A stretch of 55,367 nucleotides of DNA from assembly GCF_021209385.1 (NCBI RefSeq), contig NZ_JAJOIL010000019.1:1-55367 (forward strand), read 5' to 3'. Both the position numbers and the translations under genes were made by a program. Positions within the stretch are counted from its first letter, which is position 1, and the number at the start of each line of letters is the position of its first letter. This document shows, piece after piece, positions 1-55,367 of this stretch. The notes beneath the pieces were generated by a model that saw only the letters and a list, made by a program, of their open reading frames with translations, made no database searches and was not told where the DNA came from. The stretch is from Seleniivibrio sp. (lineage in GTDB: Bacteria > Chrysiogenota > Deferribacteres > Deferribacterales > Geovibrionaceae).

Positions 1-61
1 CCCTTTTTTAAAGGGGGACTTAAAGCTCCCTCCTTTATAAAAGGAGGGTTGGGGTGGATTT
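1..61. repeat. Intergenic hairpin repeat, likely ilvE terminator
   Basis: Palindromic CTCCCTCC/GGAGGG hairpins are followed by GGTTGGGGTGGATTT. The same block (positions 25-61) recurs in inverted orientation at 23752-23788. It lies just past the ilvE stop, so it probably also ends that transcript. It looks like a dispersed intergenic element; copy number cannot be judged from one window. Confidence 0.6.
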
Positions 62-69
62 ATATTTAA

Positions 70-1155
70 TTAATATCTTTCTACTTTTTTAAGCCAGCCG
101 AATTTATCGGGTGCCGCACCTTTCTGTATTGCGGTATAGGCCTCATATATCTTTCTGGTGTGCTCGCCAATCTCGCCGTTTCCGACCTTGAGTATTTCGC
201 CGTCATCGAAAACGTATTCGTTGACAGGAGAAACAACAGCTGCGGTACCGAAACCGCCCGCCTCAATTATATCCCCGCTCTTTATCTGAGCTACGAAATC
301 TTTGATGGCGATGCGTTCCTGACGAACCTTATATCCAAGGGTCGGCAGAAGCTCTATCATGGATATTGAAGTGATTGAGCGCAGAATCGAATCCGTGAAT
401 TCGGGGATTATTACCGTCCCGTCTTTCATGATATGGAAGTGGTTCATAGCGCCCGCTTCCTCAATATATGTGTTTGTTGCGTCGAGGTAAAGAACCTGGC
501 TGGCGCCGCATTGTTTGGCAACCATTCCGGGTTTCAGTGACGCAGTGTAGTTGCCGCCGGTTTTGGAGGCACCCGTTCCGCCTGAAACCGCTCTGTGATA
601 TTTGTCGGTGATAAGCAGTCTTACGCTGTGGTTGAAACCGCCCGCGTAGTAGGGACCGCTGGGTGACAGGATAACGCAGTATTTGTATTCACGGCTGGGG
701 CGAACACCGAGAGCATCCTCTGTGGCAAACATAAATGGACGGATATAGAGTGATGATTCGGGTACGTCAGGACACCATTTGCGGTCGATGTCCATAAGAC
801 GCATTGCGCCCTCCACCTGAAGCTCTTCGCTGATGGACTGCATGCAAATTAGTTCTGCGGAAACGTTCATCCTTTTCGCGTTCTGATCCAGTCTGAAAGC
901 GTAAATCTCGCCGTCGGCGTGTCTGAATGCTTTTGCGCCTTCAAAAATTGTCTGACCGTAGTGCAGGGACACGGCTCCGGGCATCATTTCGATGGGACCG
1001 TAAGGCACGATACGGGCGTTTTTCCATTCCCCGTCTTTGTAATCAACGAGAAACATGTGGTCTGTGCGGAACTGACCAAAGGGAAGGTCTTTGATACCTG
1101 CGATCTGCGAATACTTCCTATCACTTTCAGGAAGCAGTTTGGATGTTATTTCCAT
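70..1155 (-). CDS. ilvE: Branched-chain amino acid aminotransferase
   Basis: A fold-type IV PLP enzyme that interconverts valine, leucine and isoleucine with their 2-oxo acids using glutamate/2-oxoglutarate, in the cytosol. The 361-residue length fits the longer (eukaryote-like/BCAT II) subgroup. Visible family motifs are the LHYGQTIFEGAKAFR block near residue 65, the GGTGASKTGGNYTASL segment carrying the probable PLP lysine near residues 190-206, the YIEEAGAMNHF block near 230, and GTAAVVSPV near 305. GGAGG lies just upstream of the ATG, supporting this start. It is monocistronic by spacing, with a hairpin repeat directly downstream. Confidence 0.95.
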   Translation of the reverse strand: MEITSKLLPESDRKYSQIAGIKDLPFGQFRTDHMFLVDYKDGEWKNARIVPYGPIEMMPGAVSLHYGQTIFEGAKAFRHADGEIYAFRLDQNAKRMNVSAELICMQSISEELQVEGAMRLMDIDRKWCPDVPESSLYIRPFMFATEDALGVRPSREYKYCVILSPSGPYYAGGFNHSVRLLITDKYHRAVSGGTGASKTGGNYTASLKPGMVAKQCGASQVLYLDATNTYIEEAGAMNHFHIMKDGTVIIPEFTDSILRSITSISMIELLPTLGYKVRQERIAIKDFVAQIKSGDIIEAGGFGTAAVVSPVNEYVFDDGEILKVGNGEIGEHTRKIYEAYTAIQKGAAPDKFGWLKKVERY

Positions 1156-1245
1156 GGGACTCCTCCAATGCCTTTACCGTCACGATAAAGGGTTCGTGCA
1201 TGAAAATATACTCCCTAGGTATGCAGATAGTAAAGGAGAAAATGC

Positions 1246-2493
1246 TTATATTTTCTTTTTGGCATATTCTGCACAGGAAATTCCGGCAAATCTGCCAGTG
1301 CTCCAGCACATCTGGAGGTTATATCCTCCGGTCGGAGCGTCCAGATCCATCACTTCCCCCGCGAAGAAAAGCCCGTCAATAATCGTGGAACTCATTGATC
1401 TGCCGTCGATTTCTTTAAGGCTCACTCCGCCCGCCGTAACAACGGCTCTCTCGAATCCGGCAAACTGAACCCCTGAAAGCTCAAGCCCTTTCATGGCAGA
1501 TACAAGCTTATTGCGGTCTTTTTTTGACAGATTTGAAGCTTTCAGCATAGGGTCGATACCTGAAACCGTAAACACGGCAGGCACCAGAGAGGACATAACA
1601 CATTCATCTATAATATTTTTCAGTATTTTTTTATTATTCGTGCGCATGGACTGTTCAAGTTCTGAATCAAGCTCCGCCTGGGTTTTAAGCGGCAAAAGGT
1701 CTATCAGAAGCCTGTTGTCGGCATTGCGGTCGAACTCGTGTCCTGTGATGTCATACACTGCGGGGCCTGAAACACCTTTGTCGGTGAAAACAAGGTCGCC
1801 GTCTGCGGATGCGACGTTCTTTCCGTCAGATACCAGTATCAGACGAATATCCCGCAGGCTTACACCCTGCAAATCCTTTATCCATTCGCTGTCGGTATAT
1901 GCCGGAACGAGAACCGGACGCGGTTCAACAATAGTATGCCCCAGAGCCGATGCCAGTGTATACCCGTCACCGGACGAACCTGTCGCAGGGTACGATTTAC
2001 CGCCGCAGGCTATCACAGCCGCACGGCACCTGATATCGCGTCCGCCCGCTGTAACAGAGACTACCTGTCCGCCCTCCGTATTTACGTTCGCAACAGGAGA
2101 TGAAGAAATAAATTCCACGCCGCCCGACACGCAAAACCCCATCAGAACGCGCAGAACATCCGCCGAACCCGCCTCGCCGGCAGGAAAAACCTTAAAACCT
2201 TTCTCAACAGCAGTTTTAAGCCCTTTTGAGTTAAAGAACGAAACCACGTCGGAAGTGGTGAATGAGTTTATCGCCTGATACAGAAACCTGCCGTTCTTGC
2301 CGAATTTTGCAACGAACTGTTTCGTATCTTTCATAGTATTAGTTATGTTGCAGCGTCCGCTCCCGCTTATTAGCAGTTTACGTCCACATGTGACCATCTT
2401 TTCCGCAACAAGCACCTTGGCGCCCTCTTTCGCGGCAAATCCCGCCGCCATAAGTCCTGCCGCTCCGCCGCCTATTATAATAACGTCATACAT
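1246..2493 (-). CDS. HI0933/BaiN-family flavoprotein (NAD(P)/FAD-dependent oxidoreductase)
   Basis: The N-terminus has a clear dinucleotide-binding GGGAAGLMAA motif (residues 8-17). The CGRKLLISGSGRCNITN block (about 36-52) is diagnostic of the HI0933 (YhiN/BaiN) flavoprotein family. A second FAD-contact segment is near the C-terminus (GLFFAGEVMDLDAPTGGYNLQ). Length 415 residues is normal. The reaction is unknown for most members; BaiN reduces bile-acid enones in gut clostridia, so a substrate should not be transferred here. It lies 90 bp upstream of ilvE on the same strand and may be transcribed independently. Confidence 0.85.
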   Translation of the reverse strand: MYDVIIIGGGAAGLMAAGFAAKEGAKVLVAEKMVTCGRKLLISGSGRCNITNTMKDTKQFVAKFGKNGRFLYQAINSFTTSDVVSFFNSKGLKTAVEKGFKVFPAGEAGSADVLRVLMGFCVSGGVEFISSSPVANVNTEGGQVVSVTAGGRDIRCRAAVIACGGKSYPATGSSGDGYTLASALGHTIVEPRPVLVPAYTDSEWIKDLQGVSLRDIRLILVSDGKNVASADGDLVFTDKGVSGPAVYDITGHEFDRNADNRLLIDLLPLKTQAELDSELEQSMRTNNKKILKNIIDECVMSSLVPAVFTVSGIDPMLKASNLSKKDRNKLVSAMKGLELSGVQFAGFERAVVTAGGVSLKEIDGRSMSSTIIDGLFFAGEVMDLDAPTGGYNLQMCWSTGRFAGISCAEYAKKKI

Positions 2494-2572
2494 AGTTGCC
2501 CTTTATCAGAAATTTTGTACCTAAAACTCAAAAATATGTTAAACTATGTCACCGATTAATTAAAGGTGATTT

Positions 2573-3034
2573 ATGGAAACTATCAGAGGAAAAGCGGAAA
2601 AAATACGCAATACTGTTTCTGTCAACAGCGGAGGGCAAAATTCAACTGTAACAACTAGCCATATTGCACTTTTCCAGATAACTGGAAAACAAATAAAAGT
2701 TATATCAGGGGAACCGATAATGATAGAGGAAGGAGACGAAGTAGTTCTTGCCGGAAATCAAAAAAACGGTGTGTTCAATGCTATTGCGTACAAAAACACA
2801 ACTACCGGTGCAATAGGAAATCAGCCATATCTTTCATATTTTATCATCGGGATTGCATTTCCTGTATTTGCGACCATATTTTTTTTGAATTTCAAAAGTA
2901 TTTTGACCGAAAGTTTTTTTCAGGTGAAGTTTTTACTCTTTCTAATACTTCTTCCTGCAGTCTTTATTTTGGTTGGGGTGTATTTACTCATAACCGGATT
3001 AAAAATTATTAAAGCCAAAGGTATGCTTAACTGA
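2573..3034 (+). CDS. Hypothetical small membrane protein
   Basis: A 153-residue protein that I do not recognise. The first ~85 residues are hydrophilic and beta-rich (ISGEPIMIEEGDEVVLAG), suggesting a small OB-like or SH3-like barrel. Two membrane spans follow (about residues 88-106 and 117-144) with a short linker, and the tail is basic. GGTGATTT precedes the ATG. It stands alone between the flavoprotein and the kinase, ending 60 bp before the kinase start. Confidence 0.7.
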   Translation: METIRGKAEKIRNTVSVNSGGQNSTVTTSHIALFQITGKQIKVISGEPIMIEEGDEVVLAGNQKNGVFNAIAYKNTTTGAIGNQPYLSYFIIGIAFPVFATIFFLNFKSILTESFFQVKFLLFLILLPAVFILVGVYLLITGLKIIKAKGMLN

Positions 3035-3094
3035 ATTTTAATAACTGTCGAACATATATGAATCTTAATTGTCTGCCATATTAAGAGACACACA

Positions 3095-4993
3095 ATGAAA
3101 TTCTTCAGATCTATAACAGGCAGGCTTCTGCCGGCTTTTTTCATTACGGCACTGCTGCCGACACTGCTTCTTTCTGCCAGTGTCTATTTTTCAGCAAAAC
3201 AGTCCGCTTTGCTGACCTCTGAAAATATGATAGACGAACAATTCTCCATGGTGGATTCACTCATAGATCAGATGCTGGTGTCCTCCGCAACGGAGCTTTC
3301 CGTTGTAGAACAGCATGAAAGCTTTAAAAAGTTCCTGAAAACAGGCGACCCGCAGGACATTGCACGTGAATTCAGCTCAATAATGCTGCGCCATCCTGAG
3401 TTTCTGCAAATCAAATATATAGATAAAAGCGGAATGGAGATAATACGCCTGAACAGAACGCAAAAAGGGCTTTCACGCACCAAAAACAGTGAACTGCACA
3501 ACAGAGCCGACAAGTATTATTTCAGACAGGCAATCAGCATGTCAGGAAAATACATATACGTTTCCGGTCTCGACCCGAACGTGGAAAAAGAGAAAGGGCA
3601 TATACGAAGACTGGTAGCGCGGATAGGAGTTAAGGTTGAAAAAAACGGCATATTGCTCATAAATCTCGACGGCAACTACATATTCAAACACATCCTTCCC
3701 CTTGCCGGAGCAAAACCGGCAAAAGCAATGCTCATCAATAACTCCGGCAGATACATAAGCTATGACGGCAGCAGTTTTAAAGAATACGCCGCAAATGAGA
3801 TACAAAACCGTTTCGATATAGACGCAAAAAGCCTTCTTACAGAACAGCATATTACTCAAAAAAGGGTCAAAGACGGATATCTTTCCGTAATGCCCATAAA
3901 GTTTGACAACTCGGAAGGTTCAAACATGTGGTACGTCGCAATATACGAATCCGACAGCGAAATAAACACCGCAGTATTCTCCATCATGCGCCCCTATATG
4001 ATAAGTCTCTGGGTGGTTTTCGGTTTTGTGCTGGTATTCACACTTCTGGTGTCGGCAAACATAATCAAAAAAGTTAAACATCTGGTGAGGTTTATACCCT
4101 CGGCAGCAGATAATGGATTCACGGAAACAGGCATCAATGAATTTGACGGCATAGGACATGCCATCCGCAAAACAGCTCTGGGACTGAAACAAAGCACCCT
4201 TGAGCTTGAAAAGCTGAACAGAAACCTTGAAACAAGAATCGCCGAACAGGTTGAAAAAATAGCAGGTATGACAGAAAAAGAGCTTGATTATCAGAAACAG
4301 CTTCGGGAGATTCAGGAACAGCTTATGCATGCCGACAGGCTGGCGTCCCTGGGGATGATATCCGCCGCAATGGCACACGAGATAGGCAACCCGCTTGCCG
4401 CCATGAAGACCAGTCTGGAAGTTCTGCGCACAGAGAACGAATCGCCCGAAGAGAAGGAATTTATTACATTGATAATCTCACAAGTGGATAAGCTATCGGT
4501 TTTCCTCAAATCGATCACAAAATTCGGCAGAAAGCCTGACGCGGAATATAAAGAAACGGACATAGCGGAGGTTCTTAAAGAGGTTGTTCTGACTCTTGAA
4601 AAAGAGACCGAGCGCAACGGGATACGTATAAGCCTTAAAGCGGAAAAAAGTATTGTCGTATGCGACGAAATGCAGTTCAGGCAGGTTATATTCAATATAC
4701 TCCTCAACTCAGTTCAACAGCTTTCAGAGAAGGACGGCGGAAACATAGACATAACGCTTAAAGGCAACAACGGTGCATATGAACTCATAATTACCGACAC
4801 AGGCGGCGGAGCGAAGGAACCGGAAAAGATGTTCAAACCTTTTTACACCACCAAACAGGACGGCACAGGATTAGGACTTGCCATTGTGAACGATATAGTC
4901 AAATCAACGGGCTGGAGCATCACCGCAGAAAACATAGCGGAAAAAGGACTTCAAACCGTAATAAAAATTAAGAGTGCGGACAATGAAAACTAA
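3095..4993 (+). CDS. Membrane sensor histidine kinase
   Basis: 632 residues: an N-terminal membrane span (about 12-32), a Cache-like extracytoplasmic sensor (about 35-295), a second span (about 302-322), a coiled linker (about 345-405), then the dimerisation/phosphotransfer domain with AHEIGNPLAAMK, whose His428 is the expected phosphorylation site. An HATPase domain follows with the N box (FNILLNSVQQL, near 533), G1 (DTGGGAKEP) and G2 (GTGLGLAIV). The architecture matches NtrB/DctB/ZraS-like kinases that pair with sigma-54 regulators. The regulator gene overlaps its 3' end, so the two are a cognate pair. The ligand is unknown. Confidence 0.93.
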   Translation: MKFFRSITGRLLPAFFITALLPTLLLSASVYFSAKQSALLTSENMIDEQFSMVDSLIDQMLVSSATELSVVEQHESFKKFLKTGDPQDIAREFSSIMLRHPEFLQIKYIDKSGMEIIRLNRTQKGLSRTKNSELHNRADKYYFRQAISMSGKYIYVSGLDPNVEKEKGHIRRLVARIGVKVEKNGILLINLDGNYIFKHILPLAGAKPAKAMLINNSGRYISYDGSSFKEYAANEIQNRFDIDAKSLLTEQHITQKRVKDGYLSVMPIKFDNSEGSNMWYVAIYESDSEINTAVFSIMRPYMISLWVVFGFVLVFTLLVSANIIKKVKHLVRFIPSAADNGFTETGINEFDGIGHAIRKTALGLKQSTLELEKLNRNLETRIAEQVEKIAGMTEKELDYQKQLREIQEQLMHADRLASLGMISAAMAHEIGNPLAAMKTSLEVLRTENESPEEKEFITLIISQVDKLSVFLKSITKFGRKPDAEYKETDIAEVLKEVVLTLEKETERNGIRISLKAEKSIVVCDEMQFRQVIFNILLNSVQQLSEKDGGNIDITLKGNNGAYELIITDTGGGAKEPEKMFKPFYTTKQDGTGLGLAIVNDIVKSTGWSITAENIAEKGLQTVIKIKSADNEN

Positions 4994-6314
4994 ACTGCTG
5001 ATAGTCGAAGACGACCAGCTTCTCGGCAAATCACTTGTACGGTTCTTTTCAAAGGAACATGAAACTACGCTTACAAATACGTTCGCAGCTGCGAAGAACG
5101 CCATAATGTACGAGGATTTCGACGTGGCAATCCTTGACGTCAACCTTCCCGACGGTGAAGGAACCGATCTTCTGCCTATCATAAAAAACTCGCCCGGCAA
5201 CACCGAGGCTATAGTAGTAACAGCTTATCCGGAAGTGCAAATGGCTGTAAAAACCCTTAAAATGGGCGCATTCGACTATGTGAACAAGCCTTTTGAACTG
5301 GTAGATCTGCAACTCTGCGTCAACAACGCCATGACACTGAAACTGGCAAAACAGAATCTGGGGGCTATCCATGCCATGAAGGACAGAACTTCTCTGGACA
5401 GCATCGTCGGCAGCTCTGATGTTATGCAGGAAATGAAAAAACAGATAATTCTGGCGGCGCAGTCCGACGAAACAAGAGTCCTTATATCCGGTGAAACAGG
5501 AACGGGTAAAGAGCTGGTGGCGGAGGCAGTCCATATGCTTTCTCCGAGAAAGGAACGTCCTTTCATGAGCATAAATTCCGCCGGACTGCCTGAACAGCTT
5601 GTTGAATCGGAACTTTTCGGATATGAGCAGGGTGCCTTCACCGACGCGAGAAAAAACAAAAAAGGACTGATAGAGATGGCTTCCGGCGGTACGCTTTTCA
5701 TGGACGAAATAGGCGACCTGCCGATGTCCACACAGGTGAAACTTCTGCGGTTCCTCGAAAACGGAACCTTTTTCAAGCTGGGCGCGACAAAAGAAACGAA
5801 AGTAAACGTACGCATCATAACAGCGACCCACAGAAACCTTGAAGCGCTCGTTAAGGAAGGTAAATTCAGAGAAGACCTGTTTTTCAGGCTGAACGTCGTG
5901 AATATAGTCATCCCACCGCTTGCAAAAAGAGGCGGTGACTGCATTGAACTGGCTCAGTATTATCTGGACAAATACAGACGAAAGATGAACAAACAGCCGA
6001 TGGAGCTTTCCGCGCACGACAGGCGTGTTATTCTCGATTACGGCTGGCCCGGCAACGTGCGCGAACTCAGAAACATAATGGAGCGGACAGCGCTTTTCGG
6101 TCATCTGCCGGAACTGAACCCGAAACCTGCGGTTGCCCTCGTGCATGAAACAAAGCCAGAAATGTGCTGTTTGAAAGACGTCGAGAAACGGCACATCCTC
6201 TCCGTTTACGAATCCTGTGAGCGCAATAAGACAAGGGCAGCAAACGTTCTTGGAGTAAGCCGACTGACCCTCAGAAAAAAACTGGAAGAGTACGGAGTGG
6301 ACGACCCCGACTGA
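4983..6314 (+). CDS. Sigma-54-dependent NtrC-type response regulator
   Basis: Receiver domain (acidic pocket ED at 9-10, phosphoacceptor Asp52 in ILDVNLPDG, Lys in VNKPF near 102), then an AAA+ sigma-54 activator domain with Walker A GETGTGKE, the sigma-54-contacting loop as GAFTDA (a common variant of GAFTGA), Walker B GTLFMDEIGD, and the arginine-finger region. The Fis-type helix-turn-helix is at the C-terminus (ANVLGVSRLTLRKKLEEYG). I start at the ATG at 4983, inside the kinase end; an in-frame GTG lies 9 bp upstream. A sigma-54 promoter lies 110 bp past its stop, so the downstream small gene is the obvious target. Confidence 0.93.
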   Translation: MKTKLLIVEDDQLLGKSLVRFFSKEHETTLTNTFAAAKNAIMYEDFDVAILDVNLPDGEGTDLLPIIKNSPGNTEAIVVTAYPEVQMAVKTLKMGAFDYVNKPFELVDLQLCVNNAMTLKLAKQNLGAIHAMKDRTSLDSIVGSSDVMQEMKKQIILAAQSDETRVLISGETGTGKELVAEAVHMLSPRKERPFMSINSAGLPEQLVESELFGYEQGAFTDARKNKKGLIEMASGGTLFMDEIGDLPMSTQVKLLRFLENGTFFKLGATKETKVNVRIITATHRNLEALVKEGKFREDLFFRLNVVNIVIPPLAKRGGDCIELAQYYLDKYRRKMNKQPMELSAHDRRVILDYGWPGNVRELRNIMERTALFGHLPELNPKPAVALVHETKPEMCCLKDVEKRHILSVYESCERNKTRAANVLGVSRLTLRKKLEEYGVDDPD

Positions 6315-6344
6315 TAAGTTTCTTACCAAACGGCAAGAAACTTA
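6315..6344. promoter_or_regulatory. Inverted repeat: candidate activator site and/or terminator
   Basis: Ten-base arms TAAGTTTCTT and AAGAAACTTA are separated by 10 nt and centred about 120 bp upstream of the start point implied by the sigma-54 promoter at 6424. That is the usual spacing for a sigma-54 activator binding site. A run of seven T begins 7 nt downstream, so the same dyad could end the regulator transcript. Both roles are possible. Confidence 0.55.
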
Positions 6345-6423
6345 CCGGATATTTTTTTATCATCATTAATCACAGAATAATATAAGTATCTATAGCATAA
6401 TTCTTTTTCAAAAACATAAAAAG

Positions 6424-6439
6424 TGGCACACCTGTTGCA
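6424..6439 (+). promoter_or_regulatory. Sigma-54 (-24/-12) promoter
   Basis: TGGCAC-N5-TTGCA, a full match to the -24/-12 consensus with correct spacing. The start point should fall near 6450, giving a leader of about 30 nt before the ATG at 6482, which has GGAGGT 6 nt upstream. It lies directly downstream of a sigma-54 activator gene. Confidence 0.88.
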
Positions 6440-6481
6440 ATCTATATGACATAACGAATACGTTGACTCAGGAGGTCAATC

Positions 6482-6724
6482 ATGAAAAATGCATCACTTT
6501 TCGCATCATCAATACTTGCAGCAGCTCTTATGTTTTCCGCTTTCAGCGCTATGGCATCAGAAACAAAAGCGCCCGCAGTTAAAAAAGAGATGGTTAAAGC
6601 CGTCATGCTGACACCCGAAGAAACAAAAAAATGTGAGGAATACGCTAAGAACCCTGCAATGGTAAAACTGACCAAAGCAGAAATCGAAAAATGCAAAACA
6701 CTGAAATCTGATAAGATGAAATAA
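6482..6724 (+). CDS. Small secreted protein, sigma-54 controlled
   Basis: An 80-residue protein with a Sec signal peptide (MKNASLFASSILAAALMFSAFSAMA, cleavage near residue 25 before SETKAP). The mature part is Lys/Glu-rich, about 55 residues, with two cysteines in similar settings (ETKKCEEYAKNPAMVKL and EIEKCKTLK), suggesting a short helical hairpin closed by a disulfide or binding a ligand. No known family recognised. It has its own sigma-54 promoter and a strong terminator, so it is expressed as a single gene, probably as the output of the adjacent two-component system. Location is presumably periplasmic. Confidence 0.8.
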   Translation: MKNASLFASSILAAALMFSAFSAMASETKAPAVKKEMVKAVMLTPEETKKCEEYAKNPAMVKLTKAEIEKCKTLKSDKMK

Positions 6725-6764
6725 GCAGTAAGCAATCCTTCAAAATCCCCTTATTATCCGGTAA

Positions 6765-6793
6765 AAACGCCGCATGCGACTGCGGCGTTTTTT
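6765..6793 (+). terminator. Rho-independent terminator
   Basis: AAACGCCGCA / TGCGGCGTTT hairpin with a 6-nt loop followed by a T run. It ends the small secreted protein transcript and also separates it from the convergent transporter gene. Confidence 0.85.
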
Positions 6794-6827
6794 AATATTT
6801 TCAATCTTTTAACCTATCTCTTCTTTA

Positions 6828-8165
6828 TCAGTTAAAAAGACCTATTTTGTGAAGGAAGACAATCAGAACTGTCAGAGGTGTTATGAATCTGATGATAAAA
6901 TACCACACGTTGAACACTATCACCAATTTGTCAGTTTCTGCTATCTGTCTGTAAGCGATCTCTTTTTTGAGGATATGACCAACAAATACCGATGTCAGCA
7001 TTCCGCCGATGGGAAGCAGATAATTGCTGGCAAAATTATCCATGGCATCAAGAACGGGCATCCCTGCGACAGTGAAATCTCCGAGTACGTTATATGACAA
7101 AGCAGCGGGAAGCCCTGTAACAAACAACACAAAACCCATCATGACAGACGCTTTTTTGCGTTCCATCCCTTTTTCATCAATGAGATATGCAACAACGACC
7201 TCGAATATTGATATCATGGAGGTCAAAGCAGCAAAAGCAAGCAGAAGGAAAAACAGGAACGAAAGAGCATGACCGAAAGGCAAAGATGCAAAAACCTGCG
7301 GAAGAGTTTTGAATATAAGTCCTGGTCCCGCTGCCGGTTCAAGCCCTACTGTGAAAACTATAGGGAACAGCGCAAGCCCTGCGACAAGCGCAACAATCGT
7401 ATCGAGAACCGCAATCTTAGTTGCCATGGGAAAGATCACCTCTTTATTGTCCATATACGAACCATAAGTTACAATGATACCCATTGCCAGCGACAGGGTG
7501 AAAAATGAATGACCTATCGCCTCAAGAACACCTTCTACTGTCAGCTTTGCAAAATCAGGATAAAACATGAATCTTATGCCTTCCATCGCTCCCTTGGTTG
7601 TCATAGCATACGCGAACATAACAACCAGAATTATGAACAATCCGGGCATCATGACCCTGTTCCACTGCTCAATCCCTTTTTTAACGCCTTTGAGAACGGC
7701 ATAGACCGTCAGCACAAGAAATACTGTGAAACAGAAAATCTGCGTCAGAGCATCGCCGACAAGCTGTCCGAAAAGTCCTGTAAGCTGTTCAGCCGGTAGT
7801 TTAAGATACGAACCTGAAACCGATTTTAAAAGAAAATTGAACGTCCATCCGGCAACGGTGCCGTAATAGGAAAGAATCACATAACTCGCAATAAAGTTTA
7901 TCCATCCGATGTTTGACCAGAACGGATTCTTACTTAAATGCTTAAAAGTGCCGACAACATCTTTCTGGGATTCCCTGCCGATGAGCAGCTCAGCTATCAG
8001 CAGAGGCAACCCGCATATCACAATGGCGAGAAGATAGACCAGAACAAAGGCGCCACCCCCATTCATGCCCGTAATATAAGGAAATTTCCAGATATTACCA
8101 AGCCCCACAGCGGATCCCACCGCGGCTAATGTAAAGCCGAGGCGTCCGCTCCAATGATTTCTCAT
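6828..8165 (-). CDS. Neurotransmitter:sodium symporter (NSS) family transporter
   Basis: A Na+-coupled uptake carrier for amino acids or related solutes (LeuT fold) in the inner membrane. The first helix carries the family signature GSAVGLGNIWKFPY followed by NGGGAF, which forms the Na+ and substrate sites. At 445 residues it has the 11-12 hydrophobic segments typical of bacterial members. The substrate cannot be read from sequence. GGAGAAC lies before the ATG. It fits the sodium energetics implied by the nqr operon in this window. Confidence 0.92.
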   Translation of the reverse strand: MRNHWSGRLGFTLAAVGSAVGLGNIWKFPYITGMNGGGAFVLVYLLAIVICGLPLLIAELLIGRESQKDVVGTFKHLSKNPFWSNIGWINFIASYVILSYYGTVAGWTFNFLLKSVSGSYLKLPAEQLTGLFGQLVGDALTQIFCFTVFLVLTVYAVLKGVKKGIEQWNRVMMPGLFIILVVMFAYAMTTKGAMEGIRFMFYPDFAKLTVEGVLEAIGHSFFTLSLAMGIIVTYGSYMDNKEVIFPMATKIAVLDTIVALVAGLALFPIVFTVGLEPAAGPGLIFKTLPQVFASLPFGHALSFLFFLLLAFAALTSMISIFEVVVAYLIDEKGMERKKASVMMGFVLFVTGLPAALSYNVLGDFTVAGMPVLDAMDNFASNYLLPIGGMLTSVFVGHILKKEIAYRQIAETDKLVIVFNVWYFIIRFITPLTVLIVFLHKIGLFN

Positions 8166-8391
8166 AGTGTTCTCCTTTGAAAAAATAATAATAGGAAAAT
8201 TTGTTGTGCTTCTTTATTGCAAAAAAATCAGAAAAATTCAATCGGCTGAAACGATATGTATGAAAATAATCTTAACTTCTGATATCTGCTAAAATAATAA
8301 ATGAACCAGTGACAGTTTCAACTGATGTTGACCGGAAGGGAAATCAGTAATATATTTTCGTTGAAACAATTGTTCCGGCATGAGGTGCAAA

Positions 8392-8508
8392 ATGGCGACA
8401 AAAAAGGGAGAGACATACGTTTGTAAGGTCTGCAACGCGGTAGTTAAGGTTGAAAACGGCGGAAGCGGCGCTCTGATGTGCTGTATGGTGAAAATGACAA
8501 AAATGTAA
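8392..8508 (+). CDS. Desulforedoxin
   Basis: A 38-residue protein with the desulforedoxin layout: Tyr-Val-Cys-Lys-Val-Cys near residues 9-14 and a Cys-Cys pair at 30-31 after Gly-Gly-Ser-Gly. Four cysteines bind one iron in an Fe(SCys)4 centre. The same fold forms the N-terminal domain of desulfoferrodoxin, but here there is no superoxide reductase domain. The residue after CC is Met rather than the usual Gly. GAGGTG lies 5 nt before the ATG. It converges on rubrerythrin, consistent with a shared role in oxygen or peroxide defence or electron transfer. Confidence 0.85.
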   Translation: MATKKGETYVCKVCNAVVKVENGGSGALMCCMVKMTKM

Positions 8509-8511
8509 CAA

Positions 8512-8533
8512 GGGCGGACATTCCTGCCCGCCC
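8512..8533. terminator. Hairpin between convergent desulforedoxin and rubrerythrin genes
   Basis: GGGCGG and CCGCCC arms with a 10-nt loop lie between the two stop codons. No strong T run follows on the plus strand; a T-rich stretch follows on the minus strand. Probably terminates both genes. Confidence 0.5.
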
Positions 8534-8543
8534 GTAAGATGTC

Positions 8544-9140
8544 TTAGTAGTTAAGTATAAGCATCTCAAAATGTTCTTGTTTATGTGCGCAGGCGGGGCA
8601 TACCGCAGGTGCTTCGATACCTTCGTGGATATGTCCGCACACAAGGCATTTCCATGCAACTGTTGCGCCTTTTTTGAAAACAAGACCGTCTTCAATGTTT
8701 TTCGCAAGCTGACGATATCTGGCTTCATGGTGAGCTTCGATAGCCGCAATCTTTGTGAAAAGAGACTCAACCTGCGGAAATCCTTCTTCCTTGGCAATTT
8801 TAGCGAATGTGGGGTAAAGAATTTCCCATTCTTCGTGTTCACCATCGGCAGCAAATTTCAGGTTATCGAGAGTTTTAGCAAACGCAACGGGGTAGTCAGC
8901 ATTGATGTTTACCATAAGAGGTATCTGGTCACCGAGGAGATCGTTTGCATAGTCGAAAAAGCGTTTCGCGTGTACTCTTTCGTTATCGGCAGTTTCAAGA
9001 AAAATATTCTCTATCTGACGGTATCCGTCCTTGCGTGCCTGAGCAGCGTAAAAGCTGTATCTGTTGCGTGCCTGAGACTCGCCTGCGAAAGCTTTCATAA
9101 GGTTTTGGAGTGTTTCTGTACCTTTCAATGATTTTGACAT
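8544..9140 (-). CDS. rbr: Rubrerythrin
   Basis: A 198-residue non-haem iron peroxidase that reduces H2O2 with electrons from rubredoxin or NAD(P)H in anaerobes. The N-terminal four-helix di-iron domain has the ExxxRNRYSFYA segment, ETADNERVHAKRF, GEHEEW and IAAIEAHHEARY. The C-terminal rubredoxin-like domain has the CLVCGH and CPAC iron-binding pairs. I start at the Met with AAAGGAGG 8 nt upstream; an in-frame upstream Met at 9170 would add ten basic residues and lacks a site. Confidence 0.95.
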   Translation of the reverse strand: MSKSLKGTETLQNLMKAFAGESQARNRYSFYAAQARKDGYRQIENIFLETADNERVHAKRFFDYANDLLGDQIPLMVNINADYPVAFAKTLDNLKFAADGEHEEWEILYPTFAKIAKEEGFPQVESLFTKIAAIEAHHEARYRQLAKNIEDGLVFKKGATVAWKCLVCGHIHEGIEAPAVCPACAHKQEHFEMLILNY

Positions 9141-9258
9141 TTCTGTCCTCCTTTGTTTTATTTTTTGCATTATAACACAGTCTATCTAAATTGCAATATT
9201 ATTCTTCTGACAATTTTTATCCAATAATACTTCTCAATTCACACTTCATTCAATTATA

Positions 9259-11094
9259 TCAGATAATGTTCACGGCAACAGTAAAAATTGCGCCAGATGG
9301 GCTGTTCTCCGCCTTAACATAACCGCCTAGTTTTTCCGCCATCCCTCTTACGATGGAGAGACCTATACCGGTTCCTGTATCGCCCTTTGTTGAAAAGAAC
9401 GGTTTGAAGATCTCCTCTGGAAGGAGCGATTCGTCAATTCCGCCGCCGTTGTCTGCAAAAACGGCGATAACATGGCTTCCGCCGTTGTGTACGTCAATGT
9501 CTATACGACCTTTCTGTATTCCTCGGTCTCTTATAACATCCATCGAGTTCATGATAATGTTCATGGTTATCTGTCTGAAATCTCCAGGCACGCCGAAACT
9601 TTTTACAGAATCGTCACCGCTTACGGAAACGGTTATTCCGCTGGCTGTCAGAAGCGGCTTTGCAATGTTAACCACATCGTTTGCAACCGAAAGGACGCTG
9701 AAAGAAGATTTCTCTGCGGACAGACTGAAATAGTTGCGAAACTCTGTCAGCGTTTCATTAAGATACTGAACCTGAGCTTTGAGTATTTCGCTGTTCTCTT
9801 CAAGGTTGTGAGGTTCATCCTTCATAACCTGCGCCACCAAAGAAATAGTGCTGAGCGGCTGTTTCATTTGATGAACGGCAGCAGACAGCAGACCGCCCAT
9901 TTCCACCATTCTTTTCTGCTGTATGACCACCATATCTTTTTCCATCAGTTCTTTTTCACGTTTGAGTTTCTCTGTTATATCCCGTATCACCGCAATCACA
10001 ATGGGTCTGTTGGTGTGGTATGTCTGGCGAACGGTGGTTTCAACTGTGCGAACTTTTCCGTCTGCACGAATTATGCGAAGTCTCCCCTCATAAACGCCGA
10101 CGCTGTCCAGCGCGACTCTTAATCTCTGGATGTATGTATCGTATTCATCCTTATCTTTAATGAGATCCGATGAATGTTTCTGAACCAGTTCCTCTTTGCT
10201 GTATCCGAAAAGAGTACACGCCGACTTATTTACATCGGCGAAATTCATCTTTCCGTTTTCTCCTATCTCAATTATAAGCACTGCATCCTGGCTCATTTCA
10301 AAAAGATTCTGATATTTTGAGGTCGTAACGACACACGCCATCTTTTCAGCTTCAACCCGTTCGTTTATCCGTGCGTTCAGATCAGAAAGGAGCAGTTCAT
10401 ACATCCTTTTCTCGGAAGCATCCGCAATAATGGAAAAGAGCAGTGTCTTGTTCTTTGCAGGAATGGGACTTGAATACACTTCAACATCCTTTATTGAACC
10501 ATTCTTCATTCTGTGTTTAAAGTTGAAATAATTTCTTTTATAAAGTGCTGCCTGCGCCATCTCTTTTTTGATAGCCTCCGGCGAAAGCATATTTATCTGA
10601 TCTATCGTCAGCGATTCTATCTCTGCCTTTGTATAACCGTAAAAAGCGCACGCTGCCTCGTTAGCATCAAGTATCCTGCCGTTCTTGCCCGCATCAATGA
10701 GCATCATAGGAGCCGATTTTGAAAGATATTGAGGAATGAAGGGCTGATCTGATCCGTAAAAATCTATCTGCGACCGCCCTTCTTTTGTCAGGTTTTGTGC
10801 CGAGAAGAAATAGTTGTCACCGGAATCATGCATGAATTTCAGGGAAAACACCTGTTTGCGACCATTCACCATCATGGACAAGTGAACTTCCAGCGCACCG
10901 TTTCCGGTAGCCACCGACCTGAAATCGGGAATGTTTCCAATGAAAAATGGAGCCGGCAATAATACATCCACACCGGGAAAGTACTCGTCAAAAAGCTGAT
11001 TTTTAGCAATAATGTTGAGATTCACATCTGTATACGCGGCAGCTATTTTGATTTTCTGCAACAGATCAAGTTTATTTTTCATACGCCGTTCCAT
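9259..11094 (-). CDS. Soluble PAS-PAS sensor histidine kinase (orphan)
   Basis: 611 residues with no membrane span. A divergent N-terminal PAS-like region (about 10-125) is followed by two PAS domains (about 130-225 and 265-370), a coiled segment, and a kinase core with the phosphotransfer motif SAAVHQMKQPLSTI and an ATPase domain with N box (MNIIMNSMDVI), DNGGGI and GTGIGLSIV. The HQMKQPL box resembles the other soluble kinase at 14856-16709. No response regulator is adjacent. Divergent from the GGDEF-EAL gene, with 98 bp between starts. Confidence 0.9.
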   Translation of the reverse strand: MERRMKNKLDLLQKIKIAAAYTDVNLNIIAKNQLFDEYFPGVDVLLPAPFFIGNIPDFRSVATGNGALEVHLSMMVNGRKQVFSLKFMHDSGDNYFFSAQNLTKEGRSQIDFYGSDQPFIPQYLSKSAPMMLIDAGKNGRILDANEAACAFYGYTKAEIESLTIDQINMLSPEAIKKEMAQAALYKRNYFNFKHRMKNGSIKDVEVYSSPIPAKNKTLLFSIIADASEKRMYELLLSDLNARINERVEAEKMACVVTTSKYQNLFEMSQDAVLIIEIGENGKMNFADVNKSACTLFGYSKEELVQKHSSDLIKDKDEYDTYIQRLRVALDSVGVYEGRLRIIRADGKVRTVETTVRQTYHTNRPIVIAVIRDITEKLKREKELMEKDMVVIQQKRMVEMGGLLSAAVHQMKQPLSTISLVAQVMKDEPHNLEENSEILKAQVQYLNETLTEFRNYFSLSAEKSSFSVLSVANDVVNIAKPLLTASGITVSVSGDDSVKSFGVPGDFRQITMNIIMNSMDVIRDRGIQKGRIDIDVHNGGSHVIAVFADNGGGIDESLLPEEIFKPFFSTKGDTGTGIGLSIVRGMAEKLGGYVKAENSPSGAIFTVAVNII

Positions 11095-11192
11095 ATAAAT
11101 CCGGATATACTTAATCTAACACATTTATATACCGATTGGAATTATTGAAGTTCAGATTATTATATGATACTATAAGTTATTAATGGTGAAAC

Positions 11193-13934
11193 ATGAAAAT
11201 CAGACTTTCAACAGTAACATTAATCACCGCTATCTCAGTTGCGGTCATTTTTTCGTTAACCCTCATATATAATCTTTCTTCTTTGTCGGAAAAACACATA
11301 AAAAGGTCTGAAACTGAACTGAAAAGAAACTATGAGGCACGACAAAAAGAGGTGATACGCAATGAAGTTCAGCGTTGCATAAACAGAATAAAACAGGAAC
11401 AGTCAGAGGTTTACGGCGACGCAAAAACTGCCGTCCGCGACAGAGTCGATTCCGCAGACGAGTATATGAAAATACTCAAAGCCGGCGGAAATTCCGATAA
11501 AGCCATAAGAACCGCTCTCGATTCTCTCATCCATTCGTTCAAATGGGAATTCAAAACAGGCTATTATTATGCTCTGGATCAGAACGGCATAATAATCAGC
11601 CACGGCGGAAACTCAAAATATGAAGGGATAAATGCTGTTTCCCTCGTTGGCAATACCCAGTTCAACCAGTTTATCAAAAGAGCATACGAAGAAGGCAGTG
11701 CATATGGCGAATATGAATTTGAAAAACCGAACGAATCCGGAAAAAAATATTCAAAGATAGCCTACGCAAAGTACAATCCTGACACAAAAATACTCATAGC
11801 TGCCGGAATATATCTGGACGAAATCGCAGAGCTTGCAAAAGGAGATATTCTGGCAAGCATAAAAAAAGACCGTTTCGGAACAGAGGACACAGGATATTTC
11901 TGGATCATATCAACTGACTACAAAAACATCTTCTACCCTGACAAAACCATAGGCAGTGCAGATATAAGGACTGTTACCTCAGGCGATGGCAGAAAGATTT
12001 TTCTGGAAGCCATAGAAATGGCAAAAACTCAGGGCGAAGGATACATCTCATATCAATGGAAACTGCCGGATAAAGACGAATACTCCGAAAAAACCTCATA
12101 CATAAGCTATGTGCCGGAATGGGAATGGGTAATAGGCACAGGATTCTATTATGTATCTCTGAACGAGCTGATAGAATCCGAAAAAAAAGCGATACTTGGA
12201 ACATCCAGACAGGAACTCTATTCAAACATAGTTCTGATAACCATCCTTCTGGTTTTTTCCATGGCTGCATCAATATTTGTTTTCAGAAGGATGCGCGAGG
12301 TTGAAGACAAACAGTCAAAAATACTGAACGATCTCAAACAGTATAAATTCATCATGGACGAAAGCGCCATCGTCAGCATGACAGACCCTACTGGCATAAT
12401 AACCTACGTCAACGACCAGTTCTGCACCACCAGCGGATACACAAGAGAACAGCTTGTCGGGCGTAAACACAACATACTCAGACATCCGGACACGCCTTCG
12501 GAATATTTCGCGGAACTCTGGAAGACGATAGCCCGCGGTAAAATATTTAAAGGTATCATAAAAAACCTCCGTCCCGACGGCTCCCACTACTATCACAACG
12601 TAGTGATAATACCGATCAAGGATGAAAATGAAAAGATTGTGGCTTATACGTCGTGCAGTCAGGATGTCACGGAGGTGATAGAGAACAGGAAAAGGCTTCA
12701 GGTTGTCTTCAACACGGACAAACTGACTGGACTCGGAAACAGATATAAACTTCAGCAAGACATCGAAACCTCTAAAAGACCTTGCCTCGCCATCTTGGAC
12801 ATAGACAGATTCCACGAGATTAACGAACTTTACGGAATGAAACTGGGCGACAGACTCCTTGCAATGTTCGCTGACAGGCTGGTAAAAAACTCACATCTGA
12901 AAACTTTTGAACTTTACCGCCTCCATTCCGACGTCTTCGCCGTACTGGCTCCATACATGGATCTCATGACCTTTACGGAAATCGTCAAGAGTTCGTTGGC
13001 AACTATTACAAAGGAATATTTTGTAATATCTGACAAAGAGATGATATTAAGCTGCTGTATAGGGTTCGCCGACAGCACCCGATCCGACATTATGGCTGAA
13101 GCGGATATCGCCGTTCAGCAGGCTAAGTTTGAAAACAAAGCATTTCAGGTTTTCGATCCGAACCTTAAGGATAATTTTGCAACATATGAGCAGAATATAA
13201 AGATACTTAAAATGCTGAACGATGCTGTGGACAAAGACAGAACAGTTCCATTCTTCCAGCCGATATATGCTTTCAGTACAAAGGGGATATGGAAATATGA
13301 ATGTCTGATGCGAATCATAGGAGAAAACGGAGAGGTTATTTCTCCGGCGCAGTTTCTGGATGTCAGTAAACAGACCAGACTTTACCCCAGGCTGACACTG
13401 GCTGTGGTGAAAAAATCCATAGATATGTTCAAAAAGGTTAATGCAGAGTTTTCCGTCAATTTATCTGTGGAAGACCTTCTCAACGAAGAGACCATGAACG
13501 AAATATTCAGATATGCCAGCAATGCGGGGATAATGAGCAGAATGGTTATAGAGATAGTTGAAACCGAGCGGCTGACAGGGGACGAGAACATTCTGAATAT
13601 TATAAGCAGATTTAAGCAGAACGGAACGAAAATAGCTATCGACGACTTCGGTTCAGGATATTCAAACTTTGACTATCTGCTTAAGGTTCAGGCGGATTAT
13701 GTCAAGATAGACGCCAGTATCATAAGGCTTATCTCAAAAGATGAGCGGGCTTCCGACATTGTTCGCTCCATCACAAGCTACGCAAAGAAGATGAAAATGC
13801 AGACAATCGCTGAATTCATCGCTGACGAGGCGACAGCAAAAAAAGCGAAAGAACTGGGAGTGGACTTTGCTCAGGGCTACTGGTTCGGAAAACCGGAACC
13901 GGAACCAGCAACAGAACCGGAACACGTTCTATGA
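11193..13934 (+). CDS. Cache-PAS-GGDEF-EAL protein, probable c-di-GMP phosphodiesterase
   Basis: 913 residues: a membrane span (about 8-28), a paired Cache sensor (about 60-330, with GYYYALDQNGIIISHGG and GYFWIISTDYKNIFYPD repeats), a second span (about 346-366), PAS (380-495), GGDEF (505-655) and EAL (670-905). The GGDEF signature is replaced by HSDVF, so cyclase activity is unlikely. The EAL motif is ECLMR, keeping the catalytic Glu, and the metal-binding EIVE, DDFGSGYSNFDYL and KID segments are intact. It is therefore most likely a membrane c-di-GMP phosphodiesterase that senses an external ligand. Ends 5 nt inside the convergent small gene. Confidence 0.92.
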   Translation: MKIRLSTVTLITAISVAVIFSLTLIYNLSSLSEKHIKRSETELKRNYEARQKEVIRNEVQRCINRIKQEQSEVYGDAKTAVRDRVDSADEYMKILKAGGNSDKAIRTALDSLIHSFKWEFKTGYYYALDQNGIIISHGGNSKYEGINAVSLVGNTQFNQFIKRAYEEGSAYGEYEFEKPNESGKKYSKIAYAKYNPDTKILIAAGIYLDEIAELAKGDILASIKKDRFGTEDTGYFWIISTDYKNIFYPDKTIGSADIRTVTSGDGRKIFLEAIEMAKTQGEGYISYQWKLPDKDEYSEKTSYISYVPEWEWVIGTGFYYVSLNELIESEKKAILGTSRQELYSNIVLITILLVFSMAASIFVFRRMREVEDKQSKILNDLKQYKFIMDESAIVSMTDPTGIITYVNDQFCTTSGYTREQLVGRKHNILRHPDTPSEYFAELWKTIARGKIFKGIIKNLRPDGSHYYHNVVIIPIKDENEKIVAYTSCSQDVTEVIENRKRLQVVFNTDKLTGLGNRYKLQQDIETSKRPCLAILDIDRFHEINELYGMKLGDRLLAMFADRLVKNSHLKTFELYRLHSDVFAVLAPYMDLMTFTEIVKSSLATITKEYFVISDKEMILSCCIGFADSTRSDIMAEADIAVQQAKFENKAFQVFDPNLKDNFATYEQNIKILKMLNDAVDKDRTVPFFQPIYAFSTKGIWKYECLMRIIGENGEVISPAQFLDVSKQTRLYPRLTLAVVKKSIDMFKKVNAEFSVNLSVEDLLNEETMNEIFRYASNAGIMSRMVIEIVETERLTGDENILNIISRFKQNGTKIAIDDFGSGYSNFDYLLKVQADYVKIDASIIRLISKDERASDIVRSITSYAKKMKMQTIAEFIADEATAKKAKELGVDFAQGYWFGKPEPEPATEPEHVL

Positions 13935-14144
13935 CGCAGTCCTTTTTGATGTAACATATTTCAGTATCAGCGCCGCCAGAGGCGCAAGGTGAAAAAACAG
14001 GTCGAAAATATCTATGGGGCGTTTGAGCGTCCCCTCTGAAAGCATCCTCAACTTTTCCACAATATGCGGTTCCGGTGTAAACGGTGCCAATCCCATAACG
14101 ATTGTCAATACTATAAGTATTGAATAATTGACATTTTTAAACAT
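13929..14144 (-). CDS. Conserved small membrane protein of unknown function
   Basis: 71 residues from the ATG at 14144 (GGAG 12 nt upstream). It has a membrane span at the N-terminus (ILIVLTIVMGLAPF), a polar PEPHIVEKLRMLSEG loop and a second hydrophobic stretch (LFFHLAPLAALILKYV) with a basic tail. I recall the EPHLVEKLRML pattern from short uncharacterised inner-membrane proteins in proteobacteria. Overlaps the end of the convergent GGDEF-EAL gene by 6 nt. Confidence 0.65.
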   Translation of the reverse strand: MFKNVNYSILIVLTIVMGLAPFTPEPHIVEKLRMLSEGTLKRPIDIFDLFFHLAPLAALILKYVTSKRTAS

Positions 14145-14193
14145 CAGTTCATCTCCATATGAAATACACAATTATGTTAAGTAAACAGTAGAC

Positions 14194-14865
14194 ATGACGA
14201 TTAGCATCAAAGAATCGAAATTACCGGAGCCAGTCATGTATGTGAACTATAACTCAAAATCAGCGCAACTTCAATACTCCGCTTCCGAGTCGAAAACCGA
14301 CAAAGCAGGCACAAAGACAAGAAGCGTGGATATCCGTATCGACTATAAAAGTGTCGATATGAAGGCTGTTGACACATCCGATACAAAAACCGGAAACGAC
14401 AGCTACGTCACAGACAGGGAAGCCGGAAACATAGAAGAATATGTCAGAAAATCGGTTTCCAGCATTATGGACAAAATAGGCAGGCACAGCCAGAACACAC
14501 TGCGCGCACAGGCGGACACTGTTCTTGCAAACGTGCATATCATGAGTGTATCAATTGAGATAAGCGTTCATACTGAAACCACAGACGCTTCCGACACAGC
14601 AAATTCCCTTCTGGGTGAGGATGGTTATTTCGGCATTGAAAAGACATCCCAAAGACTTTTTGAAATGGCAAAAGCACTCTCAGGAGACGACGCCGAAAAG
14701 CTTCAGGAGGCTAAAGACGCTATTACAAAAGGATATGAATCCGTTGCGGGACTCTTCGGTGAAAGCACACCGCAGATAACTCACGACACATATAACAAAA
14801 CAATGGAAAAAATGGACAGCTACATTGACCATCTCAACAGACAGGTTGAAAAGTCCTATGCCTGA
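14194..14865 (+). CDS. DUF5610-like protein
   Basis: 223 residues. The N-terminal half is polar and low in structure. The C-terminal segment (GYFGIEKTSQRLFEMAKALSG ... AKDAITKGYESVAGLFG ... THDTYNKTMEKMDSYI) matches what I know of DUF5610 proteins, which are often found near flagellar or surface genes. No signal peptide. Function unknown. The gene starts 50 bp from the divergent small membrane protein, and its 3' end overlaps the convergent kinase by 10 nt. Confidence 0.7.
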   Translation: MTISIKESKLPEPVMYVNYNSKSAQLQYSASESKTDKAGTKTRSVDIRIDYKSVDMKAVDTSDTKTGNDSYVTDREAGNIEEYVRKSVSSIMDKIGRHSQNTLRAQADTVLANVHIMSVSIEISVHTETTDASDTANSLLGEDGYFGIEKTSQRLFEMAKALSGDDAEKLQEAKDAITKGYESVAGLFGESTPQITHDTYNKTMEKMDSYIDHLNRQVEKSYA

Positions 14866-16709
14866 CAAATATTAAGAAAAATACTTATCTTGGCGCCGAG
14901 ACCAGTGTTCTCGGCGTTTATGTTTCCGTGCATCCTCTCACATATTATAAGCCTGCTCATATACAGTCCCAGACCGGTACCCTTCTCGCCCTTCGTGGAT
15001 GAATATGCAGTGAATATCTTGCCCAGCATATCCGCGCTTATGCCGCCGCCGTTGTCTGAAACCGCTATGAGAACTCTGTCTCCGCGTCTTCCGACGGTGA
15101 TGTCTATCTCGCCGTCCTCCGCGCATTTGGCTTCCAGAGCGTCTCTGGCGTTTGTAAGCAGGTTAAGCACAACGTTCTTGAACTCGTTTTCATAGCCGAA
15201 CACAGTGATATTTTTGACTTCCTCTCCCTCAGGGTAGATTCCGCATTTGATGCTGTAGTATTTAAGCTGAGGTCTGTAAAGCTGCAAAACGTCGCTGACA
15301 GCTTTGAAAACATTGAATTCGCAAGCCTTGCCCATGGGTTTAAGAAAATTTCTGAAATCGTTGATGGTCGCCGTCATAAAATCTATCTGTTCGTTTATGC
15401 TGACCACCGTCTTATGTACCAGTTTCTGAGAATCCGCATCAAGTTCAAGCAGTTCCTCAAGCATCTGGGATATCATAGCGATGGCATTGAGCGGTTGCAC
15501 CCATTGATGCGCTATGATACCGACCATCTCACCCATTGTTGCCATTTTGGACTGTTGCAGAAGCATCCGTTCCTGCTCAATATTCTTTTCCTGCGCCTCT
15601 TTCAGACCGGAAATATCGTTCAGAAAGCAGAAAACCCTTGTTTCCTCATCCGTAACAAGCAGTTCAAAACTGGTGAGAATGTGTTTGATATGTCCTTCTT
15701 TGGTACGTATACGGTAATCTATGGAACCGCATCTGCTGATGGTCTCCTCAAGGTTGTGAAAAACAGACGAAACCTTTTCTCTGTCCTCCGGAACAACGAA
15801 AATATCGGAAGATTTCCTATTTTTAACATCATTAAGGTTATAACCGGTCAGCGTCATGCAATACTGGTTGCAATCCAGGATACGTCCCTCTCTGTCCATA
15901 GTAAAGATACCTATGTTTGCCCGATTATAAAGTGTTCTATAGAAGGTTTCCTGCCTGCGCAGTTCCTTTTCGGCATTCTTTTTGAACGTTATGTCGTAGA
16001 AAACGCCGTCCAGCACATATCCGGACGAAGAAAGCTTACGGATAACTACCTTTATATGTCTTTCCGCTCCGACATCGTCCAGAACGGTTATTTCCGATTC
16101 TATAGTGGTATGTTCAGATATCTCAGACAGCGTATCGCATATTTTGTGAAAGTTTTCATCAGTAATGCGGCTGCATATTTCATCAATATTAATAACAGTT
16201 CTCTCGGAGTCAAATCCGAGTACCTGACAAGCTTCCGGTGTAAGCACAAGGCAGCGCTGGTCGCTCAGATATTCAAAGTTTCCGGCACCTGCTATCCTGT
16301 TTGACTGACTGAGTTTCTTTCGGTTGAGTTCAAGATCGCTGACAGCCTGATTAAGCGCGATAGTCTTTTTGCGCACCTCTTCATCCAGAAGATTTTCCGG
16401 AGAATTCTCCACAGGTTCAGGCAGTGACGAAACGGGAAAAAGCATCGCGAGGATACAGTTATCAAGCCCGATATCCGTAAAAGTTACGATATAATGACTG
16501 TTGTCCACGAGAACAAGCTGTCCTCTTTTGCTCAGACCGTTTTCGGCAAAGATATATCCGCCGAATATCTCGGAAATAGCCTTTCCTGTCGGATTGTAAT
16601 ACATGATTCTGCGTACGCCTTCAGACGCCCATAAAACCTTATCAAAAGGTGCTCTTCCGGTGACCCGCAGAATCAGTGAATCTGTATGTTTCGTCATATA
16701 CCTAATCAT
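14856..16709 (-). CDS. Soluble multi-PAS sensor histidine kinase (orphan)
   Basis: 617 residues, no membrane span. A PAS-like region at 1-115, a coil (about 105-140), PAS/PAC near 140-245 and a well-formed PAS near 255-375 (NRANIGIFTMDREGRILDCN) precede the kinase core. The phosphotransfer motif is IIAHQWVQPLNAIAM, and the ATPase domain has VVLNLLTNARDAL, DNGGGI and GTGLGLYMSR. The HQW-QPLN box is typical of a class common in epsilon- and delta-type sensors. No partner regulator adjacent. Its function may be cytosolic redox or ligand sensing. Confidence 0.9.
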   Translation of the reverse strand: MIRYMTKHTDSLILRVTGRAPFDKVLWASEGVRRIMYYNPTGKAISEIFGGYIFAENGLSKRGQLVLVDNSHYIVTFTDIGLDNCILAMLFPVSSLPEPVENSPENLLDEEVRKKTIALNQAVSDLELNRKKLSQSNRIAGAGNFEYLSDQRCLVLTPEACQVLGFDSERTVINIDEICSRITDENFHKICDTLSEISEHTTIESEITVLDDVGAERHIKVVIRKLSSSGYVLDGVFYDITFKKNAEKELRRQETFYRTLYNRANIGIFTMDREGRILDCNQYCMTLTGYNLNDVKNRKSSDIFVVPEDREKVSSVFHNLEETISRCGSIDYRIRTKEGHIKHILTSFELLVTDEETRVFCFLNDISGLKEAQEKNIEQERMLLQQSKMATMGEMVGIIAHQWVQPLNAIAMISQMLEELLELDADSQKLVHKTVVSINEQIDFMTATINDFRNFLKPMGKACEFNVFKAVSDVLQLYRPQLKYYSIKCGIYPEGEEVKNITVFGYENEFKNVVLNLLTNARDALEAKCAEDGEIDITVGRRGDRVLIAVSDNGGGISADMLGKIFTAYSSTKGEKGTGLGLYMSRLIICERMHGNINAENTGLGAKISIFLNICQA

Positions 16710-16782
16710 ATCTTAGAACATGTCTATTACGCAAGTTAAGATATTATGTGAATTATGAATTACTAATTATTTCATCATAAGA

Positions 16783-16804
16783 AAAGGGAGCGGATGCTCC
16801 CTTT
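16783..16804 (-). terminator. Terminator of the nqr operon
   Basis: AAAGGGAGC / GCTCCCTTT stem with a 4-nt loop; on the minus strand it is followed by a T-rich tract. It overlaps the nqrM stop codon. Confidence 0.8.
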
Positions 16805-16955
16805 AATGCTCGTCGTGAGTATCGCATTTCTCCCCTGTCTGGCAATGCCCCTGCCCGCACTTGCACGAGCTTTTGTTGCGTCTTAAAAAAAGTACAAGAG
16901 CGAAAAATGCAACCGCTATAAAAACTCCGATGAAGACTGCGAAAAACTGCATCAT
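16803..16955 (-). CDS. nqrM: NqrM-like Na+-NQR maturation protein
   Basis: 50 residues from the ATG at 16955, which lies immediately after the nqrF stop. One N-terminal membrane span (about 3-24) is followed by a basic turn and a short tail with four cysteines (CKC, HC, KC). NqrM proteins are single-span Cys-rich factors needed to insert the iron centre between NqrD and NqrE. Position as last gene of the nqr operon is the main support; the tail is richer in His/Cys spacing (CKCGQGHCQTGEKCDTHDEH) than the Vibrio form as I recall it. Confidence 0.75.
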   Translation of the reverse strand: MMQFFAVFIGVFIAVAFFALVLFLRRNKSSCKCGQGHCQTGEKCDTHDEH

Positions 16956-16956
16956 A

Positions 16957-18168
16957 TCAGCTTCCGAAATCGTCAAAGAAGATATTCTCCGGTTCAACGC
17001 CGAGGCTGTCCAGCATTGAAAGAACCGAAGATATCATAACGGGAGGTCCGCAGAGATAATACTCTATCTCTTCCGGCGCCTCGTGGTCTTTCAGATAATT
17101 CTGAAGCGCAACGGTATGTATGAATCCTTTATATCCCGTCCAGTTGTCCTCCGGCTGGGGGTCGGACAGGGCTATGTGATAAGTGAAGTTCGGATACTTC
17201 TGCTCCAGTTCCCTGAAATCCTCCGTATAGAAAAGCTCGCGGAGGCTTCGTCCGCCGTACCAGTAGCTTATCTTTCGTGTTGTGTTAAGTGTGCAGAGCT
17301 GGTCGAATATAATGGAACGCAAAGGCGCCATACCTGCACCGCCGCCGAGAAACACCATCTCTTTTCCGGTATTTCGTCCGTAAAACTCGCCGAAGGGTCC
17401 TGCAATGGTCACTTTGTCCCCAGGCTTTCTGCTCCATACATACGAAGAGCCGATGCCAGGGGGTACCTGCTTGCCGAAAGGGGGGGTGGCTATACGCACA
17501 TTGAGCTTAACGAGTCCCTCTTCCGCGGGATAGCTCGCCATGCTGTACGCTCTCTGTATCTCCTCTTTGGTTCCGGCGTGGAGTTTAAAGAAACCGTATT
17601 TGTCCCAGTCGCCTCTGTACTGCTCTTCAATATCAAAATCAGCAAAATCAGCCTCGTAAGGCGGAACGACCACCTGAATATAACCGCCCGCTCTGAAATC
17701 AACCTTTTCAGGCACTTTCAGAACAAATTCCTTTATGAACGTTGCAACGTTGTCGTTTGAAATGACCTCGCATTCAAGCCTTTTCGCCGCGAATACCTCC
17801 GGCGGAAGTTCGATGGTCATGTCCTGTTTAACGGCGGTCTGGCATGAAAGCCTTACACCTTCTTTCTCCTGTCTGCGGTTGATATGGGTCTTTTCCGTAG
17901 GCAGGATAGCTCCCGCCCCCTCAACGATGGTGACGCGGCACTGACCGCATGCACCGCCGCCGCCGCAGGCGGATGAAACGAATATTCCGTTATCAGCCAG
18001 AGCATTCAGCAGCTTTCCGCCGCTTGATACCTGAAAGTCCTTTTTATGGTTGATGTTTATGGTCACCGTTCCGGCAGAAACAAGCATCCTTCTGGCGTTG
18101 ATGATAACGCCCACCAGAAGCAGGATAACAGCCGTAAAAACGAAGACGCCCATTATTAGCAGTGTCAT
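16957..18168 (-). CDS. nqrF: Na+-NQR subunit F (NADH dehydrogenase, FAD and 2Fe-2S)
   Basis: Electron entry subunit: oxidises NADH, passes electrons through FAD and a [2Fe-2S] cluster to the membrane subunits. 403 residues: an N-terminal span (about 3-24), a plant-type ferredoxin domain with [12 protein letters not shown] and the later Cys in LSCQTAV, then an FAD domain with RAYSMAS and an NAD domain with [11 protein letters not shown]. Start overlaps nqrE by 4 nt (ATGA-type coupling). Confidence 0.97.
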
Positions 18169-18773
18169 AACTTTATCCCCGAGAACAGCATAAAGGCTAT
18201 CGCCATGATGCCAGCCGTAATGAATGTTATGCCCATGCCGCCAAGCCCTCTCGGTGTGTCGGCATATTTAATTCTGTCCCTGATTCCCGCCATGGTAACT
18301 ATTGCCAGCGCCCAGCCTATGCCCGAACCAAGTCCGAACACAACGGATTCGCCGAATGAATAGTCTCTCTGCACCATGAACAGCGAACCGCCGAGGATTG
18401 CGCAGTTAACTGTGATCAGCGGCAGGAAGATTCCCAGTGCCGAATAGAGTGTCGGGACGTATTTATCCAGAGCCATCTCAAGTATCTGCACTATGGCGGC
18501 AATAAGACCTATGTATGTGACCAGCCCGATGAAGCCGAGGTCAAGGTCGGGAAGCCCAGCCCATGCCAGCGCACCCTCTTTCAGCACGAATCTGTAAAGA
18601 AGGTTGTTCGCAGGAACCGTTATCGCCTGAACAACGACAACCGCAACGCCGAGACCGAATGCGGTCTCCACCTTCTTTGAAACGGCAATGAAGGTACACA
18701 TGCCGAGGAAGAAGGACAGCGCCATATTCTCAATGAAAATGGATTTTATGAACAGCGAAAGGTATGCTTCCAT
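18165..18773 (-). CDS. nqrE: Na+-NQR subunit E
   Basis: A 202-residue six-helix membrane subunit, homologous to RnfA. The two conserved half-membrane cysteines ([10 protein letters not shown] and TVNCAILGG) match those that hold the intramembrane iron centre together with NqrD. Lies between nqrD and nqrF with a 1-bp gap and 4-bp overlap respectively. Confidence 0.97.
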
Positions 18774-18774
18774 A

Positions 18775-19386
18775 TCAGTCCTCCGCCTTTACAACTGTCA
18801 GTCTGGCTATCCATATCAGGATGCCTATCAGGAAAAACGCGCTGGGCGCAAGGAGGAACAGCCCGTTCGGCTGATACCATCCGCCGGAGTTCACAGAGGG
18901 CAGTATGGTGAATCCCAGCAGTTTGCCGGAACCCACAAGCTCCCTGATGGTGGCGATGATGATAAGAACCAGACCGTAGCCCGCGCCGTTGCCCAGACCG
19001 TCCAGAAAGCTTCTGAATGGCGGGTTGCTGATAGCGTACGCCTCCGCACGTCCCATGATGATACAGTTGGTGATGATAAGCCCCATGAACACCGAAAGCT
19101 GTTTGCTGATGTCGAACATGTAGGCTTTGATTATCTGATCCGCGATGATTACCAGCGTGGCAACCACCGTCATTTCGATGATGAGCCTGATGCTTGAAGG
19201 CATGAGGTTGCGCATCATGGAGAGGAACAGGTTTGAAAGCGCCACAACTGTCATAACGGATATCGCCATAACGAGGGTCACTTCCAGTTTGGTTGTGACA
19301 GCCAGTGTGGAACAGATACCCAGCACCTGTACGGCGATGGGGTTATTTTTTATTATGGGGTCTGTAAAGACCTTCATAGCCGACAT
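18775..19386 (-). CDS. nqrD: Na+-NQR subunit D
   Basis: A 203-residue six-helix membrane subunit, homologous to RnfE. Conserved cysteines in [10 protein letters not shown] and [12 protein letters not shown] supply the other half of the iron site shared with NqrE. The gene overlaps the nqrC stop by one base, so translation is coupled. Confidence 0.97.
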
Positions 19387-20144
19387 TAAGCACCCCCCTG
19401 TTTCAGCGAGTTCAGATATTTTCCGAACCCGTCCTGACCCATCCAGAAACGCACAGTGTTCTCCACACCGCGGCTTGTCATTGTCGCACCGCTCAGCGAA
19501 TCCACCTGACTTTCGCCGTGCGCTCCGCCTTTAACAACAGAAAGCGCAACCGAACCGTCGTTTCCGTATATCTTTTTATCAACCCACTGGGCTTTCCACA
19601 GCGGGTTGTCTATCTCGCCGCCAAGTCCGGGGGTTTCTCCATGCTCATAGAATGTGATCCCGCTTACGGAGTTAAGATCGCTGTTCAGCGCCATGAAACC
19701 GTACATCGTACTCCAAAGCCCCGAACCGTAGATGGGCATTACCACCTTCGCTATCTTTCCATCCCCGTCGCGCAGAATGAAAACGGGAATCTTCGCAGGG
19801 ATGCTCTTGATAACGGTAATATCCTGCTGTTTTGACAGATGCACAGCGTCTTTCGCTGCGGCAAGCTTTCTGATGCTTTCAAAATATTTGCCCGCATCGC
19901 CCTTTTCGGCTTCGCCCGTCTTCATGTCAACAAGGTAGGTCTCAACAGAGCCGAACTCCTTGTTTATATCCGTGTCGGATTTCAGAACCCCCGCCGCAAG
20001 CAGGATGTTCTTTTTCCTTTCCAGTTCCTTGTTCATGTCCTGTCTGGGTTTCAGAAGCACGTTTGCTCCCGCAACGAAGAATGAACAGATGACAGCCAGT
20101 GTGAGGGCTATCATAAACGTTCTAAGATCGCTTTCACGCCGCAT
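19386..20144 (-). CDS. nqrC: Na+-NQR subunit C (covalent FMN)
   Basis: 252 residues with one N-terminal span and a periplasmic FMN domain. The flavinylation motif SGATMTS sits in [15 protein letters not shown] near residue 220; its Thr carries FMN through a phosphoester bond made by ApbE, whose gene is not in this window. [10 protein letters not shown]-like [12 protein letters not shown] is also present. Overlaps nqrB by 11 nt. Confidence 0.97.
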
Positions 20145-21324
20145 ATCTCTTAGCCCTCCTTGCTATATTCGCTCTCATGACCAGATAATCCATAAGCGGG
20201 GCGAAGATGTTTGCAAAGAGTACCGCAAGCATCGCACCCTCAGGATATGCAGGGTTGACAACCCGCACCAGAGCGGTCATAGCGCCTATCAGAAATCCGT
20301 AATAATACTTTCCTTTGTCGGTGTACGCCGCCGAAACAGGGTCGGTTGCCATGAACACCGTTGCGAATGCAAACCCGCCTATGACAAGGTGCCAGTCGGG
20401 GGTAAGCGAAAACATATAATTAGTATCGGAACCCATCACGTTGAAAAGTCCTGTGATAATAACCAGTCCGGCAACGGAGGAGACCATGATACGCCATGAG
20501 CCTATCCCTGTGTAGATAAGCACAGCCGCACCGAACAGACACGCCAGAGCGGAAGTTTCGCCCATTGAACCGGGGATAAACCCGAGAAAAGCGTCCATCC
20601 ATGTAACGTTTATGTGTCCGGCAAATGACTGCGTTGCCAGCGGTGTCGCATAGCTGTACCCGTCAACGGCAACCCATGCGGTGTCACCCGTAATACCGGC
20701 AGGATATGAGAAAAAGAGGATCGCCCGTGCGAACAGAGCGGGATTTACAAAGTTGCGTCCCGTTCCTCCGAAAACTTCCTTGCCAAGCACAAGCCCCACC
20801 GAAAGAGCAACCATCGCCTCCCATATCGGAACTGTGGGGGGCAGTATCAGCGGATAGAGAAGGCTTGTAACAAGGAACGCTTCGCCTATCTCATGTTTGC
20901 GGATAACGGAGAACAGAAGCTCCCAGAAACCGCCCACAGCAAGCGTCGCGATATACAGCGGCAAAAAGTACAGAGCGCCGTGGAAAAAATTAGCGCCGAT
21001 GCTGTTCGGGTCGTACCCGACACCAAGCGCGCGTATCAAAGCATGCCGCCAGCCCTCAAGGTTTTCCGCACCCGTTCCTGCGATAGCCAGATTCGCCTGC
21101 AAGCCTGTGTTGTAAAAAGCCATCAGAGTGCAGGGGATCAGCGCAACAACGACAGTTATCATTATCCTCTTGAGGTCGATACCGTCGCGCAGGTGGGTTG
21201 TCCCTTTGGTTCTGTGGAGCGGGTTATATAAAAATGTATCCGCCATTTCAAAAACGGGGTACCACCGTTCATATTTTCCGCCCTTCTCGAAAAGATGCTT
21301 ATATTTTTCAAAGAATTTTCTCAT
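20134..21324 (-). CDS. nqrB: Na+-NQR subunit B (FMN, riboflavin, Na+ pathway)
   Basis: A 396-residue membrane subunit, homologous to RnfD, with about ten helices, the site of quinone reduction and Na+ movement. The probable FMN-carrying Thr is in VDGYSYATPLA; the usual Ser-Gly-Ala-Thr is Ser-Tyr-Ala-Thr here, which is worth checking against other NqrB proteins. GSMGETSALACL is another conserved segment. Starts 2 bp past nqrA. Confidence 0.97.
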   Translation of the reverse strand: MRKFFEKYKHLFEKGGKYERWYPVFEMADTFLYNPLHRTKGTTHLRDGIDLKRIMITVVVALIPCTLMAFYNTGLQANLAIAGTGAENLEGWRHALIRALGVGYDPNSIGANFFHGALYFLPLYIATLAVGGFWELLFSVIRKHEIGEAFLVTSLLYPLILPPTVPIWEAMVALSVGLVLGKEVFGGTGRNFVNPALFARAILFFSYPAGITGDTAWVAVDGYSYATPLATQSFAGHINVTWMDAFLGFIPGSMGETSALACLFGAAVLIYTGIGSWRIMVSSVAGLVIITGLFNVMGSDTNYMFSLTPDWHLVIGGFAFATVFMATDPVSAAYTDKGKYYYGFLIGAMTALVRVVNPAYPEGAMLAVLFANIFAPLMDYLVMRANIARRAKRYAA

Positions 21325-21326
21325 TG

Positions 21327-22646
21327 TCAGCCCTCCTTCTCAATGGTTGTGAGGGCATCGCGCAGCAGAGGCGCATAGTCTGTCTTGCCCGGGCAGACGT
21401 AGGTGCAGAGGCTGAGGTCTTCCTCGGAAAGCTCAAGCGCGCCGAGTTTTTCCGCTCCCTCGTAGTCTTTCATCTGTAAGGCACGCAGAAGGTGTGTGGG
21501 CAGAATGTCCAGCGGCATAACCTTTTCGTATGTACCGACGGGAACCATAGCCCTGAAACTGCCGTTGAGCGAAGTGTCAAACTTTATGTCCTTCTCTCCG
21601 AACACTTTGGATGCAAAGATATTGACCACTGAATGCATCCTGAATCCGGGAAGCAGCCAGCCCATGAAGGGACGGTCAGTCTGCTCCGCAACGGCTGAAA
21701 TCTGTGCGAAGTTTTCGGACAGATAAGCTGTTTCGGGTGAAACGGGAAATCCGTAAAGCACCGAACCGTTTATCATGCGCACTTCTCCGCTCTTTATCCT
21801 GCTTCTGGTGAGCCATGTGATGCAGGCGCCGTGTACCGTGCGGATATGGCATGGATTCTCCACCATCGTTCCGCCGACAGCTATTATGCGTTCTTCGTTA
21901 AGTTCTTTATTTTTAATGAGATATCCAAGGTCTATGACCGTCTGCATGTCAACTGTCCAGACAACCTTTCCCTGTGCAACAGGGCGCAGGAAGTGAACGT
22001 GTGTACCTGTCAGTCCGGCTGGGTGTACACCGTCGAAAACAGCTACCTCAACGCCCTCAACAGCGTCTATGCTCACTCCGTTACCGCAGCAGGCATAGGT
22101 TTTGCCAGACAGTTTGGCTACAGCCTTAAGACCTTCGTAGAAATAATCTTTGTAATGAGAAAGTATCAGCGAAGCATCAGGCGCAAGGGGTCTGGTGTCC
22201 ATACAGTTCACAAACACCGCCTCCGGTTGTTCCTCTTCGCGTACGCACACTGAAAACGGGCGTTTACGGAATTTTGTGAGCAGTCCGGAAACCTTTAAAA
22301 GCTCCAGAACCTTCGCCCTGTCCGAAACGTTGGTGTCGAACCTTTCCGGTTCGCTTCCGTCCTTTTCAATGACAAGAGAAAGAAATTTTCTCTTCTCCCC
22401 GCGGTTGATCTCCGCAACTGTTCCTGACGCAAATGCTGTAAAATAAAGCGATGGATTCTTGCGGTCGGTGAAAAGAAGCTGTCCTTTTTTCACTTTGTCT
22501 CCGACCCTAACCTTTATGGAAGGTCTGAGACCGGGGTAATCATCCCCCAGAATACCAACTCTGCCTACGGTGGTCATATCGGCTATTTCGCCGGACGGAC
22601 GCCCCTTTATCGGCAGATCGAGTCCTTTTTTGATTTTTCGGTGCAT
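21327..22646 (-). CDS. nqrA: Na+-NQR subunit A
   Basis: First gene of the operon, 439 residues from the ATG at 22646 (MHRKIKKGLDLPIKG), chosen because GGAG lies 8 nt upstream; an upstream in-frame Met at 22673 has no such site. A peripheral cytoplasmic subunit related to RnfC but without its Fe-S domain, associated with quinone binding. Gene order A-B-C-D-E-F-M separates this complex from Rnf. It uses NADH oxidation to export Na+, which can then drive symporters such as the NSS carrier at 6828-8165. Confidence 0.96.
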   Translation of the reverse strand: MHRKIKKGLDLPIKGRPSGEIADMTTVGRVGILGDDYPGLRPSIKVRVGDKVKKGQLLFTDRKNPSLYFTAFASGTVAEINRGEKRKFLSLVIEKDGSEPERFDTNVSDRAKVLELLKVSGLLTKFRKRPFSVCVREEEQPEAVFVNCMDTRPLAPDASLILSHYKDYFYEGLKAVAKLSGKTYACCGNGVSIDAVEGVEVAVFDGVHPAGLTGTHVHFLRPVAQGKVVWTVDMQTVIDLGYLIKNKELNEERIIAVGGTMVENPCHIRTVHGACITWLTRSRIKSGEVRMINGSVLYGFPVSPETAYLSENFAQISAVAEQTDRPFMGWLLPGFRMHSVVNIFASKVFGEKDIKFDTSLNGSFRAMVPVGTYEKVMPLDILPTHLLRALQMKDYEGAEKLGALELSEEDLSLCTYVCPGKTDYAPLLRDALTTIEKEG

Positions 22647-22753
22647 ATGTCTTACTCCGATAAAATAAAACACAAAATTTTATATTGTAAGTTTAACGCT
22701 ATGTGCTTGAATGTCAAGAAAGAACGGTGTTAAAAATATTAATTTTGTCCTGT

Positions 22754-23653
22754 TTACTTCTTTCTGGCGCGGACGATGAGAATACCGCTGAGAAATACCA
22801 GAAACATACCTGCAAAAGATACTATGTCCGGCAGTCCGTCGCCCGCCAGAAAACCGGTAAACACACTGAAAACAAGTTCTGAATAGCTTATCGCTCCCAT
22901 GAGAGACGCACGACCGTAGTAATAAGATTTGGACATGAGAAACTGTGCAGCGGATGCCAGCACGCCTGAAATTATGAAATACCAGAGATGCAGACCGCGG
23001 GGCAGAAAATCCCAGTTTGCGTAGCGGGGTTCGCCTGAAAAATAAAGTACTATAAAATATACCAGCGAGCCGATGACGCCAACCAGAGAAAAAACGAACA
23101 CGACCACCCGTGCATCGTAATAGTCGGCAAGACCACGCACCGTGGTATACGCGAACGCCGCGAGAATTCCGCATAGGATACCCGCCGCATACCCCATGGG
23201 CGGAACGTTACCTCCCGGCTTAAGGATAAAAAGAACACCGAAAAAACCCACTCCTATAGCCGTCCATACACGCCAGTCCGCTTTTTCCTTCATAACAAAA
23301 ACTGCTATCAGCGCTGTGAAGAGAGGCGAAGTTTTTGAGAACGTGGCGGCGGTGGCAAGGTGCATAACACTTATGGCATAGAAAAAAGCTATCATTGCCG
23401 TAACACCGTACACCCCGCGCATAATGAGAAGCAGCGGTTTCCCGCCACGGCTTACAGGACGAACCATGATCATTGCAACCCATATGATAAGCATGGTTAC
23501 CAGATTGCGCATGAAGATTATCTCCATAGTGGAGAAATCCGCCGTAAGTTTTTTTATGAAATATCCCATGGACGAAAAGCACACTGATGCACCCAGCATC
23601 ATTATTATGCCCATCGTTTCATTGTCATATTTCGGGGTTTGGTTAGCAGACAT
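22754..23653 (-). CDS. EamA/DMT-family transporter
   Basis: 299 residues with ten hydrophobic segments arranged as two five-helix EamA repeats (about 14-140 and 155-295). GASVCFSSMGYFIKK in helix 1 and EPLVFSVF-like SELVFSVFTGFLAGD near 245 fit the RhaT/YdcZ-type carrier superfamily. Probably an inner-membrane metabolite exporter; substrate unknown. It is downstream of the four-gene operon on the same strand's far side, separated by a hairpin repeat, so it is a separate unit. Confidence 0.85.
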   Translation of the reverse strand: MSANQTPKYDNETMGIIMMLGASVCFSSMGYFIKKLTADFSTMEIIFMRNLVTMLIIWVAMIMVRPVSRGGKPLLLIMRGVYGVTAMIAFFYAISVMHLATAATFSKTSPLFTALIAVFVMKEKADWRVWTAIGVGFFGVLFILKPGGNVPPMGYAAGILCGILAAFAYTTVRGLADYYDARVVVFVFSLVGVIGSLVYFIVLYFSGEPRYANWDFLPRGLHLWYFIISGVLASAAQFLMSKSYYYGRASLMGAISYSELVFSVFTGFLAGDGLPDIVSFAGMFLVFLSGILIVRARKK

Positions 23654-23697
23654 AGTGCGGGATTATACGCCCATAAACAAAGGTTTACAATGGTTTT

Positions 23698-23788
23698 AAG
23701 CCTCCCTTTAATAAAGGGAGGTTTGGAGGGATTTACATTATTATTGAATAAAAATCCACCCCAGCCCTCCTTTGTCAAAAGAGGGAGC
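23698..23788. repeat. Two opposed copies of an intergenic hairpin repeat
   Basis: A GCCTCCCTTTAATAAAGGGAGG hairpin with a GGAGGGATTT tail (23702-23732 region) faces a second copy reading AAATCCACCCCAGCCCTCC and ending GAGGGAGC (23752-23788). The second copy is the inverse of the element at 25-61. They lie between the EamA gene and the YgbA-like gene and may act as bidirectional terminators. Confidence 0.65.
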
Positions 23789-23793
23789 AGAAA

Positions 23794-24090
23794 TCAGAAA
23801 AAATAGTGAAAGAGCCAATCGATGCGTCCGCGCTTGATAAAATAAATGCCGCTGAATTTCATTATTTTGCGTATTTTTGCGCGCATTTCCGGTTTATAGC
23901 AGTGGATTTTACAGTCTTTGCATTTAGGCTTAGGGTCAAGAGGGCATTTGTCGTTGCGCCGCAGAGCATATTCCAGAACAGTTTTGCAGTCGTCGCAAAG
24001 CCCGTCAGTTTTGTGGTTTTCACGGCAGTAAACGCCTATAAAGGCGGTCAGAACCTTTGCATCTCTGACCACCCTTTTCTCTTTTTTCAT
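23794..24090 (-). CDS. YgbA-like (nitrous oxide-stimulated promoter family) protein
   Basis: 98 residues. The pattern matches the family annotated as nitrous oxide-stimulated promoter (YgbA, PF11756): a basic N-terminus, FIGVYCRENHKT, then GLCDDCKTVLEYALRRNDKCP, KPKCKDCKIHCYKPEMR, and a basic tail. Six or more cysteines in CxxC-type pairs suggest a metal or Fe-S site. In other bacteria ygbA is repressed by NsrR or induced by nitrosative stress (family knowledge). The ATG overlaps the ABC ATPase stop (ATGA), so it is the last gene of that operon. Confidence 0.82.
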   Translation of the reverse strand: MKKEKRVVRDAKVLTAFIGVYCRENHKTDGLCDDCKTVLEYALRRNDKCPLDPKPKCKDCKIHCYKPEMRAKIRKIMKFSGIYFIKRGRIDWLFHYFF

Positions 24091-25079
24091 ATCTCTTCCA
24101 GAATATCGCCTGTTCTCACCCTATTGCGCAGTTCAAGAAGTTTTTTGTCAAGTTCCTGAAGTTGTTCAAGGTTTTGACGTTCTTTCGCAGAGGTTTCTAT
24201 TATTTTGGCAACGCCTCCGTTCTTTATGACAAGTCTTTTATCGCCCATCAGCGCCAGAATGGGGTCGTGGGTTGACATCAGAACTATCTTCTCTTCACCG
24301 ACAAGAAGGTCTAAAGCCTTTTTGCGGTCTATACCTGCATTCTCGATTTCGTCGATGAGAACTATGGGCGATTTGCTCAAAAAAGCTGTGTCAGCTATCA
24401 TAAGTGCTCTGGACTGACCACCGGAAAGTGATGTTACCGGGGTGTCGCCGTCAAATTTTTCTCCTGCAAGCTCGTTCGCCTTCTCTATGATGATTTCGAC
24501 CTTCTCGTCAGGGTTCTGCACAAAACGGCTCTCCGCGTGTATCTTAACGAACTCTCTGGCTGTCAGATCCATTACGAAGTTCATGTTCTGAGAAAGCTGT
24601 GCAACGGGCTTGTGTTCCGGAGAAAATCTCCAGCTCTTATCAGGGTCAGCACCGTTTATCTTAATGCGGCGCTTTGTGGGTGTGTCGCCCATCGCCATCC
24701 ACTCGATATCCGCCAGCAGACGGCTTTTGCCTGAACCCGTGGGACCTACGATACAGATTATCTCGCCGGCTTTAATCTCAAGCTCAAAGTCCTCATCCTC
24801 GCCCTTCTTGTTGATGCCTCCGGTGATAGTAAGGCTGCTGATCACTGACGTTCTTTCTGTCATTGAACCCACAGCCTCAAGGAACGTGAAGAAATTGTTC
24901 AAAAACTCCGCAGGTTCGATGCCCATGTCCTCAAGCTGTGTGTCGGTGAGATTGTCAATGAAGTCTTTCACCGATACCGTCGGTATTTGAAGTCCTTGCG
25001 ACTCGAAAAAGTCTCCGGCAAAAGGCATTTCAGCCAGAAGTTCCGTAAAAGGTTTATGTAAAATTAGTTGTCTATCCAT
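24087..25079 (-). CDS. ABC-type ATPase without permease
   Basis: 330 residues from the ATG at 25079. About 75 residues of an unusual N-terminal helical domain (FTELLAEMPFAGDFFESQGL) precede an ABC nucleotide-binding domain with Walker A GPTGSGKSRL, signature LSGGQSRALM, Walker B PIVLIDEIENAG and H-loop STHDP. The C-terminus is a short coiled coil. No transmembrane segment and no permease gene anywhere near. The N-terminal pattern resembles that of the solute-binding-like protein two genes upstream, suggesting both ends belong to one small domain type. Overlaps the GTPase gene by 8 nt. Confidence 0.85.
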   Translation of the reverse strand: MDRQLILHKPFTELLAEMPFAGDFFESQGLQIPTVSVKDFIDNLTDTQLEDMGIEPAEFLNNFFTFLEAVGSMTERTSVISSLTITGGINKKGEDEDFELEIKAGEIICIVGPTGSGKSRLLADIEWMAMGDTPTKRRIKINGADPDKSWRFSPEHKPVAQLSQNMNFVMDLTAREFVKIHAESRFVQNPDEKVEIIIEKANELAGEKFDGDTPVTSLSGGQSRALMIADTAFLSKSPIVLIDEIENAGIDRKKALDLLVGEEKIVLMSTHDPILALMGDKRLVIKNGGVAKIIETSAKERQNLEQLQELDKKLLELRNRVRTGDILEEI

Positions 25080-25767
25080 TATCCACATCCATCTTTCTTA
25101 CGTTGCCCATCTGATATTTAGAGCCGATCCTTTTTTCGCCGAGGCAATATGAGCAGAGTGCCGAGGGCATTGAGAAACGAAGGCTCTTTCCGTCCAGTGT
25201 GTCTGTTTCGGTCTTTTCATCACCGAACAGGGTTGAAAGCTCAAATGCACCCTGCCCTGTGATACCGTTGACGTGCATGATGCTCGCTGTTGGGTTTACC
25301 GTTGCAACCCTCGACGCGAACACCTCGCGTTCTGCCTGAGAAACAATGTCGCCTTTGGTTATAACGACCACGTCGGCGGATTTCAGCATGGGACCTATCT
25401 TCTTGGGCGTATTGATGCCTGAAAGGTTGTCTATTACGCATACAGCAAGTATCTCTTTTATGTGCGGGCTGCATCTGTTGCAAAGTCCCGCGCTCTCGCT
25501 GATGAGGATATCTACGCCCTGTTTTTTTCCCCACTCGAAGCTCTCGGAGACGTTGCTCACGAAGTAGTGGTCGGGGCAGAGTGCGCCTGAAAGCCCTTTC
25601 TTAACGGGAATACCCTTCTGTTCATACAGTTTATCGTCGTCTGTGTAGAGGCAGTCGAATTTGACCACACCCGCTTTCAGACCTCTCTGGCGGAGGCTCT
25701 CAACGGTTTTAAGTATCACCGCGGTCTTACCTGATGACGGTGGACCGCTTACGGTTACGAATCTCAT
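25072..25767 (-). CDS. G3E-type (CobW/HypB/UreG-like) GTPase
   Basis: 231 residues. P-loop GPPSSGKTAV at 8-17; SESAGLCNRCSPH carries the switch region with a CxxC metal-type pair; guanine specificity TKGD near 155; a second pair CSYC followed by GEKRIGSKYQ near the C-terminus. These GTPases usually deliver metals or help load metallocofactors. Sits between the solute-binding-like gene (2-bp gap) and the ABC ATPase (overlap), so it is co-translated with both. The target protein is not known. Confidence 0.82.
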   Translation of the reverse strand: MRFVTVSGPPSSGKTAVILKTVESLRQRGLKAGVVKFDCLYTDDDKLYEQKGIPVKKGLSGALCPDHYFVSNVSESFEWGKKQGVDILISESAGLCNRCSPHIKEILAVCVIDNLSGINTPKKIGPMLKSADVVVITKGDIVSQAEREVFASRVATVNPTASIMHVNGITGQGAFELSTLFGDEKTETDTLDGKSLRFSMPSALCSYCLGEKRIGSKYQMGNVRKMDVDNG

Positions 25768-25769
25768 TG

Positions 25770-26972
25770 TTACGCCTCCAGTCTTTCGTTGAACATGCTG
25801 TTCAGTCTTTCAAGCAGACTGCCCATATCTGTTTTGTATATATAGTCCCAGCCGACCCAGTAGAACTTAGCGCCTTCCGGCAGTCTGTTATCCACTTCTT
25901 TGTTCAGCACAGGGAAAAGCCCTTTGTGCGCCATTATCTCCCCTGTCTCTTTTCCGTAAAGGAAGTCGGCGGCTGGCTTGATGATCTCTTTTCTATCCTT
26001 GCGTGTGAGCATGAACACGGGGCTTATGATACTGCCCTCCGATGGCCATACGATTTCAACGGATTTGCTTCCGAACAGCATCTTTGTGAAGAAGTAGGGC
26101 ATGATGGTGACGGCGGGTTTCGCCTCTGTCTTTTTGCCTGCGTTCTTGACCATCTGCGCCGGATGCATTGATTGTATCATGCTTTTTGCCAGCTTCTCCA
26201 CACCTGTGTCGCCGAACATATGATGGATATGCACCAGAAGCGAGTTGAACAGGTCGAAGTCGCCAACGGGAAGTGAAACGCTCTTTTCAAATTCGGGTGC
26301 AAGCAGATCAGCCCAGCCTCCGGGAACAGGTCTTGAGCCGAGTGCGTCAAGGTTTACCATGAACACGGCGGGGACAACCCCAACCATACCGTAGTTGCCT
26401 CTTGGGTCTTTCATCTGCGCAAGATAATCATGACATTCGCCAGTCATGTCCTCAAACATACCGTTTTTCACATGTTTTCCGAATGAACGCTCATCAAAGA
26501 AAACGTCGAAACCAGCAGATACGAAAAGGTCGGGAACGTTCTCTGCTTTGATGCCGACAACGTTCTCCTCAAGCCATCCCTGCCCCTGTGCGGCGGCAAT
26601 GAGGTCGTATGCCACGGTCAGTCCCGTCTGCTCTTTAACACTCTCTGCAAAAGCGTCTATCTTTTCAAGCAGAGGCAGGCGCACCGGACAGGGCAGAAGC
26701 CCTTTAAGGGTTATGTCGCCCTCTTTTCTCTGCTCTTTCAGGGTAACGTCAACAGACGCGTCGTTGTTCTTTTCTATTTCAGCAAGGCTGTTCAGAAAGG
26801 TCTGAACGTCGTAATTTTTCTGTTTAATAGCAGTTTCGAGTTTAAGAAATTTTCCGGCAGCTGAAAGCACTTTTTCGTCTTTAAAGGTGTCGAAACCTTT
26901 GCTTACAAAAAGGCTGAATGCCACCGGATGCTGTTTTGCAAGTTCGTAAACTGTTATATTGGCGTTTATCAT
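25770..26972 (-). CDS. Solute-binding-protein-like, cytosolic, with N-terminal DUF1858-like domain
   Basis: 400 residues. The C-terminal two thirds look like a type 2 periplasmic binding protein (NYGMVGVVPAVFMVNLDALGSRPVPGGWADLL, then a FLYGKETGEIMAHKGLFPVL segment typical of iron or spermidine type binding proteins). There is no signal peptide or lipobox. The protein instead starts with ITVYELAKQHPVAFSLFVSKGF, similar to DUF1858/ScdA_N small helical domains. It may therefore work inside the cell as a ligand-binding partner of the GTPase and ATPase. First gene of the operon, GGAG 9 nt upstream, behind an FNR-type promoter. Confidence 0.78.
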   Translation of the reverse strand: MINANITVYELAKQHPVAFSLFVSKGFDTFKDEKVLSAAGKFLKLETAIKQKNYDVQTFLNSLAEIEKNNDASVDVTLKEQRKEGDITLKGLLPCPVRLPLLEKIDAFAESVKEQTGLTVAYDLIAAAQGQGWLEENVVGIKAENVPDLFVSAGFDVFFDERSFGKHVKNGMFEDMTGECHDYLAQMKDPRGNYGMVGVVPAVFMVNLDALGSRPVPGGWADLLAPEFEKSVSLPVGDFDLFNSLLVHIHHMFGDTGVEKLAKSMIQSMHPAQMVKNAGKKTEAKPAVTIMPYFFTKMLFGSKSVEIVWPSEGSIISPVFMLTRKDRKEIIKPAADFLYGKETGEIMAHKGLFPVLNKEVDNRLPEGAKFYWVGWDYIYKTDMGSLLERLNSMFNERLEA

Positions 26973-27006
26973 TGTAATCTCCTTAGTCTTTCATCTTATG
27001 AAAGCC

Positions 27007-27047
27007 AATATAAACACATTGTACGGGAATAACTTGATTGATGTCAA
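27007..27047 (-). promoter_or_regulatory. FNR/CRP-type activated promoter
   Basis: Read on the minus strand: TTGACATCAATCAA (27047-27034) fits the FNR consensus TTGAY-N4-RTCAA, and TATATT (27012-27007) is a -10 box. The dyad centre lies about 41 nt upstream of the implied start point, the class II activator position. The site overlaps the last codons of the neighbouring acyltransferase gene. Confidence 0.65.
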
Positions 27048-29038
27048 AATTTGTCTGAATTTTTTATCGCGGACTGTATTTTTGGTGCCATCATGTTTGC
27101 CACAAACAAAGAACCATGTGTTGACAAGTGGTTGGAGTCAAAATAAAGCGGAGACATTCCGTCGAAAAGCTCACATTCTCCGTTCCTGCAAAGAAACTCC
27201 GAAGGGTCTATGACGGAAAAACGCACCTCTTTTGAAAGAGAAGCAATCATATCGTTGAAATCTTTTGCCCATGCATAGTGGGTGGACGAGCTGAAATCAT
27301 AGTCCAGTTTGCCGACCCTTTCGCCAAACATCTGCTTCATCATAGCATATTTGCCCGCCTCAACAGGCACGTCAAAACCGATGTCAGGCACATCCAGTAT
27401 CACAACCGCATTTATTCCGGCGGTGTTAAGTCTGGCTATTGTCCCCTTAAGCCCCTGATAGAGCAATCCGTCGCTCGCATAGGGGTTGCCTTTGTCCTTG
27501 TCGTCTTTCACTACATAAAGTTTTGTAGTACCCAGATAACGCTTGTTGTTGGCATACATGCCCCATCTCGCCGTCAGAAATACTGTCTTTACGCTGGGTT
27601 CGCTTATAATAACTTCTAGCGCCTTATCTATGTATTTACTGCAATCGAGATACCTTGCGCCGTTCAGAACGTCAGCGCCGTTTGTCGGAGCGCATGTGGA
27701 GCGAGCAAACAACAGACCTGTAGTATCGGTTTTTTTAAGCAGGGCATCCATACCGCTGCTCATGGCAAGAGCATGAGAATCACCTATTAATGCAAAGGTC
27801 GGCTCATTTTTTCCGCCGATACGGCAGAGTTTATCTTTTGTGATATCCTCGTATTCCATATCGAAACACTTTTTCGGGTCAAGCCCGCCCATCTTTGCTG
27901 TACTGGCTTCAATGACGTTTTTCGGAAATCTTGCACTCATGCCGTTGGTATGCTCAACGTATATGGCGGGCAGACACAAAATACCCATACAGGCGGCTGC
28001 ATATGCAAAAAGCTGTTTTTTATTACGCACTCTCATCGTGCGCAAAGGTTTTTCAATGACGTAATAAGAAAATATCGCCAGAGCGAAAACAGCGGGAATA
28101 AGAAATGTGTTTGTCAGGAAAAATGATCTGAACTCCACGGCGGAGATATAGTTTCTGAAAGCGAAAAGCGGCCAGTGCCATATATAAAGAGAATATGATA
28201 AAAGCCCTATCCATACCAGCGGTTTCAGCGAAAGCACCCTGTTAACGGCTGAACCCTCGGCATGAATTATCAGGGCTGTGCCGACACACGGAAGAAGAGC
28301 GGCATATCCCGGAAAACGGGTGTTCTCGTCTATTAAAAATATGCCTGCGGCTATAAGCAATAATCCGGACACACCGGAAATCTCACGTTTAAGCCCTTCT
28401 GCAGAAGGAAAAAAGCCCAACGCAAGCATAGCGCCGAGCATCATCTCCCACGCGCGGAAAGGCAGATTAAAAAACACTGCCGACGGAAACATTTTTATAC
28501 ATAATACGTTCAGCAGAAAAGAGATTATAAAAATTGAAATGATTATTGTTTTAAGGTGTCTGAAACCGCGCTTTGCAAGAAACATAAGCATCAGAGGGAA
28601 AAATATGTAGAACTGTTCCTCAACTCCCAGCGACCATGTATGAAGAAGCGGCTTGCTCTCTGCGGCTGTCTCAAAATAGCCGCTGTCACCCCAGAAAACA
28701 ATATTTGCACAGAAAAATACTGCGGCGGCGGCACTTTTCCCGAATTTTTCAAAATGGGACGGAAGCAGGAAAAAATATGAAAGCAGACCCGTCACGGCTA
28801 TCATGGCGAAAAGTGCAGGAAATATGCGTTTCACACGTCTGACGTAAAAATTAGCAATGGTAAATGTGCCGGAAACAAGTTCTTTATAGATGATTGATGT
28901 GATCAGGTAGCCTGAGATAACGAAGAAGACGTCGACACCGATAAACCCGCCGGAAAAAACGGATATACCCGCATGATATAGAATAACAGGCAAAATGGCT
29001 ATGGATCGCAATCCGTCGATATCTTTTCTGTATTTCAC
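27044..29038 (-). CDS. Acyltransferase 3 / SGNH fusion (OafA-like)
   Basis: 664 residues: an N-terminal acyltransferase-3 membrane domain of about ten helices (start MKYRKDIDGLRSIAILPVILYHAG, with the catalytic-type His; DVFFVISGYLIT near 35-46; HTWSLGVEEQFYIFFP near 130) and a C-terminal periplasmic SGNH-like domain (about 400-660, with IGDSHALAMSSG and DSNHLSTHG). Such proteins O-acetylate surface polysaccharides or lipopolysaccharide, taking acyl-CoA on the cytosolic side. No polysaccharide gene cluster adjacent. The stop overlaps the neighbouring FNR-type promoter. Confidence 0.93.
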   Translation of the reverse strand: MKYRKDIDGLRSIAILPVILYHAGISVFSGGFIGVDVFFVISGYLITSIIYKELVSGTFTIANFYVRRVKRIFPALFAMIAVTGLLSYFFLLPSHFEKFGKSAAAAVFFCANIVFWGDSGYFETAAESKPLLHTWSLGVEEQFYIFFPLMLMFLAKRGFRHLKTIIISIFIISFLLNVLCIKMFPSAVFFNLPFRAWEMMLGAMLALGFFPSAEGLKREISGVSGLLLIAAGIFLIDENTRFPGYAALLPCVGTALIIHAEGSAVNRVLSLKPLVWIGLLSYSLYIWHWPLFAFRNYISAVEFRSFFLTNTFLIPAVFALAIFSYYVIEKPLRTMRVRNKKQLFAYAAACMGILCLPAIYVEHTNGMSARFPKNVIEASTAKMGGLDPKKCFDMEYEDITKDKLCRIGGKNEPTFALIGDSHALAMSSGMDALLKKTDTTGLLFARSTCAPTNGADVLNGARYLDCSKYIDKALEVIISEPSVKTVFLTARWGMYANNKRYLGTTKLYVVKDDKDKGNPYASDGLLYQGLKGTIARLNTAGINAVVILDVPDIGFDVPVEAGKYAMMKQMFGERVGKLDYDFSSSTHYAWAKDFNDMIASLSKEVRFSVIDPSEFLCRNGECELFDGMSPLYFDSNHLSTHGSLFVANMMAPKIQSAIKNSDKF

Positions 29039-29094
29039 TTTTTACCCTGTCGACAAAACTTCATAAAACTACATGTTTAAAACAGAAAAGACAA

Positions 29095-29127
29095 GAAAAA
29101 ACCCGCATATTTAGGAATATGCGGGTT
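29095..29127 (-). terminator. Terminator of the bacterioferritin gene
   Basis: AACCCGCATAT / ATATGCGGGTT, an 11-bp perfect stem with a 6-nt loop; on the minus strand it runs straight into a T tract. Confidence 0.9.
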
Positions 29128-29147
29128 ATGTTTTTTGCAATATCAGG

Positions 29148-29663
29148 TTAAGCGTCCGCGCCGCCGCTGCCAACAGGAGGCAGAGTTGAGCGCGTTTTGC
29201 TTCTTTCCATAGACTGAAGTGCGAGATAATTTTCTCCGAAACGGTTCATGTTCTCCCTTTCATCGTCAAACTGGTCATAGTGGCGCTCTTCATCGTTAAC
29301 AAGATCTTCAAAAAGCTTCTTGGAAACAGAATCCGCGTTAGCAGAACACTCATTTGCCCATCTGTTATAATCCATCGCACTCTTTTCTTCCATTTTCCGT
29401 GCCATATCAAGCATTTTAGAGACGTCTCGCTGTTTAACGACATCCCAACCTGCCTTAAGCTCTATCTCCCCGTCAAGGAACAGAATCCTGTCAGAAAGAC
29501 GCTCAACGTGGATCATCTCTTCAATGGCAGTTCTCTTAAACAGTGCGGCAAGCAGGTCATACCCCTGATCGTCGCAGTGGAAATGGAAATACATGTACTG
29601 GTGGAGCGTTGCCACCTCATCCGCAATAGCTTTGTTCAGAAGCTCTATACTCTTTTCATGCAT
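29148..29663 (-). CDS. Bacterioferritin-like ferritin
   Basis: 171 residues, four-helix ferritin-like iron storage/detoxification protein. Di-iron ligands are visible: Glu in ADEVATLHQY, EExxH in AIEEMIHVERLSDRILFLDGE, Glu in EEKSAMDYNRW and DEERHYDQF. The Met in EEMIH aligns with the haem-ligand Met52 of bacterioferritin, and DRILFLDGE matches its ERILFLEG, so I favour bacterioferritin over Dps. Monocistronic with a strong terminator. Confidence 0.85.
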   Translation of the reverse strand: MHEKSIELLNKAIADEVATLHQYMYFHFHCDDQGYDLLAALFKRTAIEEMIHVERLSDRILFLDGEIELKAGWDVVKQRDVSKMLDMARKMEEKSAMDYNRWANECSANADSVSKKLFEDLVNDEERHYDQFDDERENMNRFGENYLALQSMERSKTRSTLPPVGSGGADA

Positions 29664-29771
29664 GACAGTCTCCCTGTATCATATGATAGAACAAGGATAG
29701 ACTACAAATATCTGCGTTTCAAGACATATATTAGCTTCAGATAAATCTTTTCCCTTTACGGGTAAAAAAAT

Positions 29772-30206
29772 TTAACAGCTTAATTTGCGGAGAATAGTTT
29801 CAAGCATCTGTCTGTCTTCCGCCGAAAGTCTGCCCATCATACGTTCAACGTTGCTTTTGTAACGGTCATAAACCATGTTAATCAGATCCATACCCTTCTC
29901 AGTGATGGACACTGTAAAAAAGCGTCTGTCGTTCCGGTCTTTGCGTCTCTCAGCAAGTCCGCTCTTTTCAAGGTTGTCTATAACAGTGGTCATGTTTCCT
30001 GTTGTCTTGCGGATTATCTCCGCAATATCTTTCTGGCACATAGCTCCTTTTGTGTAAAGAGCTTCCAGAACGCCGAACTGGCTCACTGTAAGACCGAAAT
30101 CCTTAAGGTGCGCATAAGCGCAGGACGATACTGTCTCCGCCGTCTGAACGAGCTTTGAAAAAGTTTCCATTGTGTCGAGATATTGCTCTGCTATTTTATT
30201 ATTCAT
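29772..30206 (-). CDS. MarR-family transcriptional regulator
   Basis: 144 residues with the winged-helix core: QFGVLEALYTKGAMCQKDIAEIIRKTTGNMTTVIDNLEKSGLAERR, then the wing DRNDRRFFTVSITEKG. Ligand unknown. The 84 bp upstream contains a loose dyad, ATACT...AGTAT around AACGTT (30226-30246 region), that could be its own operator. Lies between bacterioferritin and the ArsR/DUF486 pair, all on the minus strand but with separate spacing. Confidence 0.9.
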   Translation of the reverse strand: MNNKIAEQYLDTMETFSKLVQTAETVSSCAYAHLKDFGLTVSQFGVLEALYTKGAMCQKDIAEIIRKTTGNMTTVIDNLEKSGLAERRKDRNDRRFFTVSITEKGMDLINMVYDRYKSNVERMMGRLSAEDRQMLETILRKLSC

Positions 30207-30290
30207 ATAACACCGCCTGAATGATCAAATACTCAACGTTAAAGTATACCAGTTTAATCTTAATTTCAAGCGGAAATTCAGACAAATTTA

Positions 30291-30635
30291 CTATTTTTTA
30301 GAACATACCTCGCGAGTGATATCCGCTATCGCTTCATAATCCTGCATAATCTGTTTATCGTCAGCAAGTTGCAATGCCAACGCATTAACTATCATACGGA
30401 TTGATGAATCATCTGAAACGCGATAGATTACCCAGCGTCCATCCTTTTCAGAGGTTATAACCCCTGCGGAACGCATCTGTTTCAGGTGTGCGGAAATTGT
30501 GGAAAGTGCTATGCCTAAAACTGTGTCCAGTTCACAAACGCACATAGGGCGTTTGTTCAGCATCAGCACCATACGTAGCCTGTTTCTGTCGGCAATTGAT
30601 TTGATTATCTCAACTGCTGAATCCAACTCTGTCAT
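30291..30635 (-). CDS. ArsR-family regulator with CxC metal(loid) site
   Basis: 114 residues, winged helix. The PMCVCELDTVLG segment (Cys32, Cys34) corresponds to the ELCVCDL thiolate motif of the arsenite/antimonite-sensing ArsR type, at the start of the DNA-binding helices; ALSTISAHLKQMRSAGVI is the recognition region. The gene follows the DUF486 membrane gene by 3 bp, so it is the second gene of an operon and may repress it. No arsenite pump or arsenate reductase in the window. Confidence 0.88.
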   Translation of the reverse strand: MTELDSAVEIIKSIADRNRLRMVLMLNKRPMCVCELDTVLGIALSTISAHLKQMRSAGVITSEKDGRWVIYRVSDDSSIRMIVNALALQLADDKQIMQDYEAIADITREVCSKK

Positions 30636-30638
30636 GTT

Positions 30639-30980
30639 TCACCCCTTAAAAATGAAATACACTGCTCCCGTCATGCAGAGTGCCGCCCAAAGATAGTTCA
30701 GTTTCAGCGGCTCTTTCATGAAAACAACCGAGAACGGAATGAATACCAGAAGGGTTATAACCTCCTGAGTTATTTTAAGCTGACCGAGAGAAAGCGTCTG
30801 ATATCCAAACCGGTTTGCAGGAACCTGAATGAGATATTCAAAAAATGCTATTCCCCAGCTTATAAAAACAGCCCAAAGCCAGCTTCTGTCCGCCTGATGT
30901 TTCAGATGCCCATACCATGCGAATGTCATAAAGACATTTGACATTGTCAGCATCCCAACGAACAACGCACTATTTCTCAT
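30639..30980 (-). CDS. DMT-family small membrane protein (DUF486)
   Basis: 113 residues, four membrane spans. The pattern TFAWYGHLKHQ, SWGIAFFEYLIQVPANRFGY and LGQLKITQEVITLLVFIPFSVVF is typical of DUF486/YdcZ-like DMT proteins. Probably a small transporter forming dimers, function unknown. Co-transcribed with the CxC-type ArsR regulator, which hints at a metalloid or thiol-stress link (inference). Confidence 0.85.
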   Translation of the reverse strand: MRNSALFVGMLTMSNVFMTFAWYGHLKHQADRSWLWAVFISWGIAFFEYLIQVPANRFGYQTLSLGQLKITQEVITLLVFIPFSVVFMKEPLKLNYLWAALCMTGAVYFIFKG

Positions 30981-31017
30981 ATTATACCTAAATATTTGTT
31001 TTAATCCATACCTAAAA

Positions 31018-31041
31018 AAAGTGGGGCAGATGCCCCACTTT
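31018..31041 (-). terminator. htpG terminator
   Basis: AAAGTGGGGC / GCCCCACTTT stem with a 4-nt loop, followed by T residues on the minus strand, 12 bp past the htpG stop. Confidence 0.88.
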
Positions 31042-31052
31042 CCGGTTATGCA

Positions 31053-32921
31053 TTAAACAGTTTCAGTCATTATCTTTGTTAAAAGTGAAGCGAATTTTGC
31101 CGTGTCCGAAGGCATATTTCCTTCCAGAATAAGTGCCTGATCATAAAGCAGTTCGCTTATATCCGCAACCTTTTCGCCATCGGGATTATTTTCAAACTCG
31201 GCGTTTAACTTTTCAATCAGAGCGTGACCGGGGTTAAGCTCAAGTATCTTGCTTCTTTTCGGAACTTCCTGTCCCATCTGCTTAAGCATCGCCTCAAGAT
31301 TGGGATCCATATCCGAATCGCCTGACACAAGAACACAGGGCGAGTTTTTAAGTCTTGAAGAGAGTCTTACCTCGCTTACGCTGTCGCCGAGAACCGCTTT
31401 CACTTTCTCTGTCAGTTTAGCAAAATGCTCTTTCGCCTCTTTCTTCTCATCCTCTTTTCCAAGGCTGATATCGCCTTTAAGGATGGATTTGAATTTCTTG
31501 CCCTTATATTCCATAAGACCTGAGACGATTATGTCGTCAACATCGTCGGTCATGAAAAGCACTTCCAGCTCTTTCTCTTTCAGAGCCTCCAGATATGGCG
31601 ATTTTTCCAGCTCGGCGCGGCTTTTACCTGTGATGTAGTATATCTCGTCCTGCTCCGTTTTCATACGGGCAAGATAATCGTCCAGACAAGTTACTTTGCC
31701 GTTATCCGTTGCAGTTGACTGCATCACCATAAGAGAAGCGATCTCCTCTTTGCGTTTGAAGTCAAAATGTATGCCTTCTTTCAGCACTCTGCCGAATTCG
31801 TTGAAAAACTCAAGATACTTTTCCGGTTCTGAAGTCTTCATTTTTACTAAAGTTTCCAGCACCTTCTTTGTGATATTATTTTTGATGGTTTCAACCTGTC
31901 TGTTGTTTTGCAGTATCTCCCGTGAAACGTTCAGCGGCAGATCGGACGAATCCACAACACCGACAAGGAAGCGCAGCCAGCTGGGTATCAGTTCGCCGCA
32001 GTGTTCCATGATCTGTACGCGGCGCACATAGAGCGCGGGACCGGATTTGAAATCGGCATAGAGGATATTCATCGGAGCCTTTGAAGGGATGAACAACAGA
32101 GCCGCGAACTCGGAAGTTCCCTCAGCCTTGAAATGGATAGTTGAAGCGGCGTCTTTGAAGTCGTGGGAGATGTGACGATAGAACTGGTTATACTCGTCCG
32201 GCTGAACCTCACTCCTGTCTTTCAGCCATATAGCTTTCATGGAGTTCAGCGTCTCTTCTTCAACGATATCCTTGTCTTCCTCTTTCTTTGTTGTATCCAT
32301 AACAACCGGATAGCTTATGTAATCGGAATATTTCTTTACGATATCCTTAATTTCCCACTGATCGGTGTATTCATTGCCCTCTTCTTTAAGATGAAGAACA
32401 ATGCGTGTTCCGCGCTCGTTCATTTCATAGGGTTCGATGGTGAAAGAACCGTCAGCGGTAGATTCCCATTTAATACCGACGCTGGCGTCCTCACCGGCTT
32501 TTCTTGAATAGACGGTAACACGGTCGGCAACCATGAACGAAGAATAGAAACCTACGCCGAACTGACCTATCAACTCTGGACTTTTCTCTTTGTTTTCGAG
32601 CATCTGCATGAACTCTTTAGTGCCGGAATGGGCAATTGTGCCGAGTGCCTTAACTGCTTCATCCTTTGTCATGCCGATTCCGTTGTCAACAACGGTAAGA
32701 GTGTTCTTCTCTTTATCGGGGATAAGCTTGATCTTATAATCCGCACTCCCCTCAAGAAGCTCATCGTTGGTCAGCGCATGAAAGCGCAGCTTGTCGATGG
32801 CATCGGATGCATTGGAGATAAGCTCTCTTAAAAATATCTCCTTATGCGAATAAAGCGAATGAATCATCAGCTCAAGAAGTTTGTTCACCTCGGTTTTGAA
32901 CTCCATTCTCTCCTGTGACAT
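31053..32921 (-). CDS. htpG: HSP90-family chaperone HtpG
   Basis: Cytosolic ATP-dependent chaperone. 622 residues from the Met at 32921 (MSQERMEFKTEVNKLL), chosen for AGGAGG 7-8 nt upstream; the frame stays open for 96 nt further up without a site. GHKL ATPase motifs are intact: ELISNASDAIDKLR, DNGIGMTKDEA, GQFGVGFYSSFMV. The middle domain has the SRE-LQNNR catalytic loop (NVSREILQNNRQV). Normal length. Confidence 0.97.
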   Translation of the reverse strand: MSQERMEFKTEVNKLLELMIHSLYSHKEIFLRELISNASDAIDKLRFHALTNDELLEGSADYKIKLIPDKEKNTLTVVDNGIGMTKDEAVKALGTIAHSGTKEFMQMLENKEKSPELIGQFGVGFYSSFMVADRVTVYSRKAGEDASVGIKWESTADGSFTIEPYEMNERGTRIVLHLKEEGNEYTDQWEIKDIVKKYSDYISYPVVMDTTKKEEDKDIVEEETLNSMKAIWLKDRSEVQPDEYNQFYRHISHDFKDAASTIHFKAEGTSEFAALLFIPSKAPMNILYADFKSGPALYVRRVQIMEHCGELIPSWLRFLVGVVDSSDLPLNVSREILQNNRQVETIKNNITKKVLETLVKMKTSEPEKYLEFFNEFGRVLKEGIHFDFKRKEEIASLMVMQSTATDNGKVTCLDDYLARMKTEQDEIYYITGKSRAELEKSPYLEALKEKELEVLFMTDDVDDIIVSGLMEYKGKKFKSILKGDISLGKEDEKKEAKEHFAKLTEKVKAVLGDSVSEVRLSSRLKNSPCVLVSGDSDMDPNLEAMLKQMGQEVPKRSKILELNPGHALIEKLNAEFENNPDGEKVADISELLYDQALILEGNMPSDTAKFASLLTKIMTETV

Positions 32922-32958
32922 CTGAAAACCTCCTGATAATAATTTTTTACGCAACTGA

Positions 32959-32986
32959 ATATTATGTTTTTTACCGAAAAAATCAA
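32959..32986 (-). promoter_or_regulatory. Probable htpG promoter
   Basis: On the minus strand TTGATT (32986-32981) and TAATAT (32964-32959) with a 16-nt spacer, about 40 bp before the start codon. Vegetative-type; no CIRCE or clear sigma-32 box seen. Confidence 0.45.
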
Positions 32987-33024
32987 GTTTCAAAAGAAAT
33001 GCTGACACAATACGCATGCAAAAT

Positions 33025-33106
33025 AATCATACCGAGAGTATGATTTATCTATTGACAACCTGACCACAGATGCCTAGCTTACAAATCATACCGATAAGTA
33101 TGATTT
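33025..33106 (+). promoter_or_regulatory. Two-operator control region for the MFS pump
   Basis: Two near-identical dyads flank a promoter. The first is AATCATAC-N5-GTATGATT (33025-33045); the second is AAATCATAC-N6-GTATGATTT (33083-33106). Between them are TTGACA (33052-33057) and TAGCTT (33075-33080) with a 17-nt spacer. One dyad lies before the -35 and the other over the start point, a layout expected for a repressor, possibly by looping. The regulator is not obvious; no TetR gene is adjacent. Confidence 0.7.
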
Positions 33107-33135
33107 GTTCCGAATAACAACAAGGAGATATGTTT

Positions 33136-34329
33136 ATGGATGAAAAACTGAATAAGAATTTGATAGTCCTTTTGCTTGGGCTGGCAGGTTTTGTGGTGAC
33201 CGCCGATAACTGGGTTGTGGCGCCGATACTTCCGGCAATATCACAAAGTTTCGGTATAGACGTAGGAAGTTCCGGTCTGCTGGTCTCCGCATATATGCTT
33301 CCGTTCGGTGTTTTCCAGATAATCATGGGACCTTTGTCCGACAGATATGGGAAAAAACAGGTGCTTACCCTTTCAATAATAACCTTCACTATTGCAACCG
33401 GACTTTGCGCACTTGGCACAAATCTGACAAATCTGGCTTTCATACGGGCGCTTACAGGCGTTTTCGCGTCATCCCTCATGCCTATATCCATAGCGCTGAT
33501 AGGCGATATGTTCCCCATGCACGAGAGACAGAAGGCGATAAGCACCTTTATGGGCATAGCATATCTCGGACAGGGTCTGAGCATGATAATAGGCGGTTCG
33601 ATAGCGTATCTTTTCAGCTGGCGGGGCGTATTTGCTGTATATGCCGTTTTTTCGCTGATACCGACGCTTCTGTTCATAAAACTGTACAAAACCATACCTT
33701 CCGAAAAGAACCCAAAAAGCGAAATGTTCAGACCCTATCTGAGAATGATATCAAAATACGAATACGTTTCACTGCTGGGCATAGTTTTTCTTGAGGGTAT
33801 GTTTATAATCGGCAGTTTTTCATATGTCGGAGCGTTCATCTCTGAGGTTTTCAATTTCAATTATCTTAAAATCGGGCTTATCATGACAGGTTTCGGCGTG
33901 ATGACTCTGGCGGGAGGAAGAGCGGGAAGCAAAGCTGTCAAAACAACAGGAGCGAAAAACATGGTGGCTTTCGGACTTCTTTCAGCCGCCACAGCTAACC
34001 TTCTGCTGTATTATCTCGGAACCAACATCTATATGGTTGTCATAGCGGTCTCTCTGCTGGGGCTTGGGTTTATCCTCACCCACTCGACCCTTATGACCCA
34101 GATAACAGGTATGGCGCACACATCACGCGGAACGGCTATGGGTCTGCTCGCGTTCAGCTTTATGGGCGGCGGAGCCATCGGAACTGCGCTGGGCGGCAGG
34201 ATAGTGACCGCATCCGATCTGAAACATCTGTTTCTCATCTTCGGAACTGCGCTCATTGTCACTCTGATATTAAGTCTGCTTACACTGAGAAACCTCGGTG
34301 CAAGGGAGGCTGTCCCTTCTAACGCATAA
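33136..34329 (+). CDS. MFS drug/metabolite efflux transporter (DHA1-like)
   Basis: 397 residues, 12 membrane helices. Motif A-type GPLSDRYGKKQVL after helix 2, the RALTGVFASSLMPISIALIGD segment of helix 4-5 fitting motif C-type exporters, and ISTFMGIAYLGQGLSMIIGG. Likely a proton-coupled exporter. I start at the ATG at 33136 because AAGGAG is 8 nt upstream; the ATG at 33130 is too close. Its promoter lies between two operators, so a repressor that senses a transported compound is likely. Confidence 0.9.
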   Translation: MDEKLNKNLIVLLLGLAGFVVTADNWVVAPILPAISQSFGIDVGSSGLLVSAYMLPFGVFQIIMGPLSDRYGKKQVLTLSIITFTIATGLCALGTNLTNLAFIRALTGVFASSLMPISIALIGDMFPMHERQKAISTFMGIAYLGQGLSMIIGGSIAYLFSWRGVFAVYAVFSLIPTLLFIKLYKTIPSEKNPKSEMFRPYLRMISKYEYVSLLGIVFLEGMFIIGSFSYVGAFISEVFNFNYLKIGLIMTGFGVMTLAGGRAGSKAVKTTGAKNMVAFGLLSAATANLLLYYLGTNIYMVVIAVSLLGLGFILTHSTLMTQITGMAHTSRGTAMGLLAFSFMGGGAIGTALGGRIVTASDLKHLFLIFGTALIVTLILSLLTLRNLGAREAVPSNA

Positions 34330-34419
34330 ACTGCAAATGGACAGAATAAGTCAGTGCGGCAGGCATTAGACTGCTTCGTCGCCTGCTCCTCGCAGAGACA
34401 TGAAATACAAGCTTAGCCT

Positions 34420-34541
34420 AAGGCTTTCAAAATGCAAGTAGTACAAGGAAGTTTTTGCTTCCGCAGGGGAGTGTACACATCAGTACATGACCCAAGGAAA
34501 CAACAAACTGACGCCGTAATACGCAGCATATTGGAAGCCTT
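34420..34541. repeat. 122-bp structured element with imperfect terminal inverted repeats
   Basis: Bounded by AAGGCTTTCAAAATGC and GCATATTGGAAGCCTT, which match at 14 of 16 positions as inverted repeats. Inside are two small hairpins: GGAAG/CTTCC (34447-34462) and TGTAC/GTACA (34472-34487). No coding capacity. It looks like a MITE-type or REP-type dispersed element. I recall similar blocks between genes in other bacteria, but that memory is not checked. Confidence 0.6.
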
Positions 34542-34549
34542 AAAAACAA

Positions 34550-34576
34550 ACGGGCACGGTGGTTAGTCGTGCCCGT
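34550..34576 (+). terminator. Strong hairpin, probable terminator
   Basis: ACGGGCACG / CGTGCCCGT, a 9-bp stem with a 9-nt loop, followed by GTTT. It may insulate rqcH from the upstream transporter gene. Confidence 0.55.
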
Positions 34577-34726
34577 GTTTCCTCCTTGTTAAGGAGGGAG
34601 GAGGGTTATGTTTTACTGCCGGTTATTGCTAAGTCTAAATATAAGACCGTCCTTTCATGTGTCAATGATTTGTTTTATGCGAAAAATTAGTGTAGTATGT
34701 GTGCCTCGTATGAAAGGAGAAAGACT

Positions 34727-36281
34727 CTGGACGGACTTACACTCACCAAAGCGGTGAACACTATAAAACAGCGATACGAAGGCGTTCAGGTGACAAAAAT
34801 AAATGTCACCGAGGACAGCCTTACCATAGGACTTTTCGCACCTGACAGAAAGAGCCTCCATGTGCGCACCACAGGCGGCGCACCGGCTCTATTCACAACT
34901 GACGTGCAGGAAGGCGTTCCCGATCCGTTTCTGGACAGGCTGTCCGGCGGAAAGATTGTAGAAATAGGCGGAAGAAGATACGACCGTCTTTTCTGGCTGA
35001 ATATAGAAAAACGCAGACCCAGCGGAAAGATGGAGACCCACAGGCTGATATTCGAGCTGATAGGCAAGATGGCTAACGCCGCACTTGTAAACGAGAACGG
35101 AAACATCATCTGGCTGTTCGCGAAGAACAACGCAGACCCCGACAGAAGCTTTTCAGTGGGCGAAAGATACTCCGCACCGAGGCTCAACAAGCGCGACACA
35201 CTTGAAAAATATGCCACCGCAAATTTTGCAGACCTTCTTGGTTTTTACCCCGTTACAGTGAAGCACGCGGAAACGTATCTTGCAAACGGGTACAGCTTTG
35301 CAGAGACCGCTACGCTCATAAACGAAAGCCTGACCGACGGGATCTTCCACACGGACGCACAGGGGCGCGTAATCCCTTTTAAACCTTACGAAGACGGCGG
35401 AACCATCGGCATAGACGACCTGAAAGACAGGCTGTACAAAGCGACCATCAAAAAAGACGACGGCATCCGTTTGCGCCTGACGCGTTTTTTTTGAAAAACA
35501 GGCGGAAAAATACCTTACCCTGAAAGATAAGCTGAAAGAAGAATATGCCGAAGCGGAAACTTTTCCGAAGGTACGGGCAAAAGCCGACCTTCTGAAAAGC
35601 AATCTGCATCTGCTTAAAAAAGGAAAAGGCAGGATAGAGCTGGCAAACTATACCGCTGACGGCATCGAAACCATTCCTTTCGACATACCTGAGCTTTTTG
35701 ATGCCAACAAAGAGGTGAACAGACTGTATCGCCGTGCGGACAAGCTGGAGCGCTCGGTCGCCCTTCTGACATCGCGAATCGGCGAGGTTGACAACATGAT
35801 AGATTCCGCGCTGGAACAGCTTTACTACATAGAAATTTCGGCGAAAGAGGACGAGCTTCGGGAGCTTGCCCTTGAGATGAAAAAATCCGAGCCGAAACAG
35901 AAGAGGCAGATAAAAGAGAAACAGTTCATGCGGCTTGAAATCGGCGGCGGAACGGCATACATAGGGCGAAACTCCGTGAGCAACCACAGGCTGGTTTTCC
36001 AGTTCGCAAACCCCGACGACATATGGTTCCATGCGCAGAGGATACCCTCCGCGCACCTAGTCTTCCGCAAAAGCGGCGGCATAACACAGGACGAAGCGGA
36101 GCAATGCGCCGCAATCGTCGCGGGAATGAGCAAGGCGAAACTGAATCTCAAAGTAACCGTTGACTATACACAGAAAAAAAACGTAAAAAAGCCTAAGAAC
36201 ACGCCGCCCGGCTTTGTTATTTACCACAGATTCCGGTCGGTTACCGTAACACCCGTTCATATTGACGAAAACACTGATTGA
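34727..36281 (+). pseudogene. rqcH: RqcH/NFACT family protein, frameshifted
   Basis: An NFACT protein binds obstructed 50S subunits carrying peptidyl-tRNA and adds alanine tails (RqcH). The first part (DGLTLTKAVNTIKQRYEGV to about residue 255) is the NFACT-N domain. The frame stops at TGA 35492-35494 just after a run of eight T (35485-35492). With seven T it continues as RFFEKQAEKYLTLKDKL, then the coiled coil and the C-terminal NFACT-R domain (LVFQFANPDDIWFHAQRIPSAHLV) to 36281, about 518 residues in all. So one T is extra: sequence error, real mutation or slippage. The start may be the CTG at 34727, since AGGAG lies 8 nt upstream and homologues begin near this point. Confidence 0.85.
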
Positions 36282-36306
36282 TATATATTGCTAAACGGAG
36301 ACACAC

Positions 36307-36615
36307 ATGGAAAGAATGGAAGCACTCAGGAAAAAAGCTATTTTTCAGGCGGCACGCCGCGCTATACTGGAAAATGAGATGTTCCTTCGTGATTATGTCA
36401 CAAATCACCTGCCAGAAAGCTACACAGAGGAAGACCTTGAAAACTTCATTGAAATGCTGGTCAGGATGTTCGACAACGATCTGTTCGACCTTGTGATGGG
36501 CGTTAAATCTGCGGAAGATTTGAAAGACCTCTATGATTACAGATTTACAAAGGATATTCAGGACTTCGCGGAACAGCGCCGTACGGAAATCAAAAAAGCG
36601 AAAGGTCTTATATAA
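36307..36615 (+). CDS. SdhE/YgfY-like flavinylation factor homologue
   Basis: 102 residues, helical. AARRAILENEMFLRDYVTNHLPESYTEE aligns with the SdhE (SDHAF2) helix pair ACRRGMRELDLLLLPF, and FIEMLVRMFDNDLFDLVMG with its FIRLLECDDPDLFNWLM. SdhE promotes FAD attachment to succinate dehydrogenase and fumarate reductase. The key Gly of the RGxxE motif is Ala here, so function may differ. No sdh or frd genes nearby. AGACACAC precedes the ATG. It lies in a run of plus-strand genes with rqcH upstream. Confidence 0.6.
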   Translation: MERMEALRKKAIFQAARRAILENEMFLRDYVTNHLPESYTEEDLENFIEMLVRMFDNDLFDLVMGVKSAEDLKDLYDYRFTKDIQDFAEQRRTEIKKAKGLI

Positions 36616-36616
36616 C

Positions 36617-36919
36617 ATGAGCGAAAGATGGATGGCTGTTTTTGAAGATATGACATGGTACGACGCAAAGCTGGACTGCGAAGGCGACGCCTGCGAACTT
36701 TATATCTATAACAAAAAACAGAAAATTAAGACAAAAAAGATGAAAGAGAACGGGTTCACAAAGGTTATCCGCCTTCAGGACAGAATGAGCGGCGACACCA
36801 TCGACCTTGTGGATTTCAACGAGATGGACAGGTTCTTTGAACAGAATATGGTTATCTTTAAAAACAGACAGGGTCTGCACAGAGAAGTACGCAGATACAT
36901 AGATTTCAGTCTTAAATAA
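36617..36919 (+). CDS. Hypothetical protein, 100 residues
   Basis: Starts 1 bp after the SdhE-like stop. Mixed alpha/beta, acidic at first (FEDMTWYDAKLDCEGDACELYIYN), then KKQKIKTKKMKENG and a C-terminal helix (FKNRQGLHREVRRYIDFSLK). Two cysteines. I do not recognise it. The tight spacing (stop TAA overlaps the next ATG by one base) suggests it belongs to an operon with the SdhE-like gene and the double-cubane protein. Confidence 0.7.
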   Translation: MSERWMAVFEDMTWYDAKLDCEGDACELYIYNKKQKIKTKKMKENGFTKVIRLQDRMSGDTIDLVDFNEMDRFFEQNMVIFKNRQGLHREVRRYIDFSLK

Positions 36920-37908
36920 TGTCAAAAGTAGGATTCACAACAACAATTCCTGTGGAGATCGTTCTGGCGGCGGGCAAAATACCCGTTGACCTGAACAACG
37001 TCTTCATCACAGACCACGACCCCATAAAAATGGCGGAAGAAGCGGAGGATGAGGGTCTGCCCCGCAACCTCTGCGCATGGATAAAAGGCATCTACACCGC
37101 CGTTAAAAAGGCGGAAATTGACGAGGTTGTCGCCGTTACGCAGGGGGATTGCAGCAATTCCCACGCTCTGGCGGAGCTTTTCATATCAGCAGGTATAAAG
37201 GTTCATTCGTTCAGCTATCCCTTTGAAAAAGAAAGCAGATACGATCAGCTTAAAACAGAGATGGAGCGCTTTGCAAAATCTGTCGGAACCACTCTGGAAA
37301 GCGCAGTGGAATATTCAAAATATACTGACCCAGTGAGGGATAAACTGCGGAAACTGGACAGAATGACAGTGGAAGGTCATGTATCCGGTTTCGAGAATCA
37401 CCTCTGGCTGGTAAGCTCCACAGACTTTAACACCAGCCTGTCAGCATATGAAAAAGACCTCGACGATTTCCTCTCCATGACCGAAGGCAGATTCCTTGAA
37501 AAAGACGGACTGCGCATAGGCTTCATAGGCGTTCCGACGATATTCTCCGACATCTACCAGTTCGTCGAATCCAAAGGCGCGCGGGTGGTATTCAACGAAA
37601 TACAGCGCCAATTCGCTATCCCGTCAAACGATCCGGACTACGTTCAGCGCTACGTCGACTACACATACCCTTACGACGTTTTCGGCAGGGTTGAGGACAT
37701 ACAGAAAGCTGTGGATGAACGCAGACTGGACGGCATAGTCCACTATGTTCAGTCGTTCTGCTACCGCCAGATGCAGGACATCACCATACGCAAGAATATC
37801 AAATGCCCTATCCTCACCATCGAGGGAGACGCACCGGGCGGCATAGACGCACGCACTAAAATACGCATAGAATCATTCCTTGAGATGCTTGTGGCGAGGA
37901 AACAATGA
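36919..37908 (+). CDS. 2-hydroxyacyl-CoA dehydratase D-family / double-cubane cluster protein-like
   Basis: 329 residues, HgdB/BcrC fold (COG1775). The likely cluster ligands are Cys in RNLCAWIKG, TQGDCSNSH and SFCYRQMQD. There is only one such subunit and no CoA-dehydratase partner or CoA-transferase gene, unlike true dehydratases. The single-subunit plus activator arrangement matches double-cubane cluster proteins, which carry an [8Fe-9S] centre and reduce small molecules at very low potential (family knowledge). The natural substrate is not known. Start overlaps the previous stop; the activator gene overlaps its end. Confidence 0.8.
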   Translation: MSKVGFTTTIPVEIVLAAGKIPVDLNNVFITDHDPIKMAEEAEDEGLPRNLCAWIKGIYTAVKKAEIDEVVAVTQGDCSNSHALAELFISAGIKVHSFSYPFEKESRYDQLKTEMERFAKSVGTTLESAVEYSKYTDPVRDKLRKLDRMTVEGHVSGFENHLWLVSSTDFNTSLSAYEKDLDDFLSMTEGRFLEKDGLRIGFIGVPTIFSDIYQFVESKGARVVFNEIQRQFAIPSNDPDYVQRYVDYTYPYDVFGRVEDIQKAVDERRLDGIVHYVQSFCYRQMQDITIRKNIKCPILTIEGDAPGGIDARTKIRIESFLEMLVARKQ

Positions 37909-38647
37909 AACTCGGCATAGACCTTGGCAGCAGATTCGTAAAAATAGCAGTACAAAACGGCGAAAACATCGAATTTCACCGTGAAGATACAGTATTTTTC
38001 TATAAAAACCGTGTAAAACGTGAAAACGGGACGGTAAATATCGACCTTTCGGCATACGGAGCAGACAGAAACACCGTCATAACCGCAACAGGCTACGGGC
38101 GGAACATGCTGAGTTTTGCAAACGCAAACGTGATATCCGAAATAAAGGCGCACTATCAGGGCGCTCTGCGCTCCACAGGCGAAGACGAGTTCATCCTTGT
38201 GGACGTAGGCGGGCAGGACAGCAAGGTCATCTATGTGAAAGACGGCTATATTGAAGATTTCGTTATGAACGACAAATGCGCCGCCAGCACTGGCAGATTC
38301 CTAGAAAACGCCTGCCGCATACTGGACATCAGCCTTGCGGAACTGGCGGAGATGACCGAAAATCCCGTTAAGCTGAACTCCACCTGTGCAGTGTTCTCCG
38401 AAAGCGAGCTTGTGGGCAAGATAGCCGAAGGCGTGCGACAGAGCAGATAGGCGCAGGGGTGAACGAAAGCATCGCCCGCAGACTTTTCCCGCTGATACGC
38501 AAGTACCGGCACAAAAAGCTTTATGCCGCCGGCGGCGTCGCGGAAAACAGAGGACTTATCCGCCTGCTTTCAGACATGGCAGAGAGCGAAATATCTGTCA
38601 TAAAAAACCCGCAGTTCAACGGCTGCTTCGGGTGTTTATACTATTAA
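37905..38647 (+). pseudogene. ATP-dependent activator (HgdC/BadF/DCCP-R family), frameshifted
   Basis: Family members are homodimeric ASKHA ATPases with one [4Fe-4S] cluster that deliver electrons to the adjacent dehydratase-like protein. Visible: GIDLGSRFVKIAVQ phosphate loop, VDVGGQDSKVI, and the two cluster cysteines in NDKCAASTGRFLE and STCAVFSESELVG. The frame ends at TAG 38448-38450. Adding one base near 38433-38436 restores ATEQIGAGVNESIARRLFPL, AAGGVAENRG and the C-terminus at 38647, giving about 248 residues, the usual length. A single missing base, so error or real mutation. Confidence 0.82.
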
Positions 38648-38677
38648 AAATGTTCTTATTTAAAACAAGGTGTACGG

Positions 38678-40231
38678 ATGATTTTGAAAACAGATTTGGG
38701 TGATGCTGGTGAATCAAAATTTAAAGAGTTATGTAAACTTGAAGGCATCGTTGCCAATAAATCTGATGATGATAAAACAGGCTGGGATTTCCATTTAGAA
38801 TTCGATACAGATAAAAACCATTCACCTTTTCAAGCGATTAACAACCAAATAGAATGTAAAGTGCAAGTAAAATCGACTCAAAGTTTGGAACTAAATGTTA
38901 AGGTAAAACTCAGCGCTCTGGAGTATTTATTAAAATCACCTCTCCCTGCTTTCATGTGTTTAATCGTTTATGAAGGTTTAACATTTAAATCAGTTTATAT
39001 AGAACACCTCGACAAAGCATTAATTGATATAATTAGTCATAAGATATTCATCTGCAAACAAAATAATAGAAATTTAAATAAACAAAAATATAATTTCAAA
39101 TTCAAAAAAACATCAAAACTAAATTTAGCAGCTCCTAATCCTATTAAACAAACAATCTATTCACATATTAATAATATGTACACCTACATAACTGATAAAG
39201 AAAAAATTTTATCTCAACTCAGGGTACGATAATGGTAGATATTCTATCAATATGACCGTTAATTCAAAAAATTACGAAAATTTAGAGAACAGTTTCCTCG
39301 GGTATCAAAATCCAATAACTATAGATAAACTAGAAATAAGCGAAATACGATATGGAATACAAAACTCAAACCTCTCTTTGTTAAACATGATACTATAATC
39401 AAACTAGCTCAACAAACACCTCAGAATATTATTTTAGAAGTGTCTTCAAAATTTACTCAAAAACTCATTTTTGAAACTGATTTTTATATTAGTCCATTTT
39501 CCTCTGAAAATAATATCAAGATAAGACTAAAACATAGGCTTTTTGAAATATCAATTAACAATAATTCCATTAAAATCAATGTAAATCATTTCTTCAGTCA
39601 CAAAATTAATCTTGCAGAATTAAAATCAATAATCTCTTTGATAAAATTGACTTACAAAAGCCCAGAATATAAAATCAGACTAATATTACCTGATACAAAA
39701 GAAACTATTTTTAGCGGAGTTACCAACAATAAGCTAAATGAGATTTCAGATAGACTTCAATACAATTTAAACTATCTGACAAAACTAGAGTATATTTTTA
39801 CTCAATCAGAATATTCTAATTTAGAAATTGATATGGGATTCTGTTCAAAAGAGCTAGAAAATATTGATACCATTTATAGTTTTCTTCATAATGAGAGCTT
39901 TAATATAGAATTTTCTTTTGATGGAAGTATTGAAAACCTATCTTCTAGTTCAGTAAAATATATTACAATAGTACTATCAAACAAACTTCAGAATCTTCTT
40001 TTCTCTTTTCTTCTGGTTTGTAAATGTAAGATTTCAATAAAAAACAATTTTGATTTTAATATAAAAAGTAATAAAAAAGTATTCATCGGTAAATATATCA
40101 TAGACACAGAAAATGTTACCCCAAATGATTTATACCAGTATAACTTGAATAACATTAACGACTTCATAAAATTACAAAAATTAATTAAAAATAATAATCT
40201 CATTTTAATCCCAGAACAATTCAGGAAGTAA
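38678..40231 (+). pseudogene. DUF4365-like nuclease-domain protein, two frameshifts, AT-rich
   Basis: The first 184 residues (to 39232) have GWDFHLEFD and QIECKVQVKSTQS, the D...(E/C)xK layout of PD-(D/E)xK-like DUF4365 domains found in defence genes. The frame is lost at an A6 run (39201-39206; five A would continue EKFYLNSGYDNGRYSI) and again near an A4 run (39361-39364; five A would give GIQKLKPLFVKHDTII). The remainder is open to 40231. Restored length is about 518 residues. Much lower GC than its neighbours, so horizontally acquired. Function beyond a possible nuclease is unknown. Confidence 0.7.
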
Positions 40232-40284
40232 AGTAGCAAACTATTTCTCCCTTCCCTTATCTCTCTTTTCCCGTATAATCGAAT

Positions 40285-41433
40285 ATGGAACTGATTCGCA
40301 TAATAACAGCGGGGATAGCGTCGATGGCGATGGCAATGGGCATCGCGCGGTTCGCATACACCCCAATGATACAGATAATGACTGAAGCAGGCGTTCTCAC
40401 CGTTGCACAGGCTGGCGGTATCGCCTCGCTGAACTATCTGGGCTATCTCGCAGGCTCAATCTTCTTTATGGTCAAACCAATCAGGCGCAAATACACATGG
40501 TTTGCCGTGATGTATCTCATGAATGCCGTTTCACTCGGTCTCTTCGCCCTCACACAGGATATTTACGCATGGTCTGTCCTGCGCACCGTTTCCGGTTTTG
40601 CAAGCGCAGGAATGTTCCTTCTGATGTCTGTAATTATCTCCGAAGCGCTCGTACAGAAGGGGCAACTGCGCTTTGTTGGGCTTATTTACACAGGAATAGG
40701 CATAGGAATACTTATCTCAGGCTTCACTGTGCTGGTCTTCGGTCAATACATGGGATGGAAAGGGCTTTGGATCGTATTTTTTATCGGTATGCTGCTGACC
40801 GCCCCACTCTGCTGGTTTCGACCAGCAGGCGGTCATACTCACTCTCAGACGGTATCCGCTCCCGAAGAACCCATGCATCCGTTCATATATTTCCTGTCAG
40901 CGGCATATTTCCTTATGGGGACGGCATACATAGTTTCCGGAACGTTTCTGGTGCTTATCATCGGGCGCGCAGGTTTCAGCGGATACTGGGCATGGATGAT
41001 AACAGGTCTCTGTGCCGTTCCGGGCATAATCTATTTCACACTTAATGCCGGACGCACCGGATTCATGAAAAACCTTATCCCCGCATACGTCTTTCTGGGG
41101 ATAAGCTGCGCCATCCCCGCAATATCCGGTTCCGCACCCGCGCTCTTTCTCGCGGCGGGGATGTACGGGGCAACGTTTCTCGGCATAGTGGCGCTTACTG
41201 TGGGTTTTGCGAAAAAGCTGGCGGGCTCCCGCACTGCTTATGCCATCGGGCTTGTGACCGTAGCTTTCAGCGTCGGACAGATGATAGGACCCGCCGCCGC
41301 CGGATGGTCTGCGGAAAAGACAGGAAATTTCTCATATTCACTTATGGCGGCGTCGGTTCTATGTGCCGCGGCGATTTTAATATTAATGGCAGGATGCTAT
41401 TTCAATAGACGGAGGTCGGTATGCCGTATGTAA
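40285..41433 (+). CDS. YbfB/YjiJ-family MFS transporter
   Basis: 382 residues, 12 hydrophobic segments. The start MELIRIITAGIASMAMAMGIARFAYTPMI carries the GIARFAYTPM motif of the YbfB/YjiJ subgroup, and GGIASLNYLGYLAGS follows. Inner-membrane exporter or uptake carrier of unknown substrate. GC and codon use return to the local norm after the AT-rich gene before it. Its end overlaps the tautomerase gene by 13 nt, so the two are co-transcribed. Confidence 0.88.
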   Translation: MELIRIITAGIASMAMAMGIARFAYTPMIQIMTEAGVLTVAQAGGIASLNYLGYLAGSIFFMVKPIRRKYTWFAVMYLMNAVSLGLFALTQDIYAWSVLRTVSGFASAGMFLLMSVIISEALVQKGQLRFVGLIYTGIGIGILISGFTVLVFGQYMGWKGLWIVFFIGMLLTAPLCWFRPAGGHTHSQTVSAPEEPMHPFIYFLSAAYFLMGTAYIVSGTFLVLIIGRAGFSGYWAWMITGLCAVPGIIYFTLNAGRTGFMKNLIPAYVFLGISCAIPAISGSAPALFLAAGMYGATFLGIVALTVGFAKKLAGSRTAYAIGLVTVAFSVGQMIGPAAAGWSAEKTGNFSYSLMAASVLCAAAILILMAGCYFNRRRSVCRM

Positions 41434-41624
41434 ACATTAAGATAACCAAAGAAGGCGTGACGAAAGAGCAAAAGGACGAGCTTATTAAGCGCGCAACTCA
41501 AATGCTTGTGGACGTTCTGAACAAGAACCCTGAAACAACCGTTGTGGTCATTGACGAGGTTGAAACGGACAACTGGGGTATCGGGGGCATAGCCGTTACG
41601 GAACGCCGCAAGATGTCAAAGTAA
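41421..41624 (+). CDS. 4-oxalocrotonate tautomerase-family protein
   Basis: 67 residues. After Met removal Pro1 is exposed (PYVNIKITKEGVTKEQK), the catalytic base of the family; VVVIDEVETDNWGIGGI contains the conserved Val-Ile-Asp-Glu and Asn-Trp-Gly segment. Length is typical of small 4-OT hexamers. No aromatic degradation genes nearby, so substrate is unknown. Confidence 0.9.
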   Translation: MPYVNIKITKEGVTKEQKDELIKRATQMLVDVLNKNPETTVVVIDEVETDNWGIGGIAVTERRKMSK

Positions 41625-41628
41625 AAAA

Positions 41629-41648
41629 GACCCCGCCTAAGCGGGGTC
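41629..41648. terminator. Terminator between tautomerase and chemoreceptor genes
   Basis: GACCCCGC / GCGGGGTC, an 8-bp stem with a 4-nt loop. A T run follows on the minus strand, so it serves the chemoreceptor; it also follows the tautomerase stop. Confidence 0.75.
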
Positions 41649-41697
41649 CGCACCGGAGAACTGTACCATTCTTGTGTGTTTAATATAAGGCACAGTC

Positions 41698-43548
41698 TCA
41701 ATTTATCCTGAACATCTTTGTTACACTCATCTGGTCGTCCGCCTGCCTCTGCAGGTCTGCAACCGTTGCCGAAACCTGTGTCAGTGCCGCAGAACTCTGC
41801 TCCAGACCGGATGATATAACCTGTGTATTGTCGTTTATGTTGTTAATTGCTGCAGTCTGTTCCTGCACGGCTGTTGTTATCATAAGACTTGAGCTGTTAA
41901 TCTCCTCAACTGCACGGACTATCTTTTCAAAAATCTCATCCGTGGAGGCAAGCGTCACAACGCCCTCATGAACCCGTGATCCCGCAAGCTGCATGTCCTC
42001 GTTTGTCTTGTTTGTTTCAACAACAAAGGACGAAATAATTCTTTCAATCTCAGATATCGACTGCTGTGTGCGCTCGGCAAGCTTACGAACTTCGTCGGCA
42101 ACAACAGCAAAACCTCTGCCGTGTTCCCCTGCCCTCGCCGCCTCAATAGCCGCGTTAAGAGCCAACAGGTTAGTCTGGTCAGCTATATCGTTTATAACAA
42201 GCAAAATACTGCTTATCTCTTTAGATGACTGCGAAAGCCCTTCGACAGTCCGGCTAAGCGCGGTGACATTCTGCTGAATGTCTCCCATTACACGGTTCGC
42301 CATATCTATGCATCCCTTGCCTTCGCCTGTAAGGTTTTTCGCCGCTGCAGACTTTGAAGTCACGTCGTTTATGGAGCTTAAAACCTGAGAAGATGAAGTG
42401 CTTATCTGTTCTACAGCGGATGCAACACCGTTAACCTGCCCTGTCTGCTCCGTAAAGGTGCTTGCAAGCTCCTCTGTTGTGCTGGCAAGTTCCGTACTGC
42501 CCGACGCCAGAGTATTTGACGAATGAACAATGCCCTCAATAACGTCATGGAGCTTGATCTTCATATTGTCAAGCGCAAGCGCAAACTGACCTATCTCGTC
42601 CTTCTGGTTGATGTCCAGCTTAACTGTAAAGTCCCCGTCGGAAAGCGTGTTGGCAAAATTCACTGCTTTTGCCATGGGAACAGTTACTGATTTTGTGATG
42701 ATAAGACCTATGATTATACCGCAGAAAATAGCTATCACCGAAAACACACCGACAAACATAAGAGCTACGCTTATGGACGAATCCATAGCAGCGCGCTCCT
42801 GTGCGGAAACATCGCCGCATATCTTCTGTGCCGCTATTGCGCTTTTCATCATTGATGTCTGAAATTCGGCACGTTTTCTGAGACTTTCGGCTATGTTCAG
42901 AAAATCCTGATCATAGCTTTTAAGCGAAGAAGTGAGCTTTCCGATGTCGGTTGACATGTCAGCGGACGAGGGGTTTGCAGAAGCTATATTATAAGCCTTT
43001 GCATAGCTTTTCTGCTGTCCGTCAAAAAGATCCTGACTTTGAGACATCAGATAGCGAAACGCATAAAGACGCATCTGCAGCAGATTTTTTATTATATCGT
43101 CCGACCCTATTCTGTCAGCCAGAGTAAAAACATTTTCTGCGGAGTCATTTAGCTGCACTTTAAGTCTCTTCTGCTCTTTCGCCTCGCTGACGTATTTATC
43201 AAAATTTTCTTTATATTCCTTGATACGGGTAGTTATCTCTTCGAGTTTTTCAAGATCGTTAGAAGTGGCGTATTTTGCGAGATCAACCTGAGCTATCTGA
43301 ATTGCGTCGTTCAGGTTATTCTGAACCTCAGCAATGTATTGATCGTCGTCGAACATAGTGAATTTAACCTGATTAAGCCTTGCGTCATACAGGAGTTTTT
43401 CAATATGCGTAAACATATCTCTTTTCTCAACTAGTTTGGAAATAAACAGCATCCTGTTGAAACTCAGCAGGCTTATGGTGGTCAGCAAAACCAGAACGAT
43501 ACCGAATCCGATGAACAGTTTTCTTGAAAGTTTCATATTTTTCAACAT
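41698..43548 (-). CDS. Methyl-accepting chemotaxis protein
   Basis: 616 residues from the ATG at 43548, with GGGGG 5-6 nt upstream; an in-frame GTG at 43554 is possible. Span 1 near 10-30, a helical periplasmic four-helix-type sensor (about 35-260, many Gln/Lys/Asp, no Cache motifs), span 2 (about 266-288), HAMP (290-345), then the signalling coil with the conserved tip [40 protein letters not shown]. No C-terminal pentapeptide tether. It implies a motile cell; no che or fli genes in the window. Confidence 0.95.
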
Positions 43549-43946
43549 ATGCACCCCCTATGTGCTTTTGCACATTTTGCATAACATTTAACCGATAGCT
43601 AAACAGATAAATACAAAATAATATCAGCTCTTTTTTACAAACAGCAAACATCATACCCCCAAGTGAACCGATCCCGCGGAACAAAACAAATTTACTTTAA
43701 CTCCTAAATATGATATAGATATCAATAAAAAACATGAGCGCATATCTGCATACAAAAGAGAAAAGTATTTAATTAATAGTGTAATTTTCACGCTAATCGA
43801 TAAAAACGGATAAATATAATCTATAAACGCATAGAGAATTAATTAGCTTAATTATGTTATTATCATAGGTTAAAACCTATGTCAAACCAAATATGACTTG
43901 TTTTATCCTATTGGATATATCCCAGATAACGCTTATACATAGTGTC
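43549..43946. other. AT-rich intergenic region upstream of the chemoreceptor and XRE genes
   Basis: A 398-bp divergent spacer, strongly AT-rich. It contains an 18-bp perfect palindrome at 43864-43881 near the XRE gene. No gene longer than a few codons is convincing here. A -10-like TATACAT lies directly before the XRE start. Confidence 0.5.
43864..43881. promoter_or_regulatory. 18-bp palindrome, candidate XRE operator
   Basis: CATAGGTT-AA-AACCTATG, perfect eight-base arms, centred about 75 bp upstream of the XRE start. XRE regulators often bind such sites in their own promoters. Confidence 0.5.
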
Positions 43947-44354
43947 ATGAGCAAACAAAATATACAAAACTCAACTCTTTTAATGTCAATCGGAGAGACT
44001 GTCAGAATGCTCAGAAAACGTAAAGGGTATTCACAGGAAAAGCTTGCAGAAATGGCGGATCTGCACACAACGACAATCTCCGAAATTGAATGCGGAAAGA
44101 GCAATCTTACCATTATAAGCCTTGAACGGATTGCACACGCACTTGACAGCTCTATTATTTCATTTTTTCCAGAAATAACAATATTTGATAACGATCAGTT
44201 TAATGAACAGGTAAAAAGATTAATAATTAATCACCGACACATGAAAGAAAGGGACAGACCTATTCACCATAACGTTGTGAAAGCAATAGCAGACGCATTT
44301 GATTGCGATGACGAGACAAAAAAAAAACCTGCCATAAAGACAGGTTTTTTTTAA
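43947..44354 (+). CDS. XRE-family transcriptional regulator
   Basis: 135 residues from the ATG at 43947; no ribosome site is seen before it, so it may be leaderless or start at 43983. The helix-turn-helix is IGETVRMLRKRKGYSQEKLAEMADLHTTTISEIECGKSNLTIISLERIAHAL, close to Cro/C1-type and C.protein-type regulators. The tail is unrecognised, and its last residues (KKKPAIKTGFF) are encoded by the terminator hairpin at 44321-44352. No methylase or restriction gene next to it. Confidence 0.82.
   Translation: MSKQNIQNSTLLMSIGETVRMLRKRKGYSQEKLAEMADLHTTTISEIECGKSNLTIISLERIAHALDSSIISFFPEITIFDNDQFNEQVKRLIINHRHMKERDRPIHHNVVKAIADAFDCDDETKKKPAIKTGFF
44321..44352. terminator. Terminator of XRE gene and tRNA-Gly
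   Basis: A7-CCTG / CAGG-T8 hairpin with a 9-nt loop. T runs flank it on both strands, so it ends the plus-strand XRE gene and the minus-strand tRNA. The XRE stop codon lies just past it. Confidence 0.8.
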
Positions 44355-44360
44355 AAAAAG

Positions 44361-44433
44361 AGCGGGTAGCCGGACTCGAACCGGTGACCTCAACCTTGGC
44401 AAGGTCGCGCTCTACCAACTGAGCTATACCCGC
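44361..44433 (-). tRNA. tRNA-Gly (GCC)
   Basis: Cloverleaf on the minus strand: acceptor GCGGGTA/TACCCGC, D arm GCTC...GAGC, anticodon loop TTGCCAA giving GCC, T loop TTCGAGT. 73 nt, CCA not encoded. Identical to the copy at 49109-49181. The first T-stem pair is A-C. Confidence 0.96.
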
Positions 44434-44445
44434 GGGCGAGGTATT

Positions 44446-44474
44446 TTTATATTAGAATCTTCCTCGTGTGTCAA
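44446..44474 (-). promoter_or_regulatory. tRNA-Gly promoter
   Basis: On the minus strand TTGACA (44474-44469), 17-nt spacer, TATAAA (44451-44446), about 12 nt before the tRNA. Same layout as the promoter at 49193-49221. Confidence 0.85.
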
Positions 44475-44486
44475 CAACATTTTTAA

Positions 44487-45074
44487 TTATTTTACGAGAT
44501 TCTTAAACTCCGGCTTATGAAGTAAAAAACCACGCGACGCATCCCTCGACATGTCAATCACCCCGGAACCGTTCAGAACTCTGAAATACTGCGAACGGAG
44601 CGAATCGCTAAGCTTCATATAGTCGAATCTCTCCGAACATGTCACGCCTGATCCGACGGGAACATTATGATAATTAACAGTAAAGTTATAGGGTGAAGTT
44701 TGTGTTATTGTAGTGGCGTAAATATTGGTTTCCGGTGTTTCCACAACACGCTCCCCTTCGTCCAGAATCGTTTGACCTGCATACTCAAAATACAGATCAT
44801 AATAACTGTAATAGCCGTCATAAGCATAATATGATTTGAAACCGGTTGTCAGGGCGTCAGTAGATTTAACATCCACACCGTTTGAGCAGTTGACTGTTGC
44901 ATACGTTATTTTGTAAGTCCCCTTCAGTGTTGTGTCATTATCAAAGTCCAGTGCGGTCATGTTGGAATCCTGTTCAGAACTCCCGCCGGACGTGTCTGGC
45001 AGAACATCCCCTCCGCCGCATCCGTAAAGAATCGCGACCAAAATTGTAACCGACAATAGCAATAACCTTCTCAT
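44487..45074 (-). CDS. Hypothetical lipoprotein
   Basis: 195 residues from the ATG at 45074 (GGAGGTG 5 nt upstream). Lipoprotein signal MRRLLLLSVTILVAILYGC with lipobox ILYGC, then Gly/Ser-rich linker GGGDVLPDTSGGSSEQD and a globular beta-rich domain of about 150 residues with two cysteines (TVNCSNG and GVTCSERF) that may pair. Not recognised. The first gene inside the interval between the two tRNA-Gly copies. Confidence 0.8.
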   Translation of the reverse strand: MRRLLLLSVTILVAILYGCGGGDVLPDTSGGSSEQDSNMTALDFDNDTTLKGTYKITYATVNCSNGVDVKSTDALTTGFKSYYAYDGYYSYYDLYFEYAGQTILDEGERVVETPETNIYATTITQTSPYNFTVNYHNVPVGSGVTCSERFDYMKLSDSLRSQYFRVLNGSGVIDMSRDASRGFLLHKPEFKNLVK

Positions 45075-45234
45075 GTGCACCTCCTGCATGCCTTACCCAT
45101 ATTATCTTCACACTCTTGGGCAAATGTCAAATCGGATTAAAGTTTCAATGCGTATACTGATTTATCTTAAGGAAACAAGCGCCTGTTCGATATGTTCAAT
45201 ACATCTCCACAATTTCTACACACTGAGGCTTCCT

Positions 45235-46410
45235 ATGAAAATATCAGGTTCTGAAATCTTCAACCATGTGAATCAACCGGAAATCCAGCAGACAAACAAC
45301 AGAAAGATATCTGCCAACCTGATGCAGTCCATGGGGCTTGAAACCGATATAATGCGCTCTGTACGTCAGATTGTGGACAAGGTGGAAATAGCCGCAATGC
45401 AGAAAATGAAGGCGAATTACAGTACAGTAATTGTTGACGGCGGCGACGGAAACGACGAAATACGCGCAAAGGACCTTATTGATTCAAAGCTGAACGGCGG
45501 TAATGGTGACGACGCTTTTTATCTCTCCAACATCAGCAATTCGTCCGTGGACGGCGGCGAAGGAAACGACATAATCAATATTGATCATGCGAAAAATGTA
45601 GAAGTTAACGGCGGTGCAGGGAACGACGAAATATACATTAATAAAACGAGTGTCAGACTTCATGTGTTGGAACCTTGGGAAGTGCCTTTGCAGGATAATG
45701 CACCGAAATCATATGTAGATGGCGGAGAGGGCAATGACACAATAATCATGCAGAGCCAACAGTCCATTATTGACGGAGGAACAGGCGACGACATAATAAG
45801 AGGCGCAGGAATTATCGACGGCGGAGACGGAAACGACATAATTAATGGTTCAGGTATTGTACGCGGAGGTGAAGGAGACGACACCATAAGCGGATATGGA
45901 ACGATATCCGGCGGCACCGGGGACGATATAATCAGGGGTTCCGGTCTCATTAAGGGCGATGAGGGCAACGATATAATAAACGGTGCAGGCATAATTTCAG
46001 GCGGCACAGGCAACGACATAATAAATCTTATATCAACTTTGCGGCTTGATGATTACAGCGGAAGCGCAAACATCATTCAATACGAAAAAGGCGACGGACA
46101 CGACATAGTGAACATTGCAAATCAGGACACCATCCTAGACATGCGAAGCATTTCCAAAGACGAGGTGGATATCCTTGAATCAGTTAATAAAAACACAGGA
46201 TACAAAGAACTGACAGTTACGATGAAGGACGGCAGCGGAAGTATCACGTTCATTTCCAATAATGAAAATGACGAACTTTACGCAAATGCGGCGAAGGTAA
46301 GAAATGCGTTGGAAGATCAGGGCTTAATACCAGAAACACCGGATAAACCCGTTACTTTCATACCGGAATATATTCATTTTTCCGACGGTGTGGTGACGCT
46401 GGAGCGGTAA
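45235..46410 (+). CDS. Protein with RTX-like GGxGxD calcium-binding repeats
   Basis: 391 residues from the ATG at 45235 (GAGG 6 nt upstream). No signal peptide. An N-terminal helical part (1-70) is followed by about ten nonapeptide-type repeats (VDGGDGNDEIRA, LNGGNGDDAFYL, VDGGEGNDIINI, IDGGDGNDIING, ISGGTGNDIINL) that should form a Ca2+-loaded beta-roll, then a C-terminal domain with VTMKDGSGSITF. No type I secretion genes or protease/lipase domain nearby. Repeats with regular asparagine-isoleucine turns give strong codon-level repetition between 45430 and 46030. Confidence 0.85.
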   Translation: MKISGSEIFNHVNQPEIQQTNNRKISANLMQSMGLETDIMRSVRQIVDKVEIAAMQKMKANYSTVIVDGGDGNDEIRAKDLIDSKLNGGNGDDAFYLSNISNSSVDGGEGNDIINIDHAKNVEVNGGAGNDEIYINKTSVRLHVLEPWEVPLQDNAPKSYVDGGEGNDTIIMQSQQSIIDGGTGDDIIRGAGIIDGGDGNDIINGSGIVRGGEGDDTISGYGTISGGTGDDIIRGSGLIKGDEGNDIINGAGIISGGTGNDIINLISTLRLDDYSGSANIIQYEKGDGHDIVNIANQDTILDMRSISKDEVDILESVNKNTGYKELTVTMKDGSGSITFISNNENDELYANAAKVRNALEDQGLIPETPDKPVTFIPEYIHFSDGVVTLER

Positions 46411-46446
46411 AAAGCTGACTTTGAAAAACGCCTTATTTAATGTATA

Positions 46447-46749
46447 GTGGATAAGGAGTTTATATTCGGGCTGAAAGAAGAAACAATCATAGCAATTAAT
46501 GATGTTTTTGCGCAGTATCCGCAGATAAAAAAGTCTGTGGTATTCGGTTCGCGCGCAAAGGGCAACCACAGGGATGGTTCAGATATTGACATCTGCCTTT
46601 TCGGTGAAATAGACCTGCCACTGTTACATAAAATAGAAGAATCCATTGATGAACTCAACCTGCCCTACACCGTGGACTTGGTGGTCTACGACCGCATCCA
46701 GAATCAGGACTTGAAAGAGCGTACTGATAGAGTGGGAGTTGGTTTTTAA
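46447..46749 (+). CDS. MNT-type nucleotidyltransferase (orphan antitoxin-like)
   Basis: 100 residues with a minimal nucleotidyltransferase fold: FGSRAKGNHRDGSDIDICLFG supplies the GS-x9-DxD motif and VDLVVYD the third acidic residue. Such proteins usually pair with a HEPN toxin (MNT AMPylates HEPN), but no HEPN gene is adjacent. I give the GTG at 46447 as start; AAGGAG lies just after it, so initiation may be slightly downstream, near a codon ATA at 46462. Confidence 0.8.
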   Translation: MDKEFIFGLKEETIIAINDVFAQYPQIKKSVVFGSRAKGNHRDGSDIDICLFGEIDLPLLHKIEESIDELNLPYTVDLVVYDRIQNQDLKERTDRVGVGF

Positions 46750-47149
46750 TACTAAGCCCCTACTTTCTCAAAAACTCACATAAATTTATCCGTCATTTAT
46801 CCGCCATACCCGTCACATATCCGCCCCAGATAGCTATTTCAGCGTTAAAAACTTTTCAAGTCAGCAACAGAGAAAATGATGAAAAGAATTGTGTTTATGA
46901 TGTCTGGTTTGAAAATGAATATACGAGGCGAAGCAGATATAGACAATTTGTTTTATCGAATTATTCATGATATATTCGTAACAGTACAAGCCTTGCGGCA
47001 GCGGTGCGCATCAGCGCAACGGCGACGCATGGCTTCACTCTTAACTAGATTATAGTGATTAATAAGCAGAAAATATTTTTATACTTTATCTATTTATTGG
47101 TGTATTATTGTGTTGTGATCTTCTGTTCGTGAAGTCGTGGGGTAATTAT
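46750..47149. other. Intergenic region before the OLD gene
   Basis: About 400 bp. It has a 20-bp imperfect direct repeat (46788-46827), a possible 59-codon reading frame at 46874-47053 with no recognisable motif, and a sharp fall in GC at its right end where the OLD-type gene begins. No HEPN remnant is visible. Confidence 0.5.
46788..46827. repeat. 20-bp imperfect tandem direct repeat
   Basis: ATCCGTCATTTATCCGCCAT followed directly by ACCCGTCACATATCCGCCCC, matching at 15 of 20 positions. Each unit itself holds two ATCCG-type boxes. Could be a regulator-binding array for the downstream gene. Confidence 0.4.
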
Positions 47150-48874
47150 ATGAAATTATACAATGTTACAATTCATAATTTTAGATCGGTAATACATCAG
47201 TCATTTAGTATGAATGATTATACTTTGCTTATTGGAGAAAATAATGCAGGTAAATCAAATATTCTAAGAGCGTTAAGAGTATTTTATGAACATGATCTAA
47301 AATACGATGCTAAGTTGGATTATCCTAAATATGTTTCAGAAGATGAAGAAAGTTGGATAGAAATAGAATATCTAACAACAGAAGATGAACAAGATTCTTT
47401 AAAGGAAGAATATAGAAGTGAAGATAAAATCTTAAAAGTAAGAAAAATTTTGAAAACAGTAGATAAAAATTTTAGTGATAAAATAGACTCAAAACAAAGT
47501 AATATTTTTGCATATGAAAATAATGTTTTGTCTACTAATTATTTTTATGGTGCACAAAATGTCTCGCTATCTAAACTGGGAAAGATAATATATATTCCAG
47601 AATTAAGTAAAGTTGATGATAATCTTAAATTAAGTGGTCCTTCTCCTCTTAGAGAAATGATTACATATGTTATGAAAAAAGTAGTTGAAAAGAGTGATTC
47701 TTTTAATAATTTATCATCAGCATTTCAGGAGTTTAATTCAAAATTTAAACATGAGAAATCTGATGAGTTGTCAATCAACAGTTTTGAAAATGATGTTAAT
47801 GATGAACTTGGTAATTGGAATATAAAATTTGGATTGAATGTGAACCCCATACAGGCATCTGAAATAATTAAGAATTTAGTAACTCACTATATATACGACT
47901 TAGAGTTAAATAATAATGTAGCAATAGATGCTTTTGGTCAAGGTTTGCAGAGACACTTAATTTATACATTACTTAAATTATCTGCTAAATATTCAGAACC
48001 TAAAAAAAGCAAAAAGAAAGAATTCGCACCAGAGTTAACATTAATCCTTTTTGAAGAACCTGAATTGTTTTTACACCCTTCACAACAAGAAATATTAAAT
48101 ATAAATTTAAGGGAAATGGCTTCAGTAGATGATCAGCAAATTCTAATAACGACACACTCTCCAGTTTTTGTAAGTAGAAATTTTGACCAAATTACATCTA
48201 TTGTTCGTTTGGTCAAAGATGGTGATACAAAAATCTATCAAATTAATAAAGATAAAATATGCGAAATTCATGATTTTAATAAGTCTCTTCATAAGGTATT
48301 TTATGATATTCTGAATGATCCAAATAGTGACGATAGTTTAAAAAAGGAAATTAGATCAAAAAATCTCGCTCGTGAAGATGATGATTTACAAAGTAGATTA
48401 GAACAAGAAAAGTTTAAATATTTTTTATGGATGGATAGTGAAAGAACCTCATTATTATTTGCAAAAAAAGTTTTGATTTGTGAAGGTGCAACTGAAAAGA
48501 TATTTATAGATTACATGTTAAATACTTGTTGGATGGATATAAAACAAAAAAATGTTTATATACTTGATTGTATGGGAAAATTTAATATTCATCGTTTCAT
48601 GAAGTTGCTAAATGAACTTGGTATAAAACACTCAGTCTTAATGGATAAGGACAATAAAGATATTCAAAATATAGTAAATGACTTTATAGAAAATAATAAA
48701 ACTGCAATTACTGACAAAATTTGTTATTTCAATAATGATTTGGAAGACTTTTTAGGTCTTGCTAAGCCAAGACCTGATTTGAAACCTTTGAACGTTATGA
48801 TGTCTTATGACAGTGGTTTGATTGTGAAAGAAAGAATCGAAGAATTACATAATTTAATCTTAACGTTACTTTGA
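47150..48874 (+). CDS. OLD-family ATPase with TOPRIM nuclease domain
   Basis: 574 residues from the ATG at 47150. The ABC-type ATPase domain has GENNAGKSNIL (Walker A, near 28-38), GQGLQRHLIYTLL, LILFEEPELFLHP (Walker B) and ITTHSPVFVS. The TOPRIM domain begins VLICEGATEKIF, then LDCMGKFNI and MDKDNK. OLD proteins (P2 Old, class 1) are antiphage or DNA-break-linked nucleases. No UvrD-like partner, so class 1-like. Strikingly AT-rich compared with the flanking genes, indicating recent transfer. Confidence 0.88.
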   Translation: MKLYNVTIHNFRSVIHQSFSMNDYTLLIGENNAGKSNILRALRVFYEHDLKYDAKLDYPKYVSEDEESWIEIEYLTTEDEQDSLKEEYRSEDKILKVRKILKTVDKNFSDKIDSKQSNIFAYENNVLSTNYFYGAQNVSLSKLGKIIYIPELSKVDDNLKLSGPSPLREMITYVMKKVVEKSDSFNNLSSAFQEFNSKFKHEKSDELSINSFENDVNDELGNWNIKFGLNVNPIQASEIIKNLVTHYIYDLELNNNVAIDAFGQGLQRHLIYTLLKLSAKYSEPKKSKKKEFAPELTLILFEEPELFLHPSQQEILNINLREMASVDDQQILITTHSPVFVSRNFDQITSIVRLVKDGDTKIYQINKDKICEIHDFNKSLHKVFYDILNDPNSDDSLKKEIRSKNLAREDDDLQSRLEQEKFKYFLWMDSERTSLLFAKKVLICEGATEKIFIDYMLNTCWMDIKQKNVYILDCMGKFNIHRFMKLLNELGIKHSVLMDKDNKDIQNIVNDFIENNKTAITDKICYFNNDLEDFLGLAKPRPDLKPLNVMMSYDSGLIVKERIEELHNLILTLL

Positions 48875-48930
48875 GATAAAGATAACTGAATTTAATATAC
48901 ATCATTTTCACATCACTAGATATAAACGAC

Positions 48931-48957
48931 AAAAGCCGAGCTAAAAACTCGGCTTTT
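48931..48957. terminator. Bidirectional terminator (OLD gene / tRNA-Cys)
   Basis: AAAAGCCGAG / CTCGGCTTTT, a 10-bp stem with a 7-nt loop and T runs on both strands. Confidence 0.88.
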
Positions 48958-48986
48958 TAAATATCTACTGATATTAGCTTTTTGTT

Positions 48987-49060
48987 TGGAGGCGACGCCC
49001 AGAATCGAACTGGGGTACGCGGATTTGCAGTCCGATGCCTAACCACTCGGCCACGTCGCC
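48987..49060 (-). tRNA. tRNA-Cys (GCA)
   Basis: Minus strand: acceptor GGCGACG/CGTCGCC, anticodon loop with GCA (ACTGCAAAT), T loop TTCGATT, and an encoded CCA end. 74 nt including CCA. Lies between the OLD gene and a tRNA-Gly copy. Confidence 0.95.
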
Positions 49061-49076
49061 TTAAAAGGAAAAAAAA

Positions 49077-49098
49077 GACCGGTAAAAAAGAACCGGTC
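49077..49098 (-). terminator. Terminator between tRNA-Gly and tRNA-Cys
   Basis: GACCGGT / ACCGGTC with an 8-nt loop, followed on the minus strand by a run of T. It sits between the two tRNA genes. Confidence 0.75.
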
Positions 49099-49108
49099 TC
49101 TCAAAAAA

Positions 49109-49181
49109 AGCGGGTAGCCGGACTCGAACCGGTGACCTCAACCTTGGCAAGGTCGCGCTCTACCAACTGAGCTATACCCGC
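49109..49181 (-). tRNA. tRNA-Gly (GCC), second copy
   Basis: Identical over 73 nt to the tRNA at 44361-44433, with the same anticodon loop TTGCCAA and no encoded CCA. Confidence 0.96.
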
Positions 49182-49192
49182 GTGAGGTAGCT

Positions 49193-49221
49193 TTTATAGC
49201 TTATCACGAATCTGTTGTCAA
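49193..49221 (-). promoter_or_regulatory. tRNA-Gly promoter, second copy
   Basis: On the minus strand TTGACA (49221-49216), a 17-nt spacer and TATAAA (49198-49193), 11 nt before the tRNA. Confidence 0.85.
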
Positions 49222-49268
49222 CATCTTATTTCAAATTTTCTTTATTTTTGTCAGAACATAAAGCACGG

Positions 49269-49952
49269 TCAGAACTTATAAAAAACCGTACCCTCCTGAA
49301 AAGCGCCCTCAGGCTTCGGCGTCACCGTATACCTGAATCCTGCCCTGACAAAATCCTCTCTTATCTCCCTGCCGGAAGAATAGGTCGCCACCCTGCCAAC
49401 ATCCGTACAAAGCCTGTAAACGTCCCTGAAAACTGCCTCCGTCCACATCTCCGGATTCTTCCGTTTGCCGAACGGATCAAAATATACGACATCAAACTTA
49501 AGAGGCATTTCGCGGATGATATTGCGCGCATCACCGATGGCGATATCAAGCCGCACGTTCTCCGCCTGCCCTTCGTCTATAAGTTTCCTGAGAAGCTCAT
49601 AGCCTCCGTAAGGCCACATAAATCTGTTCTGCCTGATGGTGTCAAAAAGCGACGACTGACGCTCCACCGTGACAATATGGAGCCTGTGGCGGTGCTTCAT
49701 GGCGAGAATCCTGTCAAGGGTAACGGCAAGGTTGCTTCCGCCGCCCAGACATATATCCAGAAGACGAACGTCCTGCACCTGCAAAAGCTGCTCTATGCCG
49801 CTGGCGGTATAGAATTTATGCAGGCTTTCCGTGAATGCGCCCACGCTTTTGGCTCTATACCCCTCGTTATAGTCCATGCTATAGAGTGATATAGAGCCGT
49901 CAGCTGTAATTAATGGTTTGTTTTTACTTTTTAACGGGATTAAATTCGGCAT
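49269..49952 (-). CDS. mnmD: MnmD-like tRNA (5-methylaminomethyl-2-thiouridylate) methyltransferase
   Basis: 227 residues. The ADGSISLYS start, VGAFTESLHKFY, DICLGGGSNLAV (SAM-binding), DARNIIREMP and FDPFGKRKNPEMWT segments match the methyltransferase part of MnmC, here standing alone without the FAD domain (MnmD type). It methylates nm5s2U or nm5U at tRNA position 34 using SAM. Overlaps nadB by 29 nt as the last gene of a four-gene operon. Confidence 0.85.
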   Translation of the reverse strand: MPNLIPLKSKNKPLITADGSISLYSMDYNEGYRAKSVGAFTESLHKFYTASGIEQLLQVQDVRLLDICLGGGSNLAVTLDRILAMKHRHRLHIVTVERQSSLFDTIRQNRFMWPYGGYELLRKLIDEGQAENVRLDIAIGDARNIIREMPLKFDVVYFDPFGKRKNPEMWTEAVFRDVYRLCTDVGRVATYSSGREIREDFVRAGFRYTVTPKPEGAFQEGTVFYKF

Positions 49953-51486
49953 TATGAAAATAGATGTGCCAGTTGTCGGATATCCTGTCTGGATAGTCGT
50001 CCCTGTAGTGTCCGCCTCTGCTGCCTTTGCGTTCGCCTGCGGCAGTCGCCATCAGAAGTCCAACGGTCAGCATATTGCGTATCTCGGCTGTGGTTCTGTC
50101 TCTGGGAACATAGTTTTTATATTTCGCCAGATTGCCGCCCAGATATTCTTTCGCGCGGATAAGTCCCGCCGCGTTGCGTGAAACGCTGACGCAATCCCAC
50201 ATACATTCCTGAATATCTTCAACCATGGTTTCGCCGCGCTCTTCGCTTACGGTCTCGAACTCAGGTATTTCAATAGCATTGACAACCCTGTCTTTGTTGT
50301 CGGCAGCGGCTGTTTCGGCGCCTCTTCCGCCGTATACAACGCCTTCAAGCAGTGAGTTGCTGGCAAGCCTGTTTGCCCCGTGTACACCATTACATGCCGC
50401 TTCGCCGCACGCATAAAGCCCTTTCAGGCTGGAGCGTCCGAACTCGTCGGTGTATATGCCGCCCATGTAATAATGAGCCGCAGGACTGACAGGGATAGGG
50501 TCAACTGTTATATCAATGTCATATTCCAGACAGGTGTTGTAAATTTTAGGAAATCTGTTGCGTACAAAGTCTTTTTCCAGATGTGTCAGGTCGAGCAGAA
50601 CATGGTCTGCATCGGTCTGCTTCATCTCAAAGAATATTGCGCGGCTGACAACGTCTCTGGGTGCAAGTTCGCCGTCGGGATGATATTTCGCCGCGAACCG
50701 CTCCATGTGGACATTTCGCAGAACGCCGCCCTCGCCTCTCATCGCTTCGCTGAGAAGAAATGCCGGCGCACCCTTAACGGAAAGTCCCGTGGGGTGGAAC
50801 TGATAAAATTCCATATCGCGCATGTCTGCTCCCGCACGGAATGCCATCGCCATTCCGTCGCCTGTCACGACGGCAGGGTTTGTTGTGCGTCTGAAAAGCC
50901 TGCCTGCGCCGCCTGTGGCGACTATGACCGCTTTTGCGTAATAGCTTTTGAACTCAAGGGTCTTTTCGTCCAGAGCAAAAACACCGCAAACACTGTCAGG
51001 GGCGTCTTTGATGAAGTCTATGGCGTATGTGAATTCAATCTTTTCGATGTTATCAAAGTTTTTTGAATATTCTTTCAGTGTGCGGACAATCTCGTGTCCG
51101 GTAGCGTCGCCCTTCGCATGGATGATGCGGTTGACGCTGTGCGCCGCCTCGCGGGAAAATTCCAGCACGCCGCCGTGCATATCGAATTTTGCACCCCATG
51201 AAATGAGCTGTTTGATATATTTCGGTCCCTCTTCAACAAGCGTCGAAACGGCTTTGAGGTCGCAAAGTCCGTCCCCTGCGCGCAAAGTGTCTTCTATGTG
51301 AAGAGTTATGTCGTCGTCATCGGAAAGGGCGACTGCAACGCCGCCCTGAGCATACTCGGAGGAACTTTCCCCCAGAAAACATTTAGTCACAACAGCAACG
51401 CTGCCGTATTCGGCAAGCTCAATAGCCGCCCGAAGTCCGGCGACACCGCTGCCGAGAACTATATAGTCGTAAAAAAAGTTTTTCAT
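49924..51486 (-). CDS. nadB: L-aspartate oxidase
   Basis: 520 residues, first step of NAD biosynthesis: aspartate to iminoaspartate. FAD-binding VLGSGVAGLRAA at 11-22, the SSEYAQGGVAVAL block, the HSVNRIIHAKGDATG substrate-site segment, and the EFYQFHPTGL segment near 225. In anaerobes fumarate replaces oxygen as acceptor. No nadA or nadC in the window. Begins immediately after the outer-membrane gene stop. Confidence 0.95.
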   Translation of the reverse strand: MKNFFYDYIVLGSGVAGLRAAIELAEYGSVAVVTKCFLGESSSEYAQGGVAVALSDDDDITLHIEDTLRAGDGLCDLKAVSTLVEEGPKYIKQLISWGAKFDMHGGVLEFSREAAHSVNRIIHAKGDATGHEIVRTLKEYSKNFDNIEKIEFTYAIDFIKDAPDSVCGVFALDEKTLEFKSYYAKAVIVATGGAGRLFRRTTNPAVVTGDGMAMAFRAGADMRDMEFYQFHPTGLSVKGAPAFLLSEAMRGEGGVLRNVHMERFAAKYHPDGELAPRDVVSRAIFFEMKQTDADHVLLDLTHLEKDFVRNRFPKIYNTCLEYDIDITVDPIPVSPAAHYYMGGIYTDEFGRSSLKGLYACGEAACNGVHGANRLASNSLLEGVVYGGRGAETAAADNKDRVVNAIEIPEFETVSEERGETMVEDIQECMWDCVSVSRNAAGLIRAKEYLGGNLAKYKNYVPRDRTTAEIRNMLTVGLLMATAAGERKGSRGGHYRDDYPDRISDNWHIYFHNAEFNPVKK

Positions 51487-52209
51487 TTAGAACCTGATTG
51501 CCGCCTTAAGGGCATACTGGTTAACATCGCCGCCTCTTGCCGCTTCAACGTTAAGAACGATGAAAGGGAAAGGACATATCTGGAGACCGACCATACCTCT
51601 GACAGCGTTAACGTCTTCGTCGTCAAGGTCTACAGTGTCGGAATCAGTGCTTGCCATTGTATAAACGTCCTCGATACCTGCATAGGGCGTAAGCATGAGG
51701 AATCCTTTGCTGATGTAAAGACCTACAAGACCTGATTGAAGGTCAATGTCGTCCATGTCCATAACTTTAGTATAAGCCGCTTTAGCGCTTATTGCGGGTG
51801 TAACAACAGTACCTTCGAGAATTGCGTATTTAGCTTCGATGGTGACCGCTGTGAAATCGATGTTGCCGCCTTTTGTGATGCTGGCGCCGAGGTCAACACC
51901 AAAAGGAAGTCCTTTTTGGATATGCACTCTGTTTGCCAGTATACCGCTGTCGGGGTCACCGTCGTCCCATGCGTGTTTCCATCTGCCGGAGCCGTCGTCA
52001 ATGGTGGTGAACTGGGATTCCAGCGCTATGTCAAAACCGAGGGTACCCAGAGGTTCTGCGGGGCTGTTGGGTGTGGGGGTAACGGCAAGACCGATATCCT
52101 GCACCAGATCGCTGAATTCATCCTGCGTAAGGCTGTTTGACAGTTTAAAATCCCCTGCAAATGCCGTCGCGCAGAAAAGCATTGTAACAATAACCAAAAT
52201 CTTTTTCAT
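51487..52209 (-). CDS. Outer-membrane beta-barrel protein
   Basis: 240 residues with signal peptide MKKILVIVTMLFCATAFAG. The mature part alternates polar and hydrophobic residues and ends in phenylalanine (LKAAIRF), the signature of BAM-inserted barrels. Roughly eight to ten strands. No close family recognised. Its ATG overlaps the radical SAM stop by 4 nt, and nadB begins at the next base, an unusual place for a barrel gene. Confidence 0.82.
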   Translation of the reverse strand: MKKILVIVTMLFCATAFAGDFKLSNSLTQDEFSDLVQDIGLAVTPTPNSPAEPLGTLGFDIALESQFTTIDDGSGRWKHAWDDGDPDSGILANRVHIQKGLPFGVDLGASITKGGNIDFTAVTIEAKYAILEGTVVTPAISAKAAYTKVMDMDDIDLQSGLVGLYISKGFLMLTPYAGIEDVYTMASTDSDTVDLDDEDVNAVRGMVGLQICPFPFIVLNVEAARGGDVNQYALKAAIRF

Positions 52210-53501
52210 TTGATCCTCCTTTTCAGATCAGGCAGCCCGAAATCTTTTTGAAAATTCTCACGGGTTCTGTTGAAGTAACCGAATTTCATAGTCTTATGTT
52301 TCTTTCTTATAAGTTTAAGGAGGTTCTTAAGCCCCAGAATCTCCTCTTTCTTAAACTTCATTCCTGCAAACAGAAAATCCGGGTCGATGTTCAGATTGCG
52401 CAGCTGGATAAGGTCTATCTTATACGCATCCAGAAAATCCACCAGAGTGTTCGCTTCGCTCTCTCTGTCGTTTATGCCCGGCATGGTGAGGAAGTTAAGC
52501 GACGTATATACATTATATCTGTTGGCAAGCTCTATACTTTTCAGCACATCATCAAGGGTATAGCCAACAGGATTGTAATATGCGTCATATGTGGATTGTA
52601 CCACTGAATTGAGGCTGACCCTAATACTATCTACACCAGCGTCGAAAATCATCTTCATTTTTTCAGGACTGGAGCAGTTCGAGTTGAAATTTACCGTAAG
52701 TTCCGGAGCCTGCGCTTTGATAAGTTTGATAGCCTTTGCAATGGTGTCCGCAACGGTGATGGGATCGCCTTCGCATCCCTGCCCGAAACTGACGATTGGT
52801 TCTTCCGCCACTTCGTAATGGTTCAGCGCAACCTGCGCTATCTCCTCGGGAGTGGGCGTGAATTTTATCCTGTCCTGCGGTGCTGTCAGCCGTTTATCGT
52901 CCTGTTTGGATATACAGCCCATGCATCTGCTGTTGCAGGTGGGTGCGGTGGGCAAAGGACATTCCCATCTTCCGATGAACGCGTTCTTCGCCGCCGTGCA
53001 ATGGTATTCCAGCGCGCAGGTGGAAAGCTGTTTATAAAGCCTGTTGTCGGGATATTTTTCAAGCATTCTGTCCACAGTGGGTTTGAAAGCGTCGGTATAG
53101 TCGAAGTTTGCGGGGTTCCATTTGCTGTCGTCGTCAACCTTAATGGCGGGAACGACGAATTTGTCGTTAAGCCAGCCCACGGCGGTGTAAGCGTAAAGCG
53201 GAAGCACCTCTTCCGTGTTTTTGACATATGCCGGAAGGAAAAGCCTCAGAAAGCCGGGGTCGAGAAACGCACTGACCGCATAGCCGCCCGTAAAGGTTTC
53301 CATACCTGCAGTCTGGGGGTTATAAGCCACAGGGTGGCTGTTCGGAACGAAATAAAGCCTTGAACAGGGCGGAAGCTCGATAAGCTCCACCTCATATGGA
53401 ACGAAATTATAGTTCTCGCTCCTCACAGTCATTTTCAGATGTGGGTGATCATATATGTTGCCCTGCCTGTCGGCAAAGAGAAGATTCGGAATTGCGTACA
53501 T
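52206..53501 (-). CDS. Radical SAM protein of unknown function
   Basis: 431 residues from the ATG at 53501 (GGAG upstream). The cluster motif is TCNSRCMGC (CxxxCxxC, near residues 198-205). GQGCEGDP and VNFNSNCS, then VDSIRVSLNS and NFLTMPGINDRE, fit a radical SAM TIM barrel. About 160 residues precede the cluster with several cysteines (CALEYHC, ECPLPTAPTC). Resembles uncharacterised radical SAM proteins; product unknown. First gene of the operon with the barrel, nadB and mnmD. Confidence 0.85.
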   Translation of the reverse strand: MYAIPNLLFADRQGNIYDHPHLKMTVRSENYNFVPYEVELIELPPCSRLYFVPNSHPVAYNPQTAGMETFTGGYAVSAFLDPGFLRLFLPAYVKNTEEVLPLYAYTAVGWLNDKFVVPAIKVDDDSKWNPANFDYTDAFKPTVDRMLEKYPDNRLYKQLSTCALEYHCTAAKNAFIGRWECPLPTAPTCNSRCMGCISKQDDKRLTAPQDRIKFTPTPEEIAQVALNHYEVAEEPIVSFGQGCEGDPITVADTIAKAIKLIKAQAPELTVNFNSNCSSPEKMKMIFDAGVDSIRVSLNSVVQSTYDAYYNPVGYTLDDVLKSIELANRYNVYTSLNFLTMPGINDRESEANTLVDFLDAYKIDLIQLRNLNIDPDFLFAGMKFKKEEILGLKNLLKLIRKKHKTMKFGYFNRTRENFQKDFGLPDLKRRIK

Positions 53502-53618
53502 TAAATGATGCTCCGTAGTTTTGAAAAATAATAGTTTTACCACGTTGCAAAGTCAAGGTGATATAAACGGTTTTTTAATGGAGAAATAAGCAAACTATTG
53601 GACGAATCTGATTTGATG

Positions 53619-53648
53619 TTGTTATTTTTCTTAATTTGTGGCTATAAT
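53619..53648 (+). promoter_or_regulatory. Probable enolase promoter
   Basis: TTGTTA (53619-53624), an 18-nt spacer, and a perfect TATAAT (53643-53648), giving an 80-nt leader before eno. Confidence 0.6.
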
Positions 53649-53669
53649 TTATGGTTAAATGCAGGGTGA

Positions 53670-55025
<1,356 letters not shown>

Positions 55026-55154
55026 ACTGTGAGAACAAGCCTGCACGATGCAGGCTCATGAAGCGTAGCGGAATGTGAGGCTGGGTTGGCTTTGCCAGCC
55101 TAAGCCGTTGACGAAAATTTCTCAGGAAGGGAAATTTTCGCCGGTTATATGTGG
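55026..55154. other. 129-bp hairpin-rich insert between two copies of the eno 3' end
   Basis: Three perfect hairpins in sequence: AGCCTGCA/TGCAGGCT (55038-55056), AGGCTGG/CCAGCCT (55078-55101), CGAAAATTTC/GAAATTTTCG (55112-55140). AAGCGTAGC at 55061-55069 pairs with GCTACGCTT at 55158-55166, inside the duplicated eno end. No open frame of note. Confidence 0.7.
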
Positions 55155-55202
55155 CAGGCTACGCTTAAGGGACTCAAAGGATTCTATAATTTAAAAAAGT
55201 AA
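55155..55202 (+). repeat. Duplicate of the last 16 eno codons
   Basis: Encodes [15 protein letters not shown] and a stop; the true eno end (54978-55025) encodes [15 protein letters not shown] and a stop. The DNA differs at 10 of 48 positions but the protein at one residue. It is not preceded by enolase coding sequence: an ATG at 55149 would give only MW plus this tail. So this is a second, diverged eno 3' end. Confidence 0.85.
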
Positions 55203-55224
55203 TTAGAAGAATTAAGATATAAAA

Positions 55225-55244
55225 AGGCGACCGATTGGTCGCCT
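55225..55244 (+). terminator. Hairpin, probable eno terminator
   Basis: AGGCGACC / GGTCGCCT with a 4-nt loop. The T tract is weak (CAGATTGTT). It follows the duplicated eno end rather than the real one. Confidence 0.6.
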
Positions 55245-55257
55245 CAGATTGTTGACA

Positions 55258-55287
55258 AACGCCATGTAATTGCAATTACATGGCGTT
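55258..55287. repeat. 30-bp perfect palindrome
   Basis: Each half is AACGCCATGTAATTG and its exact complement, with no spacer. T-rich sequence follows. It stands 17 bp before the truncated transposase-like frame, so it may belong to an insertion-sequence end, its target, or a terminator. Confidence 0.7.
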
Positions 55288-55304
55288 TTCTGTTATATTA
55301 TGTG

Positions 55305-55367
55305 ATGCTTAAAGAGACAGAAGACCAATTTCAAACAGAACTCTATCTTAACATAGATGACCTTGTC
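55305..55367 (+). CDS. Partial transposase-like gene (window edge)
   Basis: The first 21 codons only: MLKETEDQFQTELYLNIDDLV. This resembles the N-termini of IS1182-type transposases, which start with a short polar stretch and continue VPxDHLLR. The remainder lies outside the window. An alternative is an unrelated protein with a similar start. Confidence 0.5.
   Translation, partial: MLKETEDQFQTELYLNIDDLV

Follow-up and report, generated by a model that had tools for sequence, protein, structure and literature searches.

Class II promoters of Escherichia coli FNR carry the regulator's site near −41.5, and FNR itself is recognised by an N-terminal cysteine-cluster motif for its Fe-S centre. HcpR is a further Crp/Fnr protein, one without the FNR cysteines, that controls the hybrid cluster protein gene hcp (PMC1274295). 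The accessible text of that source gives the HcpR site as TTGACnnnnGTCAA in delta-proteobacteria except Desulfovibrio, and the HcpR2 site as GTAACnnnnGTTAC; it reports Ser or Pro at residue 180 and Glu at residue 181 for HcpR1, and for several species it lists hcp as the sole member of the HcpR2 regulon (PMC1274295). In the HcpR1 regulon of delta-proteobacteria, TTGACnnnnGTCAA precedes hcp and frdX (PMC1274295, PMC545781). As far as the available portions of other reports go, the Porphyromonas gingivalis HcpR is a haem-binding NO sensor that activates hcp (PMC12750200), HcpR proteins may act as repressors too (PMC545781, PMC5701242), and in Clostridioides difficile no site was found other than that in front of frdX-hcp (PMC12915319).

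Here we consider a stretch of 55,367 nucleotides from Seleniivibrio sp. (contig NZ_JAJOIL010000019.1, hereafter the window), in which a dyad of the Crp/Fnr family precedes an operon on the minus strand. The locus resembles the HcpR1 regulon in the type of dyad, in hcp as a target, in a regulator that adjoins hcp in relatives, and in the Glu at residue 181 of that regulator; it differs in that its own candidate regulator has Ala at residue 180, that one half of the window site reads ATCAA, and that the operon is not mentioned as a target in the available text of PMC1274295 and PMC545781. Judged by motif, the HcpR2 regulon would include this module in other phyla, with a spacing from dyad to −10 box close to that seen here, but its regulators have Arg-Pro as recognition residues and another half-site, and the window site is not of the HcpR2 type. 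E. coli FNR class II promoters are alike in half-site sequence and in the position near −41.5, yet no protein with the FNR cysteine cluster was found among the seven Crp/Fnr-like proteins translated here, and the targets are those of an NO regulator.

Layout of the operon and its predicted proteins

A sequence-only reading of the window had proposed an FNR-type class II promoter for a GTPase/ATPase/YgbA operon. The genes so named are present, but the first gene of the operon encodes a DUF1858/solute-binding protein and not the GTPase (Table 1). All four genes lie on one strand with close or overlapping ends, which suggests that they form a single transcript. The description of a full FNR/CRP-family half-site pair on the minus strand agrees with the sequence, and the placement of this dyad at about −41.5 is a fair one: taking TATATT as the −10 box places the dyad centre (27040.5) between about −40.5 and −41.5, a spacing that points to a class II position. 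The overlap with the 3′ end of the acyltransferase gene also stands, as the stop codon of that gene (27046–27044) falls inside the dyad. An alternative −10 box, TACAAT (27023–27018), was rejected; just 10 nt separate it from the dyad, and it is not conserved from genus to genus.

Table 1. Positions in the window of the promoter elements, the operon genes and the gene upstream.
Feature	Position	Strand	Remark
Crp/Fnr-family dyad TTGACATCAATCAA	27034..27047	−	predicted HcpR-type activator site
−10 box TATATT	27007..27012	−	21 nt 3′ of dyad
Shine-Dalgarno AGGAG of first gene	26979..26983	−	
ATG of first gene	26972	−	
DUF1858 + SBP_bac_6 protein, first gene, 400 aa	25770..26972	−	binding-protein fold
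GTPase, UreG/HypB/CobW type, 231 aa	25072..25767	−	invariant CPDH + two CxxC
ABC-type ATPase, 333 aa	24087..25088	−	
YgbA-like protein (YgbA_NO family), 98 aa	23794..24090	−	over NCBIfam NF007714 cut-off
Acyltransferase-SGNH gene, upstream	27044..29038	−	outside module; stop codon within dyad

The predicted model of the first protein (pLDDT 85.7) was compared with known structures using Foldseek. The pyridoxal-phosphate-binding protein 6wce was the top match, followed by many ferric-binding proteins and, lower in the list, by binders of sugar phosphates and polyamines; entries for FbpA/FutA were matched with an E-value of about 1e-13 and a TM of about 0.5 by query length. A PDB profile search returned one DUF1858 domain together with weak binding-protein matches. 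Because the structural matches span binders of pyridoxal phosphate, ferric iron, sugar phosphates and polyamines, the predicted fold does not tell the ligand of this protein. Its likeness to the ferric-binding proteins FbpA/FutA is one of predicted fold, which is common also to binders of other ligands. It is unlike them in its N-terminal DUF1858 domain, in an invariant Cys95 that opens the helix following the first strand, and in having, by eye, no signal-peptide-like start.

The GTPase is closest to the UreG/HypB nickel-insertion GTPases, with which it shares its G domain, and its CPDH motif, placed between Walker A and Walker B, is invariant in 10 of 10 sequences. HMMER aligned the CP of this motif to the CP of the UreG CPH motif, which is the nickel site of UreG, in both 4hi0 and 5xkt. 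In contrast to UreG and HypB, however, the protein has two extra CxxC pairs and other operon partners, and it scored below both NCBIfam cut-offs (50.5 for HypB, cut-off 121.2; 28.9 for UreG, cut-off 204.2). The top rows of the PDB search were RecA concatemers matched at the P-loop only, with UreG and HypB next.

Conservation of the dyad

The bare dyad pattern is not above chance. The site in the window differs from the FNR box TTGATNNNNATCAA by one mismatch, and matches to that box with at most one mismatch numbered 2 in the window versus 4.0 in shuffles; across the whole genome of the organism, TTGAYNNNNRTCAA occurred at 12 sites versus 9 for the reversed control. Some of these 12 sites lie inside reading frames, and others precede feoA-like, hemerythrin-like or dehydrogenase-like genes. 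One stretch of the same genome, TTGATACAGGTCAA (L039, 1501–1514, on contig C15), lies 5′ of feoA-like and feoB-like genes and could be a further Crp/Fnr target. A separate observation on this genome concerns a SusD-like reading frame on contig C13 (L038, around 280973). SusD is typical of Bacteroidota, and the frame may reflect horizontal transfer or a misplaced contig.

We also defined a composite pattern, in which the dyad is followed after 19–23 nt by TATATT. This composite was found twice in the organism's genome (2.9 Mb; control 0); the 12 genomes of its family contain 19 matches (control 0), and all 39 related genomes together contain 38 (control 10). The 38 matches comprised 21 before the module, 2 before the gene for a small cysteine-rich protein described below (G000, G003), 3 before hcp (G015, G024, G025), and 12 elsewhere; 2 of these last precede cytochrome-like genes, and all 12 were counted against the explanation given here. 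Another of the 12 precedes a gene that resembles one for a PAS/hemerythrin-type protein. At L063, L067 and L068 (G013, G010 and G006), the composite promoter stands before small c-type-cytochrome-like genes and a long sensor-like gene, which are possible regulon members.

Orthologs of the first gene (L001–L024) were identified in 24 of the 39 genomes, the organism's own included; they belong to eight genera and have 39–100% identity. Scanning the 150 nt upstream of each, we recovered a perfect TTGAYNNNNRTCAA in 24/24, with the site starting 62–95 nt ahead of the start codon. Dinucleotide shuffles of the same 150 nt gave a mean of 0.03 and a maximum of 2 of 24; these values must be read with caution, as the 24 orthologs, like the 80 loci treated below, include close and some near-identical relatives, such that counts are not independent, and shuffles ignore kinship. 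None of the six paralogs scanned (L025–L030) had a perfect site. In 22 of the 24 orthologs the dyad is followed by a TA-rich hexamer at a distance of 21 or 22 nt, and the other two have TATATT at 19 nt and TATTGT at 21 nt. The acyltransferase gene lies upstream in L002, L004 and L090 and is absent from 13 other loci compared. The sequence-only reading had named lack of conservation in near relatives as grounds for giving up its proposal, and the dyad was instead retained in every ortholog. By cross-genome comparison, it is a real and strongly conserved site.

A second composite site, unlinked to the operon

The second composite site of the organism's genome precedes a gene for a 79-aa protein with six conserved cysteines. 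Invariant positions in 22 of 22 sequences are H2, C5, C37, C40, C53, C56, C65 and H66, and a fold search with this small protein gave no match at an E-value of 0.001. Among the 39 genomes, the protein is found in exactly the 24 that have the module and in 0 of the 15 others. Throughout the 12 genomes of the organism's family, its gene is either distant from the operon or located on a different contig, and each of these unlinked genes (12/12) is preceded by a perfect site. This site lies within 150 nt in ten genomes; in the other two, which have longer leaders, the distances are 187 and 298 nt. Small genes that lie within the operon had a perfect site within 150 nt in 0 of 12 cases, one of them having a one-mismatch match. 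Since unlinked copies have a site of their own and in-operon copies do not, the site follows the transcription unit. Within one genus (g3), the distance from site to small-protein start is 112, 187 and 298 nt at L255, L257 and L258, and the promoter is retained.

Relatives of the small protein are encoded in 56 of 80 loci, these being the best 80 of at least 554 GTPase relatives. In the pattern scan that yielded these 56 finds, the small-gene start ranged from about the end of the ATPase gene to 510 nt behind it.

hcp and the candidate regulator

The same site was found in front of hcp. From 39 matches to PF03063 in related genomes, 30 were fetched, of which four lacked the Hcp N-terminus; the 26 hcp promoters scanned all carried the site with at most one mismatch, and 16 carried it perfectly. 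Shuffles of these promoters gave a mean of 1.1 (max 5) for at most one mismatch and of 0.03 (max 2) for a perfect site. The hcp site of the organism itself has one mismatch. A PF03063 protein is encoded in 24/24 genomes with the module among the 39 relatives and in 9/15 without it. More widely, hcp scored over the curated cut-off in 38 of 42 module genomes searched, and none was found in the remaining 4. In the order to which Ancylomarina belongs (Bacteroidales), 6 of 198 genomes had the module and all 6 had hcp, compared with 89/198 for hcp overall. This co-occurrence is support rather than proof. Together, the operon and hcp look like an HcpR-type (NO) regulon.

Ten stretches of the organism's genome matched the Crp-type HTH family, six of them over the Pfam cut-off, and seven Crp/Fnr-like proteins were translated (six over the cut-off and one below). 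Four odd Crp-like regulators, L046, L047, L048 and L049 (contigs C23, C10, C9 and C30), each lie near a frame that by eye resembles a flavoprotein reductase, and may represent regulator–reductase pairs.

The best-fitting candidate regulator is L043, a protein of 216 aa encoded on the minus strand of contig C25 at about 82176–82826. It is 38–57% identical to regulators encoded divergently from hcp in 13 relatives, the lowest of which (L120) sits on a long, unsure branch, and 48–50% identical to three regulators encoded at the end of this same operon. In the organism's own genome the L043 gene is not beside hcp, and it is convergent with the unlinked small gene. L043 has Ala-Glu at residues 180/181, and the orthologs of several relatives have Pro-Glu; a second Crp/Fnr-like protein, L044, has Pro180 and Glu181.

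The earlier suggestion that the operon is tied to oxygen or NO control thus divides. Because the same site precedes hcp and the candidate's orthologs adjoin hcp, an HcpR-type regulator and NO or nitrite are indicated; the oxygen half finds no such footing, the seven Crp/Fnr-like proteins translated not being FNR-like and the other conserved target of the site being hcp. The likely regulator would therefore be an HcpR-type NO sensor and not FNR. We consider it highly probable that the dyad is a class II site, at about −41, for an HcpR-type Crp/Fnr activator that is NO-responsive and probably haem-based, and from sequence comparison we infer the identity of the binder, NO as the signal, and activation as the outcome. 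A DUF1858 gene appears with a value of −29.2 in a Bradyrhizobium nnrR-mutant table, a single row with unchecked column heads in the accessible part of that report (PMC6710368); this would fit an NO link for the DUF1858 domain.

The module in other phyla

A scan of named genomes with a GTPase profile gave at least 554 confirmed relatives among at least 591 stretches, and the best 80 loci were fetched. These include Deferribacteraceae, Spirochaetes, Acidobacteria, Marinifilaceae and other Bacteroidota, Firmicutes, Fusobacteria, Cloacimonadota, Desulfobulbus and others. A Denitrovibrio sp. genome (L161) also carries the module. Wherever the contig is long enough, these 80 loci have the genes in the order binding protein, GTPase, ATPase. 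Within this set YgbA was seen only in Deferribacterota and on one Desulfuromonadales contig (L236), and hcp lies within 19 of the 80 loci (12 of the 44 that have more than 4 kb on both sides).

We then classified the sites in the 73 loci for which upstream DNA was available. Twelve had an HcpR1-type site (four of these are Deferribacterota already in the ortholog set), 28 had an HcpR2-type site with at most one mismatch, 2 had a CRP-type site, and 31 had none of the three. Among 321 control ORFs the corresponding counts were 2, 19 and 6, such that the number of CRP-type loci is not above control. Of the 29 HcpR2-type sites (28 loci), 27 are followed at 21 or 22 nt by a −10-like box or by TAnnTTTG, the Bacteroidota −10 box, the −10 pattern being a loose one; L202 and L233 have an HcpR2-type site without that spacing.

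Eighteen loci hold a Crp/Fnr gene in which residues 180/181 could be read. Arg-Pro occurred in 13, all with a GTAAC-type site and ten of them from one family; Pro-Glu occurred in 2, both with TTGAC; Arg-Glu occurred in 2, both with a one-mismatch CRP-type site; and Arg-Ser occurred in 1 (L176), which has no site. The pairing of residues with site type agrees with the published rule (PMC1274295) in 17 of the 18 loci. An Rrf2-family gene lies upstream in seven of the 31 loci with no site, loci that were picked since the upstream protein looked like Rrf2; it stands directly before the first gene in L162, L181 and L189, and about 420–560 nt away in L175, L184, L191 and L209. Rrf2-family proteins may form a third class of regulators that act on the module genes.

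Alternative readings of the module and its site

Fold, motif and genomic context lead us to the hypothesis that the operon encodes a UreG/HypB-like module for the assembly or repair of a metal centre. One may postulate a scenario in which the site is genuine and the module, instead of serving a metal centre, consists of a binding protein and an ATPase of importer type that have been turned to a different task, as a binding-protein fold next to an ABC ATPase would suggest. A UreG/HypB-like GTPase and a six-cysteine protein are conserved alongside these two, however, and the GTPase is 74–80% identical in the members of the best 80 loci that fall outside Deferribacterota; we regard an importer-like system as unlikely.

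With regard to the regulator, the true binder could be a DNR/NnrR-like protein, or L044, rather than the HcpR ortholog. DNR uses TTGATnnnnATCAA according to the accessible text of PMC1274295 and is among the PDB relatives of L043, and the Pro-Glu of L044 is among the residue pairs reported for HcpR1. Against L044, matches at 44% identity or more were found in 5 of 39 genomes (the organism's own included) while the site is present in 24, and the regulators beside hcp and beside the operon are of the L043 type; L044 was rejected as the regulator on account of the few genomes that hold close relatives. We judge a binder other than the HcpR ortholog to be improbable.

The promoter had originally been read as FNR-type; a true FNR, with an oxygen-labile Fe-S cluster, would switch the operon on when oxygen is lacking. 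Half-sites close to the FNR box and the class II position are both in keeping with such control. Nevertheless, with the FNR cysteine-cluster motif as the criterion, none of the seven Crp/Fnr-like proteins has an N-terminal cluster of this kind, and three of them scored 60, 30 and 41 bits against an NCBIfam Fnr cut-off of 228. The site's other conserved target, moreover, is hcp. As the genome is 96.6% complete, an FNR may have been missed, but we hold FNR control to be very improbable. Finally, a chance dyad kept owing to its overlap with coding sequence, here the acyltransferase stop codon, has a negligible probability and is refuted by other genera, which lack that upstream gene and retain the site at the same spacing.

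Proposed role of the operon

The HcpR-type reading of the site leads to a possible mechanism. The operon would be the local form of a widespread module that consists of a DUF1858/binding-protein-fold protein, a UreG/HypB-like GTPase, a soluble ABC-type ATPase and a six-cysteine protein; in the local form YgbA has been added and the small gene is unlinked. In the presence of NO or nitrite, the HcpR-type regulator, for which L043 is the candidate, would bind the dyad and recruit RNA polymerase to TATATT, and the operon would then be produced together with Hcp. The module may bind a metal, with iron as a first guess, and could spend GTP and ATP on building or repairing a metal centre that NO has attacked, for which the Hcp hybrid cluster is the first suspect.

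Pfam and NCBIfam gave no name for the module as a whole, and a literature search, conducted mostly from listings, did not find it described, nor did it return anything joining DUF1858 with hcp or the hybrid cluster protein with CobW. Matches for HcpR, hybrid cluster protein and GTPase together were judged from the listing to be unrelated. We tentatively propose, as a possibility that should be treated with some reserve, that the operon encodes the core of a so far undescribed machine by which anaerobes, on induction by NO, assemble or repair metal centres. With the six-cysteine protein as a carrier, this machine would load or mend the Hcp hybrid cluster or other Fe-S centres damaged by NO; it would have come separately under HcpR1, HcpR2 and perhaps Rrf2-type control in different phyla, with YgbA as an accessory in Deferribacterota.

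What began as a guess from a motif has become a testable regulon. A module present across many anaerobe phyla hereby gains a likely signal (NO), a likely regulator and a likely partner (Hcp), and the results may bear on how anaerobes build and mend the Hcp hybrid cluster and on the roles of YgbA and DUF1858 in NO stress.

Follow-up and report, generated by a model that had tools for sequence, protein, structure and literature searches.

A lone three-cysteine HGD-D protein and its activase as a candidate ATP-dependent preQ0 reductase of anaerobic bacteria

Our analysis of a 55,367-nt stretch of Seleniivibrio sp. DNA (contig NZ_JAJOIL010000019.1; hereafter the window) suggests that a lone HGD-D family protein (HGD3) and its activase constitute an ATP-dependent preQ0 reductase that replaces QueF non-orthologously, a reading to which we assign, from comparative sequence data, a probability of about 0.6. 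On a broader scale, it seems somewhat more probable than its opposite that a widespread third arrangement of the superfamily, comprising a lone subunit with a three-Cys cluster and a dedicated ATP-driven activase, serves anaerobes as their preQ0 reductase and converts the nitrile to the amine without NADPH or QueF. The underlying observations are the family membership of HGD3, its three-Cys pattern, the loss of the distal cluster ligands, its position in a clade of its own, its pairing with an activase, its operon links to que genes, and the exclusion of QueF from the genomes that carry it.

A lone HGD-D subunit and its activase

The host genome (G000; phylum Deferribacterota; 2.9 Mb, 42 contigs, 96.6% complete), whose closest named relative is Seleniivibrio woodruffii, contains, in a whole-genome profile search, one HGD-D gene (PF06050) and one BcrAD_BadFG gene (PF01869). 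The preliminary description had proposed a single HgdB-like subunit served by one ATP-dependent activator, with no second subunit, and both points hold genome-wide. The activase gene lies directly downstream of the HGD3 gene and overlaps it by 4 bases. The features of the locus are as follows.

34697..36281, + strand: RqcH/NFACT gene, frameshifted by an additional T at 35484 (T8 run); a neighbour only
36307..36615, + strand: SdhE/Sdh5 family protein (Pfam PF03937, 39.5 bits, cut-off 27); neighbour only
36617..36919, + strand: 100-residue protein, familyless; overlaps the HGD3 start by one base
36919..37908, + strand: HGD3, HGD-D family protein (PF06050 match), 329 aa, three invariant Cys; predicted single-cluster catalytic subunit
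36988..36999, + strand: DLNN (HGD3 24-27), invariant; in the alignment, position of the distal-cluster Cys of DCCP GLC
37072..37074, + strand: HGD3 Cys52 codon, predicted cluster ligand, invariant; aligns with DCCP PRNLC
37150..37152, + strand: HGD3 Cys78 (GDC) codon, predicted cluster ligand, invariant; aligns with DCCP TC
37594..37614, + strand: NEIQRQF (HGD3 226-232), nearly invariant; in the alignment, position of the distal-cluster Cys of DCCP EE(S/T)C
37663..37674, + strand: TYPY (HGD3 249-252), invariant; in the alignment, position of the distal-cluster Cys of DCCP NC(A/S)
37759..37761, + strand: HGD3 Cys281 (SFC) codon, predicted cluster ligand, invariant; aligns with DCCP FC
37905..38647, + strand (pieces 37905-38450 and 38459-38647): cognate activase, frameshifted in this assembly (TIGR00241, congener alignment)
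38277..38279, + strand: activase Cys125 (NDKCAASTG) codon, likely bridging-cluster ligand; motif present in the Deferribacterota activases compared and in Ilyobacter
38385..38387, + strand: activase Cys161 (STCAVFSESE) codon, likely bridging-cluster ligand; motif present in the same activases

HGD3 belongs to the HGD-D superfamily (Pfam PF06050, 114.6 bits, cut-off 28.4), has a dN/dS of 0.05-0.11 against its congeners, and yields an AF2 model (pLDDT 93.5) that Foldseek aligns with HadBC, DCCP, BzdNO, and MbdON at TM 0.7-0.8. Residues C52, C78, and C281 are the sole conserved Cys in 103 aligned HGD3 copies (near-duplicates included) and the sole invariant Cys columns in a 57-member alignment. 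The [8Fe-9S] double-cubane cluster has six Cys ligands (PMC11971306); the three positions that provide the distal sub-cluster ligands in DCCP are N, E, and Y in HGD3, and the published description of BzdO and BzdN, together with our alignment, implies that the three retained Cys would be the proximal set. In BzdO, loss of the distal sub-cluster opens room for the substrate (PMC11971306), and by analogy the DLNN, NEIQRQF, and TYPY motifs should line the substrate site of HGD3.

The preliminary description had assigned HGD3 to the double-cubane type, an identity that now appears extremely improbable. In its favour, the NCBI double-cubane model NF040772 is the best NCBIfam match and HGD3 has an activator. 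HGD3 shares with DCCP (PDB 6ENO/7YYL) the HGD-D fold (TM 0.74-0.77), the three proximal Cys, a separate ATP-dependent activator, and a single HGD-D gene without a second subunit. However, HGD3 reaches 63.9 bits with this model against a cut-off of 350 (six DCCP-type control proteins reach 467-518 bits in the same search), is 329 aa rather than about 420 aa in length, and has lost three of the six ligand Cys, the distal positions being replaced in every homologue. In our tree, HGD3 sequences form one clade (support 100, stem 2.26) outside DCCP (support 92) and outside the dehydratase and benzoyl-CoA-reductase groups. HGD3 does not fall among true two-subunit dehydratases with a partner elsewhere in the genome, the result that would have contradicted the preliminary description, and a role as one half of a 2-hydroxyacyl-CoA dehydratase or benzoyl-CoA reductase is scarcely credible. 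Such a role would accord with the HGD-D fold and with three Cys as in BzdO and HadB, but HGD3 is the only HGD-D gene in its own genome, in nearly all the Deferribacterota that carry it, and in five genomes of other phyla (G014, G022, G029, G036, and G039), three of which (G014, G022, and G039) also have a single activase.

Individual members of these groups show the same mixture of likeness and difference. HadBC with its activase HadI (PDB 3O3M) resembles HGD3 in fold, in having a single three-Cys [4Fe-4S]-type site in each subunit, and in activase family, but needs two different subunits, whereas HGD3 is alone in its genome. The class I benzoyl-CoA reductases BzdNO and MbdON (PDB 8S02, 9G87) share the fold and the BzdO-like three-Cys site, but use two subunits with one double-cubane cluster, a two-subunit activator, and an aromatic CoA substrate; in the host genome, the NCBIfam bzd/bcr models stay below their cut-offs and no BcrB/BzdO plus BcrC/BzdN pair is found. 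The thiouridine desulfidase TudS is a distant fold relative with a three-Cys cluster and a nucleotide substrate (PMC11971306), but has one domain, lacks an activase, and is not a redox enzyme.

The activase belongs to the acyl-CoA dehydratase activases: its 5' piece passes TIGR00241 (139.1 bits, cut-off 125.4; 27 bits for the 3' piece), and both Cys motifs are conserved, with Cys125 and Cys161 presumed to be ligands from what is known of the family. The HGD3-adjacent activases of Deferribacterota, clostridia, Chloroflexota, and others, including that of the window, form one clade (support 99), which also takes in one non-adjacent activase from Latescibacterota; a second clade (support 85) is made up of the lone activases from Cloacimonadota and Armatimonadota.

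The activator gene proposed in the preliminary description is thus present, but not as one open frame. The reading frame is broken by one missing base in a CC run at about 38434, the downstream piece lying in another frame, while the gene is intact at 247 aa in four aligned congeners. Among about 36 genes compared over the window, the only other broken one is RqcH/NFACT, the sole NFACT gene of its genome, in which one T is inserted in the T8 run and whose copies in the congeners are intact. Both changes sit in homopolymers, and we interpret them either as errors of the assembly or as mutations of very recent origin. Specifically, dN/dS of the activase is 0.03-0.10 on both sides of the frameshift, a strong constraint that matches the congeners and points to a recent break or an error in the assembly.

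Other activase architectures were seen in related genomes. Many Deferribacterota encode large proteins (about 1000-1500 aa) in which the activase domain occurs twice; the host genome has none of these. At six loci of anammox and other Planctomycetota (L104, L106, L107, L111, L116, and L021), an activase and an HGD-D domain are fused in one protein of about 640 aa, whose gene adjoins that of an HGD-D protein of 447 aa; this unassigned pair would be an activase plus two-subunit system in two genes.

Association with queuosine genes and exclusion of QueF

The base preQ1 is inserted into tRNA by Tgt on the way to queuosine. The current account gives QueF alone for the step from preQ0 to preQ1 (PMC11130926), and the open-licence papers we searched name no alternative preQ0 reductase or replacement for QueF.

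Genes of the que set adjoin HGD3 in at least three lineages. Ilyobacter polytropus, the only relative found in an annotated plasmid record, has the operon HGD3-activase-queD-queE-folE-queC, which spans the genes from GTP to preQ0 and lacks queF; its HGD3 belongs fully to the family, with the three Cys and all motifs present. The order HGD3-queA-tgt is found at two loci (L078 and L061), and queE lies within about 110 bp upstream of HGD3 at three (L016, L046, and L063), these contacts with queE or queA-tgt coming from Armatimonadota and two unclassified genomes. Over some 1.0 Mb of flanking DNA from outside the Deferribacterota, no queA, tgt, queC, queD, or queE match occurs other than these, and all of them touch HGD3. 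Within the Deferribacterota, a weak QueE-like match lies about 6 kb from HGD3 at one locus (L100). A preQ1 riboswitch was found at none of the HGD3 loci searched.

A replacement of QueF by HGD3 predicts that the two do not occur together, and in the genomes searched they do not. In Deferribacterota, QueF (PF14489) is present in none of 40 genomes with HGD3 and in 5 of 11 without it (G042, G043, G044, G079, and G080). Fisher's test gives p = 2e-4 when genomes are counted, 1e-3 for genera, and 0.07 for families, the exclusion within the phylum reflecting few independent switches. In other phyla, QueF is above its cut-off in 0 of 64 HGD3 genomes, a set chosen for having HGD3 and containing no matched HGD3-negative anaerobes, which brings the total to 0 of 104 carriers. 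Weak matches below the cut-off proved on checking to be FolE, which shares its fold with QueF, and the same search passes its cut-off in 7 of 14 control genomes.

The remainder of the pathway was followed with a combined query that lists matches to about E 1e-11 and scores at most 12 candidates per genome, such that a divergent QueC may be missed. QueA and Tgt are present in 40 of 40 genomes tested, indicating that all can use preQ1. QueC is among the matches listed in 27 genomes: 25 with HGD3 and without QueF, and 2 with QueF and without HGD3. Each thus has exactly one of the two, and HGD3 accompanies the other pathway genes in genomes that lack QueF. In particular, the host genome has an intact QueC, QueA, Tgt, and QueD, and a search for QueF (PF14489) in it found none.

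Genomes with neither HGD3 nor QueF (G045, G046, G064, and G001) have no QueC among the matches listed. In G001, HGD3 and the activase are cleanly gone, QueF is not found, and QueC appears neither in the 1.84 of 3.22 Mb read directly nor among the matches listed. In its sister G003 (locus L098), the 100-residue gene is interrupted by a premature stop, as are HGD3 and the activase, the trio being in joint decay, and QueC is again not among the matches listed. Both losses fit the replacement of QueF by HGD3; G001 could have contradicted it and did not.

Predicted reaction and alternative functions

We predict that HGD3, as an oxygen-sensitive iron-sulfur enzyme, would reduce the nitrile of 7-cyano-7-deazaguanine (preQ0) to the aminomethyl group of preQ1, at a cost of four electrons and four protons per preQ0. 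The activase, as a putative homodimer with a bridging [4Fe-4S] cluster, would take electrons from ferredoxin, and ATP hydrolysis would drive them singly onto the cluster of HGD3, itself a predicted homodimer with a single three-Cys [4Fe-4S] cluster. The substrate would occupy the cavity that in DCCP holds the second sub-cluster, lined by the DLNN, NEIQRQF, and TYPY motifs. QueF, the NADPH-dependent preQ0 reductase, would share with HGD3 the reaction and the place in the pathway, but is an unrelated T-fold protein without Fe-S cluster, ATP, or activator. In favour of such chemistry, DCCP, a relative of HGD3, reduces acetylene, azide, and hydrazine (PMC11971306).

Several considerations count against a preQ0 reductase. 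The reaction would be costly, spending ATP on what QueF runs on NADPH; in most phyla, HGD3 sits next to housekeeping genes of unrelated function (murI, rph, ABC-F, and enolase); no preQ1 riboswitch turned up at the loci searched; and the host assembly combines a frameshifted activase with an intact QueC. In addition, QueC is not among the matches listed in 6 of 22 HGD3 genomes of other phyla or in G002, which has an intact HGD3 and for which preQ0 salvage and a divergent QueC are the alternatives.

The varied neighbours could also be read in favour of a general reductase, a single-cluster relative of DCCP that acts on a small or CoA-bound molecule, with the que links due to chance and the absence of QueF due to lineage. 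This reading, which we regard as unlikely, draws further on the fold and activase type common to dehydratases and DCCP and on the several losses of HGD3 in one family. It does not account for the absence of QueF from every carrier across many phyla; que genes lie beside HGD3 in separate lineages, and no CoA-linked gene occurs among the conserved neighbours. A role at another queuosine step, most plausibly as a third epoxyqueuosine reductase in place of QueG or QueH, would account for the same operon links to queA-tgt and queC-D-E, and most HGD3 genomes have no strong QueG among the matches listed; we nevertheless consider it decidedly unlikely. Two genomes (G016 and G019) combine HGD3 with a strong QueG (161-189 bits), and three QueF-bearing genomes that lack HGD3 (G042, G044, and G080) have no strong QueG among the matches listed, indicating that HGD3 is no simple stand-in for QueG. 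Moreover, exclusivity with HGD3 is seen for QueF.

If HGD3 and its activase do reduce preQ0, they would supply a missing step of queuosine synthesis in many phyla of anaerobes (Deferribacterota, anammox and other Planctomycetota, Cloacimonadota, Armatimonadota, Chloroflexota, clostridia, and Fusobacteriota), and genomes scored as lacking QueF could be full queuosine makers. The pair would also give an HgdB-like protein that stands alone with its activase a first physiological role and would be, to our knowledge, the first known case in which this ATP-driven electron machinery has a nucleobase and a nitrile as its target. For the evolution of the superfamily, it would place a single-cluster, single-gene lineage beside the double-cubane proteins, which have been described as the archetype (PMC11971306).

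Distribution and neighbouring genes

HGD3 is present in 40 of 51 Deferribacterota genomes, where it and its cognate activase co-occur almost always; no homologue was found in phages or viral contigs. The two small upstream genes, which the preliminary description had noted as linked, do not share this distribution. SdhE adjoins HGD3 only within its own family and was rejected as a part of the system on that ground. The 100-residue gene is confined to 25 of the 51 Deferribacterota genomes and is conserved chiefly in five families of the order; its AF2 model (pLDDT 88) has no significant match in the PDB. It was likewise rejected, since G001 keeps an intact copy, together with SdhE, without HGD3 or the activase, although all three carry stops in G003. 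Both neighbours are lineage-specific, and neither defines the system.

Inspection by eye identified an MTA-nucleosidase-like gene adjoining HGD3 at two Planctomycetota loci (L039 and L040) and mtnA-like genes near it at five Cloacimonadota loci (L030, L053, L056, L057, and L075). A link to methionine salvage through these and MTA/SAH-deaminase-like genes was considered and set aside, as the association is seen in some Cloacimonadota and Planctomycetota and does not recur elsewhere. A link to selenium metabolism was also considered: one paper lists, for Slackia, genes of the HGD-D and activase families close to Sec genes.

Similar 185-aa proteins are encoded near HGD3 at two loci, directly before queE in one (L046:8652-9209) and as the +3 gene in the other (L066), and are possibly another queuosine-linked family. 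In the window, the A+T-rich segment 38678-40231, between the activase and an MFS gene, holds an orphan ORF of 263 aa and the gene of a DUF4365 protein; the congeners have other genes or none at this position, which looks like a variable insertion spot.
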